From Nanobdellota archaeon (lineage in GTDB: Archaea > Aenigmatarchaeota > Aenigmatarchaeia > QMZP01): 64,000 bases of DNA. Below, in pieces: positions 1 through 64,000 of the stretch (positions are counted from its first letter, which is position 1; the number at the start of each line of letters is the position of its first letter). The notes below the pieces were generated by a model. That model saw only the letters and a program-made list of their open reading frames with translations, ran no database searches and had not been told where the DNA came from. The stretch is taken from positions 248,001-312,000 of the forward strand of contig JAHIVW010000003.1 in the NCBI GenBank assembly GCA_018816245.1, written 5' to 3'. The position numbers and the translations under genes were made by a program.

Positions 1-104
1 TGATAATACCAGAGTCCGAAGAAAAATCCGCCGATGGTCAAGATGGTCAGGAACATCAGCCAGGAACAGCGTGTCAAAAAATAATCAGAGAATCGCTGCA
101 GCAT
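1..104 (-). CDS. DUF1405-like membrane protein, N-terminal part (runs off window edge)
   Basis: Reverse-strand translation MLQRFSDYFLTRCSWLMFLTILTIGGFFFGLWYY from ATG at 104; hydrophobic, DUF1405-like N-terminus. Confidence 0.45.
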   Translation of the reverse strand, partial: MLQRFSDYFLTRCSWLMFLTILTIGGFFFGLWYY

Positions 105-164
105 AACTCACCCTCGGCATTGCAACATAAATGTTTAAGTCTGAACGGCTCCAAAGAAGGCCCT

Positions 165-830
165 ATGACAATATCGCTCCCAGGAATTGTCTATTTTGGT
201 CACGCGAGTCTCATGTTCAAAGAGGTTGGCAAAGAGAAGAAGACCCTTTTTATTGATCCCTATAACTTGGGAAGGGTCCCGCGCGCGAAAGCAGACTTCG
301 TCTTCATCACCCATCCCCATTATGATCACCTGAGTCCGGATGATCTCAAAAAGGTGATCACAAAGGAGACACTAATCGTTTCTCCGTCAGGTGAGGTTGA
401 CAAGCTGGGCTTACCAAATCCGACGCAGCTCGTTGAACCGAACAAGACGTATATGTTTGGTGACATTACAGTGAAAACGATTCCTGCCTACAATATCAAC
501 CCAGACCGACTCAAATACCATCCCCGTGAGAAAAATTGGGTTGGCTACCTCTTCGAATTCAATGGAAAGAAGATCTACGTTCCCGGGGACACGGACTTTG
601 TTCCTGAGATGAAGGAACTCGGGAACTCGCTTGCGCTTGCTTTCCTGCCTATAGGAAACATCTACACCATGGATGTACTCGAGGCAGTCGCTGCTGCAAA
701 CACTATTCATGCCAAGGTCACGGTCCCGATCCACTACAAGCAGGTTCTGAACGAAAAATCAAAAACAGCGGAACTCCAATTCCAGGAAGGAGTCAAGAGC
801 GAGATCGCGATTCTCAAAGAGTATCGCTGA
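165..830 (+). CDS. MBL-fold metal-dependent hydrolase (UlaG-like)
   Basis: THPHYDHLSPDD metallo-beta-lactamase motif, later VPGDTDF and PIHYK. Confidence 0.87.
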   Translation: MTISLPGIVYFGHASLMFKEVGKEKKTLFIDPYNLGRVPRAKADFVFITHPHYDHLSPDDLKKVITKETLIVSPSGEVDKLGLPNPTQLVEPNKTYMFGDITVKTIPAYNINPDRLKYHPREKNWVGYLFEFNGKKIYVPGDTDFVPEMKELGNSLALAFLPIGNIYTMDVLEAVAAANTIHAKVTVPIHYKQVLNEKSKTAELQFQEGVKSEIAILKEYR

Positions 831-864
831 CGGTTTTATACCCGCACGACCAATGCACAGCACT

Positions 865-935
865 GGCCCTGTGGTGTAATGGCAGCATTAGCGCTTTGGG
901 AGCGCTCGATGGGAGTTCGACTCTCCCCGGGGCCA
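865..935 (+). tRNA. tRNA-Pro (TGG)
   Basis: Acceptor GGCCCTG/CGGGGCC, anticodon loop TTTGGGA, T-arm GTTCGACTC. Confidence 0.9.
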
Positions 936-936
936 T

Positions 937-1077
937 TTAACCGCCAATGCGGAACATCTTCGTACCGCACTTGGGACAGACGCCCTTGGTTGCTGGCTTC
1001 CCGTTCTTGAGGGTCACCTTCTTGGCATCTTTGATCTCTTGCTTCTTCTTACACTTTACACAATATCCTTGAGGCAT
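937..1077 (-). CDS. short zinc-ribbon protein (DUF5679-like), 46 aa
   Basis: MPQGYCVKCKKKQEIKDAKKVTLKNGKPATKGVCPKCGTKMFRIGG*; two CxxC knuckles; below ORF-track length cutoff. Confidence 0.7.
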   Translation of the reverse strand: MPQGYCVKCKKKQEIKDAKKVTLKNGKPATKGVCPKCGTKMFRIGG

Positions 1078-1214
1078 ACACTACTATCGGTGAGACCTGT
1101 TTTTATACGCGATGTTTGGGGGAGAAATTCTTTTTTCCACTTTAAAAGGAATATTTTCCCTTCTTTTCGAATGAAAAAACCTTATATATCTTTTTTCCAA
1201 GAAAGGAGGCTATT

Positions 1215-1424
1215 ATGGCGAAATTACCCCTTGCAACATTTGAAAAGGTCTTGAAGGCCACAGGAAATGTGCGTGTTTCTGATCGTGCCACGCTCGCGTT
1301 TACCGAGGCGATCGCTGAGATTGCTGAGGCGATCGCACGAGATGCAGCACAGCTCGCCCTGCACGCAAACCGCAAAACCATCATGGAACAGGATGTCAAG
1401 CTCGCGTACAAGAAACGCACCTAG
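1215..1424 (+). CDS. archaeal histone
   Basis: 69-aa histone fold MAKLPLATFEKVLKATGNVRVSDRATLAFTEAIAEIAEAIARDA...; TATA-like box and GGAGG upstream. Confidence 0.96.
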   Translation: MAKLPLATFEKVLKATGNVRVSDRATLAFTEAIAEIAEAIARDAAQLALHANRKTIMEQDVKLAYKKRT

Positions 1425-1876
1425 AGCGCGGTGTTCCACGGAACCGTGAAATGGACGATGGAGTAGCTGAGAATACGATCCCCTTTCTGGACGCCCACGA
1501 GCACGGCGAAGGTGTAGTGATCATCCTCAGCAGTGAGCACGGTTGCATAGGTTTCACTCAATCCCTCTCCTCCATCCTTGAACGGCGCGTCCTTGGCCGC
1601 AGGACCGCCTGAATCACGTTCCATTGTATCATCGATGTAGGCGAAGACATGTGTTGAGACCTTTGTCACAGGGTCATCAGTGGTCACAAGGTAGGTGATA
1701 TTGAGCTCATAACCTTCCTGTGTAATGCCTGTGATCGATACGTGCGCACCGTCACGCGTATAGACTGCAGTATAGGGGAGGGTTGTGGTCCAGTTCGCGA
1801 TTGCAGCCCAGCTGAGGCCTGCCAACACAAGGAGCAACACAACAAGGACGATCACTGGTCGAAGGTTCATACGCAT
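1421..1876 (-). CDS. membrane-anchored extracytoplasmic protein, unknown function
   Basis: N-terminal hydrophobic helix MRMNLRPVIVLVVLLLVLAGLSWAAIA then soluble domain. Confidence 0.5.
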   Translation of the reverse strand: MRMNLRPVIVLVVLLLVLAGLSWAAIANWTTTLPYTAVYTRDGAHVSITGITQEGYELNITYLVTTDDPVTKVSTHVFAYIDDTMERDSGGPAAKDAPFKDGGEGLSETYATVLTAEDDHYTFAVLVGVQKGDRILSYSIVHFTVPWNTAL

Positions 1877-1901
1877 TCTAGCAGGGGAAGCATAAAAAAG
1901 C

Positions 1902-2687
1902 TTACCATGAATGCCGGGCGAGCTTCCCTGACCGGCGAGCATACTGGAAGATGAAAAAGTAGAGCGGCACGCCCACAAGCAGGTAGCCAAGACCAACAAG
2001 TCCCTGGTACAGGAACAAGATCCCGGAGACTGTTCCCGTTGCGATCAACTGTTGAATCGCAGCAAAGGTGTAGGTGAACGGCATGATGCTCGCGAGTTCG
2101 TGGAGACCTGGTGGGAAGGTAGAAATTGGGTAGAAGGGCCCGGAGAGTAGAACGAACACGAGGATCGCTGACCAAGCAATAAAACCGTATTCCTTCCCGA
2201 GTGCGAGAATGATTGCTCCCAGCATGATGGCAACACCGACTGCGGCAACAATCGAGAGACCGGTCAGCACGATCAATGCTGAGAGTGCAGTTGCAATAAG
2301 GACAACACCGAACACGAAATAGCTGACTGCAAACATAATGCTAGTAAGGATGCCAGCAGTGATGAGCGACGTGATAATTCGTGCAAAAAGATATTCTCCT
2401 TCACGGATCCCGGAGAGAAGTAAGCCGAGAAAGCTCCCGCTCCACGAATCAGACATCATGGAAATGTTGACTGCGTGTTGCGTTGTTGACACGAGGCTGA
2501 TGAACACGTTTGCCAGGAAGACGAGGATGCCTGCCTGAAGGGCAAACTCCTGTGCATACAAGGTGAACATGCCCCACATGGCGAGCGTGACCAAGGGGAA
2601 ATAGTAGTATTCGATCATCATGAACTTGGCACGATACATCACCAGGAAATCACGGCGCATGAGCGCGAGGATGCGGTAGAATTTCAT
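1902..2687 (-). CDS. ABC-2 type transporter permease
   Basis: Multi-TM protein overlapping the ABC ATPase gene by ATGA. Confidence 0.85.
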   Translation of the reverse strand: MKFYRILALMRRDFLVMYRAKFMMIEYYYFPLVTLAMWGMFTLYAQEFALQAGILVFLANVFISLVSTTQHAVNISMMSDSWSGSFLGLLLSGIREGEYLFARIITSLITAGILTSIMFAVSYFVFGVVLIATALSALIVLTGLSIVAAVGVAIMLGAIILALGKEYGFIAWSAILVFVLLSGPFYPISTFPPGLHELASIMPFTYTFAAIQQLIATGTVSGILFLYQGLVGLGYLLVGVPLYFFIFQYARRSGKLARHSW

Positions 2688-3652
2688 CGTTCTCGACCTC
2701 CTCCGGTGCCAGCTTCGGGGTCATCCTCTTCGACCTTCTCCCCGAGGACCCGGATGAAATAATCTTCAAGTGACGGTTCAATGGTGTTCACCTTCACGAA
2801 CTTGAAGCCGTGTGCAACGAGTTTTGCAAGCATCCGACCGACATCGTTTTTGTCTGTCAATGATTTGGTGATGATTTTTCCTTTGGTAGTGAAACCCAAC
2901 TCCTTGAGGATGCGGCGGTTTTTGAGTGCGACAAGGGTCACCTCAAGGGTGAACGACAAGAAATGTTTTTGTTTCACTTCTGCAACAGATCCGCTGTCGA
3001 CGATGCGCCCCTTGTTGATGAAGGCAATCCGGTCCGCAAGTTCCTCGACTTCCCGCATGTAGTGGCTTGTTAGCAGGATCGTAACCCCATACTGGTTGCT
3101 GATTCGTTTGATTTCTTTTCGCGTCAGCACACTGATGTGTGGATCAAGTCCCAAGGTTGGTTCATCGAACAAGACGGTCTTCGGATGGTTGAGCAGGGCT
3201 TTTGCAAACACCAAGCGCATGCGTTCGCCTGTTGACAAGACAAGCACACGTTTGTTCATGAACGATTGCATATCAAAGAACGCAATGAGTTCTGCAATGC
3301 GTTTCTTTCTCTTGTCTTTCGAAAGACCGTAAATCCTCCCAAAGAAATCAAGCGTGTCTGATGCAAGCAAGGACCAGTGGAACTTAATGTCTGGGGAGAC
3401 GAAGTTCACGTCCGTCAGTACCTGACTGTCTGTTGAGAGGCGTCCGTTAATTCGAGCGGTCCCGCTGTCTGGTTCAAGGATACCGGCGATAATCTGCAGC
3501 AAGGTCGTCTTCCCGGCACCATTCGGACCGAGCAGGCCGAAGATCTCGCCTTGTTTTACCTGCAGGGAGACGTCCTGCAGGGCGTGGACGATCTTCTTTC
3601 GTTCTTTGTACTGTTTTGACACGTGCCGGACGTCAATGGGATACATCTCCAT
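2684..3652 (-). CDS. ABC transporter ATP-binding protein
   Basis: Walker A GPNGAGKT, signature LSTGERMR, Walker B VLFDEPTLGLDP. Confidence 0.92.
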   Translation of the reverse strand: MEMYPIDVRHVSKQYKERKKIVHALQDVSLQVKQGEIFGLLGPNGAGKTTLLQIIAGILEPDSGTARINGRLSTDSQVLTDVNFVSPDIKFHWSLLASDTLDFFGRIYGLSKDKRKKRIAELIAFFDMQSFMNKRVLVLSTGERMRLVFAKALLNHPKTVLFDEPTLGLDPHISVLTRKEIKRISNQYGVTILLTSHYMREVEELADRIAFINKGRIVDSGSVAEVKQKHFLSFTLEVTLVALKNRRILKELGFTTKGKIITKSLTDKNDVGRMLAKLVAHGFKFVKVNTIEPSLEDYFIRVLGEKVEEDDPEAGTGGGRER

Positions 3653-3708
3653 ATTTGGTCCGGGGACTGATAAAACAGTATATAAACGCAGAGAGTAATA
3701 CAAAGCAT

Positions 3709-3798
3709 ATGCCAAGTGGGAGAAAACGCAAGCGGAAGAAAATGAAGACGCATAAGCTGAAGAAGCGCCGACGAAAGATGCGTCATCGCAGCAAATAG
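3709..3798 (+). CDS. 29-aa very basic ribosomal-like protein (COX24/AURKAIP1-like; C-terminus also eL41-like)
   Basis: MPSGRKRKRKKMKTHKLKKRRRKMRHRSK; TATA-like tatataaa about 30 nt upstream of ATG. Confidence 0.7.
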   Translation: MPSGRKRKRKKMKTHKLKKRRRKMRHRSK

Positions 3799-3804
3799 GT
3801 GACT

Positions 3805-4068
3805 ATGCTTTCAGATACCAACAAGGCACGGGTTTCTGTTCTTGTGCATGCGCTTGTTGGCGTTGGTGTCGGCTATGCCTCTCTCTTTGTTGGCCGCGCT
3901 CTCTTTGCGTTCATTCTCATGATTATCGCGATGTTGGTGATGGGACGCATTGCCGAGCGGACCTTTGCAAAAGGTAAGGGTCGCAGTTGGTGGCTGGCGA
4001 ACGGCGCGCTGGTCCTGGGCTTTCTGTGGTTTTTGAGTTGGGTCCTGTTCCTGAACGTGGGAGTATGA
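3805..4068 (+). CDS. small membrane protein, unknown
   Basis: Three hydrophobic segments; downstream PIN gene start overlaps its stop. Confidence 0.55.
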   Translation: MLSDTNKARVSVLVHALVGVGVGYASLFVGRALFAFILMIIAMLVMGRIAERTFAKGKGRSWWLANGALVLGFLWFLSWVLFLNVGV

Positions 4069-4451
4069 AATTCCTCCTTGACACAAACTTCCTGATGATT
4101 CCAGGACGGTTCAAAGTTGATGTGATTACTGAACTGCGACAGTTTGAGGGGGAACGGGAACTGTACACAATTGATTTAGTTGTTGAGGAGCTGGAGCGGC
4201 TCGCGGACGGGACGTCCAAGGATGCACGGTGCGCGGCACTGGCGCTGCACCTCATTCAGCTGTACAAGATCGAGGTCATCCAAACACAGGGTCAGAACGC
4301 TGATGACGAACTGCTCCAGGCAGCACAACATCACCAAGTAGTTGTGTGCACGCAGGATGCGCCGTTGCAGAAGCGATTAACCGAGCTGAAGCTTCCCTTT
4401 GTCCATCTCCGACAGAAGCGCACCTTGGTGTTGGAAAACTACCCAACGTAG
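4065..4451 (+). CDS. PIN-domain nuclease (FCF1/VapC-like)
   Basis: [11 protein letters not shown]...VVEELERL...DDELLQAA...VVCTQD. Confidence 0.82.
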
Positions 4452-7400
4452 CTCATTTCCTTTGCTTTCTTCCGCGGCTCAATGTCAACTTCCTTGAGCT
4501 TGCCGCTGATCTGATCGTAGAACTTCAGGACATCCGGAGTGACGGAGGGTCTGACTTCTTGCTTCGCTGCTTCCAGATGTTTTTTGTTGACCTGTTTGAC
4601 ATCAAAGCTTTCCCGGAGAGCTTGCAGTCCTGCTTCCCGGATCAATGCTTCAATGTCTGCACCCGTGTAGTTTTCGAGTTCTTGTGCCAGGGATTTGAGA
4701 TCAATATCTTTGGCAAGTGGCATGTTCCGCGTGTGGATCTTGAGGATCTCGAGCCGGGCTGCTTCGTCAGGAACCGGGACCAGTACTTGCCGATCGAATC
4801 GTCCTGGACGCAGGAGTGCCGGATCAATGATGTCAGGGCGGTTGGTTGCCGCGATGACAACAACATCGTGGAGTTCTTCAAGACCAGACATCTCTGTCAG
4901 GATTTGTGAAACAACGTTTTCCGAGACATGGCTTCCGGTTCCAAGACCGCGACGCGGAGCGACAGCATCGATTTCATCAAAGAAAATAATTGCAGGCGCG
5001 ACTTGTTTTGCGCGACGGAAGATTTCTCTGATTTTCCGTTCTGATTCACCGACCCATTTCGTGAACACTTCCGGTCCTTTCACGGAAATGAAGTTGGCAC
5101 CAGCTTCGTTCGCTGCTGCTTTCGCGAGCATTGTCTTTCCGGTTCCCGGCGGACCGAACAAGAGGATGCCGGTTGCCGGCTGGATGCCGATGCGCTTGAA
5201 TGCTGCTTTGTGCATCAACGGCCATTCAATCATTTCACGAAGCTTTTCTTTCACATCATGCAAGCCGCCGACATCCTTCCAAGTCACGTTCGGAATCTCG
5301 ATCATAACTTCGCGCATGGCACTTGGTTCGACCATCTTCCAGGCTTCATTGAAATCAGCTTTGGTCACCCGGAGTTTTTCCAGGGTTTCCGGAGGAATCT
5401 CTGCTGTCTTCTTCCAAGAAATTTCTGGAAGATTCCGCCGGAGCGCGGCCATAGCTGCCTCTTTGGCAAGGGCCTCAAGGTCAGCGCCGACGAAGCCGTA
5501 GGTTTTCTGTGCAATGCCGTTGAGATCAACATCATCAGTGAGTGGCATGTTCCGCGTGTGGATCTGCAAGATTTCTTTTCTTCCCTTTTGGTCCGGCACG
5601 CCGATTTCGATCTCACGGTCAAACCGGCCAGGACGGCGAAGCGCTGGATCAATGGCGTTTTCTCGGTTGGTTGCCGCAATCACGATGACTTTCCCACGAG
5701 ATTTCAACCCGTCCATCAACGTGAGAATCTGGGACACCACACGACGTTCAACTTCGCCGGACACTTCTTCCCGCTTCGGCGCAATGGCGTCAATTTCGTC
5801 GATGAAAATAATCGAGGGTGCGTTTTTTTCTGCTTCTTCGAAAACCTTTCTTAAATTTGCCTCACTTTGACCATACCATTTACTATTATGTAGCGGCAAC
5901 ATTGGAAGACCACCAATAAAGTTGGCGTGCTTCTTGATGCCAAAGTCGTAGAGGGTGTTGTTTTCTTTCGGAGTGATTGTCGCGATTTTCGTGAACGTGA
6001 TGTCTGCATCGGCCAGTTTCTCGAGGTGCGCAAGCTCGGCTTCCTTCGCAAACGGCTTCATCAATGTGAGGATCTCTTTGAGTTTCCGGCGGGTGAGGGG
6101 TTTTCTACCAGAAAGGTACGGTTCGATTGACGACTCCTTCAATTCCTTACCGTACCGCATCCCTGCTTTCAGTTTTAGTGTTTTGAGGACAGGGGCAACT
6201 GGAATCATGTCCTCACCAAGCGCTTTCCCGGAGAGCTTTCCTCTCAGGGGGCGATTCGAGTATGGGAAGATCTTTTTATAGAATGCTTCCCGTCCGTCAT
6301 TTCCTTGGACAACCAAGGCCCACATCATGCTGAGCGGCGTTTTCCACGGGGTGACCTTTGCCGGGATGCCAATGAGCTGCAACGCGCCGCCCATCTGTTT
6401 GAGGAAGTTCTGGTGTGCGCTATAGAGACGTGGCGTTGGATAATTGTTTCCGACACTGACTGTTCCGTCTCCGTCGAAATAGCCGGACACAAACGCCGCG
6501 ATGTTGTCGTCTCCTGCGGAATACACATATGCAGGAACATCGAGATTCTTCTTTTTTCCAAGTGGAAGATTGCACACCATGTTTAAGAAATGAGCAAGGG
6601 CTTCAGAGTACACGAACACACGCATCCCATCATTATCTTTGATACGCGATGCGTCGATACCGAAATAGTCCGTGAAGTACTGTTTCATTTCCTCACGATA
6701 CGCCGGATTTGTATTCGAGAAGCACACTTCGTCCATACGAGCGGTAATCGAGCCCTCGGCGAACATCGAACCAAGGAACCGCATGAACTCGGGCGTCAGT
6801 TCTCTGACAGGTTTTATCCACTTCGCGCGCGCTCGATTTGATTTAATTCTGGCGAATTTTATCGCTTCCGTCTGCTTCTCAATTTCGTCGAGGCTCATTG
6901 ATTGTTTTGCATCAGCGAGACGAACCGTGTCGCCGTTGAGTTTCAAGAACGTTGTCGTTGGATCGAGCTTGTTTGCCCAGCCAATTGATTTGGTTCCAGT
7001 GAAGTGAAGCTGTGAAACGGATGCAACATGATTGCCCTCCTGTAGCTGGTCAGCGCGGATCCACTCGACCTTCCCGTCATCACCGAGGACCGCAAGCGGC
7101 TGGTTTTTCGAGACGAGAAGTACTGTCCCCTCTTCTGTTGTGATCTCGAGGCTTTCTTTCACTTTGAGTTTTGTCGCTTCGGTAATCGAGTCGTTTCCGA
7201 TTTTGAGGTCGGGATCCATCGAAAAGACCCCGATACCTTTCGTTGTCACAGTTGTACGATTCTTTGTTCTCTCGGCAACCGCGCCCTGGGCCTTTGCCAA
7301 TTCGTACAGCTCTTCGGCCGTTCTCAGGCCGGTGTGTGTAAGGATCGGCGTTTCCGGCCCTACACACATGACTTCTGGACCGTTGATCACTGAGAAGTTC

Positions 7401-8194
7401 GCCTCTGCTTCGTTTGCCACTGCCTTCGCCAAGAGCGTTTTTCCCGTGCCTGGCGGGCCGTACAACAGCACGCCTTTCGGTGGTTCAATTCCTAACCGGG
7501 TAAAGAGCTGCGGATGTCGCAACGGGAGCTCCACCATTTCGCGGATCTTCTTCATCTCGTCGCCGAGGCCGCCGATGTCTTCGTACGTCAGCGTCGGGAT
7601 GGTCTTCTCTTCAATATCAACTGCTTCTGGTCGCAGCTCGATCTGCGTGTCTTCGGTCACCCGAACGATTCCTTCTGGAGCTGTGTTCACCACAATGAAT
7701 TTGATTTCGCCGGGAATGGGAGTGAAAAATATTTCCTCGATGTTCATCCCGAAAAACTCGTCAAAGGGTGAGCCGCGTCGCTGTTTCACGACCGGAAACG
7801 GGGTGATAATATCACGCTTTGAAACAGGACGCATGAACAGATTTCGTTTCAGCAGTTCCGGATTCATCTGCACCACCACGCCTTTTTGTGCGGGTGCAAG
7901 GACAATGCGTTTTGCAGCTTCAACCTTTGGCTTTGACACGCGGATGGTTTCTCCGACACCAATGCCAGCATTGCGCCGGGTGATGCCGTCCATCCGAATA
8001 ATATTCAAGCCAATGTCAGCCGGGTAGGCACGAACGGCAATAGCGCCGGACTTGCGCGATCCCTGCACTTCAATGACATCGCCTTCCCGAACGCCAAGCG
8101 CGTTCATAGTCTTGGTGTCAATGCGGACAATGCCGCGGCCGAATTCTTCCCGGTTGGTCAGTTCGCCAACCTTTAACATGACCGGTTCTGTCAT
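4439..8194 (-). CDS. CDC48/VCP-family AAA+ ATPase, intein-containing
   Basis: N-terminal CDC48 domain, two AAA modules ([34 protein letters not shown]), extein about 757 aa after removing intein. Confidence 0.96.
5885..7366 (-). other. intein in CDC48 D1 domain, with LAGLIDADG endonuclease
   Basis: Insertion between GPEVM and SKWYGQSE; starts [13 protein letters not shown], ends MLPLHN with +1 Ser; [11 protein letters not shown] and [12 protein letters not shown] motifs; 494 aa. Confidence 0.93.
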
Positions 8195-8221
8195 AGTGAT
8201 ACTCCTTATGATTGTTCCTAC

Positions 8222-8446
8222 TTATTCTTCCACGACGTGCGGTCGCATGCGGACCACAATTGAGTGGCGGGTCTTGATGACCTCGATTGTTGGTTCGTGC
8301 CGGACGATCTGGATGATCTGGAGGTACCGGCGGACCGTGATGTTGTGCATCCCGGTCTCATGGGCCAGCTCGTTCACCGAGAACGGGCGGCCTGACTCAA
8401 GGGCCCTAAACATGGCCTCGATGATTTTGATGGGATCTTTTCTCAT
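8222..8446 (-). CDS. small winged-helix DNA-binding protein
   Basis: MRKDPIKIIEAMFRALESGRPFSVNELAHETGMHNITVRRYLQIIQIV HTH pattern. Confidence 0.55.
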   Translation of the reverse strand: MRKDPIKIIEAMFRALESGRPFSVNELAHETGMHNITVRRYLQIIQIVRHEPTIEVIKTRHSIVVRMRPHVVEE

Positions 8447-8486
8447 TCTGACCTCCGGAGGTCCCAGGCGCCTGGGAAAGGAGGGA

Positions 8487-8786
8487 CTATCCGATATAGC
8501 GTAAGTCTTCGGGAGCTGGCTCGTAGGTAGGGGGCTGTTGGAAGTGTTCAACGAGGGTGTACCAGTCGGTCTTGCCGTCGTTTTCTTTGCGGAGGTAGCC
8601 CTTTTCCTCGAGCTCTTGGAGGAGGTGGATCATGTCGTGGGGATTGGTGCCGATGGCTCGCATGAGCTGCTGCTGGGTGAAGAGCTTGCCCGAGTGTTCG
8701 GTGAGGTAGCGTAAGAGCCGCATGGTCTCGGAATCCTCCTGTTCTTCACTTTCTTCGTCTTCGAAGAGCACGTTGATCACCTCCAT
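8487..8786 (-). CDS. winged-helix DNA-binding protein
   Basis: LLRYLTEHSGKLFTQQQLMRAIGTNPHDMIHLLQELEEKGYL. Confidence 0.6.
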   Translation of the reverse strand: MEVINVLFEDEESEEQEDSETMRLLRYLTEHSGKLFTQQQLMRAIGTNPHDMIHLLQELEEKGYLRKENDGKTDWYTLVEHFQQPPTYEPAPEDLRYIG

Positions 8787-9002
8787 GAAAGGTTTGTATA
8801 CTTTATTATATAGACCTGTATTATGGAGCGTAATCTTTAAATAGCTGACGGTCGGGGGGGGCTTTGTGTCAAATGTAGCTTTTGTGTCAAAAGTCTGATT
8901 TCTGTGTCGGAAGTAGTCAAGATACAAGAAATGTATACTCGAGTATAGGCATGTTATAAATAACGTCTCAAACATACCGTCTCCGACATAGGAGGTGATT
9001 GA

Positions 9003-9200
9003 ATGAACGTTATGTGTTCGGAGTGCCGAGATCCTGACAATCCAGTTATGGGATTTACTAAGAAAGATGAATACTTTGAATTCATTTGTGGGATCTGCTT
9101 CGATGTCCAAGAGAAAGAGAAAAGACCTACGACATCAAGGAAGCCACCAGCAGAAGAGCTTGCCAATCTCCCTAAATTTACTACTCTTATCAAATTGTAA
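9003..9200 (+). CDS. small Cys-rich zinc-binding protein, unknown
   Basis: MCSEC...FICGIC paired CxxC; RBS-like AGGAGG upstream. Confidence 0.5.
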   Translation: MNVMCSECRDPDNPVMGFTKKDEYFEFICGICFDVQEKEKRPTTSRKPPAEELANLPKFTTLIKL

Positions 9201-9356
9201 TTTTCCATTATAGTGCCAAGGAGGATCAGCATATATTATGTCAAACTTTCTATTCGGCAGCTTAGGATAAAGACTTGGTAATGGATTTTGTTTTGTTCGT
9301 TTTTTAACATCTTCATTATAGATAGAATATCCAGTTATCATATTTTTTCTATTCAT
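9135..9356 (-). pseudogene. N-terminal fragment of MT-A70/DPPW-type adenine DNA methyltransferase
   Basis: KFDIIYADPPWHYNGKLQFDKSSK catalytic DPPW motif, then ends at 73 aa. Confidence 0.6.
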
Positions 9357-9426
9357 TTTGGCTTTGTGTCATATATACCTAAATTTGCCTACTTTTGGCA
9401 CAAGAAGGAAACTTTTGACACAGAGG

Positions 9427-9798
9427 TCAAGATTTGGTTTTTTCAGAGATGTATTCAATGGCCATTTCATAATCCATAGAGTTAAAACAGCGCCTCGAAC
9501 TGCTACGTCCCATAGGCTCATGACCGATGCATAGAAGAGTTCCTTTTCCTTCTTTCAACTCTTTGTGATAGAGCTCATTCAATATTATGTAGATTTCAAA
9601 ACCACCTTCTTTGCACGCGGTGTTAGAGCATTGTATCATAGAACGGAAATCGTTCTTACTGAGTCTTGTGTTGTATTTTTCATAACGGTGCTCGTTTGCT
9701 TTCAAAACAATATTCTTGATTCTTGGATAGGCTTTTGAAAAGGTATCGTAAGAGGGTCCTGCGAAGACTCTCTTGGACGGGTCGAATGTGGTTCCCAT
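9427..9798 (-). CDS. hypothetical protein
   Basis: 123-aa open frame with plausible amino-acid composition only. Confidence 0.35.
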   Translation of the reverse strand: MGTTFDPSKRVFAGPSYDTFSKAYPRIKNIVLKANEHRYEKYNTRLSKNDFRSMIQCSNTACKEGGFEIYIILNELYHKELKEGKGTLLCIGHEPMGRSSSRRCFNSMDYEMAIEYISEKTKS

Positions 9799-9820
9799 GA
9801 GAATGTCCTAATGTACAGGT

Positions 9821-10045
9821 TTAAATTGGCAAGTTCCTGTCCTTCAGTTCGCACATCTCCTGTATCAAGACACAGATGTTGTGGCACAGGATTTTCAGCA
9901 ATACCTCGTTGTATTGGGCTGTTTTGGTTTTGCTCTTTACCGAGTCCCCAAACTTGGTCTTCACCATGTGGAACACGGTTTCCACATTGGAACGCTTATG
10001 GTAGTGGGCGAGGAACTTCTCCCGATTGAACACTTCCCGAAGCAC
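9821..10045 (-). pseudogene. C-terminal fragment of DDE transposase
   Basis: HKRSNVETVFHMVKTKFGDSVKSKTKTAQYNEVLLKILCHNICVLIQEM typical transposase C-terminal block; no N-terminal part nearby. Confidence 0.72.
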
Positions 10046-10146
10046 TTCAAACCCCCGCTTTGCTATTTAAAATAGTCTTTTAAAACTTCGGGCTCACGTT
10101 TTGAGCAGAGCGCCATAGAGCGCAGAATCACAAAGGGGTGATAACC

Positions 10147-11442
10147 ATGAAAGGAATACTATCGGGAGGAGCTGTAGCGCTGTTAATTCCGGCACTTGCC
10201 GTCGTTGCAATCGCAGCATCAGGCACATTGCTTGATACTGTCGGGCTCCCGGGAAACGTAATTTCAGTCGCAGGAACGTTTGATGGCACATACTACATGA
10301 CGGTCCCGTACCTCGGGATCGACCAGATCGACATCTATCTTCCCCCAGCACCAGATGCCGTGCCAGGGCCGCCGGCTGATCCCGCGACCGTGATCGCAAG
10401 CAAGAATATTGTCGACGCCGCTGATGGCGTGACCCCGGTCCAAGTGAGCGCCTTGGCCTGGGACCCGCTCAGAGAAGAACTGTGGGGCGCCTACCAAGAC
10501 AAGGTCTGGCTCATTGACCTTGGCGACCCGACCGTAAGCGACACGGTTGAAGCAACATTCCAGTTCAGTCCGTCCGTGCAGGCACCGGGCGAAGTCGGTC
10601 CTGGCTTGTTCAGTGATCTGCCAGGGGTTCCGATGGTTGATGGCCTGGCCTACGATGTGAGTGACGACTCCATTTGGTACAGTCCGGATATCCATGACAA
10701 CGTCTACCATTTCGCGTCAGACGGGACGTATCTCGGCAAGGTGACCCCGAAGAACGCAGCAGGCGTTGCTGATGGCGACGTCAGCGGCGTGACCATCGGG
10801 TCGAACAACACACTCTACATCGGCCGAGACGGGAATTCAGAGATCCGACGCATCGACAAGACCACGGGTGCCTTCATCAGCACCTTCGCAACAACGTCTG
10901 ACCGCGTCGAGGACCTGACGTGTGACCCCGTTACCTACGCACCGAAGGAAGCAATCCTCGCGAAGGACGCCTACTACCAGCTCTACGAAGCGTTCGAAGT
11001 CGAGCCAGGAACCTGTCCGCTGCCAGAGAAACCAAAGACCGAGAGCGAGCTCATTGCCGGGCAGCACATTGTCGTTGGCGTGGTGACCGTGACGAGTGAC
11101 CTCGACAACGTGTACGTGACCTACACCACGACAGGTCATTGGGTCATGGACGAAGTGCACCTGCAGCTTGGTGACGAGCTCGAGGACATTCCACAAACCA
11201 AGAAGGGCAACCCGAAGGTCGGCCACTTTGAATTCAATGTTGAATTCAATACACCTGTAACAACGTACTCGGTGACCAAGCCGATCAGCGAGCTGAACCT
11301 CGACGACAACGATGTCGTGGTTGCAGCGCACGCGGTCGTGACCGACACCGTAACCGGACAAACAGAAACCGCATGGGGTGACACACAAGGACTGCAGTTC
11401 CCGGGAAAGAACTGGGCCATGTACTTTGTGCACGAGTTGTAA
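10147..11442 (+). CDS. secreted beta-propeller-like protein
   Basis: Signal peptide MKGILSGGAVALLIPALAVVAIAASG then repeated blade-like segments. Confidence 0.6.
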   Translation: MKGILSGGAVALLIPALAVVAIAASGTLLDTVGLPGNVISVAGTFDGTYYMTVPYLGIDQIDIYLPPAPDAVPGPPADPATVIASKNIVDAADGVTPVQVSALAWDPLREELWGAYQDKVWLIDLGDPTVSDTVEATFQFSPSVQAPGEVGPGLFSDLPGVPMVDGLAYDVSDDSIWYSPDIHDNVYHFASDGTYLGKVTPKNAAGVADGDVSGVTIGSNNTLYIGRDGNSEIRRIDKTTGAFISTFATTSDRVEDLTCDPVTYAPKEAILAKDAYYQLYEAFEVEPGTCPLPEKPKTESELIAGQHIVVGVVTVTSDLDNVYVTYTTTGHWVMDEVHLQLGDELEDIPQTKKGNPKVGHFEFNVEFNTPVTTYSVTKPISELNLDDNDVVVAAHAVVTDTVTGQTETAWGDTQGLQFPGKNWAMYFVHEL

Positions 11443-11468
11443 AGGGGGAACGCCCCCGCTTTTTCTTT

Positions 11469-12017
11469 TTAACCTTTGAATGGAAAACCGAATCGAGAAA
11501 AGGCTTGCTGGTGTATTGCTTCCATGCTCATTTCTCGGTATGTCATGAGTTGATTTATGTATTTTGCTATTGCGTATGCGGTCTCATGATCAATGTCCAA
11601 TAGTTGGGTAAGTGTACGTGATTGTTGATAGTTAACCTCCTCAATAATAACCGATCCTTCTATTCCTCTGATGAATTCTGTCGAAGGTGGAATGCGACGG
11701 AATCCTGTTTCTTCAGCATACCTGATGTGACGTCGAGAGTGTTCTGGACGAAACCCATACGTTACAATTCCTGTATCGTCGTCGGAAAGAAGGGAAGCAG
11801 TGAATTCAAGAGGCGGGTCGAATGTCATTCCAGCAAGAAATGTTCGGTTCCCTTGTTGTTGAACTGGTTGAAACTCCATTTCCTTGTCAGGATACTGTTC
11901 AGCGAAGGTTGGCAAAGAATTTTGATAGATACCTCGCACTGCCTGAACGCAGAGATCACCATACCGCCACGTAACAACGCTGCTCTCAATCGATCTTTTT
12001 CGTGGCGATTCTGCCAT
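11469..12017 (-). CDS. hypothetical protein
   Basis: 182-aa ORF, no recognised motif. Confidence 0.5.
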   Translation of the reverse strand: MAESPRKRSIESSVVTWRYGDLCVQAVRGIYQNSLPTFAEQYPDKEMEFQPVQQQGNRTFLAGMTFDPPLEFTASLLSDDDTGIVTYGFRPEHSRRHIRYAEETGFRRIPPSTEFIRGIEGSVIIEEVNYQQSRTLTQLLDIDHETAYAIAKYINQLMTYREMSMEAIHQQAFSRFGFPFKG

Positions 12018-12051
12018 GGAAAGGCCTAAGAGAAAAACATTTAAAAGAACA

Positions 12052-12681
12052 CTACAACTGCTCCCGGATCTCTTTCCGGAGCTTGTTGTATATCTCTTCC
12101 ACGGACACCGGTTCCAGATTACAGAGTTTCTCCCGCTCCTTGAAGGTCACCACCGTGTCCTGCAGCAACACGCGAAGCTGGTCCAGTTCCTTCTGCGCCT
12201 CGTAGAAAAGCGTCGGGTCTTTCTCTGCGAAGTCTGCCTTGAGTTTGTGCACGAGCTTGGTGAACAGGTCGTCAGCCCTGTTCTCAATCCCCTCAGCCTG
12301 GGCAAGAAACTCCCGGTCGTGCTTGATGAGCTTCACCAGCAACCCAGCTTTCAGTGGGCGGAAGCGGCATTGACGCGACTCGATTCGGTTCAGGAAGTGC
12401 AGGAGATCGTCTTTTAGGCTGCCAACCGCATCACCAAAGGGGTGCTTGATCTGGAGTTCGAACAAGAGGTGCTGGACATTGAACAAAATCGTTTCTCCGT
12501 GCCGGAAGAGGCTGAGCGCACGGTTGCACAGCTTGGTATCGGTCTCTGTTGCTGACACCCGGTCTGCATACAAGTAGCGAGGGACGCTCTTTTGAATTTC
12601 CTTAATAGCAGAGAACGTTTCGTTCTTTGCTTCCCGCCAAGCACTGTCGAATTGGCCAAGCTCGTCGATCTCGTCGGGCAT
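12052..12681 (-). CDS. hypothetical alpha-helical protein
   Basis: 209-aa ORF; palindromic motif 40 nt upstream. Confidence 0.55.
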   Translation of the reverse strand: MPDEIDELGQFDSAWREAKNETFSAIKEIQKSVPRYLYADRVSATETDTKLCNRALSLFRHGETILFNVQHLLFELQIKHPFGDAVGSLKDDLLHFLNRIESRQCRFRPLKAGLLVKLIKHDREFLAQAEGIENRADDLFTKLVHKLKADFAEKDPTLFYEAQKELDQLRVLLQDTVVTFKEREKLCNLEPVSVEEIYNKLRKEIREQL

Positions 12682-12720
12682 GCATATATTTGGTCGTGCA
12701 AACGTAAAAACAGCAGAAGC

Positions 12721-12733
12721 ATAACGCTGTTAT
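12721..12733. promoter_or_regulatory. variant palindrome ATAACGCTGTTAT
   Basis: Inverted repeat ATAAC-N3-GTTAT 40 nt upstream of the 12681 start codon. Confidence 0.5.
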
Positions 12734-12792
12734 GGAACGCCAAAACATCCGTTTTGAACGTTTATAAACCCACCTTGCATAACATAGTCACC

Positions 12793-12814
12793 TTCCTATA
12801 GTATTATATAGGAA
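12793..12814. promoter_or_regulatory. inverted repeat TTCCTATA-N6-TATAGGAA upstream of EF-1alpha
   Basis: Perfect 8-bp arms overlapping TATA-like sequence. Confidence 0.4.
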
Positions 12815-12875
12815 AAAACGCGTACCGCAAAGCGGTTTTGCGCTTTTAACAGAAATCCAAAAGGAGTGAAGCACT

Positions 12876-14162
12876 ATGGCAGACAAGCCCCACATGAACC
12901 TGATCAGCTCTGGACATGTCGACCACGGCAAGTCCACATTGATCGGGCGACTGCTCTTCGACTCGGGGAACGTTCCCGAGCAGGAGATGCGAAAATTAGA
13001 AGCAAAAGCAAAGGAATTGAAACGTGAGACCTTCGAGTTCGCCTTCGTGATGGATAACCTGAAGGAAGAGCGAGAGCGTGGACTCACCATCGACCTGATG
13101 TACAAGGGTTTCGATACCAAGAAATACTTTTTTACCTTGATCGATTGCCCGGGCCACAAGGACTTCATCAAGAACATGATTACCGGTGCCAGCCAGGCCG
13201 ATGCAGCAATCCTTGTGTGTTCCGCAAAGGAAGGTGTCCAGGAACAGACCAAGGAGCACCTCTACTTGGAGCGTGTTCTCGGGATCAAGGACATTATCGT
13301 TGCCGTGAACAAGATGGACGCGGTCGGCTACGAGGAAGCGAAGTACAAGGCCATTAAGGACGAGGTTGGCAAGTTGCTCGCTGGTCTCGGCTACAAGATT
13401 GATACCATTCCGTTCATCCCGACATCCGCATGGAAGGGTGACAATGTTGTCAAGAAGTCCGAAAACATGGCATGGTACAAAGGTCCGACCTTGATCGAAG
13501 CACTCGATTCTTTCCCAGAGCCACAAAAGCCAGTCGACAAGCCGCTGCGCATGCCGATCCAGGACGTGTACACCATTACTGGTGTCGGTGCTGTGCCGGT
13601 TGGCCGTGTCGAGTCTGGTAAGATGAAACCTGGCGACAAGGTTGTCTTCATGCCTTCTGGAGCGCAGGCTGAGGTGAAATCCATTGAGATGCACCACAAG
13701 CAGATTCCAGAAGCAAAGGCAGGAGACAACATCGGGTTCAACGTGCGTGGTGCAGGCAAGGGCGACATCCGCAAGGGTGACGTCGTCGGCCATGCGAACA
13801 ACCCACCGACCGTTGCCAAGGAATTCACTGGCCAGATCATCGTGCTCCAGCACCCGACGGTGATCACCAAGGGGTACATGCCGGTCTTCCACATCCACAC
13901 CTCGCACGTTGCTGGCAAGATCATTGAGATCGTGAAAAAACTCGATCCCAAGACCGGTGAAGTCCTGCAGGAACATCCGGACATGTTGAAGAGCGGCGAT
14001 GCTGCCATTATCAAAGTCCAGCCTGCAACACCAGTTGCGATCGAGAAGCAAGCAGACTACCCGCAGCTCGCCAAGTTCGCCATCCGCGACATGGGCAAGA
14101 CCGTTGCGGCTGGGATCTGCATTGATCTTGTGCCGGTCGAGAAAAAAGCTGATAAAAAGTAA
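12876..14162 (+). CDS. tuf: translation elongation factor EF-1 alpha
   Basis: [21 protein letters not shown]; full length 428 aa. Confidence 0.98.
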
Positions 14163-14243
14163 TTTTGAGGTTCTTCCCCTCTTTCTCTTTTCTTCAGGGG
14201 TTAGCGGAAGCTTGATTTAAAGTTTAGACTGTTACCCAAGTGC

Positions 14244-15764
14244 ATGCTTGATCCATGGATCCGAGAAGAGTGTGGGGTTGCCGCGATTGTTGGGAAAGAG
14301 AAGCATTACCCTGCAGCTCGAATGGTTCGGGAAGGCATGCGATATCTTGGCCATCGGGGTCATGACGGATATGGAGTTGTTACGTTCCTTGGTGAGGACG
14401 GAAATCCGCCACTCACCCGTGCAGTAAAACTTGGTCCTGTCGGCGATGATTTCTCAGAATCAAGTTATCGCCGCATGCGAGGATCATCAGCAGTTGGTCA
14501 TAACCGCTATGCAACCTCAAATGCAAGGGGAAAGAAGTCGCTCCAACCGCTGATGGACGAACTTGGACCTGGCTATCTTTCACTTGCGCATAACGGGACA
14601 ATTGAGAACGGGATTGCCCTTGCACGACGGATGCTTGAAGAAGGAGAACGATTCACAACAGGACGGGCAACACAGCACGCTCCGTATGAAACAACCGTAA
14701 GTGATTCTGAAGTTTTTCTTCGATTGATTGGAAGAAGCGATGATGTTGTTACAGGAATCCAAAAAGCCTCACAAACAGTGCGGGGTGGGTATGCAGCTGT
14801 GGTCATGGACCAACAAGGCGTTCTCTACGCGTTTCGCGATCCACGCGGCATTAAACCACTCTGCATGGGAAGGAATGAAGACGCGGTCGGTGTATTCTCA
14901 GAGAATGTTGTTTTCAATTCATCGAATCTTAGGATGGAATTCGACCAAGATCTGGAACCAGGTGTTATTTACCGCATGAGCCGAGACGGGATTGACACCT
15001 TTGATCTTCCGGACAAGGGAAAAGTCCCTTATGCAGGCTGTCTCTTTGAAAACGTGTACTTTGGTCATGAAGGGAGTACGATTGACGGTGTTTCAGTTCA
15101 CGGAGTCCGGGTCGCTGGTGGCCGCATGCTCGGAAAGAAAGCAAAGGAAATGGATCTGGCCGTTGAGAAATACGTTACTGTCCCGATTCCGTTTTCAGGG
15201 ATGAGTTGGGCAGAAGGATTTGCTGAAGAGACCGGACGACCATTCACGTCATTCCTCCATCGACAACGCGAGCAGCGGTCATTTATTCTTGATCGCGATG
15301 AATACAGAAAGCGGGCAGCAATAGAGAAATTCATTCTGCTGAGAGAAGCAATTTCACAACATCCTTATGCACTCGTGGTTGATGATTCCGGGGTCAGAGG
15401 CAATGTGTCACGGCAGGTTGCGCGACGTCTTCGCGACGCTGGTGTCAAGGAATTACATTACTTCTTTGGGTTTCCTCAAGTCATTGCAGCATGCCCGTGG
15501 GGTGGCATTGACATGAAAACGTCAAATGAGCAGATGGCAAATGCATTTCCGCAAGAAGAAGATCTCCGAAAATTCCTCAAGGCAGATTCAGTCACGTTCA
15601 ATTTTGTTGGGGATCTTGTCGCAGCTATGAATAGTGCTCTTGTCAGAAAGCCCCCGTGGCGAAAGGAAAAGAAGATCGAACTCCATGATTTGTGCACACA
15701 CTGCATCAGTCGGATGAACCCGTTTCAGCTTCAAGAACACGAATTATACCCTACAGACACGTAG
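14244..15764 (+). CDS. purF: amidophosphoribosyltransferase (glutamine PRPP amidotransferase), divergent
   Basis: CGVAAIVG N-terminal nucleophile segment, LGHRGHDGYG, GHNRYAT, LAHNG, PRPP-type loop VVDDSGVRG. Confidence 0.87.
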   Translation: MLDPWIREECGVAAIVGKEKHYPAARMVREGMRYLGHRGHDGYGVVTFLGEDGNPPLTRAVKLGPVGDDFSESSYRRMRGSSAVGHNRYATSNARGKKSLQPLMDELGPGYLSLAHNGTIENGIALARRMLEEGERFTTGRATQHAPYETTVSDSEVFLRLIGRSDDVVTGIQKASQTVRGGYAAVVMDQQGVLYAFRDPRGIKPLCMGRNEDAVGVFSENVVFNSSNLRMEFDQDLEPGVIYRMSRDGIDTFDLPDKGKVPYAGCLFENVYFGHEGSTIDGVSVHGVRVAGGRMLGKKAKEMDLAVEKYVTVPIPFSGMSWAEGFAEETGRPFTSFLHRQREQRSFILDRDEYRKRAAIEKFILLREAISQHPYALVVDDSGVRGNVSRQVARRLRDAGVKELHYFFGFPQVIAACPWGGIDMKTSNEQMANAFPQEEDLRKFLKADSVTFNFVGDLVAAMNSALVRKPPWRKEKKIELHDLCTHCISRMNPFQLQEHELYPTDT

Positions 15765-15800
15765 ATGCACATAAAAAGATTTCTGACAATACTATACAGC

Positions 15801-16667
15801 ATGACGTTGCCAGTTGAGCGAGTGCAGCGTATGCTGCTCGGATGGTACGCCAAGAACATGCGCGTTCTCCCGTGGCGACAGACAACCGATCCGTACCATA
15901 TTCTCGTCTCCGAAATGATGCTGCAGCAGACACAAGTCTCCCGTGTCATCCCGAAGTACGAAGCGTTTCTCAACACCTTTCCTACAGTTGAACGCCTTGC
16001 AGCAGCACGACCTGGCGCTGTCATTGTCGCCTGGAAAGGGCTCGGGTACAACCGGCGCGCCATCAACTTGCACAAAGCAGCGCAAGCCATCCGGGACACG
16101 TACAACGGGGAATTCCCACACAAACCAGAACAGTTGCGAACCTTGCCCGGCATCGGTGAATATACCTCTTCGGCGGTTGCCACGTTCGCGTACAATCATC
16201 CGGTCGCGGTTGTTGACACAAATGTCCGAAGAATCATCCAGCGGGTGATGGGCTGGCCAACACCAATCGAAGAACTCATTGCTCTCCAAGCACAGCAGCT
16301 GTTGCCGAAAGAAGCACGACGGTGGAACAACGCGATCATGGATTTCGGCGCCATGATCTGCACAGACAAGCCGTCCTGTTCGCTCTGCCCGATAGTAGAA
16401 CATTGCCGTTACGAGAAGCTCCCGGCAGCTGAACAACAGCACTTTACATACGCGGTGAGAAAACAAGGAACTTTCAAAGGATCGGACCGCTACTTTCGCG
16501 GGCGCATCATCGACCTGCTTCGCTCCAATGGAGAACTCACCACAAACCAACTCAAGAAGATGCTCACCCGGTTTGGCACGCCGCAAAAACCCATGGCAGC
16601 GCTCCTCTCGGACTTAGAACAAGACGGTCTGGTAAAGCGAGTCGGTACAACAATCATGCTGCCGTAG
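15801..16667 (+). CDS. mutY: A/G-specific adenine glycosylase
   Basis: LPWRQTTDPYHILVSEMMLQQTQV, LPGIGEYTSSAVATFAY, C-x6-CxxC-x5-C cluster. Confidence 0.93.
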   Translation: MTLPVERVQRMLLGWYAKNMRVLPWRQTTDPYHILVSEMMLQQTQVSRVIPKYEAFLNTFPTVERLAAARPGAVIVAWKGLGYNRRAINLHKAAQAIRDTYNGEFPHKPEQLRTLPGIGEYTSSAVATFAYNHPVAVVDTNVRRIIQRVMGWPTPIEELIALQAQQLLPKEARRWNNAIMDFGAMICTDKPSCSLCPIVEHCRYEKLPAAEQQHFTYAVRKQGTFKGSDRYFRGRIIDLLRSNGELTTNQLKKMLTRFGTPQKPMAALLSDLEQDGLVKRVGTTIMLP

Positions 16668-17288
16668 CTACTCTTCCTGCAAGTGTTTCAACCGCGGGGT
16701 TTCCGCAAGTTGCTTTGCCTTCTCTGCAGCGAGCTGCGCAGCCGTACTCTCGTCGACCTTCTCGAGATCATTGATGACAAGGAGCATTTCCTGGGTTTCA
16801 GCATCCGCAGGCATCTCTTCCTTGGCAAAGGCCCGCCTCAAAGCTTCCCTGACGTGGTCGAGCTTGCCTTCCTCGATTGCCTTCTTCAGGTCCTCGTTGA
16901 AGAGGATCTTCCGGAGGTGATCGAGATCGGTGTTCAGGACCTTTTCCACAAACTTGTTCTTCTCGTCCTTCTTGTGATGCTCCTTCATGGCCTCGATGAG
17001 TAAGAGAACCTGGATTTCTTTCAAGTAGCCGTCAGCTTCCTGCATCTTGGCTGCTGACTCCAAACGGAGCGTCTTGATCTTGGAGATGTTCAGGAGCTTG
17101 ACCGGTTCGGGCTGGCCCTTGCTCGCGAGCATGAGGGATTGAATCTGTTGCTGGATGTCCTTGATGTCGTCGGAAATACCTTCGATCTTCTTTTCAGCAC
17201 GCATTCGCTCTTCAAGGATGTCGTCTCCCTTCAGATGGGTGAAGAGGTCCTTGCCGAAGCGTTCCTTGAGGAAGGATTTAAGATCCAT
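16668..17288 (-). CDS. coiled-coil hypothetical protein
   Basis: 206-aa highly charged helical ORF. Confidence 0.55.
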   Translation of the reverse strand: MDLKSFLKERFGKDLFTHLKGDDILEERMRAEKKIEGISDDIKDIQQQIQSLMLASKGQPEPVKLLNISKIKTLRLESAAKMQEADGYLKEIQVLLLIEAMKEHHKKDEKNKFVEKVLNTDLDHLRKILFNEDLKKAIEEGKLDHVREALRRAFAKEEMPADAETQEMLLVINDLEKVDESTAAQLAAEKAKQLAETPRLKHLQEE

Positions 17289-17325
17289 AGTTTTCTGAAC
17301 GATGCGGAGATTTATAAAGGGAATT

Positions 17326-17399
17326 TGAGCCCGGGGGGATTCGAACCCACGACCTCCTGGTCCGAAGCCAGGCGCTCTATCCAGCTGAGCTACGGGCCC
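17326..17399 (-). tRNA. tRNA-Arg (TCG)
   Basis: GGGCCCG...CCTGGCTTCGGACCAGG...GGTTCGAATCC...CGGGCTC. Confidence 0.94.
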
Positions 17400-17437
17400 T
17401 TGGCTGGTAATAGGGTGCGAGATGTTAATATATGCAC

Positions 17438-18226
17438 TTAGACTAGTTTTGCGGGGGGTTCTGTTGTTTCTGCCACGGCAGAAGGTGGTGTTTCGTCTTC
17501 AACCGGCGGTGCCAGCGTGTTTGCAAACGTTGGCAAGTCAACTTCGTAGGCATCTGCTTCTGCCTGCCGGACAATCCGTTCGTCGCCAGCAGCGTTCAGG
17601 AGAATGACGCATTTGCAGGAGGCTGCCTGCGCTGCACGAATGTCCGCGACCGTGTGTCCGACGTAAACTGCTTCTTCGAGCGGAACACCGAGCTGCGAAC
17701 ATAATGCAGGAAGTGCGTCAGGAAGCGGCTTGTCGCTGGTTGCGGCAAACACATCTCCAAGTTTGGTCATGTCTTCTTGAATTGATCCAAGCGCATTCCC
17801 GGTCCAGACCGCAAGCTTGATGCCAGCTGCAGCAAGTTGCTGGAACACCGGCTGCACGTTCGGGGTGATCGAAAAAAGCGGTGCTGCCTGTTCTGACTGC
17901 AGGAACTCATTGAAGGTGGTGGCAATCTTTTGGAGCGATTCGGTGTCGTATTCCCGGATCCCCATGGACACGAGTGTGTCGAGTTGCCGTTCCATGAGTT
18001 TTGGATCAACATTCGCGAACCGCATGCCCTGTTTCGTGAGCGCGTAGAACACCTTAATGCAGGTCTCCATGGCATGGAACTTCTCGAAGCCGCGGACCGT
18101 TCGAATATCTTTTTCACTATAACGGAACGGGAGGTCAATTGCAGAAAAGCCCTTGGTCAAACCCGTATGAATCGCGGTCGTGGCACTGCGGAGAATGCCG
18201 TCTGCATGAATGATCACCAGTTTCAT
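17438..18226 (-). CDS. HAD-superfamily hydrolase
   Basis: N-terminal MKLVIIHADGIL (degenerate motif I), VWTGNALGS, VYVGHTVADIRAAQAA. Confidence 0.75.
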   Translation of the reverse strand: MKLVIIHADGILRSATTAIHTGLTKGFSAIDLPFRYSEKDIRTVRGFEKFHAMETCIKVFYALTKQGMRFANVDPKLMERQLDTLVSMGIREYDTESLQKIATTFNEFLQSEQAAPLFSITPNVQPVFQQLAAAGIKLAVWTGNALGSIQEDMTKLGDVFAATSDKPLPDALPALCSQLGVPLEEAVYVGHTVADIRAAQAASCKCVILLNAAGDERIVRQAEADAYEVDLPTFANTLAPPVEDETPPSAVAETTEPPAKLV

Positions 18227-18266
18227 AGAACTCACTGCTCGAGTGTTACCCTTGGGGTATATAAGC

Positions 18267-18650
18267 TTACAACTGGTCTTCGAAGGTCCGGTTGATAATG
18301 AAGCGGGTGTAGTAGGCAATGTCCATGGTTTTTATTTGCTCGAGGGTGAACCAGCCGACTGCTGCTGCGTCATCCTTGGCATGGGGTTCTTCCTTGAGGG
18401 TGCCACGGAAGTAGTGGCATTTGAGTCGTTTGCCAACGCGGTTTTCTTCGACCGGATTGATGTCAAAGGGTTCTGGTTCTATCTCAGTTTCTCCGATTTC
18501 TTCCTTCGCTTCGCGGATGGCGGCGTCGCGAGGTGATTCACCTTCGTCAACATGACCGCCGGGAAGTGCCCAGGATCCCTTTTCCGGTGGAACACCGCGC
18601 TTGATGAGGAGAATCTTATCATCACGCTCAATCAGAATCGCTACTGACAT
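18267..18650 (-). CDS. NUDIX hydrolase
   Basis: GGHVDEGESPRDAAIREAKEEIGE Nudix box. Confidence 0.93.
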   Translation of the reverse strand: MSVAILIERDDKILLIKRGVPPEKGSWALPGGHVDEGESPRDAAIREAKEEIGETEIEPEPFDINPVEENRVGKRLKCHYFRGTLKEEPHAKDDAAAVGWFTLEQIKTMDIAYYTRFIINRTFEDQL

Positions 18651-19254
18651 CTTCTGTATCATCATCAACCCCTTGTTCAAGGGTCTTAAAAACGAGATAC
18701 TTGAGCACCTCACCGTCCTGTGCTTGAAGTTGATAGCCATGATCTGATGGTGTGATATACGGTTGCAAGAATGGATCATTTCGCAGCACCAGCATGAGTT
18801 CTTCGATGTCATTGTCCGGTCCAACAAGCCGCTCAACAAGGACACGAAGATTGAGCATGTTGTCATCGCCAGCGATTTTCTGAATAGGAGACGCAACCGG
18901 CGGTTCAAGACCGAGAGAACGATAAACCGTACTCTTGAATTCTGTTGTGTCAGAGATTGCACAAAAACTATCAAGCTGAGTGAATGCGTCATAACTGTTT
19001 CCGTTGCATGCGGCAAGCTGGCTCACTGCATGGTAAACAGATGCATTTGCTGGATCAGTTTCAGCGGCTTCTTTCAGGTATGTTTCCATCTCTTGGATGT
19101 CACCAAAGGTACGGATATCCTGCCAGAGCCCCGCAACCGTTGCTGCCCGGTAGTCAGGATCAAATCGTCGTGACCCCAGGAGTTCAAAGGCGTAGTCAAC
19201 GGCCATGCGCACGAGATCGGGGCGTGGATCCCCGAAATCGTCATGTTCGTTCAT
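18628..19254 (-). CDS. hypothetical protein (TPR-like)
   Basis: 208-aa helical ORF overlapping the NUDIX start. Confidence 0.5.
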   Translation of the reverse strand: MNEHDDFGDPRPDLVRMAVDYAFELLGSRRFDPDYRAATVAGLWQDIRTFGDIQEMETYLKEAAETDPANASVYHAVSQLAACNGNSYDAFTQLDSFCAISDTTEFKSTVYRSLGLEPPVASPIQKIAGDDNMLNLRVLVERLVGPDNDIEELMLVLRNDPFLQPYITPSDHGYQLQAQDGEVLKYLVFKTLEQGVDDDTEDVSSDSD

Positions 19255-19310
19255 AGCACGGTATGAACCGGCAGCTTTAAGTGGTAAAGTAGGCTTGTTT
19301 CTTCTTTGAG

Positions 19311-19323
19311 ATAACACTGTTAT
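19311..19323. promoter_or_regulatory. palindrome ATAACACTGTTAT
   Basis: Exact 13-mer between divergent starts 19254(-) and 19374(+); TTTTTAAA TATA-like box follows on + strand. Confidence 0.65.
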
Positions 19324-19373
19324 CCACAGAAACCTTTTTAAACAATAAGAATATATATTCATAACGTGATCCT

Positions 19374-19835
19374 GTGCCTCGACCGCAGCGCCCCCGAAAC
19401 GTGTGCCGTGAACCCAATATCACCTACTTCAAACCGAGAGGGGTGATGATCCAGGAACTCGAGCAGGTCACCCTAACTGTTGACGAATTCGAAGCGATCC
19501 GCTTGAAGGATGTTGAAAGAATGGACCAGATTCCCGCCGCTGAACAGATGACCATTTCACAACCAACGTTTCAGCGGCTCCTAACGAACGCGCGGGAAAA
19601 GATCGCTGATGCACTTGTGAATGGGAAGGCGATCCGAATAGAGGGTGGGCACTATACAATAGAAAGGAGAGGTGGTTTTATGCAAAATAGAGGAAGAATG
19701 GGAGGAAATGCTGCTGCTGGCCCTTTCGGGGAATGTGTCTGCACAAAATGCAAACACAGGATTCCACATCAGAGAGGAGTGCCATGCTATCAGATGAAGT
19801 GCCCAGAATGCGGAACCCCAATGACAAGGGAATAG
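19374..19835 (+). CDS. DUF134-family protein (GTG start)
   Basis: MPRPQRPRNVCREPNITYFKPRGV...VTLTVDEFEAIRLKDVE, HTH, C-terminal CxxC pairs. Confidence 0.88.
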   Translation: MPRPQRPRNVCREPNITYFKPRGVMIQELEQVTLTVDEFEAIRLKDVERMDQIPAAEQMTISQPTFQRLLTNAREKIADALVNGKAIRIEGGHYTIERRGGFMQNRGRMGGNAAAGPFGECVCTKCKHRIPHQRGVPCYQMKCPECGTPMTRE

Positions 19836-19845
19836 GAGGAATAAT

Positions 19846-20214
19846 ATGAAGATAGTCGTAAGTGCTTCAGGTCCGGATATTGAAAGCACCGTTGATGAAA
19901 AGTTTGGCAGATGTCCCTATTTTATTGTAGCAGAGATCGTGGACAAGACCATTGTAAGTCACAAGAGTATTGAAAACACATCCACAAAACAAATGACTGG
20001 CGCAGGCACCACAGCGGCACAGCTGGTTGCTGACATGAACGTCGATGCAATCATAACCGGTAATATGGGTCCAAGGGCATTTACTATCTTTCAGCAGCTG
20101 GGTATAGCGGTGTATGAAGGCAGAGGCATCATAAAAAAAGCCGTGCAAGACTTTATAGCCGGGAACCTCCGAAAAATGGAAAGTGCAAAATGTCCTAGAC
20201 ATATGTTTTCTTGA
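19846..20214 (+). CDS. NifB/NifX-family (dinitrogenase Fe-Mo cofactor biosynthesis-like) protein
   Basis: MKIVVSASGPDIESTVDEKFGRCPYFIV...TGAGTTAAQLVADMNVDAIITGNMGPRAF. Confidence 0.9.
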   Translation: MKIVVSASGPDIESTVDEKFGRCPYFIVAEIVDKTIVSHKSIENTSTKQMTGAGTTAAQLVADMNVDAIITGNMGPRAFTIFQQLGIAVYEGRGIIKKAVQDFIAGNLRKMESAKCPRHMFS

Positions 20215-20249
20215 AGACAAAATGGGAGACCTGGATTATTGTGATAGGG

Positions 20250-21122
20250 ATGCACACAATTGCCGTGACCGGAGGGAAAGGAGGAACAGGAAAGTCAACG
20301 ATAGCGTCGTCATTAGCGGTGGTTCTGTCAGAACAGAAAAAGGTTTTGTTGGCTGACGTGGACGTCGACTGCCCAAATGACCATCTCATCCTGGATGTTG
20401 AAAGAAAAAAGCTTGTTGATGTCTTCCAATCTATCCCTCAGTGGGAATTCGATAAATGTACAAAATGTGGTACGTGTGCCTCAGTATGCAAACAAAATGC
20501 AATTGTAGCTGTGAAGGGAAAGAATCCGGCATTTGTTCCAGAACTTTGTATAGGATGCAAGGCATGTATTGTGGCATGTCCTGTTAAAGCCATACAGGAG
20601 GGCAGAAAAAAAATAGGCAAGATTTATTCAGGGGATAAGTATGGGGTTCATTTGGTTTCAGGGGAGCTTAAATTAGGAGAACTGGCGTCAGGAGAGATGG
20701 TTGTGGAGACACGGAAGGTCGCTGATGACCTTGCCAAGAAAAATGGTTTTGATATCGTTTTGGTTGACTCTGCGGCAGGAATAGGATGTCCTGTGATTGC
20801 TTCTCTCCATGGCACTGATTTTGTCGTGGCCGTGACCGAACCCACTCCATCAGCACTCCATGATCTGAAGCGTGTCTTATATCTTGCCGATCATTTCAGG
20901 ATTCCACGGGGCATTGTCCTGAACAAGGCTGATATGGATACGGGATTTGCCAAGAAAATAGAACAATTCGCCAAGAACCACGGGATTCCGATCCTGGGGA
21001 GGCTCCCCTATCGGCAGGATGTTGTGAAGGCAACAATAAAGATGAAACCCATTGTCATTTATGATAAACGTTACAAGAAAACTTTTATTGACATTTCCAA
21101 CACAATATTGAGGGGGCTATAG
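20250..21122 (+). CDS. MinD/MRP-type ATPase with inserted 2x[4Fe-4S] ferredoxin domain
   Basis: GGKGGTGKST; CTKCGTCASVCKQNA and CIGCKACIVACPVKA. Confidence 0.93.
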   Translation: MHTIAVTGGKGGTGKSTIASSLAVVLSEQKKVLLADVDVDCPNDHLILDVERKKLVDVFQSIPQWEFDKCTKCGTCASVCKQNAIVAVKGKNPAFVPELCIGCKACIVACPVKAIQEGRKKIGKIYSGDKYGVHLVSGELKLGELASGEMVVETRKVADDLAKKNGFDIVLVDSAAGIGCPVIASLHGTDFVVAVTEPTPSALHDLKRVLYLADHFRIPRGIVLNKADMDTGFAKKIEQFAKNHGIPILGRLPYRQDVVKATIKMKPIVIYDKRYKKTFIDISNTILRGL

Positions 21123-21124
21123 CA

Positions 21125-22237
21125 ATGAAAAGGAATGTTCTTTTCGTTTTCATTCTTACAATCATTATCTCACTTAGTTTTTCTGTTATTGTTCAAGGAG
21201 CACCCCTTCGGGTTGATTTCTTCTTTTCACCGGGCTGTCCGCATTGCAGCATCGTCAGTGAGGTGCTTGCAACCTATAATGTGTCTCATCCAGGACTCCT
21301 CGACATCCGGCAACACAATGTCGGGAACGAGACAGAACTGTTCATCCAACTGCAACAAGCGTATGGTGTTCCTGTCGAAGCGTGGGGTGGTGTTCCGAAG
21401 GTCTTTGTTGCTGACTACTACTGCATTGGCTCGATCCAATGTGACGAGGAACTCCGGGAAACACTTGATACCCTACTTGCTGCACCGCCAGATCACGAAC
21501 CACCACTCGAAGAAGAAAATGATATTGTTTCCAACAATGTCTCGATTAATCCGTACCAAATCCTCGGCCTTGCTGCCGTGGATGCGGTCAATCCATGCGC
21601 GCTTGCTGTCCTGACCCTGATTCTCGTTGCGATTCTCATCCAGAATCCAGAACACCGACACAAGGTCCTGACCGCAGGGTTCGCCTTCACGCTTGCCATT
21701 TTCATCACCTACTTTGCCTACGGGGTGATCATCGTCCATCTCTTCCAGGCAGCGCTTGAGGCCGTTGCTGGCGTGGGTGGGACCCTTTCCGCGATGCTCG
21801 GTCTGTTCGCGATCGTCTTAGGCCTGCTCAACCTCAAGGATGTCGCCAGGTACAAACCAGGCGGGCTTGGTACAGAAATGCCCATGCGCATGCGGCCGGG
21901 TGTGAAAAAACTCCTTGCCAAGGCAACTGGCGCGCCGGGAGCGTTTCTCATCGGGATCTTCGTGACGCTCTTTTTGCTGCCCTGCACCATCGGTCCGTAC
22001 ATCATTACTGGCGGGATCCTTGCCGGGCTTTCCTTTGTCGAAATCCTGCCATGGTTGCTCCTCTATAACATCATTTTTGTGCTTCCCATGCTTGCCATTG
22101 TCCTGATTGTCTATGCTGGCTTCACGACTGTTGAGAATGTAAGCGGCTGGAAAGAGCAGAACATCCGTTACCTGCATCTGGTTGCAGGACTGCTCATGCT
22201 GGCGATTGGTGCTGTGTTGGTGCTTGGCTGGGTGTAG
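21125..22237 (+). CDS. thioredoxin-fold / CcdA-DsbD-like membrane thiol-disulfide protein
   Basis: Signal peptide, FFFSPGCPHCSIV CxxC domain, then CcdA-like TM domain with AVNPCALAVL and FLLPCTIGPYI. Confidence 0.82.
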   Translation: MKRNVLFVFILTIIISLSFSVIVQGAPLRVDFFFSPGCPHCSIVSEVLATYNVSHPGLLDIRQHNVGNETELFIQLQQAYGVPVEAWGGVPKVFVADYYCIGSIQCDEELRETLDTLLAAPPDHEPPLEEENDIVSNNVSINPYQILGLAAVDAVNPCALAVLTLILVAILIQNPEHRHKVLTAGFAFTLAIFITYFAYGVIIVHLFQAALEAVAGVGGTLSAMLGLFAIVLGLLNLKDVARYKPGGLGTEMPMRMRPGVKKLLAKATGAPGAFLIGIFVTLFLLPCTIGPYIITGGILAGLSFVEILPWLLLYNIIFVLPMLAIVLIVYAGFTTVENVSGWKEQNIRYLHLVAGLLMLAIGAVLVLGWV

Positions 22238-22517
22238 GTTCCGGGAAGAGGGCAACAACGTAGACGTACTCGAGATTCTCTGTCCCGTTGTTTACCACGT
22301 TGTGCTTCTGGCCTTCCTTGATGTAGTGAGTTTGTCCTTTGGGTACTGTTGTAACCGTTCCTTCGACATGAACGGTTGCGGTTCCTTTCAAGATAACGAG
22401 AACTTCTTCCCGCTGGTCAGTCACGTGCTCGCCGACAGTCTCGCCTGGGGCTAAGGTTACGCGACCTGCCTTGAGGAGCTTTGTTGTCGGTGGTTTGAAG
22501 AGGGATTTGGAGTTCAT
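22194..22517 (-). CDS. cupin-domain protein
   Basis: GRVTLAPGETVGEHVTDQREEVLVILKGTATVHVEG...PKGQTHYIKEGQKHNVVN; 44-nt convergent overlap with upstream gene. Confidence 0.85.
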   Translation of the reverse strand: MNSKSLFKPPTTKLLKAGRVTLAPGETVGEHVTDQREEVLVILKGTATVHVEGTVTTVPKGQTHYIKEGQKHNVVNNGTENLEYVYVVALFPEPTPSQAPTQHQSPA

Positions 22518-22526
22518 GATGATTGA

Positions 22527-22599
22527 AGCCCCGGGTGGGGATTGAACCCACGACCTCTGCCTTACCAAGGCAACGCTCTACCAACTGAGCTACCGAGGC
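22527..22599 (-). tRNA. tRNA-Thr (GGT)
   Basis: GCCTCGG...TTGCCTTGGTAAGGCAG...GGGTTCAATCC...CCGGGGC. Confidence 0.93.
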
Positions 22600-22657
22600 G
22601 TACCTGAGACTTATTCCAAATCGCATATAAATAGCGACTGTCAGAAGAAAGATCCAC

Positions 22658-22773
22658 GGGGTCGTAGTCCAACGGTAAGACGGCCGGCTCCAGTGTGGTT
22701 CCACTGGAACACGGATGCCCTCGGGCGATGACGGAGCTACCGGTCGACCTGGGTTCGACTCCCAGCGACCCCA
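22658..22773 (+). tRNA. tRNA-Trp (CCA) with about 45-nt intron in the anticodon loop
   Basis: GGGGTCG/CGACCCC acceptor, CTCCAG anticodon loop interrupted, GCTCC/GGAGC helix and CCAGTG/CACTGG hairpin. Confidence 0.87.
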
Positions 22774-22807
22774 TAGCGCTTAAATTATTTTGGAGCATGT
22801 GAGACGT

Positions 22808-23986
22808 ATGGGGGATATGATCTCACAGGAAGGGGGGTTGGCACCACCAGCCACGGAAGCCCAGTTCTATCAGATGCTGTACAAGGACCACTGGGACTGG
22901 TGGCTCGGCTACCTGCGGAGCACGGATGAGACAGCGATCCTGGCAGCAGCGCTCGCAGAAATCATCATGGAATACGCAGGAGGAAAAGAGTCTATCTCCA
23001 TCCTTGACATTGGCTCAGGGGAGGGGAGTTTCCTGATCGCCTTACTCAAGGAACTGGTGAAGGACATTCCTGAAGTGAAGATCGACGCCATTGAACCGAC
23101 AGCAACCTTCTACAACATGCTCCGCAACAGGATCAGCGCAAGTCCCTACCGACGCCACGTTACCGCATACCATACTACGTTCGAAGACTTTCCTATGGAA
23201 AAAGAATATGACATTGTTCTCTCAGTCAACAGCCTCTTTGGATTCAACTTGTCGCAGCGACCGAGCCCGCTGGAAAAATTCAAGAATGCAATAACAGAGA
23301 AGGGCCTGATTCTTGTGGTGCTCCCGTCTCCAGAAGGATCGTACCTGAAGATTCAGAAAGAGTTGCATCATGATCGGTATCCCATGCTTGACGCCGAGAC
23401 TGCTGAACCAGTCTTGGACAAGCTCCTCTTTTCTATGACCAAGCAGGATGTCCGGAGCCAGGTCCGATTGGGAATCCAGAAACACGAAACCGACACGCGA
23501 GCAGAGCTACTCTCGCTCCTGCTTCGGGAACTGTTTACAACCGCACCTGCCGAGCGCCGGGAACGACTGGCCCAGCTCCTCCGGAAGTATGTTTCAGAAA
23601 CCGATGGAATGCGGACCTTGTCAATCGTGGACCGGATTTTCGTATTGCAGAAAGGGGTGCCGCGCGTTGAACCAGAACCGCTGATCAAAGAGACACTCGA
23701 ACCAACTGAACAGGATGTTGAACAAGAAGCAGACAACGTGCTTGCTATGCACACTGAAGAAGAACCAGAAGAACATGTTGTCGAATTTGTGCAACCAGAA
23801 CAGATCGTTCAAATTACGTCAGACCCAGACGTTCCGGAATCACAAGAAGAACCGCCCACAGAACAACCTGAACCAGAGAAAGAAACACAATCGAACATTC
23901 CAGAGATTACCCCAGCAGATACCCTTGACTTGGATCTTGTCATGGAAAACAAGGAAACCCCACACGAACACAAAAAGAAGGATTAA
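22808..23986 (+). CDS. class I SAM-dependent methyltransferase with long acidic C-terminal tail
   Basis: SILDIGSGEGSFLIALL motif I; C-terminal about 110 aa rich in E/P/Q. Confidence 0.7.
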   Translation: MGDMISQEGGLAPPATEAQFYQMLYKDHWDWWLGYLRSTDETAILAAALAEIIMEYAGGKESISILDIGSGEGSFLIALLKELVKDIPEVKIDAIEPTATFYNMLRNRISASPYRRHVTAYHTTFEDFPMEKEYDIVLSVNSLFGFNLSQRPSPLEKFKNAITEKGLILVVLPSPEGSYLKIQKELHHDRYPMLDAETAEPVLDKLLFSMTKQDVRSQVRLGIQKHETDTRAELLSLLLRELFTTAPAERRERLAQLLRKYVSETDGMRTLSIVDRIFVLQKGVPRVEPEPLIKETLEPTEQDVEQEADNVLAMHTEEEPEEHVVEFVQPEQIVQITSDPDVPESQEEPPTEQPEPEKETQSNIPEITPADTLDLDLVMENKETPHEHKKKD

Positions 23987-24393
23987 CGCTTTTTCAAGCC
24001 GAACACATCATCGAGTTCTCGGGCAATCCCGCGAATCGTTGCAAAGGTTCGTGACGCGTCTTTCTCCAGTTCATCAACAACGTTCTCAAGGTTGGTGTGC
24101 CGGAGTTCATATTTGTTTCCCAACCGCTGCACCAGTCCCCGGGCAATGAACTTGTTCAGATAGTAAACGGTTAACCCGCGGGACAGGTCATGGTGCTCCA
24201 TGAGTTCTTTGGTGGTGAGCTGCCTTCCTTCCCGGGCCGCGTCAAGGAACTCGTGAAACAGCCGGATCGCGACTTCGCCCTTGTCGCGGGGTTCCTGAAA
24301 CCCGAAGGCGTGGCAGAACCACGTGAGATCGGTGTCCAAGTGCTTCTCAGCAGGAGGTCGCTTGTCCCGGAGGATCAGCTCCCGATGATGCAT
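23983..24393 (-). CDS. winged-helix DNA-binding protein
   Basis: LTTKELMEHHDLSRGLTVYYLNKFIARGLVQRLGNKYELR. Confidence 0.6.
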   Translation of the reverse strand: MHHRELILRDKRPPAEKHLDTDLTWFCHAFGFQEPRDKGEVAIRLFHEFLDAAREGRQLTTKELMEHHDLSRGLTVYYLNKFIARGLVQRLGNKYELRHTNLENVVDELEKDASRTFATIRGIARELDDVFGLKKR

Positions 24394-24657
24394 AATATAT
24401 CTTTGTTATGACTCACTTAAATGTATTTAACTAGCCAAGTTGGTTATAATTATTCTATATTTTCCTAAGTAAGTCAAAATACGCCGAGACTGGGAAGCTC
24501 CCAGAAACCCGCATCCGTCGGGCGCGCTTTGCCCCGCTTGCCTACGCACTACGTCTCCGTGCACTCCAGACTTAATAAAGCTGACGGATGCATCGGGCCG
24601 GTGCGAACCGGGCGAGCGACGCGCGCAACCGTCATCAACTCCGGCAACGATGCTCGG

Positions 24658-24939
24658 TCATGCAACTTGACAGACTCGACCAGCGCCTCGACTCGCTCCT
24701 GATCGCCGTGGGAAGACTTCAGGGACGAACCGACGAGCACACGCGCACGCTTGCGCGCCTCCACGACGCAGAGCGACAATCAAAAACCACCAGTCAATCC
24801 ACAGCGTCCCGATGTTCCCGCTGCGTATTCTCTGACCCTGAAGCTCGATCGCGAGCGCAGCCTCATTGGCGAAGCTGTAGGCACGGCTCAAAATGGCCTC
24901 GTCGGAAGCTGTGCCCTCGTGTCGTTGCTGCTCTGCCAT
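24658..24939 (-). CDS. hypothetical protein, possibly frameshifted near 24775
   Basis: MAEQQRHEGTASDEAILSRAYSFANEAALAIELQGQRIRSGNIGTLWIDWWFLIVALRR; another frame continues VVEARKRARVLVG... Confidence 0.4.
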   Translation of the reverse strand: MAEQQRHEGTASDEAILSRAYSFANEAALAIELQGQRIRSGNIGTLWIDWWFLIVALRRGGAQACACARRFVPEVFPRRSGASRGAGRVCQVA

Positions 24940-24986
24940 TGAATGTCCTCCTGAGACCGCCCGGAAATGAATCAGCATTTGAAGCG

Positions 24987-25298
24987 TCACCGGTCCGAGG
25001 CCGATGTGCCTATCGTGGTTGGAAACCCGGATTCCCGCAACCTCCGCATCCGTTCCTCGTGCGACAACCGCTTTCCAGAAAGCCCGGACTTGGTGGCCCG
25101 CTGCATCTCCGCTGCGCTCTTCCCGCAGTTCGGACAGCTCCCCTGGTATTCCACGGATTCAGGAACGCGGTGGTACGTGGTCTTCGCCCCCGCGGAGATC
25201 CGCGACGTCTTGCCCTGGAGGTAGCTCGGCTTGACGAACGCCGTGACGCCTTCTCCCCCGCACAGCGGGCACTTCACCGTCTGCTTTCCCGCGATCAT
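24987..25298 (-). CDS. zinc-ribbon protein, unknown
   Basis: CPLCGGEG...CPNCGKS; ATGA overlap with upstream TM mini-gene. Confidence 0.55.
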   Translation of the reverse strand: MIAGKQTVKCPLCGGEGVTAFVKPSYLQGKTSRISAGAKTTYHRVPESVEYQGSCPNCGKSAAEMQRATKSGLSGKRLSHEERMRRLRESGFPTTIGTSASDR

Positions 25299-25405
25299 GC
25301 TGGAAACGGCAGCGTGCCAGACGCGATGAGGGAAAAGTAGATCAGTCCGAACGCCGCAGCCAGTAGGAACATGACGCTGCCTGCCTTCTTGAGGGTCATA
25401 TGCAT
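25295..25405 (-). CDS. 36-aa single-TM protein
   Basis: MHMTLKKAGSVMFLLAAAFGLIYFSLIASGTLPFPA, translationally coupled to the zinc-ribbon gene. Confidence 0.45.
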   Translation of the reverse strand: MHMTLKKAGSVMFLLAAAFGLIYFSLIASGTLPFPA

Positions 25406-25436
25406 GATATGCCATCGAAGATTGAAAAAGGCGCGG

Positions 25437-26162
25437 TTACGCTGACCTGGCGTACACATGGTGGTCCGCGTCCAGGTACGCCTCGAACACGTGCTGGTAG
25501 ACCTGGCTGCACTTCTCAAGATAGATGTCCGGCTCGAACCGCTCCGGCAGCCGGTCCAGCACGGTCGCGCCCTGCAGCTTCTCGGTGGTGGTGTGCTTCC
25601 GCTTCTCCTCGAACGCCTTCCGCAGCGCGTCGAAGTCGATCTGGCTGAGGTCGACGATCCGCTCCTCCGCCTCCTTCTCCCTGATGACGTACCCCTCGGA
25701 GCCGATCGACCGGTCGAGCACCTCCTCGATCCTGCCCATGACCCGCTGAGCGAGCGCGATTCTCTCGGGAGTGCGAAGCAGGAAGTGCTGCTCGAGCAAC
25801 GCGTTGCTGCCGTGCATGTTCTCGGCCTTCTCGCCCCGGTAGAGCCGGACGATGTTCGCGATGAACTCGATCTGCTGCCGCTCCACGAACCGGGCGCTCT
25901 GGACGAACATGCCGCCCGACCCGCAGGCCGGATCGAGGATCCGCCCGTGGCCGAATGCTGCGGCGATGTCGCCCCGTACCTTCACGTAGATCACCGGCAC
26001 GATCGCGGGCCAACAGAGCGACCCAGAACGCGTGACCTCAGGGCGCCGAGTCGAGCGAATCATCATCCGATCTATCCCCACCACTTGCCGGAGACAGAGA
26101 ACCCGAACTCTGCCCCGACGTGTACCCCTGCTTGGTCCAGGGGGCCAGCTTCGACGATTCAA
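25437..26162 (-). pseudogene. mosaic of type I restriction-modification fragments (HsdM motif I joined to HsdM/HsdR C-terminal-like sequence)
   Basis: RILDPACGSGGMFVQSARFVE followed by NIVRLYRGEKAENMHGSNALLEQHF and IVDLSQIDFDALRKAFEEKRKHTTTEKLQGA. Confidence 0.6.
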
Positions 26163-26424
26163 GCTTGATCACCGCGTCCCAGATGGAATCCGTGCTCGCC
26201 TCCCGGAACAGCCCGGGCATGAAGGACCGGTTGAACATGAGGCAGTGCTGGAGGAGCTTGGCCCGACGGGGAAGCGAAAGCCCCTCCGCGACCAGGAAGC
26301 GGTCGAACGCGATCAGCACCTCCTTGTTCTCCTCCGGTATCCCGGCCTTCCGGATCTGCCGGTACTGCCACTCGAGCCGCCGCTCGTAGTCGTGGATGAC
26401 TTCCCGCTGCATGTCCCTGCTCAC
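26038..26424 (-). pseudogene. truncated tyrosine integrase (core-binding domain only)
   Basis: Nearly identical to residues 1-103 of the 35925 ORF, then unrelated tail after WTKQGY; no catalytic RHRY region. Confidence 0.75.
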
Positions 26425-26533
26425 CTCGTAAAGTTCACGTGCGTTTGCCGCGGGGACAGCCCGATTCGCCCAAGGGGTGCGGATTCGAAGAATCTCCGAC
26501 GCCCGGACGCCACGGATTCGGAAAACCGATGTA

Positions 26534-26615
26534 CGCCGAGACTGGGATTCGAACCCAGAACCCTAAGAGGGACACGCTTTCCAGGCGTGCGCTTTAGCCG
26601 TTCAGCCATCTCGGC
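26534..26615 (-). tRNA. tRNA-Ser (GGA)
   Basis: GCCGAGA...ACGCCTGGAAAGCGTGT, long variable arm, GGTTCGAATCC, TCTCGGC. Confidence 0.94.
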
Positions 26616-26648
26616 CCGTAGCTCTCTTTTCGTCAGAACCTTTTATGC

Positions 26649-26798
26649 TTAGTACTGCTCGAAGCGGACCGCACACCGGGAACAACAGCCGAGATTGTGC
26701 TTGAAACAGGAACTGCAGACCGTGATCCCACAGATATTGCAGGTCTGGATGGCTGTATCCGCCTTCTCACAGATCGCGCAGACACCGGCTTGCTGCAT
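26649..26798 (-). CDS. 49-aa Cys-rich (B-box/RING-like) protein
   Basis: MQQAGVCAICEKADTAIQTCNICGITVCSSCFKHNLGCCSRCAVRFEQY*. Confidence 0.55.
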   Translation of the reverse strand: MQQAGVCAICEKADTAIQTCNICGITVCSSCFKHNLGCCSRCAVRFEQY

Positions 26799-26865
26799 GA
26801 CGTCTCTTTCGGGAAGCAGGCTAATAAGCCGCTAATATAAAAGAAACTCGCGAAACTGATGCTAT

Positions 26866-27693
26866 ATGGTTCTCATTGACCTCCATACCCATAGCAACCA
26901 TTCTCGCGGGCGGAAGATTCCGACCGAGGCCCTCCCAAGGCCACGGGACATGATCCGGGTCGCCAAGCAGCGGGGACTCGCTGGGATTGCTCTAACTGAC
27001 CACGATTCTATTGATGGATGGAAGGAGGCAGCGGCAGAAGCGAAGAAACAAGGAATGATTTTCATTCAGGGCGAGGAAGTCTCAACAGCAAGAGGACACA
27101 TCCTTGCCTTGGGAATCACCGAGCACATCCCCCGAGGGCTCAGTGTACAAGAAACCATGGACCAGATTCACGAGCAAGGTGGAATCGGTATTGCGTCACA
27201 TCCCTTTGATATTGCAGGCCAAGGCGTCCGGTATGACGCCAAATACACTGACGCCGTGGAAGCGTGGAACGCCCTGTCCATTGACCGGTTCTCTAATTAT
27301 CTCAATAACAGAAAGGCAGAGCGCCTTGGAAAACCCAAGGTATCAGGATCCGATGCCCACACCCTGGACATGATCGGCACCGCACCCATCAGGACTACAG
27401 CAACCACTCTTGACGACATTTTGAAGAGTATTCTGAAACAACAGGTCACGTTGACGAAACAGTACGTCTCTATTCGATCGATTCAAACATGGTCGCAGGA
27501 ACGGTTTAAGCGCTCATATGACCATGTCTGGAATCATATTGCAAACTACTCTCCGCCACGCGCCTGGATTTCACGGAAACTCTTGAACCGGTTCGTCACT
27601 GATCGGAGCAACTGGTTGTTCACTGGCCTAGCCCATGTCGGGATCTGCAGTGCTGCGGTCTACAGTGCCTGCCTGACTGCAGCGAAATATTGA
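26866..27693 (+). CDS. PHP-domain phosphoesterase
   Basis: DLHTHSNHSRG, ALTDHDSIDG, GSDAHT. Confidence 0.88.
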   Translation: MVLIDLHTHSNHSRGRKIPTEALPRPRDMIRVAKQRGLAGIALTDHDSIDGWKEAAAEAKKQGMIFIQGEEVSTARGHILALGITEHIPRGLSVQETMDQIHEQGGIGIASHPFDIAGQGVRYDAKYTDAVEAWNALSIDRFSNYLNNRKAERLGKPKVSGSDAHTLDMIGTAPIRTTATTLDDILKSILKQQVTLTKQYVSIRSIQTWSQERFKRSYDHVWNHIANYSPPRAWISRKLLNRFVTDRSNWLFTGLAHVGICSAAVYSACLTAAKY

Positions 27694-27698
27694 TTGTT

Positions 27699-28349
27699 AT
27701 GTACAAACTCGCGTTCCTTTTAATTCTTGTGTTGGTCGTTGCAGGTTGCACAACAGAACCGCAGCCGTCGCTCAGCCAAGAAGAATTGGTTGTCCAGCAG
27801 TTTGAAAGTCTGGTTGCTGAGGAATTCCGGCCAGCACGGCCGATCTTCTCTGTTGAACAGGATGCTGAGGTCTGTCTGGGTCAATGCGACCAGTACAAAA
27901 CAACCTGGGATATAAACGTCACCAGCGGCCCGTACACCGGAACGCGAATGCAGGGTGATGTGACGCTCTTCTTTTTCAATGAAACATTGATTCCTGGTCT
28001 GGCATGGTTTTTGCTCAGCGGCAACGTCACTCTTGTTGATGACGGAACCCACCCCTTTGTTGAAGATGTTTTCCAGTTTCATGGAACAGCCTTCAACCTC
28101 TTCAAGGATGAACCTGAGTTCCAGTTGCCGCTCTATTACGGAGAAACTGATGATCGTTGCCTCTATGTCCGGGTCAGCACCATCAAACAATGTCCTGAGG
28201 ACGCGTGCATGGATATCAGTGACACCTATACGTACTGCGACAACAGCCAATGTTGGGGAACGTTTTCGATCAACGGAAAACTGTCAATCACGAACGACAT
28301 TAAAGTAATCTGCGGTGTTGACAAAGAAGAAGCTATTGCTTCTGCATAA
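27699..28349 (+). CDS. putative lipoprotein
   Basis: MYKLAFLLILVLVVAGCTTEP lipobox-like. Confidence 0.6.
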   Translation: MYKLAFLLILVLVVAGCTTEPQPSLSQEELVVQQFESLVAEEFRPARPIFSVEQDAEVCLGQCDQYKTTWDINVTSGPYTGTRMQGDVTLFFFNETLIPGLAWFLLSGNVTLVDDGTHPFVEDVFQFHGTAFNLFKDEPEFQLPLYYGETDDRCLYVRVSTIKQCPEDACMDISDTYTYCDNSQCWGTFSINGKLSITNDIKVICGVDKEEAIASA

Positions 28350-29061
28350 TGGCAACAAGAAAGTGTGTTTTCTTTTTGGTTTTCTTATCAAGAACTGATG
28401 TTTCAACAACGTCTTGCACATCAAAGTGTTTGGAAAACAGTTGCTGAATCTTCATTTTCGTGAACTTGTTTGGATCCTTTGATTGTGGGGAAAGCACGAC
28501 GAGCTGGTACCAGCCATGCGGTGCCAACACACGCGCAATGGTCTCGATGAACTTCTCTCGGTTTCCATTTCCGAGTTGGTTGAAACAACCACGATCGAAG
28601 ACAAAATCAAAATACCCTGTTGGGAAATTCAGATGGAGCGCGTCCCCAATCCAGAACGTGCAGTGCGTTCGGGCACGCTTGGCATTATCCTTAGCGAGGG
28701 CAATCGCGCTGGGCGAGCAGTCGATTCCAATGACGTGGAAGCCGCACTTGGCGAGCATAATGGTGTTCGATCCTGTGCCGCAGCCAACGTCAAGCGCACG
28801 GCCACGGGGAACCAGACCCATCTCGAGGAAGGCCTTGAGCTCTGTGGCTGGGACACCCAGATTCCAGGGAATCGTGTCAAAGTTCCGCTTGGCGTAGACC
28901 TTTTCCCACTCCTTTTTGGAGCAGGGGAGCAGGGACTTGAGAACAGGCTCCCGTGCGACAGATTTCTTGATTGCTCGTTTCTGTGGGATCTTCTTGGGGC
29001 GGACCTTGAGAACCTTCTTTTTCCGGATACGTTTCTTGGGTTTCCCTTTTTTGACTGCCAT
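28333..29061 (-). CDS. class I SAM-dependent methyltransferase
   Basis: GRALDVGCGTGSNTIMLAKCGFHVIGIDCS; very basic N-terminus. Confidence 0.85.
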   Translation of the reverse strand: MAVKKGKPKKRIRKKKVLKVRPKKIPQKRAIKKSVAREPVLKSLLPCSKKEWEKVYAKRNFDTIPWNLGVPATELKAFLEMGLVPRGRALDVGCGTGSNTIMLAKCGFHVIGIDCSPSAIALAKDNAKRARTHCTFWIGDALHLNFPTGYFDFVFDRGCFNQLGNGNREKFIETIARVLAPHGWYQLVVLSPQSKDPNKFTKMKIQQLFSKHFDVQDVVETSVLDKKTKKKTHFLVAIMQKQ

Positions 29062-29105
29062 AGAGTCAAAAATGGACGCTCGACTTAAAAATTTGACGGG
29101 TCCCT

Positions 29106-29852
29106 TTATAAAGGAGGCGGAGGTTTCAGCCAGTCATAGCCTTGTTTTTCGATGGCTGCGACCAGTTCAGGCCCGCCGCTTTTCACGAACTTGCCGTTGA
29201 TCATGATATTAACCGTGTGCGGCGTAAGATAGTCGAGGAGTCGCTGGTAGTGGGTGATCACCAGGGCGCCGAATGCCGGAGAGACCAGGCGCTGGACCCC
29301 CTCTGCGACAATTTTGACTGAATCGACGTCAAGGCCACTATCAACTTCATCGAGGATGGCAAGCTTCGGCTTGAGCATGAGGAGCTGGAGGATTTCTGTC
29401 TGCTTTTTCTCACCACCAGAGAAGCCTTCGTTCAGGGCCCTACTTGCGAATGCAGGATCGATCTTGAGCGAGGCCATGGTCTCCTTGAGGAGCGCATGAA
29501 ACCGAACTGGGTCAGGGTGCGTTCCGGTCACAGCGCCGACCGCCGTCCGGAGGAAGTTGGAAACAGAAACCCCAGGAATTGCTGCAGGATACTGGAAGGA
29601 AAGGAACAATCCCAGTTTGGCGCGCTTGTCCGGAGCCAGGGTAGTGATGTCCTTTCCGAGGAAGGTGATCATTCCCTTGGTTATTGTTATTGTAGGACTA
29701 CCTAGGAGGGTTGCGGCGAGCGTGCTCTTTCCTGAGCCGTTCGGTCCCATGATCGCGACAAGCTCGCCCCGGTTCACGTCGAGGGAAATACCCCTGAGGA
29801 TGGGCTGCTTGTCCACGGTGACGTGGAGATCTCGGATTTCAAGGTCTGCCAT
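29106..29852 (-). CDS. sufC: SufC ATPase
   Basis: GPNGSGKSTLA, FSGGEKKQTEILQLLMLKPKLAILDEVDSGLDVDS. Confidence 0.97.
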   Translation of the reverse strand: MADLEIRDLHVTVDKQPILRGISLDVNRGELVAIMGPNGSGKSTLAATLLGSPTITITKGMITFLGKDITTLAPDKRAKLGLFLSFQYPAAIPGVSVSNFLRTAVGAVTGTHPDPVRFHALLKETMASLKIDPAFASRALNEGFSGGEKKQTEILQLLMLKPKLAILDEVDSGLDVDSVKIVAEGVQRLVSPAFGALVITHYQRLLDYLTPHTVNIMINGKFVKSGGPELVAAIEKQGYDWLKPPPPL

Positions 29853-29857
29853 ATAAT

Positions 29858-30229
29858 TCACCGGAGTCCTGCTGTCCCGTTCTTGACCGCGACCAATGCG
29901 AGCATGGCGCATTTCGTTCGTGCAGGGCTGATGGAGACCGTTAACAAGGAAACCATGTCGTCGCGGGAAAGGTTCTGGGCTTCTTCGATTGTCTTCCCTT
30001 TCAAATGATCGGTCAGCAACGATGCAGCTGCCGTGCTGATAGCGCAGCCGCAGCCGTTAAACGAAATGTCGGTAATGACGTTGTCGGCAATGTTCAGGTA
30101 TATGGTGACCACATCACCGCAAATAGGGTTTTGTTCTGTTTGTTTCACCGTTGCATTCTCAAGTTTTCCTTTGTTGTGCGGATGCTTGTAATGATCGAGG
30201 ATCACTTCCTTGTAGAGTTCGTCGGTCAT
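29858..30229 (-). CDS. sufU: SufU/IscU-type Fe-S scaffold
   Basis: ILDHYKHPHNKG, NPICGD, GCGCAIS, C-terminal R.KCA.L. Confidence 0.95.
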   Translation of the reverse strand: MTDELYKEVILDHYKHPHNKGKLENATVKQTEQNPICGDVVTIYLNIADNVITDISFNGCGCAISTAAASLLTDHLKGKTIEEAQNLSRDDMVSLLTVSISPARTKCAMLALVAVKNGTAGLR

Positions 30230-31425
30230 GAGAATAACCTCACTGCTTTTTCGAGCGCATCATACAGCACAGGAAGTTCGGTTTCCTGTGAGTAAACGCC
30301 GAAACTGGCACGTGTTGATGCCGGGATGCCGAGATGGAGGTGGAGCGGCATCGCGCAGTGGTGGCCCGCGCGGACCGCGACACCGACCTGGTCGCACAGC
30401 GCAGCAACGTCGTGGGCGTGCGCACCGTCAACGGTAAAGGAAACCAGGCTGCCGCGCTCTTCTGGACCAAGGACCGTGATCTTGTCCATTGTTTTCAGGG
30501 AATCATAACAGGCTTTCGTTATTTTGTGCTCGTGCTGCGCGATCTTGTCCATGCCAAGCTTCGCGAGATACTCAATCGCTGCTGCCAGACCAACACCTTC
30601 GGCAATGGGTGGCGTGCCTGCCTCGAATTTCCAGGGAAGCCGGTTCCAGGTGCTCGTTTCATAGGACACTTCATGAACCATCTCGCCGCCAAACAGGAAC
30701 GGCAGCAGTGCCGTCAAGGCGTCTTTTGTCCCGAACAGGACACCAATGCCGGTCGGTCCGTACATTTTGTGCCCGGAGAAGGCGAGGAAATCAGCACCAA
30801 GTTTTTTGACACTGATTGGAAGATGAGGAACGCTTTGGGCGGCGTCAACAATCATCGTGGCGCCAATCTGGTGCGCCCGGTCGGCAATCTGTTTCACCGG
30901 AACAACGGTTCCGAGGACATTGGAAACATGGGTTGTCGTGACGATCTTCGTTTTGTCGGTGATAACCTTGTCAAGTGCACTGATATCGAGCTCGCCTGTC
31001 GGCGTCAGCTCGAGAAACTTGAGGGTCGCGCCGGTCGCCTTGGCTGCCTGCTGCCAGGGAATCAGGTTGCTGTGGTGCTCCAGCCGCGTCAGCACGATCT
31101 CGTCCCCTTTTTTGAGGCGGTCGCGAAGCGAATACGACAGGAGATTGAGAGACTCGGTCGTTCCCCGAGTGAAGATGATCGATTCCATGCCAGGAGCGCT
31201 GATGAACTTGGCCACGGTTCTGTGCGCCTGCTCGTAGGCTTCAGTCGCTGCCTCCGCGAGCGCATGCACGCCGCGATGGACGTTCGCATTGGTGTGTTCG
31301 TAGTACTGATTCATAGCGTCGAGTACGAGGCGTGGCTTCTGCGTTGTTGCTGCGTTATCAAAATACACCAGAGGTTTTCCATGGACCTTCTGGTTCAGGA
31401 TAGGGAAGTCAGATCGACGGTTCAT
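30226..31425 (-). CDS. sufS: SufS cysteine desulfurase
   Basis: VYFDNAATTQKP, LAFSGHKMYGPTGIG, VRAGHHCAMPLH. Confidence 0.97.
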   Translation of the reverse strand: MNRRSDFPILNQKVHGKPLVYFDNAATTQKPRLVLDAMNQYYEHTNANVHRGVHALAEAATEAYEQAHRTVAKFISAPGMESIIFTRGTTESLNLLSYSLRDRLKKGDEIVLTRLEHHSNLIPWQQAAKATGATLKFLELTPTGELDISALDKVITDKTKIVTTTHVSNVLGTVVPVKQIADRAHQIGATMIVDAAQSVPHLPISVKKLGADFLAFSGHKMYGPTGIGVLFGTKDALTALLPFLFGGEMVHEVSYETSTWNRLPWKFEAGTPPIAEGVGLAAAIEYLAKLGMDKIAQHEHKITKACYDSLKTMDKITVLGPEERGSLVSFTVDGAHAHDVAALCDQVGVAVRAGHHCAMPLHLHLGIPASTRASFGVYSQETELPVLYDALEKAVRLFS

Positions 31426-32299
31426 AGGCACCTCGCATGGTTTCTTTGACAAGCGTCGTCACCGGGTCCCGGAGCGCCGGCGGCAGCGGGGACAGGACAG
31501 CCAGCAGGAAGCCCTCGATGTAGCGTTGCTCTGCCACAGCTCGCGGGAGACCGCGTGTCATCATGTAGAAGATCGTGTCTTTATCAAGCTGTCCCACAGT
31601 CGCCTTGTGGGAACAGCGGACATCATTCTGATTGATTTCCAGAATCGGCGTCGGCTCGGCGACCGCGTCCGGGCTCAGGAGGAGGATGTCCGCTTGCTGG
31701 AATCCCTGTGCCTGGATCGCCGCGGGCTGGATACGGATGAGCCCGTGGGCACGTGCCTGTGCGCGGTCATGCAAGACGCCCCGTAACCGGAGCGTCGAGG
31801 TTGTGTGGGGCGCGTCGTGGCGCGCGGTCAGCGTCGAATGATGCACTTGGTCCTGTCGCCCGGCAAACACCGCAATGCTCCGCATGGACGCGCCGTGTTC
31901 CGCAAGCACGGTTTGCTGGTCAACGGTTGCGGTCTTGGCGCCGATCTGGCAGTCAAGCCAGCGGACCGCAGCATCCTGCTCCACGACCGCCCGCTTGGTT
32001 GCGTGGGACGATGCTGTCAGCGGCAGGGTTTGCAATGTTGTGATATGGACGCGCGATCCATGCTGGGCGCGCACCTCAAGCGCGGTCGTGTTCCGGCTCG
32101 GCCGTTCGAGGAAGGAAACCGCACTGCCGGCACCGACATCAAGGACAACATGATCTGCATCAGGAAGCAGGATAGGCTGCGGCACCACGGTCTGGGGAGC
32201 AACGCAGAGACAGTACTCGGTTCCTATTTTTGGCAGCAACGGCCTTGCCAATGGATACGTCGCCGCCTTCGTGATGCCGGGGGGAAGGGTTGTAGTCAT
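31409..32299 (-). CDS. sufD: SufD
   Basis: C-terminal NQNDVRCSHKATVGQLDKDTIFYMMTRGLPRAVAEQ; ATGA overlap with sufB. Confidence 0.9.
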   Translation of the reverse strand: MTTTLPPGITKAATYPLARPLLPKIGTEYCLCVAPQTVVPQPILLPDADHVVLDVGAGSAVSFLERPSRNTTALEVRAQHGSRVHITTLQTLPLTASSHATKRAVVEQDAAVRWLDCQIGAKTATVDQQTVLAEHGASMRSIAVFAGRQDQVHHSTLTARHDAPHTTSTLRLRGVLHDRAQARAHGLIRIQPAAIQAQGFQQADILLLSPDAVAEPTPILEINQNDVRCSHKATVGQLDKDTIFYMMTRGLPRAVAEQRYIEGFLLAVLSPLPPALRDPVTTLVKETMRGAYEPSI

Positions 32300-34893
32300 C
32301 CGATCGCATTCTCCATTTCAAGGTCAATGAGCCGGTTCAGTTCAATTGCGTATTCAAGCGGCAGCCGCTTGGCCACCGGCTCCATGAACCCTTGCACAAT
32401 AAGTTTGAGTGCCTGCTCTTCGGTCAGGCCGCGGCTCATTAGGTAGAAGAGTTGCTCTTCTGCAATCTTTCCGACCGTTGCCTCATGGACAACGCTCGCT
32501 GTCTGCTCGTTCACCTGCATTGTGGGCACGGTGTTCGAGATACTGTGCTCGTCAAGGATGAGGGCGTCGCAGGACACGCTTGTTTTGGTGTCTGTCGCGC
32601 CTTTTGCAACCGCCACCTGGCCGCGGAACGTGGAGATGCCGCCGTCAATGCTGATCGACTTCGCCTTGACCACCGAGGCGGTGTTCGGCGCGCGGTGGAA
32701 CACCTTTGCTCCAGTGTCTTGGTGCTGTCCTTTTCCTGCGAACGCGATCCCGAGGTAATCGCTTCGTGCGTTTTCGCCGAGCAATACGGACGCGGGGTAC
32801 AACATGGTCACAGCGGAATTATGAACAAGAATACCGTTAGCAACAAAATTATGAGATCCTTCAACTTCGATATCATATGTTGGTTCAATGTCCAACGGAA
32901 TTATTTCGTCAATTCGTGCAAAGCCAAGATGATCGCTACATTTTGAACAAAAATGTAACCCATGTGAGGAAGAAAAACTTCTTCGTGTAGTTAAACTTTT
33001 TAGTTTTCTTTTATAAGTTGCACTCTTTGTTGGAATAAGGAGAACCCTTTTTCCGTTAAGCAGAATGCGATATGAGTTGTTTGCATGAACAATATAATTC
33101 AAAATCTTCATGTTTCGTTCTTTTCTGTGAACAAAGATTCGTGAGATGCCTATTCCACAGGATAGTGCCAATAGTCGGACATCTTCAAGAAGTTCCTTAC
33201 TAATACTCGTGAGATACATTCCTCCTTTTTCAAGATGACCGTCAGAATCCAACAAACCAGCAAGTAGTGACAGACGTTGACTTTCTGGGAGCGAATAAAC
33301 CCAAGTTGGAAGTCTCTTAGTTTTTGCTGTTCCTCGGAAACCAGTCTTCTCGAGAAGTTCAATAAGGATATTGGAGTTAATGACAATAAATCGGTCTTTT
33401 TGATAGCGAACAACATAGTTGAATAATTTTTTAATTGTCAAAATGAGTTGTTTTCTTAGGTCGCTTGTTTCAGGAATTGCGATATTTATTTTTCCACCAC
33501 CTCTTTTAGGTTTCCATATGTTTCCATCACCAACAAAAATACCGAAAAACCACATCAGATCATTTGTTGTATAAGGTGGATATGAAAGATTGGAATAGAG
33601 ATGATCTATTTTCATTTCGAATTTATTGTATTGGTTCTTGCTCTGTGTTTTTCTATTTTTTGAAGATATAAGGGGCAATCGATAAGGCTTTCCTGAATCC
33701 GGCAACGACTTAGAGATCGCAATAATGTCCCCTTTTTTTAAATGATCGAGTTTTGTCCATCTTGTTCTAAATCTACCCTTCCGTAGGTGGTGGGGAATTA
33801 TGTCGCGTTCCATTTTGAGGAATGGGTGATTACCGCTGGCTTTGAGATCACGACCAGCAACCTTGATTTTATATACCCTTTTTCTCTCTGAATAAATGGT
33901 ATTGGTCACCGTTGAGGGGACAAATCTTTTTGTTTTTTCCTCAAGTGTGTAGATGCTGTCACCGACTCTAAGTTCGCTAATTGGAATTGGTCCTCTGAGA
34001 TTTGTGAATACCTTGGTATCTCCGGTGAGGCAACCCATGTTGCCGTTGACCCATTCCATGATCCCGGCTCGCTCGACAATGGCCCGCTTGGTATTGAGAT
34101 TATAGACATTCTTGCTCCAGTTTTCAATAGAGGAATAACGCATTCGGGCATTCGGTTTAACATAAATTTCAACACAACCTGCATGAAGTGCGGATGTTGT
34201 GTATTGTACAGCGGAACAGCCTTCAACATAATGGAGTTCTGCACCTTCATCAACAATGATCAATGTGTGTTCAAACTGACCGCCGCGTTCTGCGTTCATG
34301 CGGAAGTAGGCCTGCAGCGGCAATTCGATCTTTGTGTTCTTGGGAACGTAGATAAATGAGCCGCCAGACCAGACTGCAGCATGTAACGCCGAGAATTTAT
34401 GCAAGGCGATCGGGACGCAACGGTTCATGAAATACTGTTTTACGAGATTTGGATGTTTGTGTACTGCTTCATCCATATCGAGGAAAATAACACCCTTTTT
34501 CTCGAGATCTTCTCGAAGTTTGTGATAGACGACATTGCTTTCCAGTTGCGCTCCTGTTCCTGCGAGGACGTTCCGCTCGGCTTCAGGAATACCAAGTCGT
34601 TCAAAGGTTTCCTTGATTTCATCGGGAAGGTCATCCCAGTTGTTCGTCTTCTGTGCACCCGGTTCTGCGTAGAAGATAAGGTTTGTCAAGTCGAGTCCAG
34701 AGAGATCAGGTCCCCACGTGGGCAGGGGTTTCTCGTTCCAGAGCGCGAGGCCCCGCAGCCGGATCTTGAGCATCCACGCCGGCTCGTTCTTTTTCTGGGA
34801 AATCAGCCGGACCGTCGCTTCCGTGAGGCCGGGCGCGGTCTTGAACCTGAGCCGTTCCGGGTTCTTGTGGTCGAGCTGGGATTGCATGGTCAT
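32296..34893 (-). CDS. sufB: SufB with intein
   Basis: SufB exteins (MEWVNGNMG / SAVTMLYPASVLLGENARSD; HEATVGKIAEEQLFYLMSRGL). Confidence 0.97.
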   Translation of the reverse strand: MTMQSQLDHKNPERLRFKTAPGLTEATVRLISQKKNEPAWMLKIRLRGLALWNEKPLPTWGPDLSGLDLTNLIFYAEPGAQKTNNWDDLPDEIKETFERLGIPEAERNVLAGTGAQLESNVVYHKLREDLEKKGVIFLDMDEAVHKHPNLVKQYFMNRCVPIALHKFSALHAAVWSGGSFIYVPKNTKIELPLQAYFRMNAERGGQFEHTLIIVDEGAELHYVEGCSAVQYTTSALHAGCVEIYVKPNARMRYSSIENWSKNVYNLNTKRAIVERAGIMEWVNGNMGCLTGDTKVFTNLRGPIPISELRVGDSIYTLEEKTKRFVPSTVTNTIYSERKRVYKIKVAGRDLKASGNHPFLKMERDIIPHHLRKGRFRTRWTKLDHLKKGDIIAISKSLPDSGKPYRLPLISSKNRKTQSKNQYNKFEMKIDHLYSNLSYPPYTTNDLMWFFGIFVGDGNIWKPKRGGGKINIAIPETSDLRKQLILTIKKLFNYVVRYQKDRFIVINSNILIELLEKTGFRGTAKTKRLPTWVYSLPESQRLSLLAGLLDSDGHLEKGGMYLTSISKELLEDVRLLALSCGIGISRIFVHRKERNMKILNYIVHANNSYRILLNGKRVLLIPTKSATYKRKLKSLTTRRSFSSSHGLHFCSKCSDHLGFARIDEIIPLDIEPTYDIEVEGSHNFVANGILVHNSAVTMLYPASVLLGENARSDYLGIAFAGKGQHQDTGAKVFHRAPNTASVVKAKSISIDGGISTFRGQVAVAKGATDTKTSVSCDALILDEHSISNTVPTMQVNEQTASVVHEATVGKIAEEQLFYLMSRGLTEEQALKLIVQGFMEPVAKRLPLEYAIELNRLIDLEMENAIG
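32818..34032 (-). other. intein in SufB with LAGLIDADG endonuclease
   Basis: Starts CLTGDTKVFTN, ends VEGSHNFVANGILVHN with +1 Ser; FFGIFVGDGNI and LLAGLLDSDGHL; 405 aa; AT-rich versus flanks. Confidence 0.95.
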
Positions 34894-35399
34894 TTCTCCT
34901 GTGTGTGGCAGCGCCGGCAGGTTTTGGGCAGGGTTCCGTGCTTGGCGTGCTCGCAGGGATCCAAGTCCCTGCGGACATGGCAGTAATCATGCTGGTGCTG
35001 CTTGCGTTCGGTGAGCAGGTCGCGGTGCATGGCCAGGTTGAGGAGGCCCTCCTTGGTCCGGTGGGTTCCCTGGGTGATCAGCCGGACGCTCTCTTTCCAG
35101 GCGTCGAAGTGCCGCTGCCGGGTCTCGGAGAGGAAGCGCTGGCCCTCGAGGAAGGCGATCAGGTCCTGGGCGTCCGCGAGCTTGGTCGCCTTCAGGGTTG
35201 CGCCGGTCGCAGTCCGGTAAATGTGGCCGATCCTGAGCTCCTGCTGGATGGCTTCGAGGAGCGAGACCTGGGCGAGCGGGACCTTGACCGAGAAGTCCGG
35301 GATGACCTGGTAGCCGAGGCCGGACGGGATCTTCTTGAAGACGATACTGAAGGAGCCTTGGGCTTCCAGGAAGCCGAGGAGCCAGGGACGGGAGAGCAT
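34890..35399 (-). CDS. LAGLIDADG-fold protein with C-terminal Cys cluster, first gene of suf operon
   Basis: WLLGFLEAQGSFSIVFK motif; C-terminus CHVRRDLDPCEHAKHGTLPKTCRRCHTQEK; ATGA overlap with sufB. Confidence 0.75.
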   Translation of the reverse strand: MLSRPWLLGFLEAQGSFSIVFKKIPSGLGYQVIPDFSVKVPLAQVSLLEAIQQELRIGHIYRTATGATLKATKLADAQDLIAFLEGQRFLSETRQRHFDAWKESVRLITQGTHRTKEGLLNLAMHRDLLTERKQHQHDYCHVRRDLDPCEHAKHGTLPKTCRRCHTQEK

Positions 35400-35450
35400 A
35401 CTTACCAGATGGTAAGACTGGTTTTAAAAAGGAATTGTTGTTTCAAAAAC

Positions 35451-35463
35451 ATAACAGTGTTAT
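35451..35463. promoter_or_regulatory. palindrome ATAACAGTGTTAT (reverse complement of ATAACACTGTTAT)
   Basis: 52 nt upstream of the 35399 start; TTTTTAAAA TATA-like box between. Confidence 0.65.
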
Positions 35464-35512
35464 TCATTCTCTGCATCACCGAAATCAATATAAATCGAAC
35501 CACCAACCTTCG

Positions 35513-35625
35513 ATTGGCGGCCAAAGCGGAAGGGCACACCCGTTCCCATTTCGAACACGGAAGTTAAGCCTTCCTGCGGTCTGGAGAGTACTTCCTCCGG
35601 GAGGGAAATCCAGATTGCTGCCAAC
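35513..35625 (+). rRNA. 5S ribosomal RNA
   Basis: GGCGGCCAAAGCGGAAGGGCACACCCGTTCCCATTTCGAACACGGAAGTTAAGCC...GCTGCCAA; terminal helix TTGGCGGC/GCTGCCAA. Confidence 0.93.
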
Positions 35626-35743
35626 CCTCCAACCTTCATTACTCGCCTATGACCCCTCGTGTTGCGCGCATTTCGGGACCAGGCGAGACCAACACACACC
35701 AGACGAACGTATTAATACATTGGACTAAGAAAATAACTCGCGT

Positions 35744-35815
35744 GCTGTGTTGGTGTAGCGGTTAGCATAAGGCCCTGTCACGGCCTTGACCCGGGTTCGA
35801 ATCCCGGACACGGCG
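35744..35815 (+). tRNA. tRNA-Asp (GTC)
   Basis: GCTGTGT/ACACGGC acceptor, CTGTCAC loop, GGTTCGAATCC. Confidence 0.94.
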
Positions 35816-35924
35816 TACATCGGTTTTCCGAATCCGTAGCGTCCGGGAGTTGGAGATTCTTCGAATCCGCACCCCTTGAGCGAATCGGGCTGTCCCCGCG
35901 GCAAACGCACGTGAACGTGGCGAG

Positions 35925-37298
35925 GTGAGCAGGGACATGCAGCGGGAAGTCATCCACGACTACGAGCGAAGGCTCGAGTGGCAGTACCGGCAGATCCGGA
36001 AGGCGCGGATCCCGGAGGAGAACAAGGAGGTGCTGGTCGCGTTCGACCGCTTCCTGGTCGCGGAGGGGCTTTCGCTTCCCCGTCGGGCCAAGCTCCTCCA
36101 GCACTGCCTCCTGTTCAACAGGTCATACCTGCCCGGGCTGTTCCGGGAGGCGACCACGGATTCAATCTGGGATGCGGTGATCAAGCTTGAATCGTCGAAG
36201 CTGGCCCCCTGGACCAAGCAGGGCTACAAGGTCGCGGTCCGCAAGCTGTTCAAGTTCGTGACGTGGGGGAACGAGGCCCTGCGCCGCCGGGACTACCCGG
36301 AGATCGTCGCGGGCATCCGCATCGGGGTCAAGCGGCGCGACCAGGTGCGGGTCCGAACGGGGGACATCAGGCGCGCGGCCGCGTGTACCGGGGTCCAACT
36401 ACGAATCGAGGCCATCGGGCTTCCGTACGGCGAGGCCTTCCAGCGGTTCATCGATCCATCGTCGCCGCTCGACATCGTCGTCCTCGACGAGCCGTGGCTC
36501 CGGGCGTTCGGGGACGCGGCCGACGGCACTTTGTGCGCGAACCCGCCCATCCCGTTTAGCGCGAGCGTTATGGTCACGGCGTGGAATCCGGAGGCGTTCC
36601 GCCTTCTGCAAGAGACGACACCTGTCAATACCCCGATCACGTTCGATCAGATGCTCAAGTACGCCGTGGAATGTAAAGAATCGCCCCACGGCATGGTGAT
36701 CTCAGCGCAGTCAACCGAGCGGCTCGCCAACATGGTGCTTCAGAGCGCGCTCGCAGCGGGAGTTTCCCCGATTCGGGCGGACGCGACCGTGAACCCAGCC
36801 GCGACCAGCAACGCTTCCGAGCTCCTCAAGCAGAGTCTCCCCTATCCAACGAGAGTGTCGGGCGCGGACGCTCTCCGGAGAGTCGTGCAGGGTCGTGCCG
36901 GGTTCACTCCCACGTGGCTCTCGAACGTCGCGATGTTGTGCGGCGTGGACCCAAGGGCACGGGCGCTACGCATCGTGCCGATTGCCGGAGGGGGAGTGGA
37001 CGGGACCTGGTACCTTGGCGTCCGGCACCGGCCCTCGGTCCCTCCGGGTCTCGCCGGCCGGGTCGCTCGTCTTCTCGCCGCGACCTGCGACATCAACGAG
37101 CGTTTCCTTCTCGGCGCGGTCGATCCAGGGATCCTCACGGGGAAGCGCGAGCTTTCCGGTGGCGACCTTGGCGAGAGTCTCCAGCTCGACCCGGCGCGTC
37201 TTGCGTGGGCGAACCGCTGGCAGCGGCACACGAACATGGAATTCATGAGCTGGATCGACCGCCAGGGCGGCCGCCTCGCGAGCGCCGTTCTGGCCTAG
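35925..37298 (+). CDS. chimeric ORF: tyrosine-integrase core-binding domain fused to solute-binding-protein-like C-terminus (GTG start)
   Basis: N-terminus shared with the 26424(-) integrase fragment; after about residue 145 resembles extracellular solute-binding protein (DIVVLDEPWLRAFGDAADGTL...GFTPTWLSNVAM). Confidence 0.6.
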   Translation: MSRDMQREVIHDYERRLEWQYRQIRKARIPEENKEVLVAFDRFLVAEGLSLPRRAKLLQHCLLFNRSYLPGLFREATTDSIWDAVIKLESSKLAPWTKQGYKVAVRKLFKFVTWGNEALRRRDYPEIVAGIRIGVKRRDQVRVRTGDIRRAAACTGVQLRIEAIGLPYGEAFQRFIDPSSPLDIVVLDEPWLRAFGDAADGTLCANPPIPFSASVMVTAWNPEAFRLLQETTPVNTPITFDQMLKYAVECKESPHGMVISAQSTERLANMVLQSALAAGVSPIRADATVNPAATSNASELLKQSLPYPTRVSGADALRRVVQGRAGFTPTWLSNVAMLCGVDPRARALRIVPIAGGGVDGTWYLGVRHRPSVPPGLAGRVARLLAATCDINERFLLGAVDPGILTGKRELSGGDLGESLQLDPARLAWANRWQRHTNMEFMSWIDRQGGRLASAVLA

Positions 37299-37854
37299 AG
37301 CTGGCATAGCGTTCCATGTGTCTGTCGTGGAGCAAGGCCCGGTTCAGTATCCGGTGCTGCTCGCTGGCCAAGAGGTCATAGAACCAGCGCCTCCCTGGGT
37401 ACACGATGTCGCCCTCGTGGCGGGGCTTGCCCTCGATGAACCGGTAGCCGTGCCTGCTGAGGAGGTCCTTCATCTCCTCGGGCCAGGGAAGCTCGAGGAA
37501 GTACCAGTCATGATAGGGCCGCCCGAACAGCCCCTTCTTCTCGACGTAGAGCACTGGGACGTCGTCGACGATGCCGCCCCTGCTGTCCCACACCTTGTAA
37601 GTGGCAAGGGGGAGCCGAACGGATCTATGATTTCCCTCGATGTAGAAGTGCTTGCCGAGGGAGTCGTACGAGAGGGTCCCGAGGTGCCACTCATAACTCC
37701 AGGGACTGAGGTCGTACAGTCTCTCCCGGTCCAACTTCCGGGACCGCCTCCATGGCCTCTCTTCGGGACGAACCGCGGCAAGGGAGACGAGCTCCACCCT
37801 GTGGCCGTTGTACTCGCGCAGGCCTTCCTCGTCGATGAACGGCTTCGGACGCAT
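37243..37854 (-). CDS. conserved-looking hypothetical protein
   Basis: 203-aa ORF of plausible composition, overlaps 3' end of chimeric integrase ORF. Confidence 0.5.
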   Translation of the reverse strand: MRPKPFIDEEGLREYNGHRVELVSLAAVRPEERPWRRSRKLDRERLYDLSPWSYEWHLGTLSYDSLGKHFYIEGNHRSVRLPLATYKVWDSRGGIVDDVPVLYVEKKGLFGRPYHDWYFLELPWPEEMKDLLSRHGYRFIEGKPRHEGDIVYPGRRWFYDLLASEQHRILNRALLHDRHMERYASSRPERRSRGGRPGGRSSS

Positions 37855-37960
37855 CGGACTTCACCGATACGCTGTTCACCGAAAGACGTAAAAAGGTGAC
37901 GGGTAGCAACTCGCGGCAAGATCGCCTACGAGAGGAGTTGATCAAGTCGCTCCACGGCTC

Positions 37961-38467
37961 TTGTCGGATCCGACGCGACTCCGGGTGACCTGGAAGGAGC
38001 GAAAGGAGTGGTCGGACTGGGCCCACCTCAGCGAGGGGGCCTACGTCCTTCGATCCAATGTGGCGGACTGGACTCCCGAGGAACTCTGGCGGACCTACAT
38101 CCAGCTGACGGACGTCGAGGCGGCGTTTCGCGCCCAGAAGAGCGATCTGAATCTGAGGCCGATCTGGCATCACTCCGACGAGCGTGTCGAGGGCCACATC
38201 CTGGTCTGCTTCCTGGCCTATGCGCTGTGGAAGACCCTGGAGGGCTGGCAGACGCGTGCCGGACTCGGCAACAGCCCCCGGACCTTGTTCGATGAACTGC
38301 GCAAGATCTCGTGCGTGGACGTGCTGCTACCCCTGACAAATGGAAAGGAGATGAGGCTGCGCTGCGTCGCGAGACCCGACCACGACCACGCAATGCTCCT
38401 CGACCGCCTCGGCCTGAGGCTCCCTCAGCGTTTGCGGTGTCCAGCGACTCTGCAGTCTGAAATGTAG
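37961..38467 (+). pseudogene. C-terminal fragment of IS1634-like DDE transposase
   Basis: [72 protein letters not shown]. Confidence 0.8.
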
Positions 38468-38598
38468 TGAAAACTCGGGGCCTGAAACGCCTCTGTCGGC
38501 CGATTCTCGGCGTTCTACGCCTCCAAGTGTCCAAGTTGGGTTAGCGCACGCATTGCGAACGACGCAATCTATTTCTGCACGTGCGATCCACTTAATAC

Positions 38599-39324
38599 AT
38601 GGATCTCTTTGGGTACGCATTGTACTCGTCTTGGAAAGGAATACCTGCACCACCATGTGCATACGAAAGAGATGACGGCTCACGCGCACCCTGCAACATA
38701 GGCGATTACTTCACGGTAAGTGCCGAGGACAAGCAAGCGCTCCGCCTTGCAAGAGGACGAACACTCGATATTGGCTGTGGAGCTGGATCACACGCGCTAC
38801 TCCTTCAGCGCAAAGGAATCGAAGTGCTCTGCATCGATACTTCGTCGCTGGCCCTTCAGGTGTGTAGAGGTCGCGGCTGCAAGCGATGTAGGCAGATGAA
38901 CATCTTCAGACATAAGCTGCATCCGAGTTCGTTCGACACCATTCTGCTCATGGGGACGAACGTTGGCCTGGCTGGGACTTTGGACCGATGCAAAAGGCTC
39001 TTTCGGATCTGCTCGGAGCTTGCAAAGCCCGGAGCACGCCTGATTGTGACGTCCAAGGATGTCAGGACACGTACCAATAGACAACAGGTTCGCTACCATC
39101 GCTCCAATCTAGAGGCAGGGAGATTCATTGGAGAAAGGCGTATCAGATTCACCTATGGAAGAAAAACGGGAAACTGGTTCAAATGGATCTTCATCGACCC
39201 GGTGACCCTGCGAACCACAGCTCACGCATCTGGCTGGGAGGTTGAATCGATAATCAACGCGCAACGCGGCCGATATTCAGCTGTGCTACATCTTGCCAGC
39301 TTGACGCAACGGACTCTACGGTAG
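38599..39324 (+). CDS. class I SAM-dependent methyltransferase
   Basis: RTLDIGCGAGSHALLLQRKGIEVLCIDTSSLAL. Confidence 0.8.
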   Translation: MDLFGYALYSSWKGIPAPPCAYERDDGSRAPCNIGDYFTVSAEDKQALRLARGRTLDIGCGAGSHALLLQRKGIEVLCIDTSSLALQVCRGRGCKRCRQMNIFRHKLHPSSFDTILLMGTNVGLAGTLDRCKRLFRICSELAKPGARLIVTSKDVRTRTNRQQVRYHRSNLEAGRFIGERRIRFTYGRKTGNWFKWIFIDPVTLRTTAHASGWEVESIINAQRGRYSAVLHLASLTQRTLR

Positions 39325-39481
39325 TCATGATCACTGCCCTCGCTAGTTTCTGTTGCGTCGCCGACGAGAACAATGCGATTCGGCGATTCTCAAACAGTTG
39401 AGGGCGAATTGGCTTGAGATGACAAGAGGCCTCGCAATGATTGCCGGTAATCAATCCAAAGCAACCAAAGGAGACCTCTTG

Positions 39482-40144
39482 ATGCGAACCAAGATCAATA
39501 CCCAGCCCGAGTTCGACTCTCAACCCTCGAATCTGCAAGTCACCAACGAGTACTTCGCACGGTACGAAGCAATCTCCCAGATTCTCGATCAGAATCCGGC
39601 GATCGTGGGTTTCGCACACCGGGATCTGGAGGCCGCCCTGGCCTCGTCGGACGAGGAAGGGCGCGATGGAAGTTGCCGCTTCAGCTCCGACTCGATCCTT
39701 CGCATTCTCATCTGCCAGATCCTCGAGGGCGAGACCCTTCGCGGCACGGTCATTCGCGTGGACGACATTGCCGATAGCGCGGGCAGGAGCCAGGACCCGA
39801 TCAATCGTGGCTGCGCTGACGCGGAGGAGCTTCTCCCGAACCACCTCGTCAAGCTGAAGGTGGCCATGGGAGGCGAGCTAGCGGCCTTTGTCTTTGGGGC
39901 TGGGCAGAGCTCAGTGCCTCTCAATCCGTACTGCCACCTGCAGGTGAATCCAGTAGTCCCCGGTGCGCTGGTCGGAGTCGCGTTGTCGTCTGGAGGTCCT
40001 GGAGAGGGGTCTGCAGAGGTCGGCGGAACAGTTCCCATTGGGATGGGTCCGAGTGACGTCTATGTTCAGGTCCTGATTCGGGACACGACGAGTCCGATAG
40101 GTATGTCGTCGACGAAACCGATGAGGATCCATATCGCGCCTTGA
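39482..40144 (+). pseudogene. chimeric ORF: transposase N-terminus fused to secreted-protein C-terminus
   Basis: YFARYEAISQILDQNPAIVGFAHRDLEAAL...SDSILRILICQILEGETLRGTVIRVDD (transposase N-term), later PLNPYCHLQVNPVVPGALVGVALSSGG (extracytoplasmic type). Confidence 0.55.
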
Positions 40145-40201
40145 TACAGGGCCGTGAGGCACAGACATTTAAGGAGCGTAATATAATTAGTCACGAGGGG
40201 A

Positions 40202-41590
40202 ATGTCTGCGGGGAGGGTCTTTCCATTCGCAGTTGTAGTCAGTTCGCTCTTTGTCATGCTGACAGTGGCGATATCGATCAGTCCAGTGTCAGACAATGCT
40301 GCGGGCGAGCTTGCACGAGCCGGTGTAGTTCAGGCTGGTGCAGTCCAGTCTCCGAAGCACTTCCTAGCCGTGGGTTCTCCGAGTTTCAATGCAGCAGGTG
40401 ATTACGAGGGCAAGGCATACGCATTCGACAAGGGATCAGGTCGGCTGATGCGGTCGTGGCTCGGTGTATCTGTGCACGGGACCTATGGAGTGAGGCCAGA
40501 ACGTCTTGGTCTCAGTGTGGCGGTCGTCGGCGATATCGATAAGGATGGATACGACGACATTCTCGCGGGGGCGGCTGCACCGGAGATCTACGGGAGGGCG
40601 TATCTGTACTCAGGAAGAACAGGAAGGGTCATCTTCTCGTTCGAAGATGATCCTGGACAGCCAAGCGACTACTTCGGTTCCGCGGTCGCGTGGGCTGGTG
40701 ATGTGAACAAGGATGGATGGGATGATCTTGCAATCGGTGCGAGTGAACATCTCGATCCGGTGAAGGGAACAGTGGGGAAAGCCTATATCTACTCAGGCCG
40801 GGACGGATCGGAGATTCGTTCGTACCTGGGAGAGCAGCCGTTCGACTTCTTTGGATGGGCTGTTGCGAATGCCGGGGACGTGAACCAAGACGGCTGGCCC
40901 GATCTCATTGTCGGTGCGAGATGCTGGGATCCGGTCGGGGAGTTCTGGGCGTGTGACGGGAAGGTCTATGTGTATTCTGGGAAGGACGGACAGCTCCTGT
41001 ACGAGTGGACAGATGGTGCTGGAGGCTTCGGTGGAGCAGTCTCTGGTCTCGGTGACGTGAACGATGATGGTGTCGACGATGTGATCTATGGGGGAAACGG
41101 GGCTGACGGAGGTCGGGGAATCGTGTACGTGCGGTCCGGACAGGATGGGAGCGTATTGTATAGCATATCCGGAGCCGCCGACTACGAGGCGTTCGGACAG
41201 GCGGTATCTGGTGTCGGCGACGTGGATCTGGACGGGAGTGCAGACTTCCTGGTTACCGGTCCTCAGTACGAGGTGCCGGGCGGTGCATCCGATATTGGGA
41301 GAGCTGTCCTGTACTCAGGGCGGGATGGGAGTGTCATCCATAGCTGGACAGGGGAGGAGCAGGCGGATGAGTTGGGACATGCTGTTTCCGGGGCCGGTGA
41401 TGTTGATGGTGATGGCGTGCCAGACGTTCTTGTCGGGATCCGGGATCAGCTGACAGGAGGTTGTCGCGAGTGCACATTCAACGGCTGGGCGTATGTTTTC
41501 AGTGGGGCAACAGGACAGAAGCTGTATGAGTGGGAGGGAGAACATGACCAGAGCCTTTTCGGGACAGCGGTGTCCGGCAAGTGGTGGTAG
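40202..41590 (+). CDS. secreted FG-GAP/integrin-alpha-like repeat protein
   Basis: Signal peptide; repeated GDVNKDGWDDLAIGA / YSGRDGS blades. Confidence 0.88.
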   Translation: MSAGRVFPFAVVVSSLFVMLTVAISISPVSDNAAGELARAGVVQAGAVQSPKHFLAVGSPSFNAAGDYEGKAYAFDKGSGRLMRSWLGVSVHGTYGVRPERLGLSVAVVGDIDKDGYDDILAGAAAPEIYGRAYLYSGRTGRVIFSFEDDPGQPSDYFGSAVAWAGDVNKDGWDDLAIGASEHLDPVKGTVGKAYIYSGRDGSEIRSYLGEQPFDFFGWAVANAGDVNQDGWPDLIVGARCWDPVGEFWACDGKVYVYSGKDGQLLYEWTDGAGGFGGAVSGLGDVNDDGVDDVIYGGNGADGGRGIVYVRSGQDGSVLYSISGAADYEAFGQAVSGVGDVDLDGSADFLVTGPQYEVPGGASDIGRAVLYSGRDGSVIHSWTGEEQADELGHAVSGAGDVDGDGVPDVLVGIRDQLTGGCRECTFNGWAYVFSGATGQKLYEWEGEHDQSLFGTAVSGKWW

Positions 41591-42095
41591 TGCAATCAAA
41601 GGGGTATTCCAGAGAATCGAGACTGTCTCTGGGGCTTGTCAGGGGCTGGAAGTGCGTTGGTAGGCGTCGGAGAGGGGTGTGCTTCTCGCATTTAGCAGGT
41701 GTGGCGACGTGCGGGTGTCCAGATTGCAGACCGGCGTAGGCGCGTGATTCTCGCGCCGCGAGAAGAACGGAGTTGAAAGCGGGGTGCCATCCGCTTGAAC
41801 AGGAACATCACAACAAGCCTGTTCGGGAGGGCAGCGTCGTCGTGAAGAACTCGACGATTGGGTCTACTCCCTCGCTGAGGCCGCGACTTTCGTCGCCGAG
41901 ATCAACCGATTCGCCGTCGTGCGGAAGCTCGACGTTCCCGGCCTCTTCCTCACGAGACACTTCCGGGTGCGGGATTCAGACCGCTTCGCGGAGATCATCC
42001 CCGACATCATCGAGCAGCTCCCGTCGCACCCGAACCTCATCGTCGGACGCAAGCTCGGAAGGAACATCCGGTGGTCGCTCTCGTCCCCCGCTGGC

Positions 42096-42689
42096 TCAAA
42101 CCGCGAGCAGCGCTTCGTGCAGCCGGACCATCGCCAGGGTGTCCTGCTTGCAGTACTCCCTGAGCAGGCCGAGGAGCCGCTTGGCCTCCTCCTCCGGGTA
42201 CCGCCCCATCGCAATTCGTGCAAACACGGCGGAGGCGGCATCGCCGTCCCCGATCTCCATGCCCTCGTCCGGGTACAACATCGCGAGTCGCTGCAGGCCC
42301 GTGGCGACATCGAGAAGCAGATCATGAGACACTTCGGTCGCCTCCCACACCTCAGGGAGGGTTGTGACGGTCAGAGTCTTCGGCCGCTTCGCCGCGCAGC
42401 GCCTCCGGGCGTGATCCAGAAGGATCCGACCCATGGCCTGGGCCGCCGTTGCCATGAAATGTGCGCGGTCCCGCCAGTCTTGCGCCGACTGATTCCTGAA
42501 AAGGCGTAGGTACACTTCCCCGATGAGTGCTGTCGGCTGGAGCGTGTGGGACTCCCGTTCCGATCGCATCTTCTGCCCAGCAAGCCGCCGCAGCTCCGGG
42601 TAGAGGAGCTCAAGCAACCGCTCCTGGCCTTTCCGGTCGCCAGCGCGAATCGCCGCTAGTGCCGCGGTCACGTCGTCATGCACCGTCAT
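42096..42689 (-). pseudogene. chimeric ORF: bacterial ECF sigma factor (N-terminal) fused to DUF2779-like C-terminus
   Basis: ELRRLAGQKMRSERESHTLQPTALIGEVYLRLF...WRDRAHFMATAAQAMGRILLDHARRR then DGDAASAVFARIAMGRYPEEEAKRLLGLLREYCKQDTLAMVRLHEALL; no sigma region 4. Confidence 0.65.
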
Positions 42690-42752
42690 GGTCGTGTTGG
42701 GTCAGGGACTAGGGACTTGCACAACCACGTCCCTGTATCGCGCTCCGGTTCG

Positions 42753-42992
42753 TCACGATCGACGCTTGTGAAAAGGATGATCGGGCTCGAGGTGCAGAAT
42801 CGCATAGATGCCGCCGTTCGATGTCTCGATGACCTCCCTCTCGGGCCCGTAGAAGCCTCGATAGAACTCTAGCCGCGCCTCGCGCTTGAGGAACCTGTTG
42901 TCCACACAGTAACCGAAGATCTTCTCTGGCATCTCCGCCAACTCGTCGTCAGCAGCCGTCATTGCCCCGATGAGGTACGCCACGGAACGCAT
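42753..42992 (-). CDS. hypothetical protein
   Basis: MRSVAYLIGAMTAADDELAEMPEKIFGYCVDNRFLKREARLEFYRGFYG... Confidence 0.4.
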   Translation of the reverse strand: MRSVAYLIGAMTAADDELAEMPEKIFGYCVDNRFLKREARLEFYRGFYGPEREVIETSNGGIYAILHLEPDHPFHKRRS

Positions 42993-43108
42993 GAATCCTG
43001 TTGTTTTGGGTATAAATACCTTTTGCGTCGACATTTGGCGATGTAGGGGGCAGGGACCTCTGGCCGGCGGCTCCCATAGGGACAACTTACCGACCCTCTC
43101 CGCTCCGC

Positions 43109-43351
43109 TCACGACTCAAGCCGACCGGTCACGGCCGGAGCCAGCCAGCGCGCGATGAGCGCAAGGTCCTCCGGCCGGGTCCCGCAGCACCCACCGATGA
43201 TCCGCGCTCCCCGCTCGACCCATCGCTCCGCGTAGTCCGCGTAGGCTTCACTCGTGAGCGCCGGATCACGCGAGTAGCCGCTCGGGTGGCTCGGATCTGC
43301 TGCTTCGAGGTTGGCGTAGGCACCCGCTACGATGCCCGCATCGCCCGTCAA
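43109..43351 (-). pseudogene. C-terminal fragment of homocysteine S-methyltransferase
   Basis: LTSEAYADYAERWVERGARIIGGCCGTRPEDLALIARWL (zinc-binding GGCCGT). Confidence 0.75.
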
Positions 43352-43497
43352 CTCGATGACCTCACCGTGCCGTCCGGGAGGTAGCGCACGATCCCGTCCA
43401 CGTCCCAGTGGTATGCGGTCTCCCGCACAAGTTCGCGGAATCCGTCTCGCTGGACCCTGCCGCTGACGATCGCGGTCATCCGGATGGGCCCCGCCAT
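43348..43497 (-). CDS. acylphosphatase-like domain, short or truncated
   Basis: MAGPIRMTAIVSGRVQRDGFRELVRETAYHWDVDGIVRYLPDGTV. Confidence 0.55.
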   Translation of the reverse strand: MAGPIRMTAIVSGRVQRDGFRELVRETAYHWDVDGIVRYLPDGTVRSSS

Positions 43498-43501
43498 CTG
43501 C

Positions 43502-44224
43502 TCACCGGCGCCGGCCGCCGCTCGCCACCACGGCCTTGATGAGCTGCTGCATGTCCTTGCTGGACTGCCGGTGCTCGTCCCGAAGTTCCTGGAGCGCAGC
43601 CTCAAGGGTCTTCGAGATCTTCCCGTAGTTCCGGTCCAGCGTGTCGAAGTGCCTGGCGGTCTGCTGCGTGAGGTTGTCGACCTTGGTACCGACGCCGCGA
43701 ACGTCCGTCCCAACAGCATCCACCTTGGTGCCCACGGCCTGGATCTCGGTCCGTGCGGCGTCGACCTTCTCACCGACACCGCGAACCTCTTTGGCAACGG
43801 CATTCACCTTGTCACCGACACCACGGACATCCTTGCCGACGACATCGACCTTCTCCCCCACGGTGTCCATCTTCGCTCCGAGATCCTGGTTCATCTCCTT
43901 CACGTACCGGAAGCCAACGTCGAGCTTCTCCAGGATCCCCTCGTTTCCGGACCACAGGACCGTGAAGTCCGTGAACTCGCCGGTCGCCTTCTCCTTCGTC
44001 GAGGAGAGGTCCTCGATTTCGACCGGTGGAGGTACCTCCCGGACAGCCATCAGGAACTTCTGCAGCACCGGATCCGCCGCCTCGGCGACGATGCGAACCG
44101 ATCCGTCCGCCTCGTTCTGGACTGTGCCTCGGACGCGGTGCCGGTAGGCTTGCTGCTGAACAAAGTCCCGAAAGCCAGCGCGCTGAACAAGGCCCCGCAC
44201 GCTGACGACCATTCTGACCGTCAT
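43502..44224 (-). CDS. acylphosphatase domain fused to 14-residue-repeat coiled coil
   Basis: MTVRMVVSVRGLVQRAGFRDFVQQQAYRHRVRGTVQNEADGSVRIVAE; repeats VGEKVDVVGKDVRG / VGDKVNAVAKEVRG / VGTKVDAVGTDVRG. Confidence 0.75.
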   Translation of the reverse strand: MTVRMVVSVRGLVQRAGFRDFVQQQAYRHRVRGTVQNEADGSVRIVAEAADPVLQKFLMAVREVPPPVEIEDLSSTKEKATGEFTDFTVLWSGNEGILEKLDVGFRYVKEMNQDLGAKMDTVGEKVDVVGKDVRGVGDKVNAVAKEVRGVGEKVDAARTEIQAVGTKVDAVGTDVRGVGTKVDNLTQQTARHFDTLDRNYGKISKTLEAALQELRDEHRQSSKDMQQLIKAVVASGGRRR

Positions 44225-44593
44225 GCCACCCTCTTGGCGTCCGGGCTTCTTATGCCTTCCGCGAGCAGAGGGCCGGGAAGCCCGAACCCCCGAGCGTCGG
44301 CCCGAGGGCCCAGCCAACTCACGCGTCATCTGCTTCGCCCCGTTCCTGCATCTCCTCGGGCGCGATCTCCCGCAGCACCCCTGACGTCGCGGACCGGGGC
44401 CGACGGATCATCCGGCAGGCGTGCCTCAAGGCCGCAGCGGTGGTGGTCGGGCCGAGCAGGGAGGACCCGGCCGGGGACGTGATCCAGGTCGCGGAGAGGC
44501 TGGAGTCCTGGGTGCTGGGGGAGGAGCGATCCTCCTTCCTTCCGCCGGGAACGAGAGGTCGTCCGGGCTGCAGAACCGCGGAGGCGCGTGCGC

Positions 44594-44821
44594 ATGACAT
44601 TTAAGTCCGCGGAACAACAGGTGACCATGGTCCGACAAGAGCAGCTCTTGGCGCAGGTCCGCAGCGTCCAGCGAAGCGTCGTTGAACTCCGCGCCGAGGT
44701 CCACCACCTCCGTGACCTGGTGAACGACGCGGTCCTTTCGCCAGCGGAGAAGCGCCTGGTGGATCACACTCTCCAGAGCATCAAGAAGGGGGACACGCGG
44801 GACTTTGTCCCGTTCCCTTGA
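44594..44821 (+). CDS. putative RelB-like antitoxin
   Basis: LSPAEKRLVDHTLQSIKKGDTRDFVP; precedes RelE-like gene by 4 nt. Confidence 0.6.
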   Translation: MTFKSAEQQVTMVRQEQLLAQVRSVQRSVVELRAEVHHLRDLVNDAVLSPAEKRLVDHTLQSIKKGDTRDFVPFP

Positions 44822-44825
44822 AGCC

Positions 44826-45068
44826 ATGTCGCGGTTCTCGATCCAGATCCACCGGAAGGCGCAAGGGTACGTCCAGGGGCTCCCAGACGCCGCTCGCCTG
44901 CGAATCCGCCGTGCTCTGGACCTCCTGAGGGACGAGCCGTTCCCGCGCGGCGCCGTGAAGGTCATCGAGGATCCGGTCGGTGGCCCATCGTACACGGGAC
45001 TCGATCGACAACAAGTCCATCAGAGTTCGGTCCACGTCGGCATTGTTATTTTTTATATTTTTGGGTAA
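44826..45068 (+). pseudogene. RelE-family toxin, C-terminus lost at the AT-rich module boundary
   Basis: FSIQIHRKAQGYVQGLPDAARLRIRRALDLLRDEPFPRGAVKV then non-RelE sequence. Confidence 0.6.
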
Positions 45069-45163
45069 AGGATTATTGAAAGGCCAAATCTGAAAATTCT
45101 GGCTATTCCGGCTGATTTTGGCTGAAAGTTCCAATATATAAAGCTTCCTTACACCCGAAGAGA

Positions 45164-46036
45164 ATGAAAGATTTTGAAATAGTATCAATAGAAATCCCCC
45201 TAGAAAAAATTCAACCAGATCCCAACCAACCACGGAAAGACCTCGGCATCGATGAGGAGAACCGACTTATCAACTCAATGAGGGAAATAGGCCTTCGATC
45301 ACCAATCGCTGTGGTCAAGATTGGTGAAAATAAATACAGGCTTATCAACGGTCATCGGCGCTTTGCATGCGCTAAACTTTTGGGATGGAAAACGATCCGC
45401 TGCGAAATACACCCCGAAACTGAGGAAGGCGAGATCAAACGCCTTCGTTTCGACTTGCAGAATAATATTAGATCATGGAAGCCGCTTGAACGCTCTCAAG
45501 AGGTCAAACAAATCAAGGAATCGAAGAAATTTAAATCGAATAAGGAGCTGGCAAACTATCTCCATTACCCAGAAAATCTATTGAACCAATCTCTCTTTCT
45601 TCAAAGAAGAAGAGAGAAATATCAAAAATTAATGGACGAATTCGGATTAACGGAAACATATCAAGTTGAGTTTGTCCGGCTCGAGCCAAAAATCAGGCCG
45701 ATTAAAGAATTCACCTATGAACAGATCATTCTTAACTTGTTTGAACGGGTCAGACACCAGGTCATCCGTAGTGCGAAGGGTTTCCGCAAGTTGGGAACCG
45801 TTTTTCTCCGTGCTCATACGAATGAAAAGGAATTATATCGTTTTCTAAAAGACCCCGATATGACTGTAGACGAATTGACTCAAAAAACAACCCGTTCCGG
45901 TTTTATTCGTGATGCTGAAGGTCTCACAAAACGAATAACAAGTAAGTTCAATCAAGGCCTCAAACTCCAACCGGAAGATGTGTTTGTGTTGAGACCGCTT
46001 CGTGATGTCCTGATCAAATACTTGGGCGATAAATAA
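45164..46036 (+). CDS. ParB-like N-terminal nuclease/HTH protein
   Basis: IPLEKIQPDPNQPRKDL...LINSMREIGLRSPIAVVKIGENKYRLINGHRRFACAKLLGW. Confidence 0.9.
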   Translation: MKDFEIVSIEIPLEKIQPDPNQPRKDLGIDEENRLINSMREIGLRSPIAVVKIGENKYRLINGHRRFACAKLLGWKTIRCEIHPETEEGEIKRLRFDLQNNIRSWKPLERSQEVKQIKESKKFKSNKELANYLHYPENLLNQSLFLQRRREKYQKLMDEFGLTETYQVEFVRLEPKIRPIKEFTYEQIILNLFERVRHQVIRSAKGFRKLGTVFLRAHTNEKELYRFLKDPDMTVDELTQKTTRSGFIRDAEGLTKRITSKFNQGLKLQPEDVFVLRPLRDVLIKYLGDK

Positions 46037-47406
46037 TGATTCTGTTTCATCCGACTAAAGGCACAAAGAAGGCTGTTGCCTATTATCGACATTCTGATAG
46101 GGAAAAACAGGAAAATTCTATTTCTATTCAACGTGATCACGTGAAGAAATATGCTGCCCGATTTAATATCGAGGTCATATTTGAAGAATTTGATAAAGAA
46201 ACTGGTCTCGTTGGTCCCGATGAAAGAATAGGTTTTGGGCGGCTTTTTGATAACTGGATTAAAAATCACAATGCTCCGCATTTTGATTTTGTATTGGTTT
46301 TCGATGAATCGCGATGGGGACGTTTTCAAAATGACAATGCTGCTCCCCATTATGAATATCTTTGCAACGAACAAGGAAAGTATGTCATTTATGTGGAGAA
46401 TGGTATTTCTCCAGAAGACCAGAAGACGCAGCTCGGATTCAAGTTACATAAGTCAATAAAGAGACACATGGCAGCGCAATTCAGTCTCGATCTTAGCAAT
46501 AAAGTATATCACGGTTGTGTAAAGGTTTCACAACAAGGGTTCTCGGCGGGAGGCTCAGCGTGCTACGGGATGGTCCGCGTCTTACTTGACGTAAATAAGA
46601 ATCCTGTAGGGGTTCTCAAGAAAGGTGAACACAAGGCGATCTCCAATGCCCGCGTTACGTTCAAGCCAGCTGATGATAGGACATCGGAAACGGTGAAAGA
46701 GATATTCTTCCTCTTTGACAAGGGCATGCGTCTCGGGGAGATAGCTAAGCTTCTCAATGAGAGGGGAATCCCTTCTGCAAAGGGAGGTAAATGGAACGGA
46801 GAAAAGCTCCTTCGGATTTTGACAAATGAGACCTATACTGGCACGAGAATATATAATAAGACGTGGAGCCGCCTCAGACAAAAAACGAGATCTAATCCAC
46901 GTACCGAGTGGGTTGTGAAAGAGGAGGCATTTCCGGGGATCATCGATCGGGAGCTGTTCTTTCGCGTTCAGGAGCGTCTTTACTGGATGATGCCTTCTCG
47001 ATGGAAACAGGGCGTTTATGCTATCAGAAAGGCACATCGGCTAGTTCAGGATGACCTAAGAAAACTCTTGAATGAGTATAATGTTTCTGAAGACTATGTT
47101 TGCTATTTTCTGAGACAATTTCCAATTGTTTATGCTGTTGGTATTTCTCCAAAACCTTCAATACAATGTTGGTGCTTCACTATCCCAGATGAGTTGCGGA
47201 GATACCAATTCATTATAGGGATTGGTGTATCATTGAATCGTAAAGACCCTGTCGATAGAATATTTGTAATTCCATCACACGAATTGGGTTTGAGTAATAT
47301 TAGTGTGTTTTCTGAAAACGATACCGAGTTTTCAAAATATAAAATTGAAGAGGATAAGATCAAAGAAAAAATTTCACATCTTGCTCAAGCAGTTTTAGCT
47401 CAATGA
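46036..47406 (+). CDS. large serine recombinase
   Basis: AVAYYRHSDREKQENSISIQRD (catalytic Ser), DESRWGR, recombinase domain GEIAKLLNERGIPSAKGGKWNGEKLLRILTNETYTG. Confidence 0.92.
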   Translation: MILFHPTKGTKKAVAYYRHSDREKQENSISIQRDHVKKYAARFNIEVIFEEFDKETGLVGPDERIGFGRLFDNWIKNHNAPHFDFVLVFDESRWGRFQNDNAAPHYEYLCNEQGKYVIYVENGISPEDQKTQLGFKLHKSIKRHMAAQFSLDLSNKVYHGCVKVSQQGFSAGGSACYGMVRVLLDVNKNPVGVLKKGEHKAISNARVTFKPADDRTSETVKEIFFLFDKGMRLGEIAKLLNERGIPSAKGGKWNGEKLLRILTNETYTGTRIYNKTWSRLRQKTRSNPRTEWVVKEEAFPGIIDRELFFRVQERLYWMMPSRWKQGVYAIRKAHRLVQDDLRKLLNEYNVSEDYVCYFLRQFPIVYAVGISPKPSIQCWCFTIPDELRRYQFIIGIGVSLNRKDPVDRIFVIPSHELGLSNISVFSENDTEFSKYKIEEDKIKEKISHLAQAVLAQ

Positions 47407-47475
47407 AAGAAGTAGCAAACGTTTAATCAGGAACCACATAATAACTAAGAAAGGAAAGAATGTGATTTTAGTCTC

Positions 47476-47712
47476 TCAGTAAAACTCGTGCTCCGGCTTC
47501 CCGGTCTGCCGGATGATGCACCGGATCGCGTGCGGCACGATCGTCGGGCAGTGGCTCACCATCGTCGTGGCCATGCACTTGCCGCCGTCGTATTTTTTCA
47601 TCTTGAGATGCCGCCCCTTCACGTGCTTGACCTGAACGTAGCCGTTCTTCTTCAGAATGCGGATTACCCGGTCACGCGGTAACGGGCGGATTTTTCCTTG
47701 TATGGGACTCAC
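47476..47712 (-). CDS. hicA: HicA-family toxin
   Basis: DRVIRILKKNGYVQVKHVKGRHLKMKK...HCPTIVPHAIRCIIRQTG. Confidence 0.75.
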   Translation of the reverse strand: MSPIQGKIRPLPRDRVIRILKKNGYVQVKHVKGRHLKMKKYDGGKCMATTMVSHCPTIVPHAIRCIIRQTGKPEHEFY

Positions 47713-48064
47713 CTTGGTTGAGCGGCAGCTTGAACGGGACGGTCTTGATGCCGACCTGCATGTTCACGATCTGCCGGATCTCCGGCTTCTTCGTGTCCGG
47801 GTCGGTCATGTAGTCGTCGATCATGCCCTTGAGGCTCTCGATGGCCTCCTCCTCAGTCTTCCCCTGCGCGCACACATCGATGACCGGGGTGCTGGCGACG
47901 ACCCAGCCCGCCTCCTTGAAGGTGATCACCGGGAAGGGGACGGTCATGGCGGATTCCAACTGGGCCTTAATGAGCCGCCGCGCCGCTGGGGGGAGGCGCT
48001 GGAGCTGTGGGTCGTGCTCGATCTTCTTGATGACCTCTTTCACGGAGGGCTTGCTTTTGGCCAT
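47672..48064 (-). CDS. hicB: HicB-family antitoxin
   Basis: FPVITFKEAGWVVASTPVIDVCAQGKTEEEAIESLKGMIDDYM. Confidence 0.75.
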   Translation of the reverse strand: MAKSKPSVKEVIKKIEHDPQLQRLPPAARRLIKAQLESAMTVPFPVITFKEAGWVVASTPVIDVCAQGKTEEEAIESLKGMIDDYMTDPDTKKPEIRQIVNMQVGIKTVPFKLPLNQGESHTRKNPPVTA

Positions 48065-48225
48065 AGGGTACCTTTACTTCATGAGCTTTAAAACAGGAAT
48101 GGTCACTCTTGAGGGTGAGATGAGATCTTTCCTGAAACAGATAAAACCCTGAACTTCTAATAGAAGAAGAGAGACAGAGAGGAAACCACTACCAACGTAA
48201 CCGCCTTCTGACATTCGCTCGCCGC

Positions 48226-48239
48226 CCCGGACACGGCGT
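48226..48239. repeat. distal att copy CCCGGACACGGCGT
   Basis: Exact match to tRNA-Asp 3' end 35803-35816. Confidence 0.75.
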
Positions 48240-48295
48240 TGACCGGTTGGGGTTCGCCCTGTCGCTGTTGTCGAGAATCCACTGCTGTACAACCG

Positions 48296-49249
48296 CTACG
48301 TAATGTATCTGACGTACACCCCGAAGAATTTACGAAACGTCTCCTTGTATTTCGCCAAGAGGAACCGTTCCAGCGTCTGCGGATGGCCCTCATCGAAATC
48401 TTGTAACGCGTTCAAATACGCAGTCCGCTGTGTCTTCCGGATTATCACCGGTGGATAGTTGTTGTTCACAAGCATCACGTTGAAGAGGAACCGTCCGACC
48501 CGACCGTTCCCATCTTCGAATGGGTGGATCCGCTCGAATTTTCCGTGGGCCAACACCGCCAGCTGGAGGGGATGGAGTTTCTGAGGATTTGCAGCGATCC
48601 AGGAGAGGAGTGCCGCGATGTCGCGCCGAACACGTTCGGGCGACGAAGTCTGAACATGGCTCCCGGCGATGAAGTTCGGTACGTGCTTGAACCCCGCGGG
48701 GATGTTCATGTCTTTCACGAGCATTCGGTGCATTGTGATGATTTCCTTTTCACTCACAGAAAGCCGCTTCTTGAGGATCAGGTCGACGACCTTTCGGGAA
48801 TTGCGGGTGTCGTAGACCTCTCGGAGATCCTTGTCTTTCGGCACGACATTTTCCCCGATGATGATCGCGACATCCTTCAGGGTGAGCGAATTGCCCTCGA
48901 GCGCGTTGGACTCGTACGTGAAGTTGACCGTGAAACGGTCAAAGAGGTCCTGAAGCTGCCGCTTCGTCAGTGACCTGATGATGCGCCGATAGTCGATCCG
49001 CATTCCTTCTATTTTCGAAATCTGTGCCGCCGTGAAGACGCTGCCGGTGCAGTACCGCTGCAGTGCGTCTCTCGTGAAGAGGTCTTTCTCCTTCTGCAGG
49101 AGAACCGCACGTACGCCGCTGCTCGTTGCCTTCTCGCTCTTCTTGAGGATCTTCTCAACCGTAGCCACCCTCCCATCGGGAAGGCGAACAGATCGGGAAG
49201 CGTACCGATACCGCTTTCCGTTCACGACTTTCTCCTTTAGTGAGACCAT
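48296..49249 (-). CDS. Fic/DOC family protein
   Basis: HPFEDGNGRVGRFLFN Fic motif; YESNALEGNSLT inhibitory-helix-like motif. Confidence 0.93.
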   Translation of the reverse strand: MVSLKEKVVNGKRYRYASRSVRLPDGRVATVEKILKKSEKATSSGVRAVLLQKEKDLFTRDALQRYCTGSVFTAAQISKIEGMRIDYRRIIRSLTKRQLQDLFDRFTVNFTYESNALEGNSLTLKDVAIIIGENVVPKDKDLREVYDTRNSRKVVDLILKKRLSVSEKEIITMHRMLVKDMNIPAGFKHVPNFIAGSHVQTSSPERVRRDIAALLSWIAANPQKLHPLQLAVLAHGKFERIHPFEDGNGRVGRFLFNVMLVNNNYPPVIIRKTQRTAYLNALQDFDEGHPQTLERFLLAKYKETFRKFFGVYVRYIT

Positions 49250-49353
49250 GGAAAACTTTAGACCTACATATATATAAAAGCGCTGTTTTGTAGGTATAAT
49301 TGTTCGAGACTACAGAGAGAGGCAGCGCACACCCGGCGGCAGATTGGGACGCC

Positions 49354-49367
49354 CCCGGACACGACGT
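49354..49367. repeat. second att-like copy CCCGGACACGACGT (one mismatch)
   Basis: 13/14 match to tRNA-Asp 3' end. Confidence 0.5.
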
Positions 49368-49403
49368 ATCAGGATTACGTTCTACGTATCAGGATTACAT
49401 TCT
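49364..49403. repeat. tandem 20-bp repeat ACGTATCAGGATTACRTTCT x2
   Basis: Two adjacent copies with one mismatch. Confidence 0.85.
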
Positions 49404-49481
49404 TATAGGAAAGAACCAATACAGAAGATCCACTCATTCTCAAGGGAAGAGTCTTGAGAAACCAGTGAAAGGAATATCCCC

Positions 49482-50468
49482 ATGGTCGCAATCCGCGTGT
49501 CGCAGCTTACCAAACAATTCAACGGTCTCGTAGCAGTTGATAATATCTCCTTCGACATCCAGGAAGGCGAGATCTTCGGCCTCCTCGGCCCGAACGGGGC
49601 AGGAAAGACCACCATCCTCTCCATGCTTGCCACTATCCTTGAGTCAACGGCGGGTGAGGCCGTGGTCAATGGTATTTCTATTGCCGCTAATCCTGACGCT
49701 GTTCGGAAGTCCATTGGAATTGTCTTCCAGGACCAGAGCCTGGATGAGGAACTTACTGCATTCGAGAACATGGACTTTCATGGCCGGCTCTACCGGATCC
49801 CGAAGGCAGTCCGACGCGAGCGCATCAGCACCCTCCTTGAGCTTGTCGGTCTTGCTGACCGCAAGGATGACTTCGTGAAAACCTTCTCCGGCGGGATGCG
49901 GCGGCGCCTGGAAATCGCGCGCGGCCTCCTTCACGAACCAAAGGTCTTGTTTCTCGACGAGCCCACGCTCGGTCTTGACCCCCAAACGCGCAATCATCTC
50001 TGGGAGTATATCGAGCGGTTGAACAAGGAGAAGCGGATCACCATTATTTTGACAACACACTACATGGACGAGGCGGACAAACTCTGCGGCCGGGTAGCGA
50101 TCATCGACAAAGGGAAGATCATCGCCATGGACACCCCACAAAACCTCAAGAACCAAATCGGCGGTGACGTCGTGACCATCACTTCCACAAAAATCGCGGC
50201 GCTCGCAGATGCAATCAGTGGTTCGTGGATCAAAACCAAGGAACAGCACGACGGATTCCTGACGATCCACTTGGAGAACGCTGAGACACACATCGCAACG
50301 ATTGTAACCGCTGCGGAGAAACAGAACATCCCCATTGCAGCGATCTCGATTCACAAGCCCACGCTCGAGAGCGTGTTCCTCCACTTTACCGGGAGGACCA
50401 TCCGGGAAGAGGATGCAAGTAACAAAGACCACATGCGCATGCGGGCGCGTCTGTGGCGGGGAAAGTAA
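49482..50468 (+). CDS. ABC transporter ATP-binding protein (DrrA-like)
   Basis: GPNGAGKTT, FSGGMRRRLEIARGLLHEPKVLFLDEPTLGLDPQTR. Confidence 0.95.
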   Translation: MVAIRVSQLTKQFNGLVAVDNISFDIQEGEIFGLLGPNGAGKTTILSMLATILESTAGEAVVNGISIAANPDAVRKSIGIVFQDQSLDEELTAFENMDFHGRLYRIPKAVRRERISTLLELVGLADRKDDFVKTFSGGMRRRLEIARGLLHEPKVLFLDEPTLGLDPQTRNHLWEYIERLNKEKRITIILTTHYMDEADKLCGRVAIIDKGKIIAMDTPQNLKNQIGGDVVTITSTKIAALADAISGSWIKTKEQHDGFLTIHLENAETHIATIVTAAEKQNIPIAAISIHKPTLESVFLHFTGRTIREEDASNKDHMRMRARLWRGK

Positions 50469-51217
50469 TGGATATCATTGCCACCATCTGGCTGCGGAGT
50501 ATGAAGCGGTACATCCGCTCCAAAAGCAGGATCATCGGCAGCCTCGGCATGCCTGTCTTCTTCCTCGTTCTCCTGGGATTCGGACTGAATGCAGTAGTGA
50601 ACATCCCCGGAACCGAGGCAAACTATGTTGGCTTCCTCGTGCCTGGCATCGTTGCCATGAGTGTGCTGTTCACATCCGTGTTCTCCGGCATCCAGATCAT
50701 CTGGGATAAGCAGTTTGGGTTCTTGAAAGAGACCTTGGTCGCCCCGGTCTCGCGGCTGGAAATCATGCTCGGGCAGACGCTCGGCGGCGCCACGACCGCG
50801 TTCATTCAGGGACTCCTGATTCTGGTCTTCTCGCTAATCATCGGGCTGACGATTGTATCTGCCGGTGGGTTCCTCATCGCGTTCGGGTTCATGATCCTCA
50901 TCGGGATCGCATTCACGAGTTTCGGTATTGCCATCGCATCGCGCATGGAGGACATGCACGGGTTTCAGCTGATCATGAACTTCATCATCTTTCCGGTATT
51001 CGGCCTCTCGGGTGCGCTGTTCCCGATCGACACCCTTCCTGTCTGGCTCCGGTCCCTCACGCTTGCAGACCCCTTGACGTACGGAGTTGAGGGCATCCGC
51101 TACGGACTGACAGGAACCTCGCAGCTGGATCCACTCCTGAGCTTCGGCGTCCTGACCGCGTTCACCGTGGCTATGATCGGCGCTGGCGCGCACCTGTTCA
51201 GGAAGGTCCAGATTTAG
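50468..51217 (+). CDS. ABC-2 type permease (DrrB-like)
   Basis: Six-TM ABC-2 pattern, ATG overlaps the ATPase stop. Confidence 0.92.
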   Translation: MDIIATIWLRSMKRYIRSKSRIIGSLGMPVFFLVLLGFGLNAVVNIPGTEANYVGFLVPGIVAMSVLFTSVFSGIQIIWDKQFGFLKETLVAPVSRLEIMLGQTLGGATTAFIQGLLILVFSLIIGLTIVSAGGFLIAFGFMILIGIAFTSFGIAIASRMEDMHGFQLIMNFIIFPVFGLSGALFPIDTLPVWLRSLTLADPLTYGVEGIRYGLTGTSQLDPLLSFGVLTAFTVAMIGAGAHLFRKVQI

Positions 51218-51223
51218 AAAATC

Positions 51224-51646
51224 TTATTTTCCCAACGCCTGCTTCAAATCCATCGCGTGCTCTTGTTCCTGTGCAAGGATCGCCCGGAGATGCTGCGCGA
51301 GCGCGAACTCCTTCAGTGTTTCTGCCTGGTCAACTCGTTCCTTGTACCGCACGATCGCGTCTTCCTCACCAGCAAGGTCCTGCTCCAGCATCTTCACGTT
51401 GTCTTTCGCGATATGGATCTTTGCAACATCCACGCTTGGCACACCGCTAAGGAAATCAATTTGATCAGCAAGAAGAATCGCGTGTTGGATCTCCTCGTTC
51501 GCATGCACCCGGAGCTCCTTGATGATGTCACCGTACTGCGCTCCGGTCATCACGGCCGCGTGCTGGATGTACTGGATTGCGGCTGCATATTCCAGGGCCA
51601 GATCCTTGTTCAATAACTCGATAAGTTTTTCTTTGGTTACACTCAT
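51224..51646 (-). CDS. ferritin-like/bacterioferritin-type protein
   Basis: LLNKDLALEYAAAIQYIQHAAVM...ANEEIQHAILLADQI...EQEHAMDLKQAL. Confidence 0.85.
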   Translation of the reverse strand: MSVTKEKLIELLNKDLALEYAAAIQYIQHAAVMTGAQYGDIIKELRVHANEEIQHAILLADQIDFLSGVPSVDVAKIHIAKDNVKMLEQDLAGEEDAIVRYKERVDQAETLKEFALAQHLRAILAQEQEHAMDLKQALGK

Positions 51647-51702
51647 ACCATCACCCCATCTTGCTTTCACTATTTGGTTTTAAAAACATTCCCTTGAAGG
51701 GT

Positions 51703-52275
51703 TCAAACGTCAATATTTACCTCAGGTGCGACTTCAGCACCAGGGGTAATGGTAGCAAAGTAGTCTTTCTCAACAAACCCAAACCACTGGGCAATAATAT
51801 TCGACGGGAAGAACTTCACTGCTGCGTTTAAGTCACGAACAGCACTGTTGTACCTCGTCCGCGCAACCGAGACCATGTTCTCGGTCTCTGCCAGAGAATC
51901 CTGGAGCGCAAGGAACTGTGCCCCCGCGGTCAAGGTGGGATAGTTCTCGGAAATCAGCAACAGTTTTGAAATCGCGCTCTCGATCTGGTTCGCAGTCTGG
52001 ACCTGTTCCTGTGCTGAACTTGCACTCTGCCATTGTGATCGCAGCTGGGTGATCTCGGTCAAGGTTTCCTTTTCAAATCCTGCAAACCCTTCGACCACGT
52101 TCACCAAGTTGGGAATCAAATCAACCCGACGCTGGTACTGGACCTCAACGTCTGACCACGTCTTGTCAACGTTCTGATCAAGATAGACAAGCGAGTTGTA
52201 GGAACCCCAGATCGTGCTGACAAGAATGAGTATGATCAGGACAACAACACCGAGCGCGATCCAGAATTTCTTCAT
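51703..52275 (-). CDS. lemA: LemA family protein
   Basis: YNSLVYLDQNVDKTWSDVEVQYQRRVDLIPNLVNVVEGFAGFEKETL...NAAVKFFPSNIIAQWFGF. Confidence 0.96.
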   Translation of the reverse strand: MKKFWIALGVVVLIILILVSTIWGSYNSLVYLDQNVDKTWSDVEVQYQRRVDLIPNLVNVVEGFAGFEKETLTEITQLRSQWQSASSAQEQVQTANQIESAISKLLLISENYPTLTAGAQFLALQDSLAETENMVSVARTRYNSAVRDLNAAVKFFPSNIIAQWFGFVEKDYFATITPGAEVAPEVNIDV

Positions 52276-52305
52276 AGGCTTTCCCTTGATTTTGGGTTAT
52301 TTAAA

Positions 52306-53064
52306 CTAACGCCCGGCGCCGCCACCGCCACTTCCGCCGCCGCCGAAGCCTCCGCCGACACCACCACCAGCGACAACAAAGACGCCGGAGCGCCGCCGGC
52401 GCTTGTCAAACTTGCGTTTACAGCGCGTGCAGACACATTTGTTTCCTGTGCAGACAACCTTGCCTCGGATGCAGTAGGGGCAGCGGGTTGATGCGATGAT
52501 ACCAAAGGCAATAATGAACACAAAAACAGCGATGAAAATAAGGAAAAAGATGAGTCCTGGTGTGTCCTCCGGCCGTTCCCCGGGAACATAGGACGTCAGC
52601 TGCGTTTTCAGACCAGCAACAATGATCTCAGCCGCAGTCTGGTAGCCACCTGCTTCATACGAGGGGAGCGCGTCGTCAAGGATCCGCCCTGCTTCTGCGC
52701 CAGTGATATAACCCTGGATGCCGTACCCAAGTTCGATTCGCATCCTCGCGCCTGGTGCGCCGTCCTTTACCAAGAGTACGAGGATTCCGTTGTCCTCGCT
52801 TTTCTTCCCAATTCCCCATTCCTCGAAGAGTTCAACGGTATAGGTTGCTGTGGAATGCTCAGGCGGCAGCTCGCTAATCGTCACAATAGCGATCTCAATC
52901 GTCGTGTTCTTTTCGTACGCCGCGAGTATTGCCTCAAGAGCACCGGCGTTTGGAAGGATGCCGGCAAAGTCGTTCACGTACCCAACAGAAGCAGGAAACT
53001 GAGCAGCCTGAACCATGGGAACAACAAGAAGCAGGACAAAAAGAGGAAGGAGCTTCATATCCAT
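52306..53064 (-). CDS. TPM-domain (YgcG-like) protein
   Basis: VGYVNDFAGIL...TYTVELFEEWGIGKKSEDNGILVLLVKDG...GYGIQGYITGAEAGRIL; Gly-rich tail. Confidence 0.94.
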   Translation of the reverse strand: MDMKLLPLFVLLLVVPMVQAAQFPASVGYVNDFAGILPNAGALEAILAAYEKNTTIEIAIVTISELPPEHSTATYTVELFEEWGIGKKSEDNGILVLLVKDGAPGARMRIELGYGIQGYITGAEAGRILDDALPSYEAGGYQTAAEIIVAGLKTQLTSYVPGERPEDTPGLIFFLIFIAVFVFIIAFGIIASTRCPYCIRGKVVCTGNKCVCTRCKRKFDKRRRRSGVFVVAGGGVGGGFGGGGSGGGGAGR

Positions 53065-53531
53065 TTCTCTTTGTTTCGTGATTTAAGTGTGTTGAGAAAC
53101 CGGCTCATCACAATGACGTCTTCGCCCTCCACGAAATGATTTCGTAAGGTTCCTTCCGAAACAAAGCCGAGTGATTCGTAGACCGGAACGTTCTCAGGAA
53201 GAGCGAGCGAGTATACCTTCCTGTTGTTTCGGGTTTGCGCAAGGCCTAACAATGCTGCAATCATCGCTTTCAAGGTTTCGCTGTCCGGGGCAACCTCATC
53301 CCGGATTTCCGCAACACCACTGATGTCGGTTACCAGTGAAATAACACCAATAATGGTGTTTCCCTGCTTGGTGCAAAAGAATTCATCTGTCGTGGTTTCT
53401 GTGGCGTGCCCTTTCTTGAGATAGGTTGTCACCCAGTGTTCATCAATGACAAGGCCGCGTTCTTTCCAATAGGCAAGAAGCAATGGCGCAACACGGTCCC
53501 GCTGGTGCGGTGCCACGAGTTCAAGCTCCAT
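53055..53531 (-). CDS. GNAT-like acetyltransferase
   Basis: IIGVISLVTDISGVAEIRDEVAPDSE...VYSLALPENVPVYESLGFVSEGTLRN. Confidence 0.7.
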   Translation of the reverse strand: MELELVAPHQRDRVAPLLLAYWKERGLVIDEHWVTTYLKKGHATETTTDEFFCTKQGNTIIGVISLVTDISGVAEIRDEVAPDSETLKAMIAALLGLAQTRNNRKVYSLALPENVPVYESLGFVSEGTLRNHFVEGEDVIVMSRFLNTLKSRNKEKWI

Positions 53532-53532
53532 A

Positions 53533-53733
53533 TCATTTCCAAGGATGCCGCGGATTTCGGGGAATGATGATCCACGCAATAAGGTACACGAGGATCCCGC
53601 TGCCGTAGATAAGCGCGAACAAGACCCAGAAGAGCCTGACGATCACGGGATCAAGGTCGAAATATTCTCCAAGACCACCGCAGACGCCACCAAGCACCTT
53701 GTTTTTTCCGGAACGGTAGAGCCGTTTTGCCAT
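53533..53733 (-). CDS. PspC domain protein
   Basis: [41 protein letters not shown]. Confidence 0.95.
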
Positions 53734-53767
53734 AATGCTCCTCATTGGGAACAGCACCACTTAAAGG

Positions 53768-54085
53768 CTACCGGACCAACTTGACCGCAGTCCCGTAGGC
53801 CAGGACCTCAGCAGCACCAGATATGACTTCCGCGGTCATGAACCGCACGTTGATCACTGCATCTGCCCCGAGCTGCTTGGCGTGCTGCTCCATCCGCTTG
53901 ATAGCTTCCTCACGGGACTCGTTAATCATTTCAGTGTAGCCGCCGAGCTCGCCGCCGATGATGGACTTGAGACCAGCCGCAATGTCCTTGCCTATGTGCT
54001 TGGCACGGATTGTGCTGCCGCGTGCAATGCCAAGGATCTCCTTGACTTTCTTCCCGGGAACAAAATCTGTTGTTGTCAGTAACAT
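53768..54085 (-). CDS. YbjQ/UPF0145 family protein
   Basis: GIARGSTIRAKHIGKDIAAGLKSIIGGELGGYTEMINESREEAIKRMEQHAKQLGADAVINVRF. Confidence 0.95.
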   Translation of the reverse strand: MLLTTTDFVPGKKVKEILGIARGSTIRAKHIGKDIAAGLKSIIGGELGGYTEMINESREEAIKRMEQHAKQLGADAVINVRFMTAEVISGAAEVLAYGTAVKLVR

Positions 54086-54166
54086 GAAAGATACTTGCAT
54101 CTGAGAGATTAAAATATAAAACAAAAGACGGAGAAAAAGAAGAACTCTCCTCTGTTAATTTAGGAC

Positions 54167-54319
54167 TTACTGACGTTTCTTCATGAAACAATCTCGGCAA
54201 AAAACGGGTCGGCCATCAGTGGGCTTAAACGGTACTTCGCACTCGTTCCCGCACTCGCTGCAGGTCGCCTTGTGCATCTCGCGGGGACCACGACGGAACC
54301 CGCCTCGGTTTTCATTCAT
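54167..54319 (-). CDS. 50-aa CxxC-CxxC zinc-binding protein
   Basis: MNENRGGFRRGPREMHKATCSECGNECEVPFKPTDGRPVFCRDCFMKKRQ*. Confidence 0.75.
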   Translation of the reverse strand: MNENRGGFRRGPREMHKATCSECGNECEVPFKPTDGRPVFCRDCFMKKRQ

Positions 54320-54389
54320 TGATTTTCCTCCTACTCGAGAGCAACGCAGAAGAAGCTTCTTCTGGGCTACTCGCTCGTAGAGAATCGTC

Positions 54390-54776
54390 TCATGGCTTTA
54401 TAAGCGTTCTCCTGCTTGCTGCGGCGATCGTGATGGCCATGATTACGATTGTAAGGTAGCGGAGGCCGATCTGGGTGAAATAATCAGGAAGCGTCATCCC
54501 GGCCATGGGGGCGAGGACGATCAGGTCCAGGACGATATTCAGCACGAGCCAGGCAACCCCCACGATGAGGCCTTCCTTGAGGAAATTGCCCTGAATATAC
54601 GTGAAGTACTTCAGGAGGAAGAAGGCACCCACGAGGGCTCCCAGAACAACCATGAAGGACTTGAAAAGTTCGACATCGATGAGTGGCTGTCCCTCGGGGG
54701 TGAAGAGAAAGAAGGAGACAACAAAGGGGATGAGCCACGTCAGGAAGCCGAAAGTGAGAAGCCGGGAAAGATTCAC
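54390..54776 (-). CDS. membrane protein, unknown
   Basis: Four hydrophobic segments; ATGA coupling to MazG-like gene. Confidence 0.6.
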   Translation of the reverse strand: MNLSRLLTFGFLTWLIPFVVSFFLFTPEGQPLIDVELFKSFMVVLGALVGAFFLLKYFTYIQGNFLKEGLIVGVAWLVLNIVLDLIVLAPMAGMTLPDYFTQIGLRYLTIVIMAITIAAASRRTLIKP

Positions 54777-55114
54777 TTCACCATATTGTTTTCCGGATTT
54801 TTATGGTTATACTTCTCAAGGATGTCCTTGGCGACGAGGTTGAACGCGTCTTCGATGTCCACGCCAAGTTGGTTGGCAAGGCGGCAGAGTGCGAAGAACA
54901 AGTCGCCGATGCCGTCCTGGAAAATTTCTTTGTGTTCCTGAACGAACTGGATCCGCTCTGCTTCGTTCTTGTAGCGGAGGTGTTGCGACATCTCAATGAG
55001 CTCTTCGTGGAGGTGGTCGAACTTGTCGACATTCGGCACGTCCTTCCAGTTGTTGCGCTCGGCGAAGGACTTGACCAAGGTTTGGGCTTCTTTGATTGTT
55101 GTAACAGAACTCAT
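54773..55114 (-). CDS. MazG-like nucleotide pyrophosphohydrolase
   Basis: DHLHEELIEMSQHL...GIGDLFFALCRLANQLGVDIEDAFNLVAKDILEKYNHK. Confidence 0.82.
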   Translation of the reverse strand: MSSVTTIKEAQTLVKSFAERNNWKDVPNVDKFDHLHEELIEMSQHLRYKNEAERIQFVQEHKEIFQDGIGDLFFALCRLANQLGVDIEDAFNLVAKDILEKYNHKNPENNMVK

Positions 55115-55158
55115 GGAGATTTCTTACTGAGAGAATTCTTTAATGTTGTTGAGGAAAG

Positions 55159-55171
55159 ATAACACTGTTAT
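55159..55171. promoter_or_regulatory. palindrome ATAACACTGTTAT
   Basis: Exact 13-mer 45 nt upstream of the 55114 start. Confidence 0.65.
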
Positions 55172-55184
55172 ATAACATAAAAGA

Positions 55185-55315
55185 TGAGCCCGAGGGGATT
55201 TGAACCCCTGACAGCCCGGTGTCTTCACCATCTGTCATTACCGCAGGCGCGGTTCAGCACGCTTTTAACGCATGGCTTAAAAGCCGGGTGCTCTACCAGA
55301 CTGAGCTACGGGCCC
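55185..55315 (-). tRNA. tRNA-Lys (TTT) with about 57-nt intron
   Basis: GGGCCCG/CGGGCTC acceptor, CCCGG-CTTTTAA / CCGGG stem interrupted; CTTTTAA...TTAAAAG hairpin across exon-intron junction. Confidence 0.87.
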
Positions 55316-56675
55316 GATATATGTAGTTTCGTTCATTGCGTTTAAATTGTTGCTTTCGGAACGAGGCAAAATTACCTCGCAATCGGACGACTGTCGACCG
55401 GACTGGTGAAACTGCGACCAGTTCGAGGAAGAGGTTGCGCGTATTATAGACTGAATAGTCTCCCCGTTTGCTTGGAAGATCCTTCACGAACGGCAACGCG
55501 AGCAGTGCCACTGCTGACACAGCAGCAGAGATGAGAAAAATTAAATGAAGGTCCGAAAGGAACCAGCCTCCGGAGAGGAGCACCAATCCTCCCACGAAGG
55601 TTCCTATGACAATCGCAGCTTCGCTTGCCATGGTATGCCGCGCTACAAAAGTGGTTCGCCGTGTGTGCGGACTCGTCCCAAGCAGGAGAATAAAGGACGC
55701 AAGCCCGATGCCGGCGAGCGCAAAATTGTCCACTGCAACGAGAAGGAGAATCGCGAGACGGTTCTGGGCAAGAATCCAAAACAATGGCACAATTGTCGAG
55801 AGAATGCACGCCACCGCAAGAATCGCGCGTGGACCAAAGCGGTCTGCCATCTTCCCCCAATACGATTGAGAAAGGATTCCTGCAAGGAACCCGACTGCGA
55901 CCGCAATGCCGTACCAGTCAAACCCGATTGCCAGTGTATTTAGCATATAGACCGCATAGTACGGGCGGGCAACGAAATCCCCAATCGTGAAAGCCATGGT
56001 GAAAACCGTGAACCAATAGAAATTCCGGTTCACCGCAAAGGATCGCTGCGCAGTTACCCAAGATACAGAAAAGGTGGGTCGATAGAAATATCGCCTCCTC
56101 AGTTTGAGATCAGGGATGGAAAAGGTGATCACAAGACTCGCAAATCCGAGGACGAGCGCAAGGACGAGAATGGGTGCAAAGCCCCAAACAACAAGGAAAG
56201 CCCCTATACTCAGCACCACGACTGTTGCAATGCCGCTGATGGTGTTCCGGTGGCCAAAATAGCGCCCGCGGATCTTCAAAGGAACGAGATCAGCGACAAG
56301 ACTGGTCCAGGCCGGTGTCTTCAGCATGGTCATGAACTGCGCACATCCTGATGCAATCAGGATGATTGTGATTGGTTCAGGAAGGGGAAGGAATGCCACC
56401 AAGATCAAGGGAATCCAAAACAGCCGTTGGCCCGCTGTCCCGATGAGCCAAATCGCCTTGCGCGAACGAAACGTGTCGACCAGTTTGGCCCCCGGCAACT
56501 GGGCCAGCACGCTCGCTAACGACTGAACCATAGTGAGGAGCCCGATCTGATAGCCTGTCGCCCCGCGGGCGAGTGCAAGCGCAGGAAGGTACGTTCCAAC
56601 GAGCGATGAGGAAGAATTTCCAAGAGCCCCCTGAAGGGTAAGCGCGCGGAGGACGCGCTGCAACGCAGCATTCAT
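55293..56675 (-). CDS. MFS transporter
   Basis: 12-TM-like pattern, WGKMADRFGPRAIL loop. Confidence 0.9.
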   Translation of the reverse strand: MNAALQRVLRALTLQGALGNSSSSLVGTYLPALALARGATGYQIGLLTMVQSLASVLAQLPGAKLVDTFRSRKAIWLIGTAGQRLFWIPLILVAFLPLPEPITIILIASGCAQFMTMLKTPAWTSLVADLVPLKIRGRYFGHRNTISGIATVVVLSIGAFLVVWGFAPILVLALVLGFASLVITFSIPDLKLRRRYFYRPTFSVSWVTAQRSFAVNRNFYWFTVFTMAFTIGDFVARPYYAVYMLNTLAIGFDWYGIAVAVGFLAGILSQSYWGKMADRFGPRAILAVACILSTIVPLFWILAQNRLAILLLVAVDNFALAGIGLASFILLLGTSPHTRRTTFVARHTMASEAAIVIGTFVGGLVLLSGGWFLSDLHLIFLISAAVSAVALLALPFVKDLPSKRGDYSVYNTRNLFLELVAVSPVRSTVVRLRGNFASFRKQQFKRNERNYIYRARSSVW

Positions 56676-56687
56676 GGAGATCGCCTG

Positions 56688-57338
56688 CTATCTGCGTTTC
56701 CAGTAAGAACGAACATCGTCGGTGAGCTCGAAATCCGGACGCATAGTGTAGTCTGTCTCGTTCACAAATGCGCGGACCGGGTGACCGTCGCGCATCATCA
56801 TAACTGTACCAGATTCACTGAGCACAACCGTCCCATAGACCTCGGGAGCAGCCGAGAGATTGACTGCTGCTTTGTGCCGCATCCCGCACCCTCCTCGGAT
56901 CGCCTCGATTGACCGAAAGGATGTGTCTGGGAGACGTGGACGATACACGACCTCCCGCTCGACACCAACCAATTCACGGCCACGATTATGGAAGAGAGCA
57001 GCACCATCATACCCGCTTTCTCGTTCATGTTCGTAGCGGGTGAGAACATCAAAAAGAAATTCCATGAACGCAGGATCTGAGAGCGTCGGATCGCGGGCAC
57101 GACGAAGCATGGAGAGGAGCTCTTCTCCCCGGTTGAGTTGGCTTGTGATCTGAGGATCAAACATGGCGTCCCCTCCATATGCCATGATCGTTCCGTGTTG
57201 TTTTCCAACTCTTCCGGGGTAGTGTATTGAGCTCCAATAGAGTGTGTTCAATGCTTCATCGTCTTGGGGTGTTCTGGTAAGGTCTTCAACACAATCAAGC
57301 AACACTGCTCCCCTTGTCCATGTTCGAGACATGGACAT
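56688..57338 (-). CDS. DAC/DisA-like diadenylate cyclase-related protein
   Basis: YDGAALFHNRGRELVG and GMRHKAAVNLSAAPEVYGTVVLSESGTVMMMRDG resemble DGA and RHRAA motifs. Confidence 0.6.
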   Translation of the reverse strand: MSMSRTWTRGAVLLDCVEDLTRTPQDDEALNTLYWSSIHYPGRVGKQHGTIMAYGGDAMFDPQITSQLNRGEELLSMLRRARDPTLSDPAFMEFLFDVLTRYEHERESGYDGAALFHNRGRELVGVEREVVYRPRLPDTSFRSIEAIRGGCGMRHKAAVNLSAAPEVYGTVVLSESGTVMMMRDGHPVRAFVNETDYTMRPDFELTDDVRSYWKRR

Positions 57339-57484
57339 AACTATATTGATTTCCTGTATAAATATGTTTCTTTATTCAAACAAACCTTTTCGAACTGTAT
57401 ACATTGGGAAATGATGATCCTGAAACTGGAGTCAAAAAAGGAAAGTTCCAAAATGTTTAAAAATCTCACTGTGAAAAAGTATAC

Positions 57485-57661
57485 ATGACCGAAGCCAATG
57501 ACGAAACAATAACAACAACGATCGAGGTCAAGAAAGAGCTCTTCCTGAAATTTAAGGCAATGTGTGTGCTCAAGGAGCTCAAGCTGTCCGCTGAGATCGA
57601 GAAGATGATCGCCCGCGAGGTTGAGGGCTACGCAAAGAAGGACGACTTCATCACCGCTTAA
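57485..57661 (+). CDS. small RHH-like protein, 58 aa
   Basis: MTEANDETITTTIEVKKELFLKFKAMCVLKELKLSAEIEKMIAREVEGYAKKDDFITA*. Confidence 0.6.
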   Translation: MTEANDETITTTIEVKKELFLKFKAMCVLKELKLSAEIEKMIAREVEGYAKKDDFITA

Positions 57662-57687
57662 GAGTCTCCTCTGCCAAGAGGCTCCAT

Positions 57688-58035
57688 ATGGATCTTGAAG
57701 AAGCCCAGAAGAAGATTATGGAGTTCGCAAACCACCGTGAGGCAGCGTACGGCTTTACCAAGACCCCTGAACTTATCCTCATCCACCTTCTTGAGGAACT
57801 GGGCGAAGTCGCCCGGGAGCTTTCAAATAAAGGATTGAAACGAGGGGTGTTTGACCAGGAAAAACTGAAGGAAGAAGTTGTTGATGTTCTCCTTGAGACC
57901 TTGGTTCTCGCAGGACATCTGGACATTGATCTCGAGCAGATGATCACGAGGAAAATCGAGCAGCTTTACCAGCGAACGAGCGCTGACAAAAAGGCAGACA
58001 CTGGAAGCGGTTCAAAGAAGCGGAACTATTTTTAA
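57688..58035 (+). CDS. MazG-like protein
   Basis: ILIHLLEELGEVARELSNKGLKRG...EEVVDVLLETLVLA. Confidence 0.85.
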   Translation: MDLEEAQKKIMEFANHREAAYGFTKTPELILIHLLEELGEVARELSNKGLKRGVFDQEKLKEEVVDVLLETLVLAGHLDIDLEQMITRKIEQLYQRTSADKKADTGSGSKKRNYF

Positions 58036-59273
58036 TCCCGGTCAATTGCGAACAGTGCCGGATCGTTCAGGTGGTCCTTGATTGTTTCCAAAAAACGGGA
58101 CGCTTCTGCCCCGTCCACGACCCGGTGGTCAAAGGTGAGCGACAACGGGAGAATCTCCCTGATGACGATTTTTCCATCTTCAACAACCGGCCGCTCATGG
58201 ATCCGGCCGATTGCAATGATTGCGACTTCAGGAAAATTGATAACTGGTGTTGCAAAGATCCCGCCAATCACCCCGACGTTCGTAATCGTGAACGTTCCCC
58301 CTTTCATGTCACCGGGATCGAGTTTCCGATCCTTTGCCTTCTGCGCCAGTTCCTGGATCTCCTTGGCAAGATCGCGGATACTCTTCTCATCCGCTCCTTT
58401 GATCACGGGGACGAGCAATCCATCGGGAATGTCAACTGCCATGCCGATGTTGTAGTACTTCTTGAGAATAATATCATCGTGCTCCTCATCAAGCTGCGCG
58501 TTCAAGACGGGGTGCTTCTTCAATGCGTGCACCACTGCCTTGACAATAAACGGCATGTACGTCAAGTGAATCTTTTCTTTGGAAAGTTTAATCTTCCACC
58601 GTTCCCGGAGTTCCACAAGCCGTGTCACGTCAACCTCATCCATGGTTGTGACGTGGGTTGCAGTATACAAAGACTGTACCATTCGTTTTGCTGTTAGCTT
58701 TCGGACACCTTTGAAGGGAAGGTGGTCAATGTAGCCGTAGAAATCATACTTCCGCATATGTATCATGGCCGATGCGGGTGCTGCGCGCGGTTTCCCACCG
58801 CCCGCTTTGGTCACATCCTCTTCCGTAATCCGCCCGCCTGGCCCGGTTCCTGTGAGCTGTGACAAATCAACCTTCTTTTCTTTCGCGAGTTTTCTCACAG
58901 ACGGCAGCGCATGAAAAACACCAGGTTGTACTGGCACAACAGCTTCTGGCTCCGGTGCTTGCAACACTTCCTTTGATTCCTCAAGGTCACCAACCACCGA
59001 CGTTGTTTTCCGTGCTTCCGGCGCTGCTTTCTCTCCTTTCTCACCAATGGACACCATCACGGCACCGACGTGCATGGTGTCGCCTTCATTGAAATGAAGC
59101 TTGAGAATCGTGCCCGCCTGCGGCGCAGGAATCTGCACAACTGCCTTGTCTGTTTCAACATCTGCCAGTGGTTGATCTTGCTTGACAACATCGCCGACCT
59201 TGACCAGCCACTTTCGCAGTTCACCTTCAGTGATTCCTTCCCCCACATCCGGAAATGCAAACTCAAGGACCAT
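58032..59273 (-). CDS. dihydrolipoamide acyltransferase (E2)
   Basis: Lipoyl domain ETDKAVVQIPAP, E3-binding PSVRKLAKEKKVDLSQLTGTGPGGRITEEDV, catalytic DHRVVDGAEASRFL. Confidence 0.97.
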   Translation of the reverse strand: MVLEFAFPDVGEGITEGELRKWLVKVGDVVKQDQPLADVETDKAVVQIPAPQAGTILKLHFNEGDTMHVGAVMVSIGEKGEKAAPEARKTTSVVGDLEESKEVLQAPEPEAVVPVQPGVFHALPSVRKLAKEKKVDLSQLTGTGPGGRITEEDVTKAGGGKPRAAPASAMIHMRKYDFYGYIDHLPFKGVRKLTAKRMVQSLYTATHVTTMDEVDVTRLVELRERWKIKLSKEKIHLTYMPFIVKAVVHALKKHPVLNAQLDEEHDDIILKKYYNIGMAVDIPDGLLVPVIKGADEKSIRDLAKEIQELAQKAKDRKLDPGDMKGGTFTITNVGVIGGIFATPVINFPEVAIIAIGRIHERPVVEDGKIVIREILPLSLTFDHRVVDGAEASRFLETIKDHLNDPALFAIDRD

Positions 59274-59294
59274 AGTCAATCTTTCCTTCCAATA

Positions 59295-60263
59295 TTAAAA
59301 TTCCATTGTTTTCTTAATTGCCTTCACCACTCGCTCCGGCGACGGGAGATAGGAATCCTCCAACCGTGACAACGGCATGACGGTGTCAAATCCAGTCACC
59401 CGGGCAACCGGTGCTTCCAGAGAGAGTAACGCCCGTTCATTGATCCGGGCAATCACTTCAGCGGCCAACCCGCAGGTCTTCGGTGCTTCCTGCACGATCA
59501 CACATCGTCCTGTTTTCGTGACCGAGTTGATCACGGTATCAGTATCAAGGGGGCTCAAGGTCCGCAGATCGATGATGTCAGCATCGACCTTTGCCTGCAC
59601 CACGGCCTGCTCAGCAGTCCGGACCTGCGCGCCCCAGGCGATCACAGTGATATCATGACCCTGCTTCACCAGTCGCGCCTTGCCAATCGGGATCGTGTAA
59701 TCAGTTTCTGGGACTTCTTGCCGGAATGCCCGGTAGATCTTCTTCGGCTCAAAAAAGAGGACAGGATCAGGATCGCGGATTGCTGCCAGCAGCAGGCCTT
59801 TTGCATCATAAGGTGTTGACGGAATCACTACCTTGATGCCCGGGGTATGGACGAAATAGGTCTCCGGGCTTTCAGAATGATGTTCTGGTGCATGGATTCC
59901 TCCGCCGTAGGGGACACGGATCACGAGCTGCGCATGGAACCTTCCCCGCGACCGGTTTCTGATCCGACCGACATGGGAGATGACCTGGTCGAAGGCCGGC
60001 GCAAGGAAACCATCAAACTGGATCTCGGCAACTGGCTTGAACCCGTTCACGGCAAGACCGAGTGAGACACCGACAATTCCTGATTCAGCGAGAGGCGTAT
60101 CAACAACCCGCTCGTCACCAAACGCCTGCCACAACCCCTCGGTTGCACGGAAGACGCCGCCATTCTTACCGACGTCTTCACCGAGGACCATGACAGTAGG
60201 ATCGCGCTTCATCTCCTGCTGCAATGCCTGGTTCACGGCCTGGATCAACGTCAAGTTCGTCAT
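59295..60263 (-). CDS. pyruvate/2-oxoacid dehydrogenase E1 beta
   Basis: GEDVGKNGGVFRATEGL, DTPLAESGIVG, VVIPSTPYDAKGLL. Confidence 0.96.
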   Translation of the reverse strand: MTNLTLIQAVNQALQQEMKRDPTVMVLGEDVGKNGGVFRATEGLWQAFGDERVVDTPLAESGIVGVSLGLAVNGFKPVAEIQFDGFLAPAFDQVISHVGRIRNRSRGRFHAQLVIRVPYGGGIHAPEHHSESPETYFVHTPGIKVVIPSTPYDAKGLLLAAIRDPDPVLFFEPKKIYRAFRQEVPETDYTIPIGKARLVKQGHDITVIAWGAQVRTAEQAVVQAKVDADIIDLRTLSPLDTDTVINSVTKTGRCVIVQEAPKTCGLAAEVIARINERALLSLEAPVARVTGFDTVMPLSRLEDSYLPSPERVVKAIKKTMEF

Positions 60264-61321
60264 GAGGTCAGCTCCTGTTTTTGCTGGACGAGTTCCTGGG
60301 TCGGTTGCGCGTACAAGTAATCGAACATGTCATTGATTTTTGGTTTGGGGAATGTCTCGTATGCCTGCACGATCTTGTCAAGTTGCGCTGCGGTGTTGAG
60401 CTGGAGTTGTTTCTCCTGGTTCTCGTCCCACATGTTGTTGGCACTCAGATATGTTCGAACCCGGTCAATGGGATCCTTCTTTTTCCAGGAAGCAACCTCC
60501 TTGTTTGTACGGTATCGCGTTGCATCATCACTTGTTGTATGGTCGCCAATGCGGTACGTGAAACATTCAATCAAGGTCGGGCCTTCTCCAGCGCGCGCCC
60601 GGGCGATTGCTTCTTTGGTTGCCACGTACACAGCAAGCATATCATTTCCGTCAACCTGCATCCCGGGAATCCCGTATGCGATCGCTTTCTGCGCAAGCGA
60701 TGCTGCAGCAGTCTGGCGTTCCCGGGGAACAGAAATCGCCCATTGGTTATTCTGGCACAGGAAAATCGTTGGTGTCTTGAACACCCCCGCGAAGTTCATG
60801 GCTTCATGAAAATCCCCTTCACTCGTTGCACCGTCACCAAAGTACGTCAAGGCAATGGCCTTCTCCTTCCGGAGCTTTGCTGCCCAGCTCGCCCCAACCG
60901 CATGGAGCATATGTGATCCGACCGGGATAGAAACTGGGAAAAGGTTTTTGTCAGCAGCACATTTGCTTCCCTGTTCATCGCCGCCCCAATACTGGAGCAG
61001 GCGTTCTGGTGGAATGCCGAAGGCAATGGTTGCAGCTGCTTCCCGAAACGCCGGGAACAGCCAATCCCCTTTCGTTAATTGAAGTGCACTGGGAACCTGG
61101 CATGCTTCCTGACCTTTCACCGGTGCATACGTTCCGATTCTGCCCTGCCGCTGCAAGGCAATGGCTTTGTCATCGAAGACGCGCGCCAAGACCATCAAGG
61201 AATACATTTGCTGCAGTGTCTTGGCTGGGAGCTTCGGGTCAAGGTTCGGATCAACCTTTCCGGCTGCATCGAGGATAGAAAGGGATGATACACGGAAGGT
61301 TGCGAGCGTTTTGCGAGGCAC
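60260..61321 (-). CDS. pyruvate/2-oxoacid dehydrogenase E1 alpha
   Basis: YFGDGATSEGDFHEAMNFAGVFKTPTIFLCQNNQWAIS TPP motif, RIGDHTTSDDATRYR. Confidence 0.97.
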   Translation of the reverse strand: MPRKTLATFRVSSLSILDAAGKVDPNLDPKLPAKTLQQMYSLMVLARVFDDKAIALQRQGRIGTYAPVKGQEACQVPSALQLTKGDWLFPAFREAAATIAFGIPPERLLQYWGGDEQGSKCAADKNLFPVSIPVGSHMLHAVGASWAAKLRKEKAIALTYFGDGATSEGDFHEAMNFAGVFKTPTIFLCQNNQWAISVPRERQTAAASLAQKAIAYGIPGMQVDGNDMLAVYVATKEAIARARAGEGPTLIECFTYRIGDHTTSDDATRYRTNKEVASWKKKDPIDRVRTYLSANNMWDENQEKQLQLNTAAQLDKIVQAYETFPKPKINDMFDYLYAQPTQELVQQKQELTS

Positions 61322-61358
61322 ACCACACCAAGGTGGTATTGGTGAGCCGTTTTATAAG

Positions 61359-62198
61359 CTATTGTTGCTGCTTAAACATCTCTCCTGCCCGGTAACTTGA
61401 CCGAACAAACGGAGCTGATGCCACCCGAAATCCGAGTTTTTCCCCTCGTTTCTTCAGTGCCGCAAACACATTAGGATGAACATACTCAATAACAGGGAGA
61501 TGCTTCTCAGAGGGCTGCAAGTACTGTCCAAAGGTCAGGATAGCAACACCAATCGCTCGGAGATCACGCATCACCTGCTCGATTTCTTCCTTTCTCTCTC
61601 CCAAGCCCAACATGAGCGATGATTTTGTTGTGATACCTTGTTGTTTCACGAAACGCAAGACGTCAAGTGATTGTTGGTAGTTTGCACGCGGGTCACGGAC
61701 CTTGGATTGCAACCGGGGAACTGTCTCAATATTATGGCCGATCACATCTGGTTTTGTGTCAGTAATCAGCTGCATGAGATCTGTTCGCCCGCTGAAGTCA
61801 GGAATCAGTACCTCAACGTGCATCCCCCGTTGTTTGACTGCTGTGATGCACGCAGCGAGGTGTGCTGCTCCCTGATCCTGAAGGTCGTCCCGGTCAACCG
61901 ACGTCAGCACAACATATGATAGATTCATCTGTGCTGCAGCGTCTGCGACGCGGGTTGGCTCCATGAAATCAGGAGTGTGGGCAGGAAACCCTGTCTTCAC
62001 AGCACAGAATTTGCAAGAACGCGTACAGGTATCACCAAGCACCATGAACGTCGCTGTCCCCAAGCTCCAACATTCCGCAATATTTGGGCAGTGTGCCTCG
62101 GCACAGACAGTTGTGATCCCACCAACAATTTCTTTTGTTTTCGCATAGTCTTGTTCAGGAATTGGAACACGTAACCATTCTGGTTTCGGCGTCGTCAT
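61359..62198 (-). CDS. lipA: lipoyl synthase
   Basis: CPNIAECW, GDTCTRSCKFCAV radical-SAM CxxxCxxC, RSSYRAGE C-terminus. Confidence 0.98.
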   Translation of the reverse strand: MTTPKPEWLRVPIPEQDYAKTKEIVGGITTVCAEAHCPNIAECWSLGTATFMVLGDTCTRSCKFCAVKTGFPAHTPDFMEPTRVADAAAQMNLSYVVLTSVDRDDLQDQGAAHLAACITAVKQRGMHVEVLIPDFSGRTDLMQLITDTKPDVIGHNIETVPRLQSKVRDPRANYQQSLDVLRFVKQQGITTKSSLMLGLGERKEEIEQVMRDLRAIGVAILTFGQYLQPSEKHLPVIEYVHPNVFAALKKRGEKLGFRVASAPFVRSSYRAGEMFKQQQ

Positions 62199-62232
62199 CT
62201 ATCTATTTAGGCCTTTCGACTAAAATCCTTGC

Positions 62233-62937
62233 ATGGAGGCGCGGGTTATTCCTCTTGATGTCGTGTTTCCCGTACACACGCTTGTTGTTCGAGCCAAGCG
62301 TCCTCACGAACAGTTAGAAAAGCAAGGCTGGACAATCCTTCCTGGAACAACACGTGATCCGCTTTCTGCATCTGATACTGCATTGTTCGATAACCTTGTT
62401 ATGCTCTGCAGTGATCCCGGTGACGCGTGTCCTGATGTGTTGCTACAACAAAAGGATTCTTTCCAGTACGGATTCTTTCCACCAACATCGCCCCGAAAAC
62501 TCCTCTTCATCTTACTTGCAACACACGCACTGGCGATTTGCCCGGTTGTACTTATCAGTACCAAAAAAGGAGCACAAGAACAGCTTGTTCCTGAAACGCT
62601 GCTTCGCGCGATGATCCAACACCCTGCGGTGCACAACCGGCATCGGAACTGGCAGGAACTTGTTGCATTGGAACGGCTTCGCGCACAGCTCTTTGTACCG
62701 GAGACAGAAGCGGAAGCACGACAGTATCAAGAAAAACGTGACCTCCTCGAATCTGTGACCACACCGTGTGATCTGTTCCGTTCCTGGCTCCGGCGGAACC
62801 GAATCGCAGGCAGAGATATCATTGAACAATTTAAAGTTCAGTATCCCACGTCATCTTATGAGTTTGCCAACGATCGAACAGGTGGAAGCAACGATCAGGA
62901 CAATTCCCGACTTCCCGAAACCCGGGATCCAGTTTAA
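62233..62937 (+). CDS. hypothetical protein
   Basis: 234-aa ORF; 3' end overlaps apt start. Confidence 0.5.
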   Translation: MEARVIPLDVVFPVHTLVVRAKRPHEQLEKQGWTILPGTTRDPLSASDTALFDNLVMLCSDPGDACPDVLLQQKDSFQYGFFPPTSPRKLLFILLATHALAICPVVLISTKKGAQEQLVPETLLRAMIQHPAVHNRHRNWQELVALERLRAQLFVPETEAEARQYQEKRDLLESVTTPCDLFRSWLRRNRIAGRDIIEQFKVQYPTSSYEFANDRTGGSNDQDNSRLPETRDPV

Positions 62938-63388
62938 GGACATCACCCCGATTCTCCAGGATCCTGCGCTCTTTGCGAAAATCATTGAGGTATTTGTCGA
63001 ACGGTATAAAGCAGAAAAGATTGATGTGGTCGTTGGAATCGAATCACGAGGATTCATCATCGGTGCCGCGCTTGCCTATGCCCTTGGTGTTGGGTTTGTT
63101 CCGATCCGAAAGAGAGGAAAACTCCCCTTCACCACAAAACAGGCGTCCTACGACCTCGAATATGGGTCTGACCAGATCGAGATCCATGAGGATGCTGTGC
63201 GGCCCGGTCAACGAGTGCTCCTTGTTGACGATCTCCTCGCAACCGGGGGGACTATGGCTGCTGCGGTCAAATTAGTGAAATCATTAAGTGACATGGTTGT
63301 TGGGATCTGCTTCCTGATCGAACTCACAGACCTGAAGGGACGAGACAAATTACAGGGGCTTCCGTTGTATTCTCTGTTTCGAATGTAG
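62858..63388 (+). CDS. apt: adenine phosphoribosyltransferase
   Basis: IPDFPKPGIQFKDITPIL, GIESRGFIIGAALA, VLLVDDLLATGGT. Confidence 0.97.
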   Translation: MSLPTIEQVEATIRTIPDFPKPGIQFKDITPILQDPALFAKIIEVFVERYKAEKIDVVVGIESRGFIIGAALAYALGVGFVPIRKRGKLPFTTKQASYDLEYGSDQIEIHEDAVRPGQRVLLVDDLLATGGTMAAAVKLVKSLSDMVVGICFLIELTDLKGRDKLQGLPLYSLFRM

Positions 63389-63421
63389 CGATCTTTTAAG
63401 TCGTGTCGCCTAAAAAATGGT

Positions 63422-63994
63422 ATGGCACAACCATTTCTCGACCGGGTGAAAATGGTACTCTTTGACCCACACCGATTTTTCAAGACCGTTGACAAAGAGA
63501 AAGGAGTCGAACCTGCTTTCAAATACATTGCCATGGTTGCGTTGGTGCCGTTCATCATCTTTCTTGTCGCTGCGGTTGTCTTTCTCCCGTTTGTCACCTC
63601 ATTCCTTACCATGATGAATCCGCAAATGGCATTCCTTACGCCGTTTCTCACTGGATTCGGAGTTGTGTTCATCATTGGATTTTATGTTTTCTATCTCATC
63701 TCGACGTTCATTAGTGCATTCATCATGCACATCTTCGTATTGATCGGTGGTGGAAAGCAAAAGTATATTGCAACCTACAAAGCAGCAGTATACGGCACAA
63801 CACCTGGTGTCTTGTTACTTTGGATTCCCATCATCAACTTCATTGCAGGATTGTGGTCGTGGTACTTGCAAATTGTCGGAATTGCAACACTCCACCGAGT
63901 GAGCATGCTGCGCGCATTCGGAATCACCCTGATTCCCATTGCCATTCTTGGTGTGCTCTTTCTTCTTGGCCTCGGTGTTTCCCTAATTGCTTAG
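63422..63994 (+). CDS. YIP1-family membrane protein
   Basis: Multi-TM Yip1-like pattern. Confidence 0.75.
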   Translation: MAQPFLDRVKMVLFDPHRFFKTVDKEKGVEPAFKYIAMVALVPFIIFLVAAVVFLPFVTSFLTMMNPQMAFLTPFLTGFGVVFIIGFYVFYLISTFISAFIMHIFVLIGGGKQKYIATYKAAVYGTTPGVLLLWIPIINFIAGLWSWYLQIVGIATLHRVSMLRAFGITLIPIAILGVLFLLGLGVSLIA

Positions 63995-64000
63995 CGAAGC

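Follow-up and report, generated by a model that had tools for sequence, protein, structure and literature searches.

The question raised by this locus is how a segment of distinctly lower GC content came to lie in a GC-rich region of an archaeal contig, and what the two genes that it carries are for. The window analysed here, a stretch of 64,000 nucleotides, belongs to a genome of 886 kb that is 88% complete; genes of archaeal type among the listed ORFs, together with the small size of related genomes, point to a probable DPANN archaeon. An earlier note, made from the sequence alone, had reported abrupt shifts in composition near 45040 and near 47470, and likelihood change points were fitted at 45042 and 47484, with a GC content of 0.407 between them compared with 0.657 in the left flank and 0.552 in the right flank. 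Exactly two genes, encoding a ParB-like protein and a large serine recombinase (LSR), are found between these points, so that a leader of 122 nt is followed by ParB (290 aa), then by LSR (456 aa) and finally by a tail of 78 nt. Both lengths, the common strand and the stop/start overlap TAATG were as the note had described them. Two more AT-rich dips occur in the window, at 33001-34000 (GC 0.375) and 9001-10000 (GC 0.39). The features of the segment and its borders are as follows.

45042-47484, no strand, AT-rich segment with the whole module, delimited by the change points
45042-45163, forward strand, AT-rich leader 5' of ParB, a candidate promoter, ParB site or att arm
45164-46036, forward strand, ParB-like protein with a CTPase-type N-domain, an HTH domain and a helical C-terminus (PF02195, 6e-14)
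46036-47406, forward strand, LSR with the invariant residue S20 (PF00239, PF07508), its ATG lying within TAATG at the ParB stop
47407-47484, forward strand, AT-rich tail 3' of the LSR stop, the site of the att repeat in relatives
44826-44970, forward strand, RelE-like N-terminal fragment, weakly supported
47476-47712, reverse strand, HicA-like toxin gene at the right border (PF07927, 6.9e-9)
47672-48064, reverse strand, ORF in the HicB position, named by position only and without a Pfam match

The left border had been read as the place where an insertion truncated a RelE toxin. The fragment is RelE-like, although its sole PDB match, 1wmi_A, covers residues 3-47 of 90 at an E value of 0.083, the entry being a hypothetical protein (PHS013) which we take to be an archaeal RelE; no Pfam family was matched within 44826-44990. 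The truncated RelE is therefore a weakly supported part of that reading. The match stops near 44970, about 70 nt short of the composition boundary. At the right border, the HicA-like gene lies on the strand opposite to the ParB-LSR pair.

The recombinase matched the Pfam families Resolvase (PF00239, 1.1e-7) and Recombinase (PF07508, 6.2e-26, residues 216-315) as well as an integrase in PHROGs (8e-38). Residues S20, R18, R93 and R96, which are catalytic, are invariant in the alignment of its clade. The N-terminal catalytic Ser and the recombinase domain recognised earlier are confirmed; the archaeal protein is, to judge by its sequence, presumably an active recombinase. Its predicted model (pLDDT 82) had the serine integrase complexes 9dxh and 9dxd as best Foldseek matches, and also matched Bxb1 over the catalytic and recombinase parts, with a further fold match of the catalytic domain to 6dgc. 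Residues 316-456 had no Pfam family match. A C-terminal zinc ribbon with Cys ligands, common but not universal among LSRs, is not evident in the clade, as the note had remarked of this protein: each member carries between one and four C-terminal Cys, none of them invariant. Comparison of the C-terminus with that of the three-gene clade described below gave hhalign E values of 0.04-0.07, suggestive of homology only, while the corresponding match between the two three-gene clades stands at 99%. Matches of the isolated C-terminus to PDB entries (kinases, E 0.2) were set aside as chance.

If the two genes form a unit, they should recur together, and the earlier note had proposed a search for the adjacent pair. 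Single-sequence peptide-pattern scans for LSR and ParB found nothing, while an alignment-based scan succeeded; full-length LSR relatives were found with a profile built from plasmid relatives, and extra loci by searching the same groups. These relatives, with 42-49% identity to the archaeal LSR, occur in Patescibacteria, Peribacteria, Lentimicrobiaceae, Taibaiella, Chryseobacterium and a viral contig. The pair is indeed conserved: 14 distinct loci in unrelated contexts, from the archaeon, Patescibacteria, Peribacteria, Bacteroidota and the viral contig, form one supported clade, and in all of them one ParB lies directly upstream of LSR, with no other gene common to all. The intergenic gap in intact loci ranges from a small overlap to 16 nt and the ParB identity from 31 to 45%; ParB is interrupted in L017/L208 and cut in L015 and L032. 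Copies are rare, being present in 2/299, 2/380 and 5/175 genomes of the groups sampled. The LSR is single copy in the archaeal genome, and a profile search of 156 genomes of its phylum gave elsewhere just short, scattered partial LSR matches.

Over the wider set of LSRs, a ParB or RepB partner accompanies the LSR in 138 of 175 non-redundant loci surveyed, arranged as LSR-ParB-RepB (100), LSR-RepB (17), LSR-ParB (7) or ParB-LSR (14); some of the 37 loci with no partner are cut by contig ends. The deeper relatives are LSR-ParB-RepB operons of Planctomycetota, Verrucomicrobiota, Proteobacteria and plasmids, in which ParB and RepB are PF02195/PF07506 proteins and LSR and ParB most often overlap by 4 nt (52 loci). 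Homology in one three-gene group ends, in eight loci (L056, L064, L070, L093, L129, L130, L131 and L152), just past a conserved hairpin about 200 nt after RepB; the hairpin is imperfect and the sequences diverge beyond it, and seven of the eight have a left-end palindrome followed by a small Cys-containing ORF. At one locus (L004, 5515-7299) the ParB and RepB partners are fused in one ORF of 594 aa. Rubripirellula obstinata carries near-identical LSR-ParB copies on different contigs of the same genome (L024 and L039), one with a truncated ParB, which suggests movement. Three Patescibacteria-type elements (L209, L210 and L242) have a ParB-methylase gene adjoining the pair; terminase-like genes are present in L209/L210 and type III restriction-modification in L210/L242, and these elements are possibly proviruses of Patescibacteria. 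Among isolated phages the three-gene form was seen in one unannotated faecal contig only, and the reading as a phage hallmark was therefore rejected. The methylase/ParB gene of Wolbachia phage WO is a different, phage-core gene.

The ParB-like protein matched Noc/Spo0J/ParB profiles, and its AlphaFold model (mean pLDDT 81) had Noc as its best PDB match. The CTP-pocket motif GHRR (GERR-type) is invariant in the clade, as is QNNxR wherever the alignment covers the motif. The Glu of the EN motif, aligned to the E of ENLQR in Noc/ParB, is replaced by Gln in 12 of 12 clade proteins and retained in the ParBs of the three-gene form. The equivalent change in B. subtilis ParB, E111Q, leaves a protein that binds CTP and closes its clamp without hydrolysis (PMC8494293). 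By its sequence, the clade ParB may thus be a clamp impaired in hydrolysis that remains close to its site. The roles known for ParB/Noc relatives, together with the RepB partition family supplying the third gene of the bacterial operons, would fit a protein for the partition or replication stability of an excised circle that is merely co-transcribed with the integrase. Hydrolysis matters in ParABS segregation, however, and the Glu needed for it is replaced across the clade, and no ParA-type ATPase was found in or near the module, the nearest candidate in the ORF list lying at 20211, about 25 kb off; we regard a partition role as unlikely. No conserved parS-like palindrome was identified in the leader.

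In two genomes from the Chryseobacterium genus search (G1003 and G858), the 13-nt core CCTCCAACTCCAC of the tmRNA 3' end occurs exactly twice per region and bounds islands of 36.9 and 26.0 kb respectively, one copy being at the tmRNA and the right copy 78-80 nt past the LSR stop. In the viral contig, a 17-nt repeat resembling a tRNA T-arm bounds 18.4 kb, and 55 nt separate its right copy from the LSR stop; an intact tRNA was not detected at the left copy. In all three relatives with definable ends, therefore, ParB-LSR is the last gene pair before a tRNA- or tmRNA-derived repeat of an island of 18-37 kb. This is the usual place of an integrase, and the pair is accordingly best read as an integration module. 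The LSR adjoins an ssrA att repeat in the relatives L206 and L207, whereas that of the window is associated with tRNA-Asp. A tyrosine integrase in mid-island and a small resolvase are present in both Chryseobacterium-group islands and could carry out the integration there instead. Much of the left part of the two islands (L237/L238 in G1003, L239/L240 in G858) is common to both genomes; the cargo of the G1003 island includes type III restriction-modification, GmrSD-type and Schlafen-AlbA genes. In L204, a short motif seen repeatedly after the LSR was set aside because it resembled a hairpin of the terminator type.

In the window, the corresponding boundaries are provided by a tRNA-Asp gene (35743-35816) and a copy of its 3' end:

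35803-35825, forward strand, left island repeat, the 3' end of tRNA-Asp (23 nt, 20 of them identical to the right copy)
48226-48248, forward strand, right tRNA-Asp 3'-end repeat, separated from the LSR stop by 820 nt

The exact 14-mer of this repeat is present only at these two places (35803 and 48226) and was contained in 0 of 2000 null sequences. The AT-rich module thus lies inside a 12.4-kb island (35743-48248), near its distal repeat and on the strand of tRNA-Asp. The distance of the repeat from the LSR stop is 820 nt here as against 55-80 nt in relatives, with HicAB in between. GC in the island reaches 0.67, and many of its ORFs are fragmentary. An ECF sigma factor (42096-42689, PF07638, 3e-31) is encoded within this island of an apparently archaeal genome, and an ORF at 35925-37298 that had been read by eye as a truncated tyrosine integrase was rejected, being without support from Pfam, PHROGs or the PDB. 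The sigma factor and other bacterial-looking genes at 36-45 kb would be accounted for if the GC-rich region and the module were bacterial DNA wrongly joined to an archaeal metagenome-assembled genome, but the repeat at its two ends derives from the 3' end of a tRNA-Asp belonging to the contig itself, with a 14-mer that is absent from the null sequences, the region sits within a contig of 555 kb, and the estimated contamination of the genome is 0.09%. An assembly chimera is, on this evidence, very improbable.

The earlier note had suggested that the two genes may be an undescribed mobile unit. The pair is real, coupled and conserved, and no description of it was found in the open-access papers searched; the two genes may also be mobile by themselves, although this is less likely. 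A free-standing unit of some 2.44 kb, brought into the GC-rich island by its own movement, would explain why both composition borders match the conserved unit (leader 122 nt against 110-116 nt, tail 78 nt against 55-80 nt), why DNA homology between close relatives is restricted to the pair (from 110-116 nt before the ParB start to the LSR end in two relative pairs), and why a RelE-like gene appears cut at the left. Against this, only one copy of the pair exists here, and likewise only one per genome or record in eight relatives; wherever ends are definable, the mobile unit proves far larger; and the 2.44-kb segment yielded neither an end repeat nor an empty site: no att repeats adjoin the pair in the window or in the whole genome, and the tail (47407-47484) holds no tRNA/tmRNA-type repeat. 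Definition of exact ends from empty sites, as the note had advised, failed for every copy. The right flank of L204 had a single stretch of 1.3 kb in common with genomes G889 and G996, with no synteny, and in three other genomes searched with the tmRNA flanks the left side was alike up to the tmRNA end and the right flanks were not. Independent movement of the two genes consequently appears rather unlikely to us.

The integration module may or may not still work. That it came in with the island and is now an inactive leftover would agree with the decayed look of its surroundings (short and fragmentary ORFs, a partial S-methyltransferase, RelE-like pieces) and with the lack of an att repeat at the expected place. 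Both ORFs are nonetheless intact, and the TAATG overlap and the conserved residues have been kept despite an LSR identity to relatives of no more than 42-49%, so that inactivity is doubtful.

The origin of the module is indicated by a maximum-likelihood tree of 84 LSRs, in which the ParB-upstream clade has a support of 100/100 and the Planctomycetota three-gene form is the next clade out. The archaeal LSR is sister to that of Peribacteria (100/99) and nested among bacterial sequences. Since it branches inside bacteria, the simplest reading is that the archaeal copy was acquired from them horizontally.

Taken together, we consider it probable that the AT-rich segment represents an integration module of bacterial descent, made up of a serine integrase with a Cys-poor C-terminus that is not a zinc ribbon and a co-translated ParB-like partner. 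In such a module, the substrates of the LSR would be an att site directly beyond the stop codon of its own gene and a chromosomal site, the latter in relatives being the 3' end of a tRNA or tmRNA gene; the target chosen in the archaeon is presumably of this kind. ParB would load near the att site or leader, forming a DNA clamp that depends on CTP and hydrolyses it weakly or not at all, and would regulate or recruit the LSR, as a putative accessory or directionality factor. In the archaeon, the module near the distal end of the decayed tRNA-Asp island might be the integrase of that island or a later insertion. Because unrelated bacteria carry the pair too, there as the outermost genes of tRNA/tmRNA islands, ParB is a strong candidate for a so far undescribed helper of an LSR-type integrase. 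More tentatively, and with less than even confidence, we propose that serine integrases working together with a DNA clamp of the ParB family make up a widespread class that has gone undescribed. In this class, CTP-loaded ParB, which is single and hydrolysis-impaired in this clade and accompanied by RepB in the deeper ones, would nucleate beside att and set the choice of target or the direction of integration and excision, and the class would have reached archaea as a compact two-gene cassette.

Factors for the directionality or targeting of serine integrases have mostly been discovered singly and do not appear related to one another. A ParB partner fixed beside the integrase over many phyla would yield a recognisable class, link the biology of CTP clamps to site-specific recombination and provide new integrase/helper pairs for genome engineering. 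The locus also places a bacterial-type integration module in a small-genome archaeon.

Several known systems invite comparison. IS607-type elements are likewise two-gene units with a serine recombinase, and the catalytic-domain fold match to 6dgc is shared with them; they consist of a small TnpA with an N-terminal HTH and TnpB, and have neither the LSR Recombinase domain nor a ParB. Similarity to the CcrA/CcrB recombinases of SCC is limited to a weak profile match (CcrB 2.6e-5), with equivalog scores of 23.1 and 15.5 for cut-offs of 900 and 700, and the clade has a single LSR with ParB in place of a CcrA/CcrB pair. Phage-type large serine integrases (SPbeta, Bxb1 and phiC31 type) share the Resolvase and Recombinase domains and include the best structural matches, 9dxh and 9dxd; the clade differs from them in a C-terminus without conserved Cys and in its ParB partner, and we know of no ParB-like protein among their directionality factors. 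With the ParB/Noc CTPases the partner shares the N-domain with GHRR, the HTH domain and the Noc fold, differing in the Gln of the EN motif, in having no ParA partner seen and in the fixed linkage of its gene to that of a serine recombinase. The closest precedent is provided by Dehalococcoides ssrA islands, whose integration module has the gene order DsiB, DsiA, RecF, ParBc, Mom and an RNAP-domain protein (PMC3146451). There, ParBc (about 210 aa) is the fourth of six genes, three on from the LSR, whereas ParB of the clade lies directly upstream; the six-gene order is absent here, only ParB and LSR being common to all clade loci, and DsiB is described as CcrB-like (PMC3146451). Both modules combine a ParBc-domain gene with a large serine recombinase that, at islands inserted into tmRNA, adjoins the att repeat; a small resolvase, present in both Chryseobacterium-group islands too, is a further point in common.
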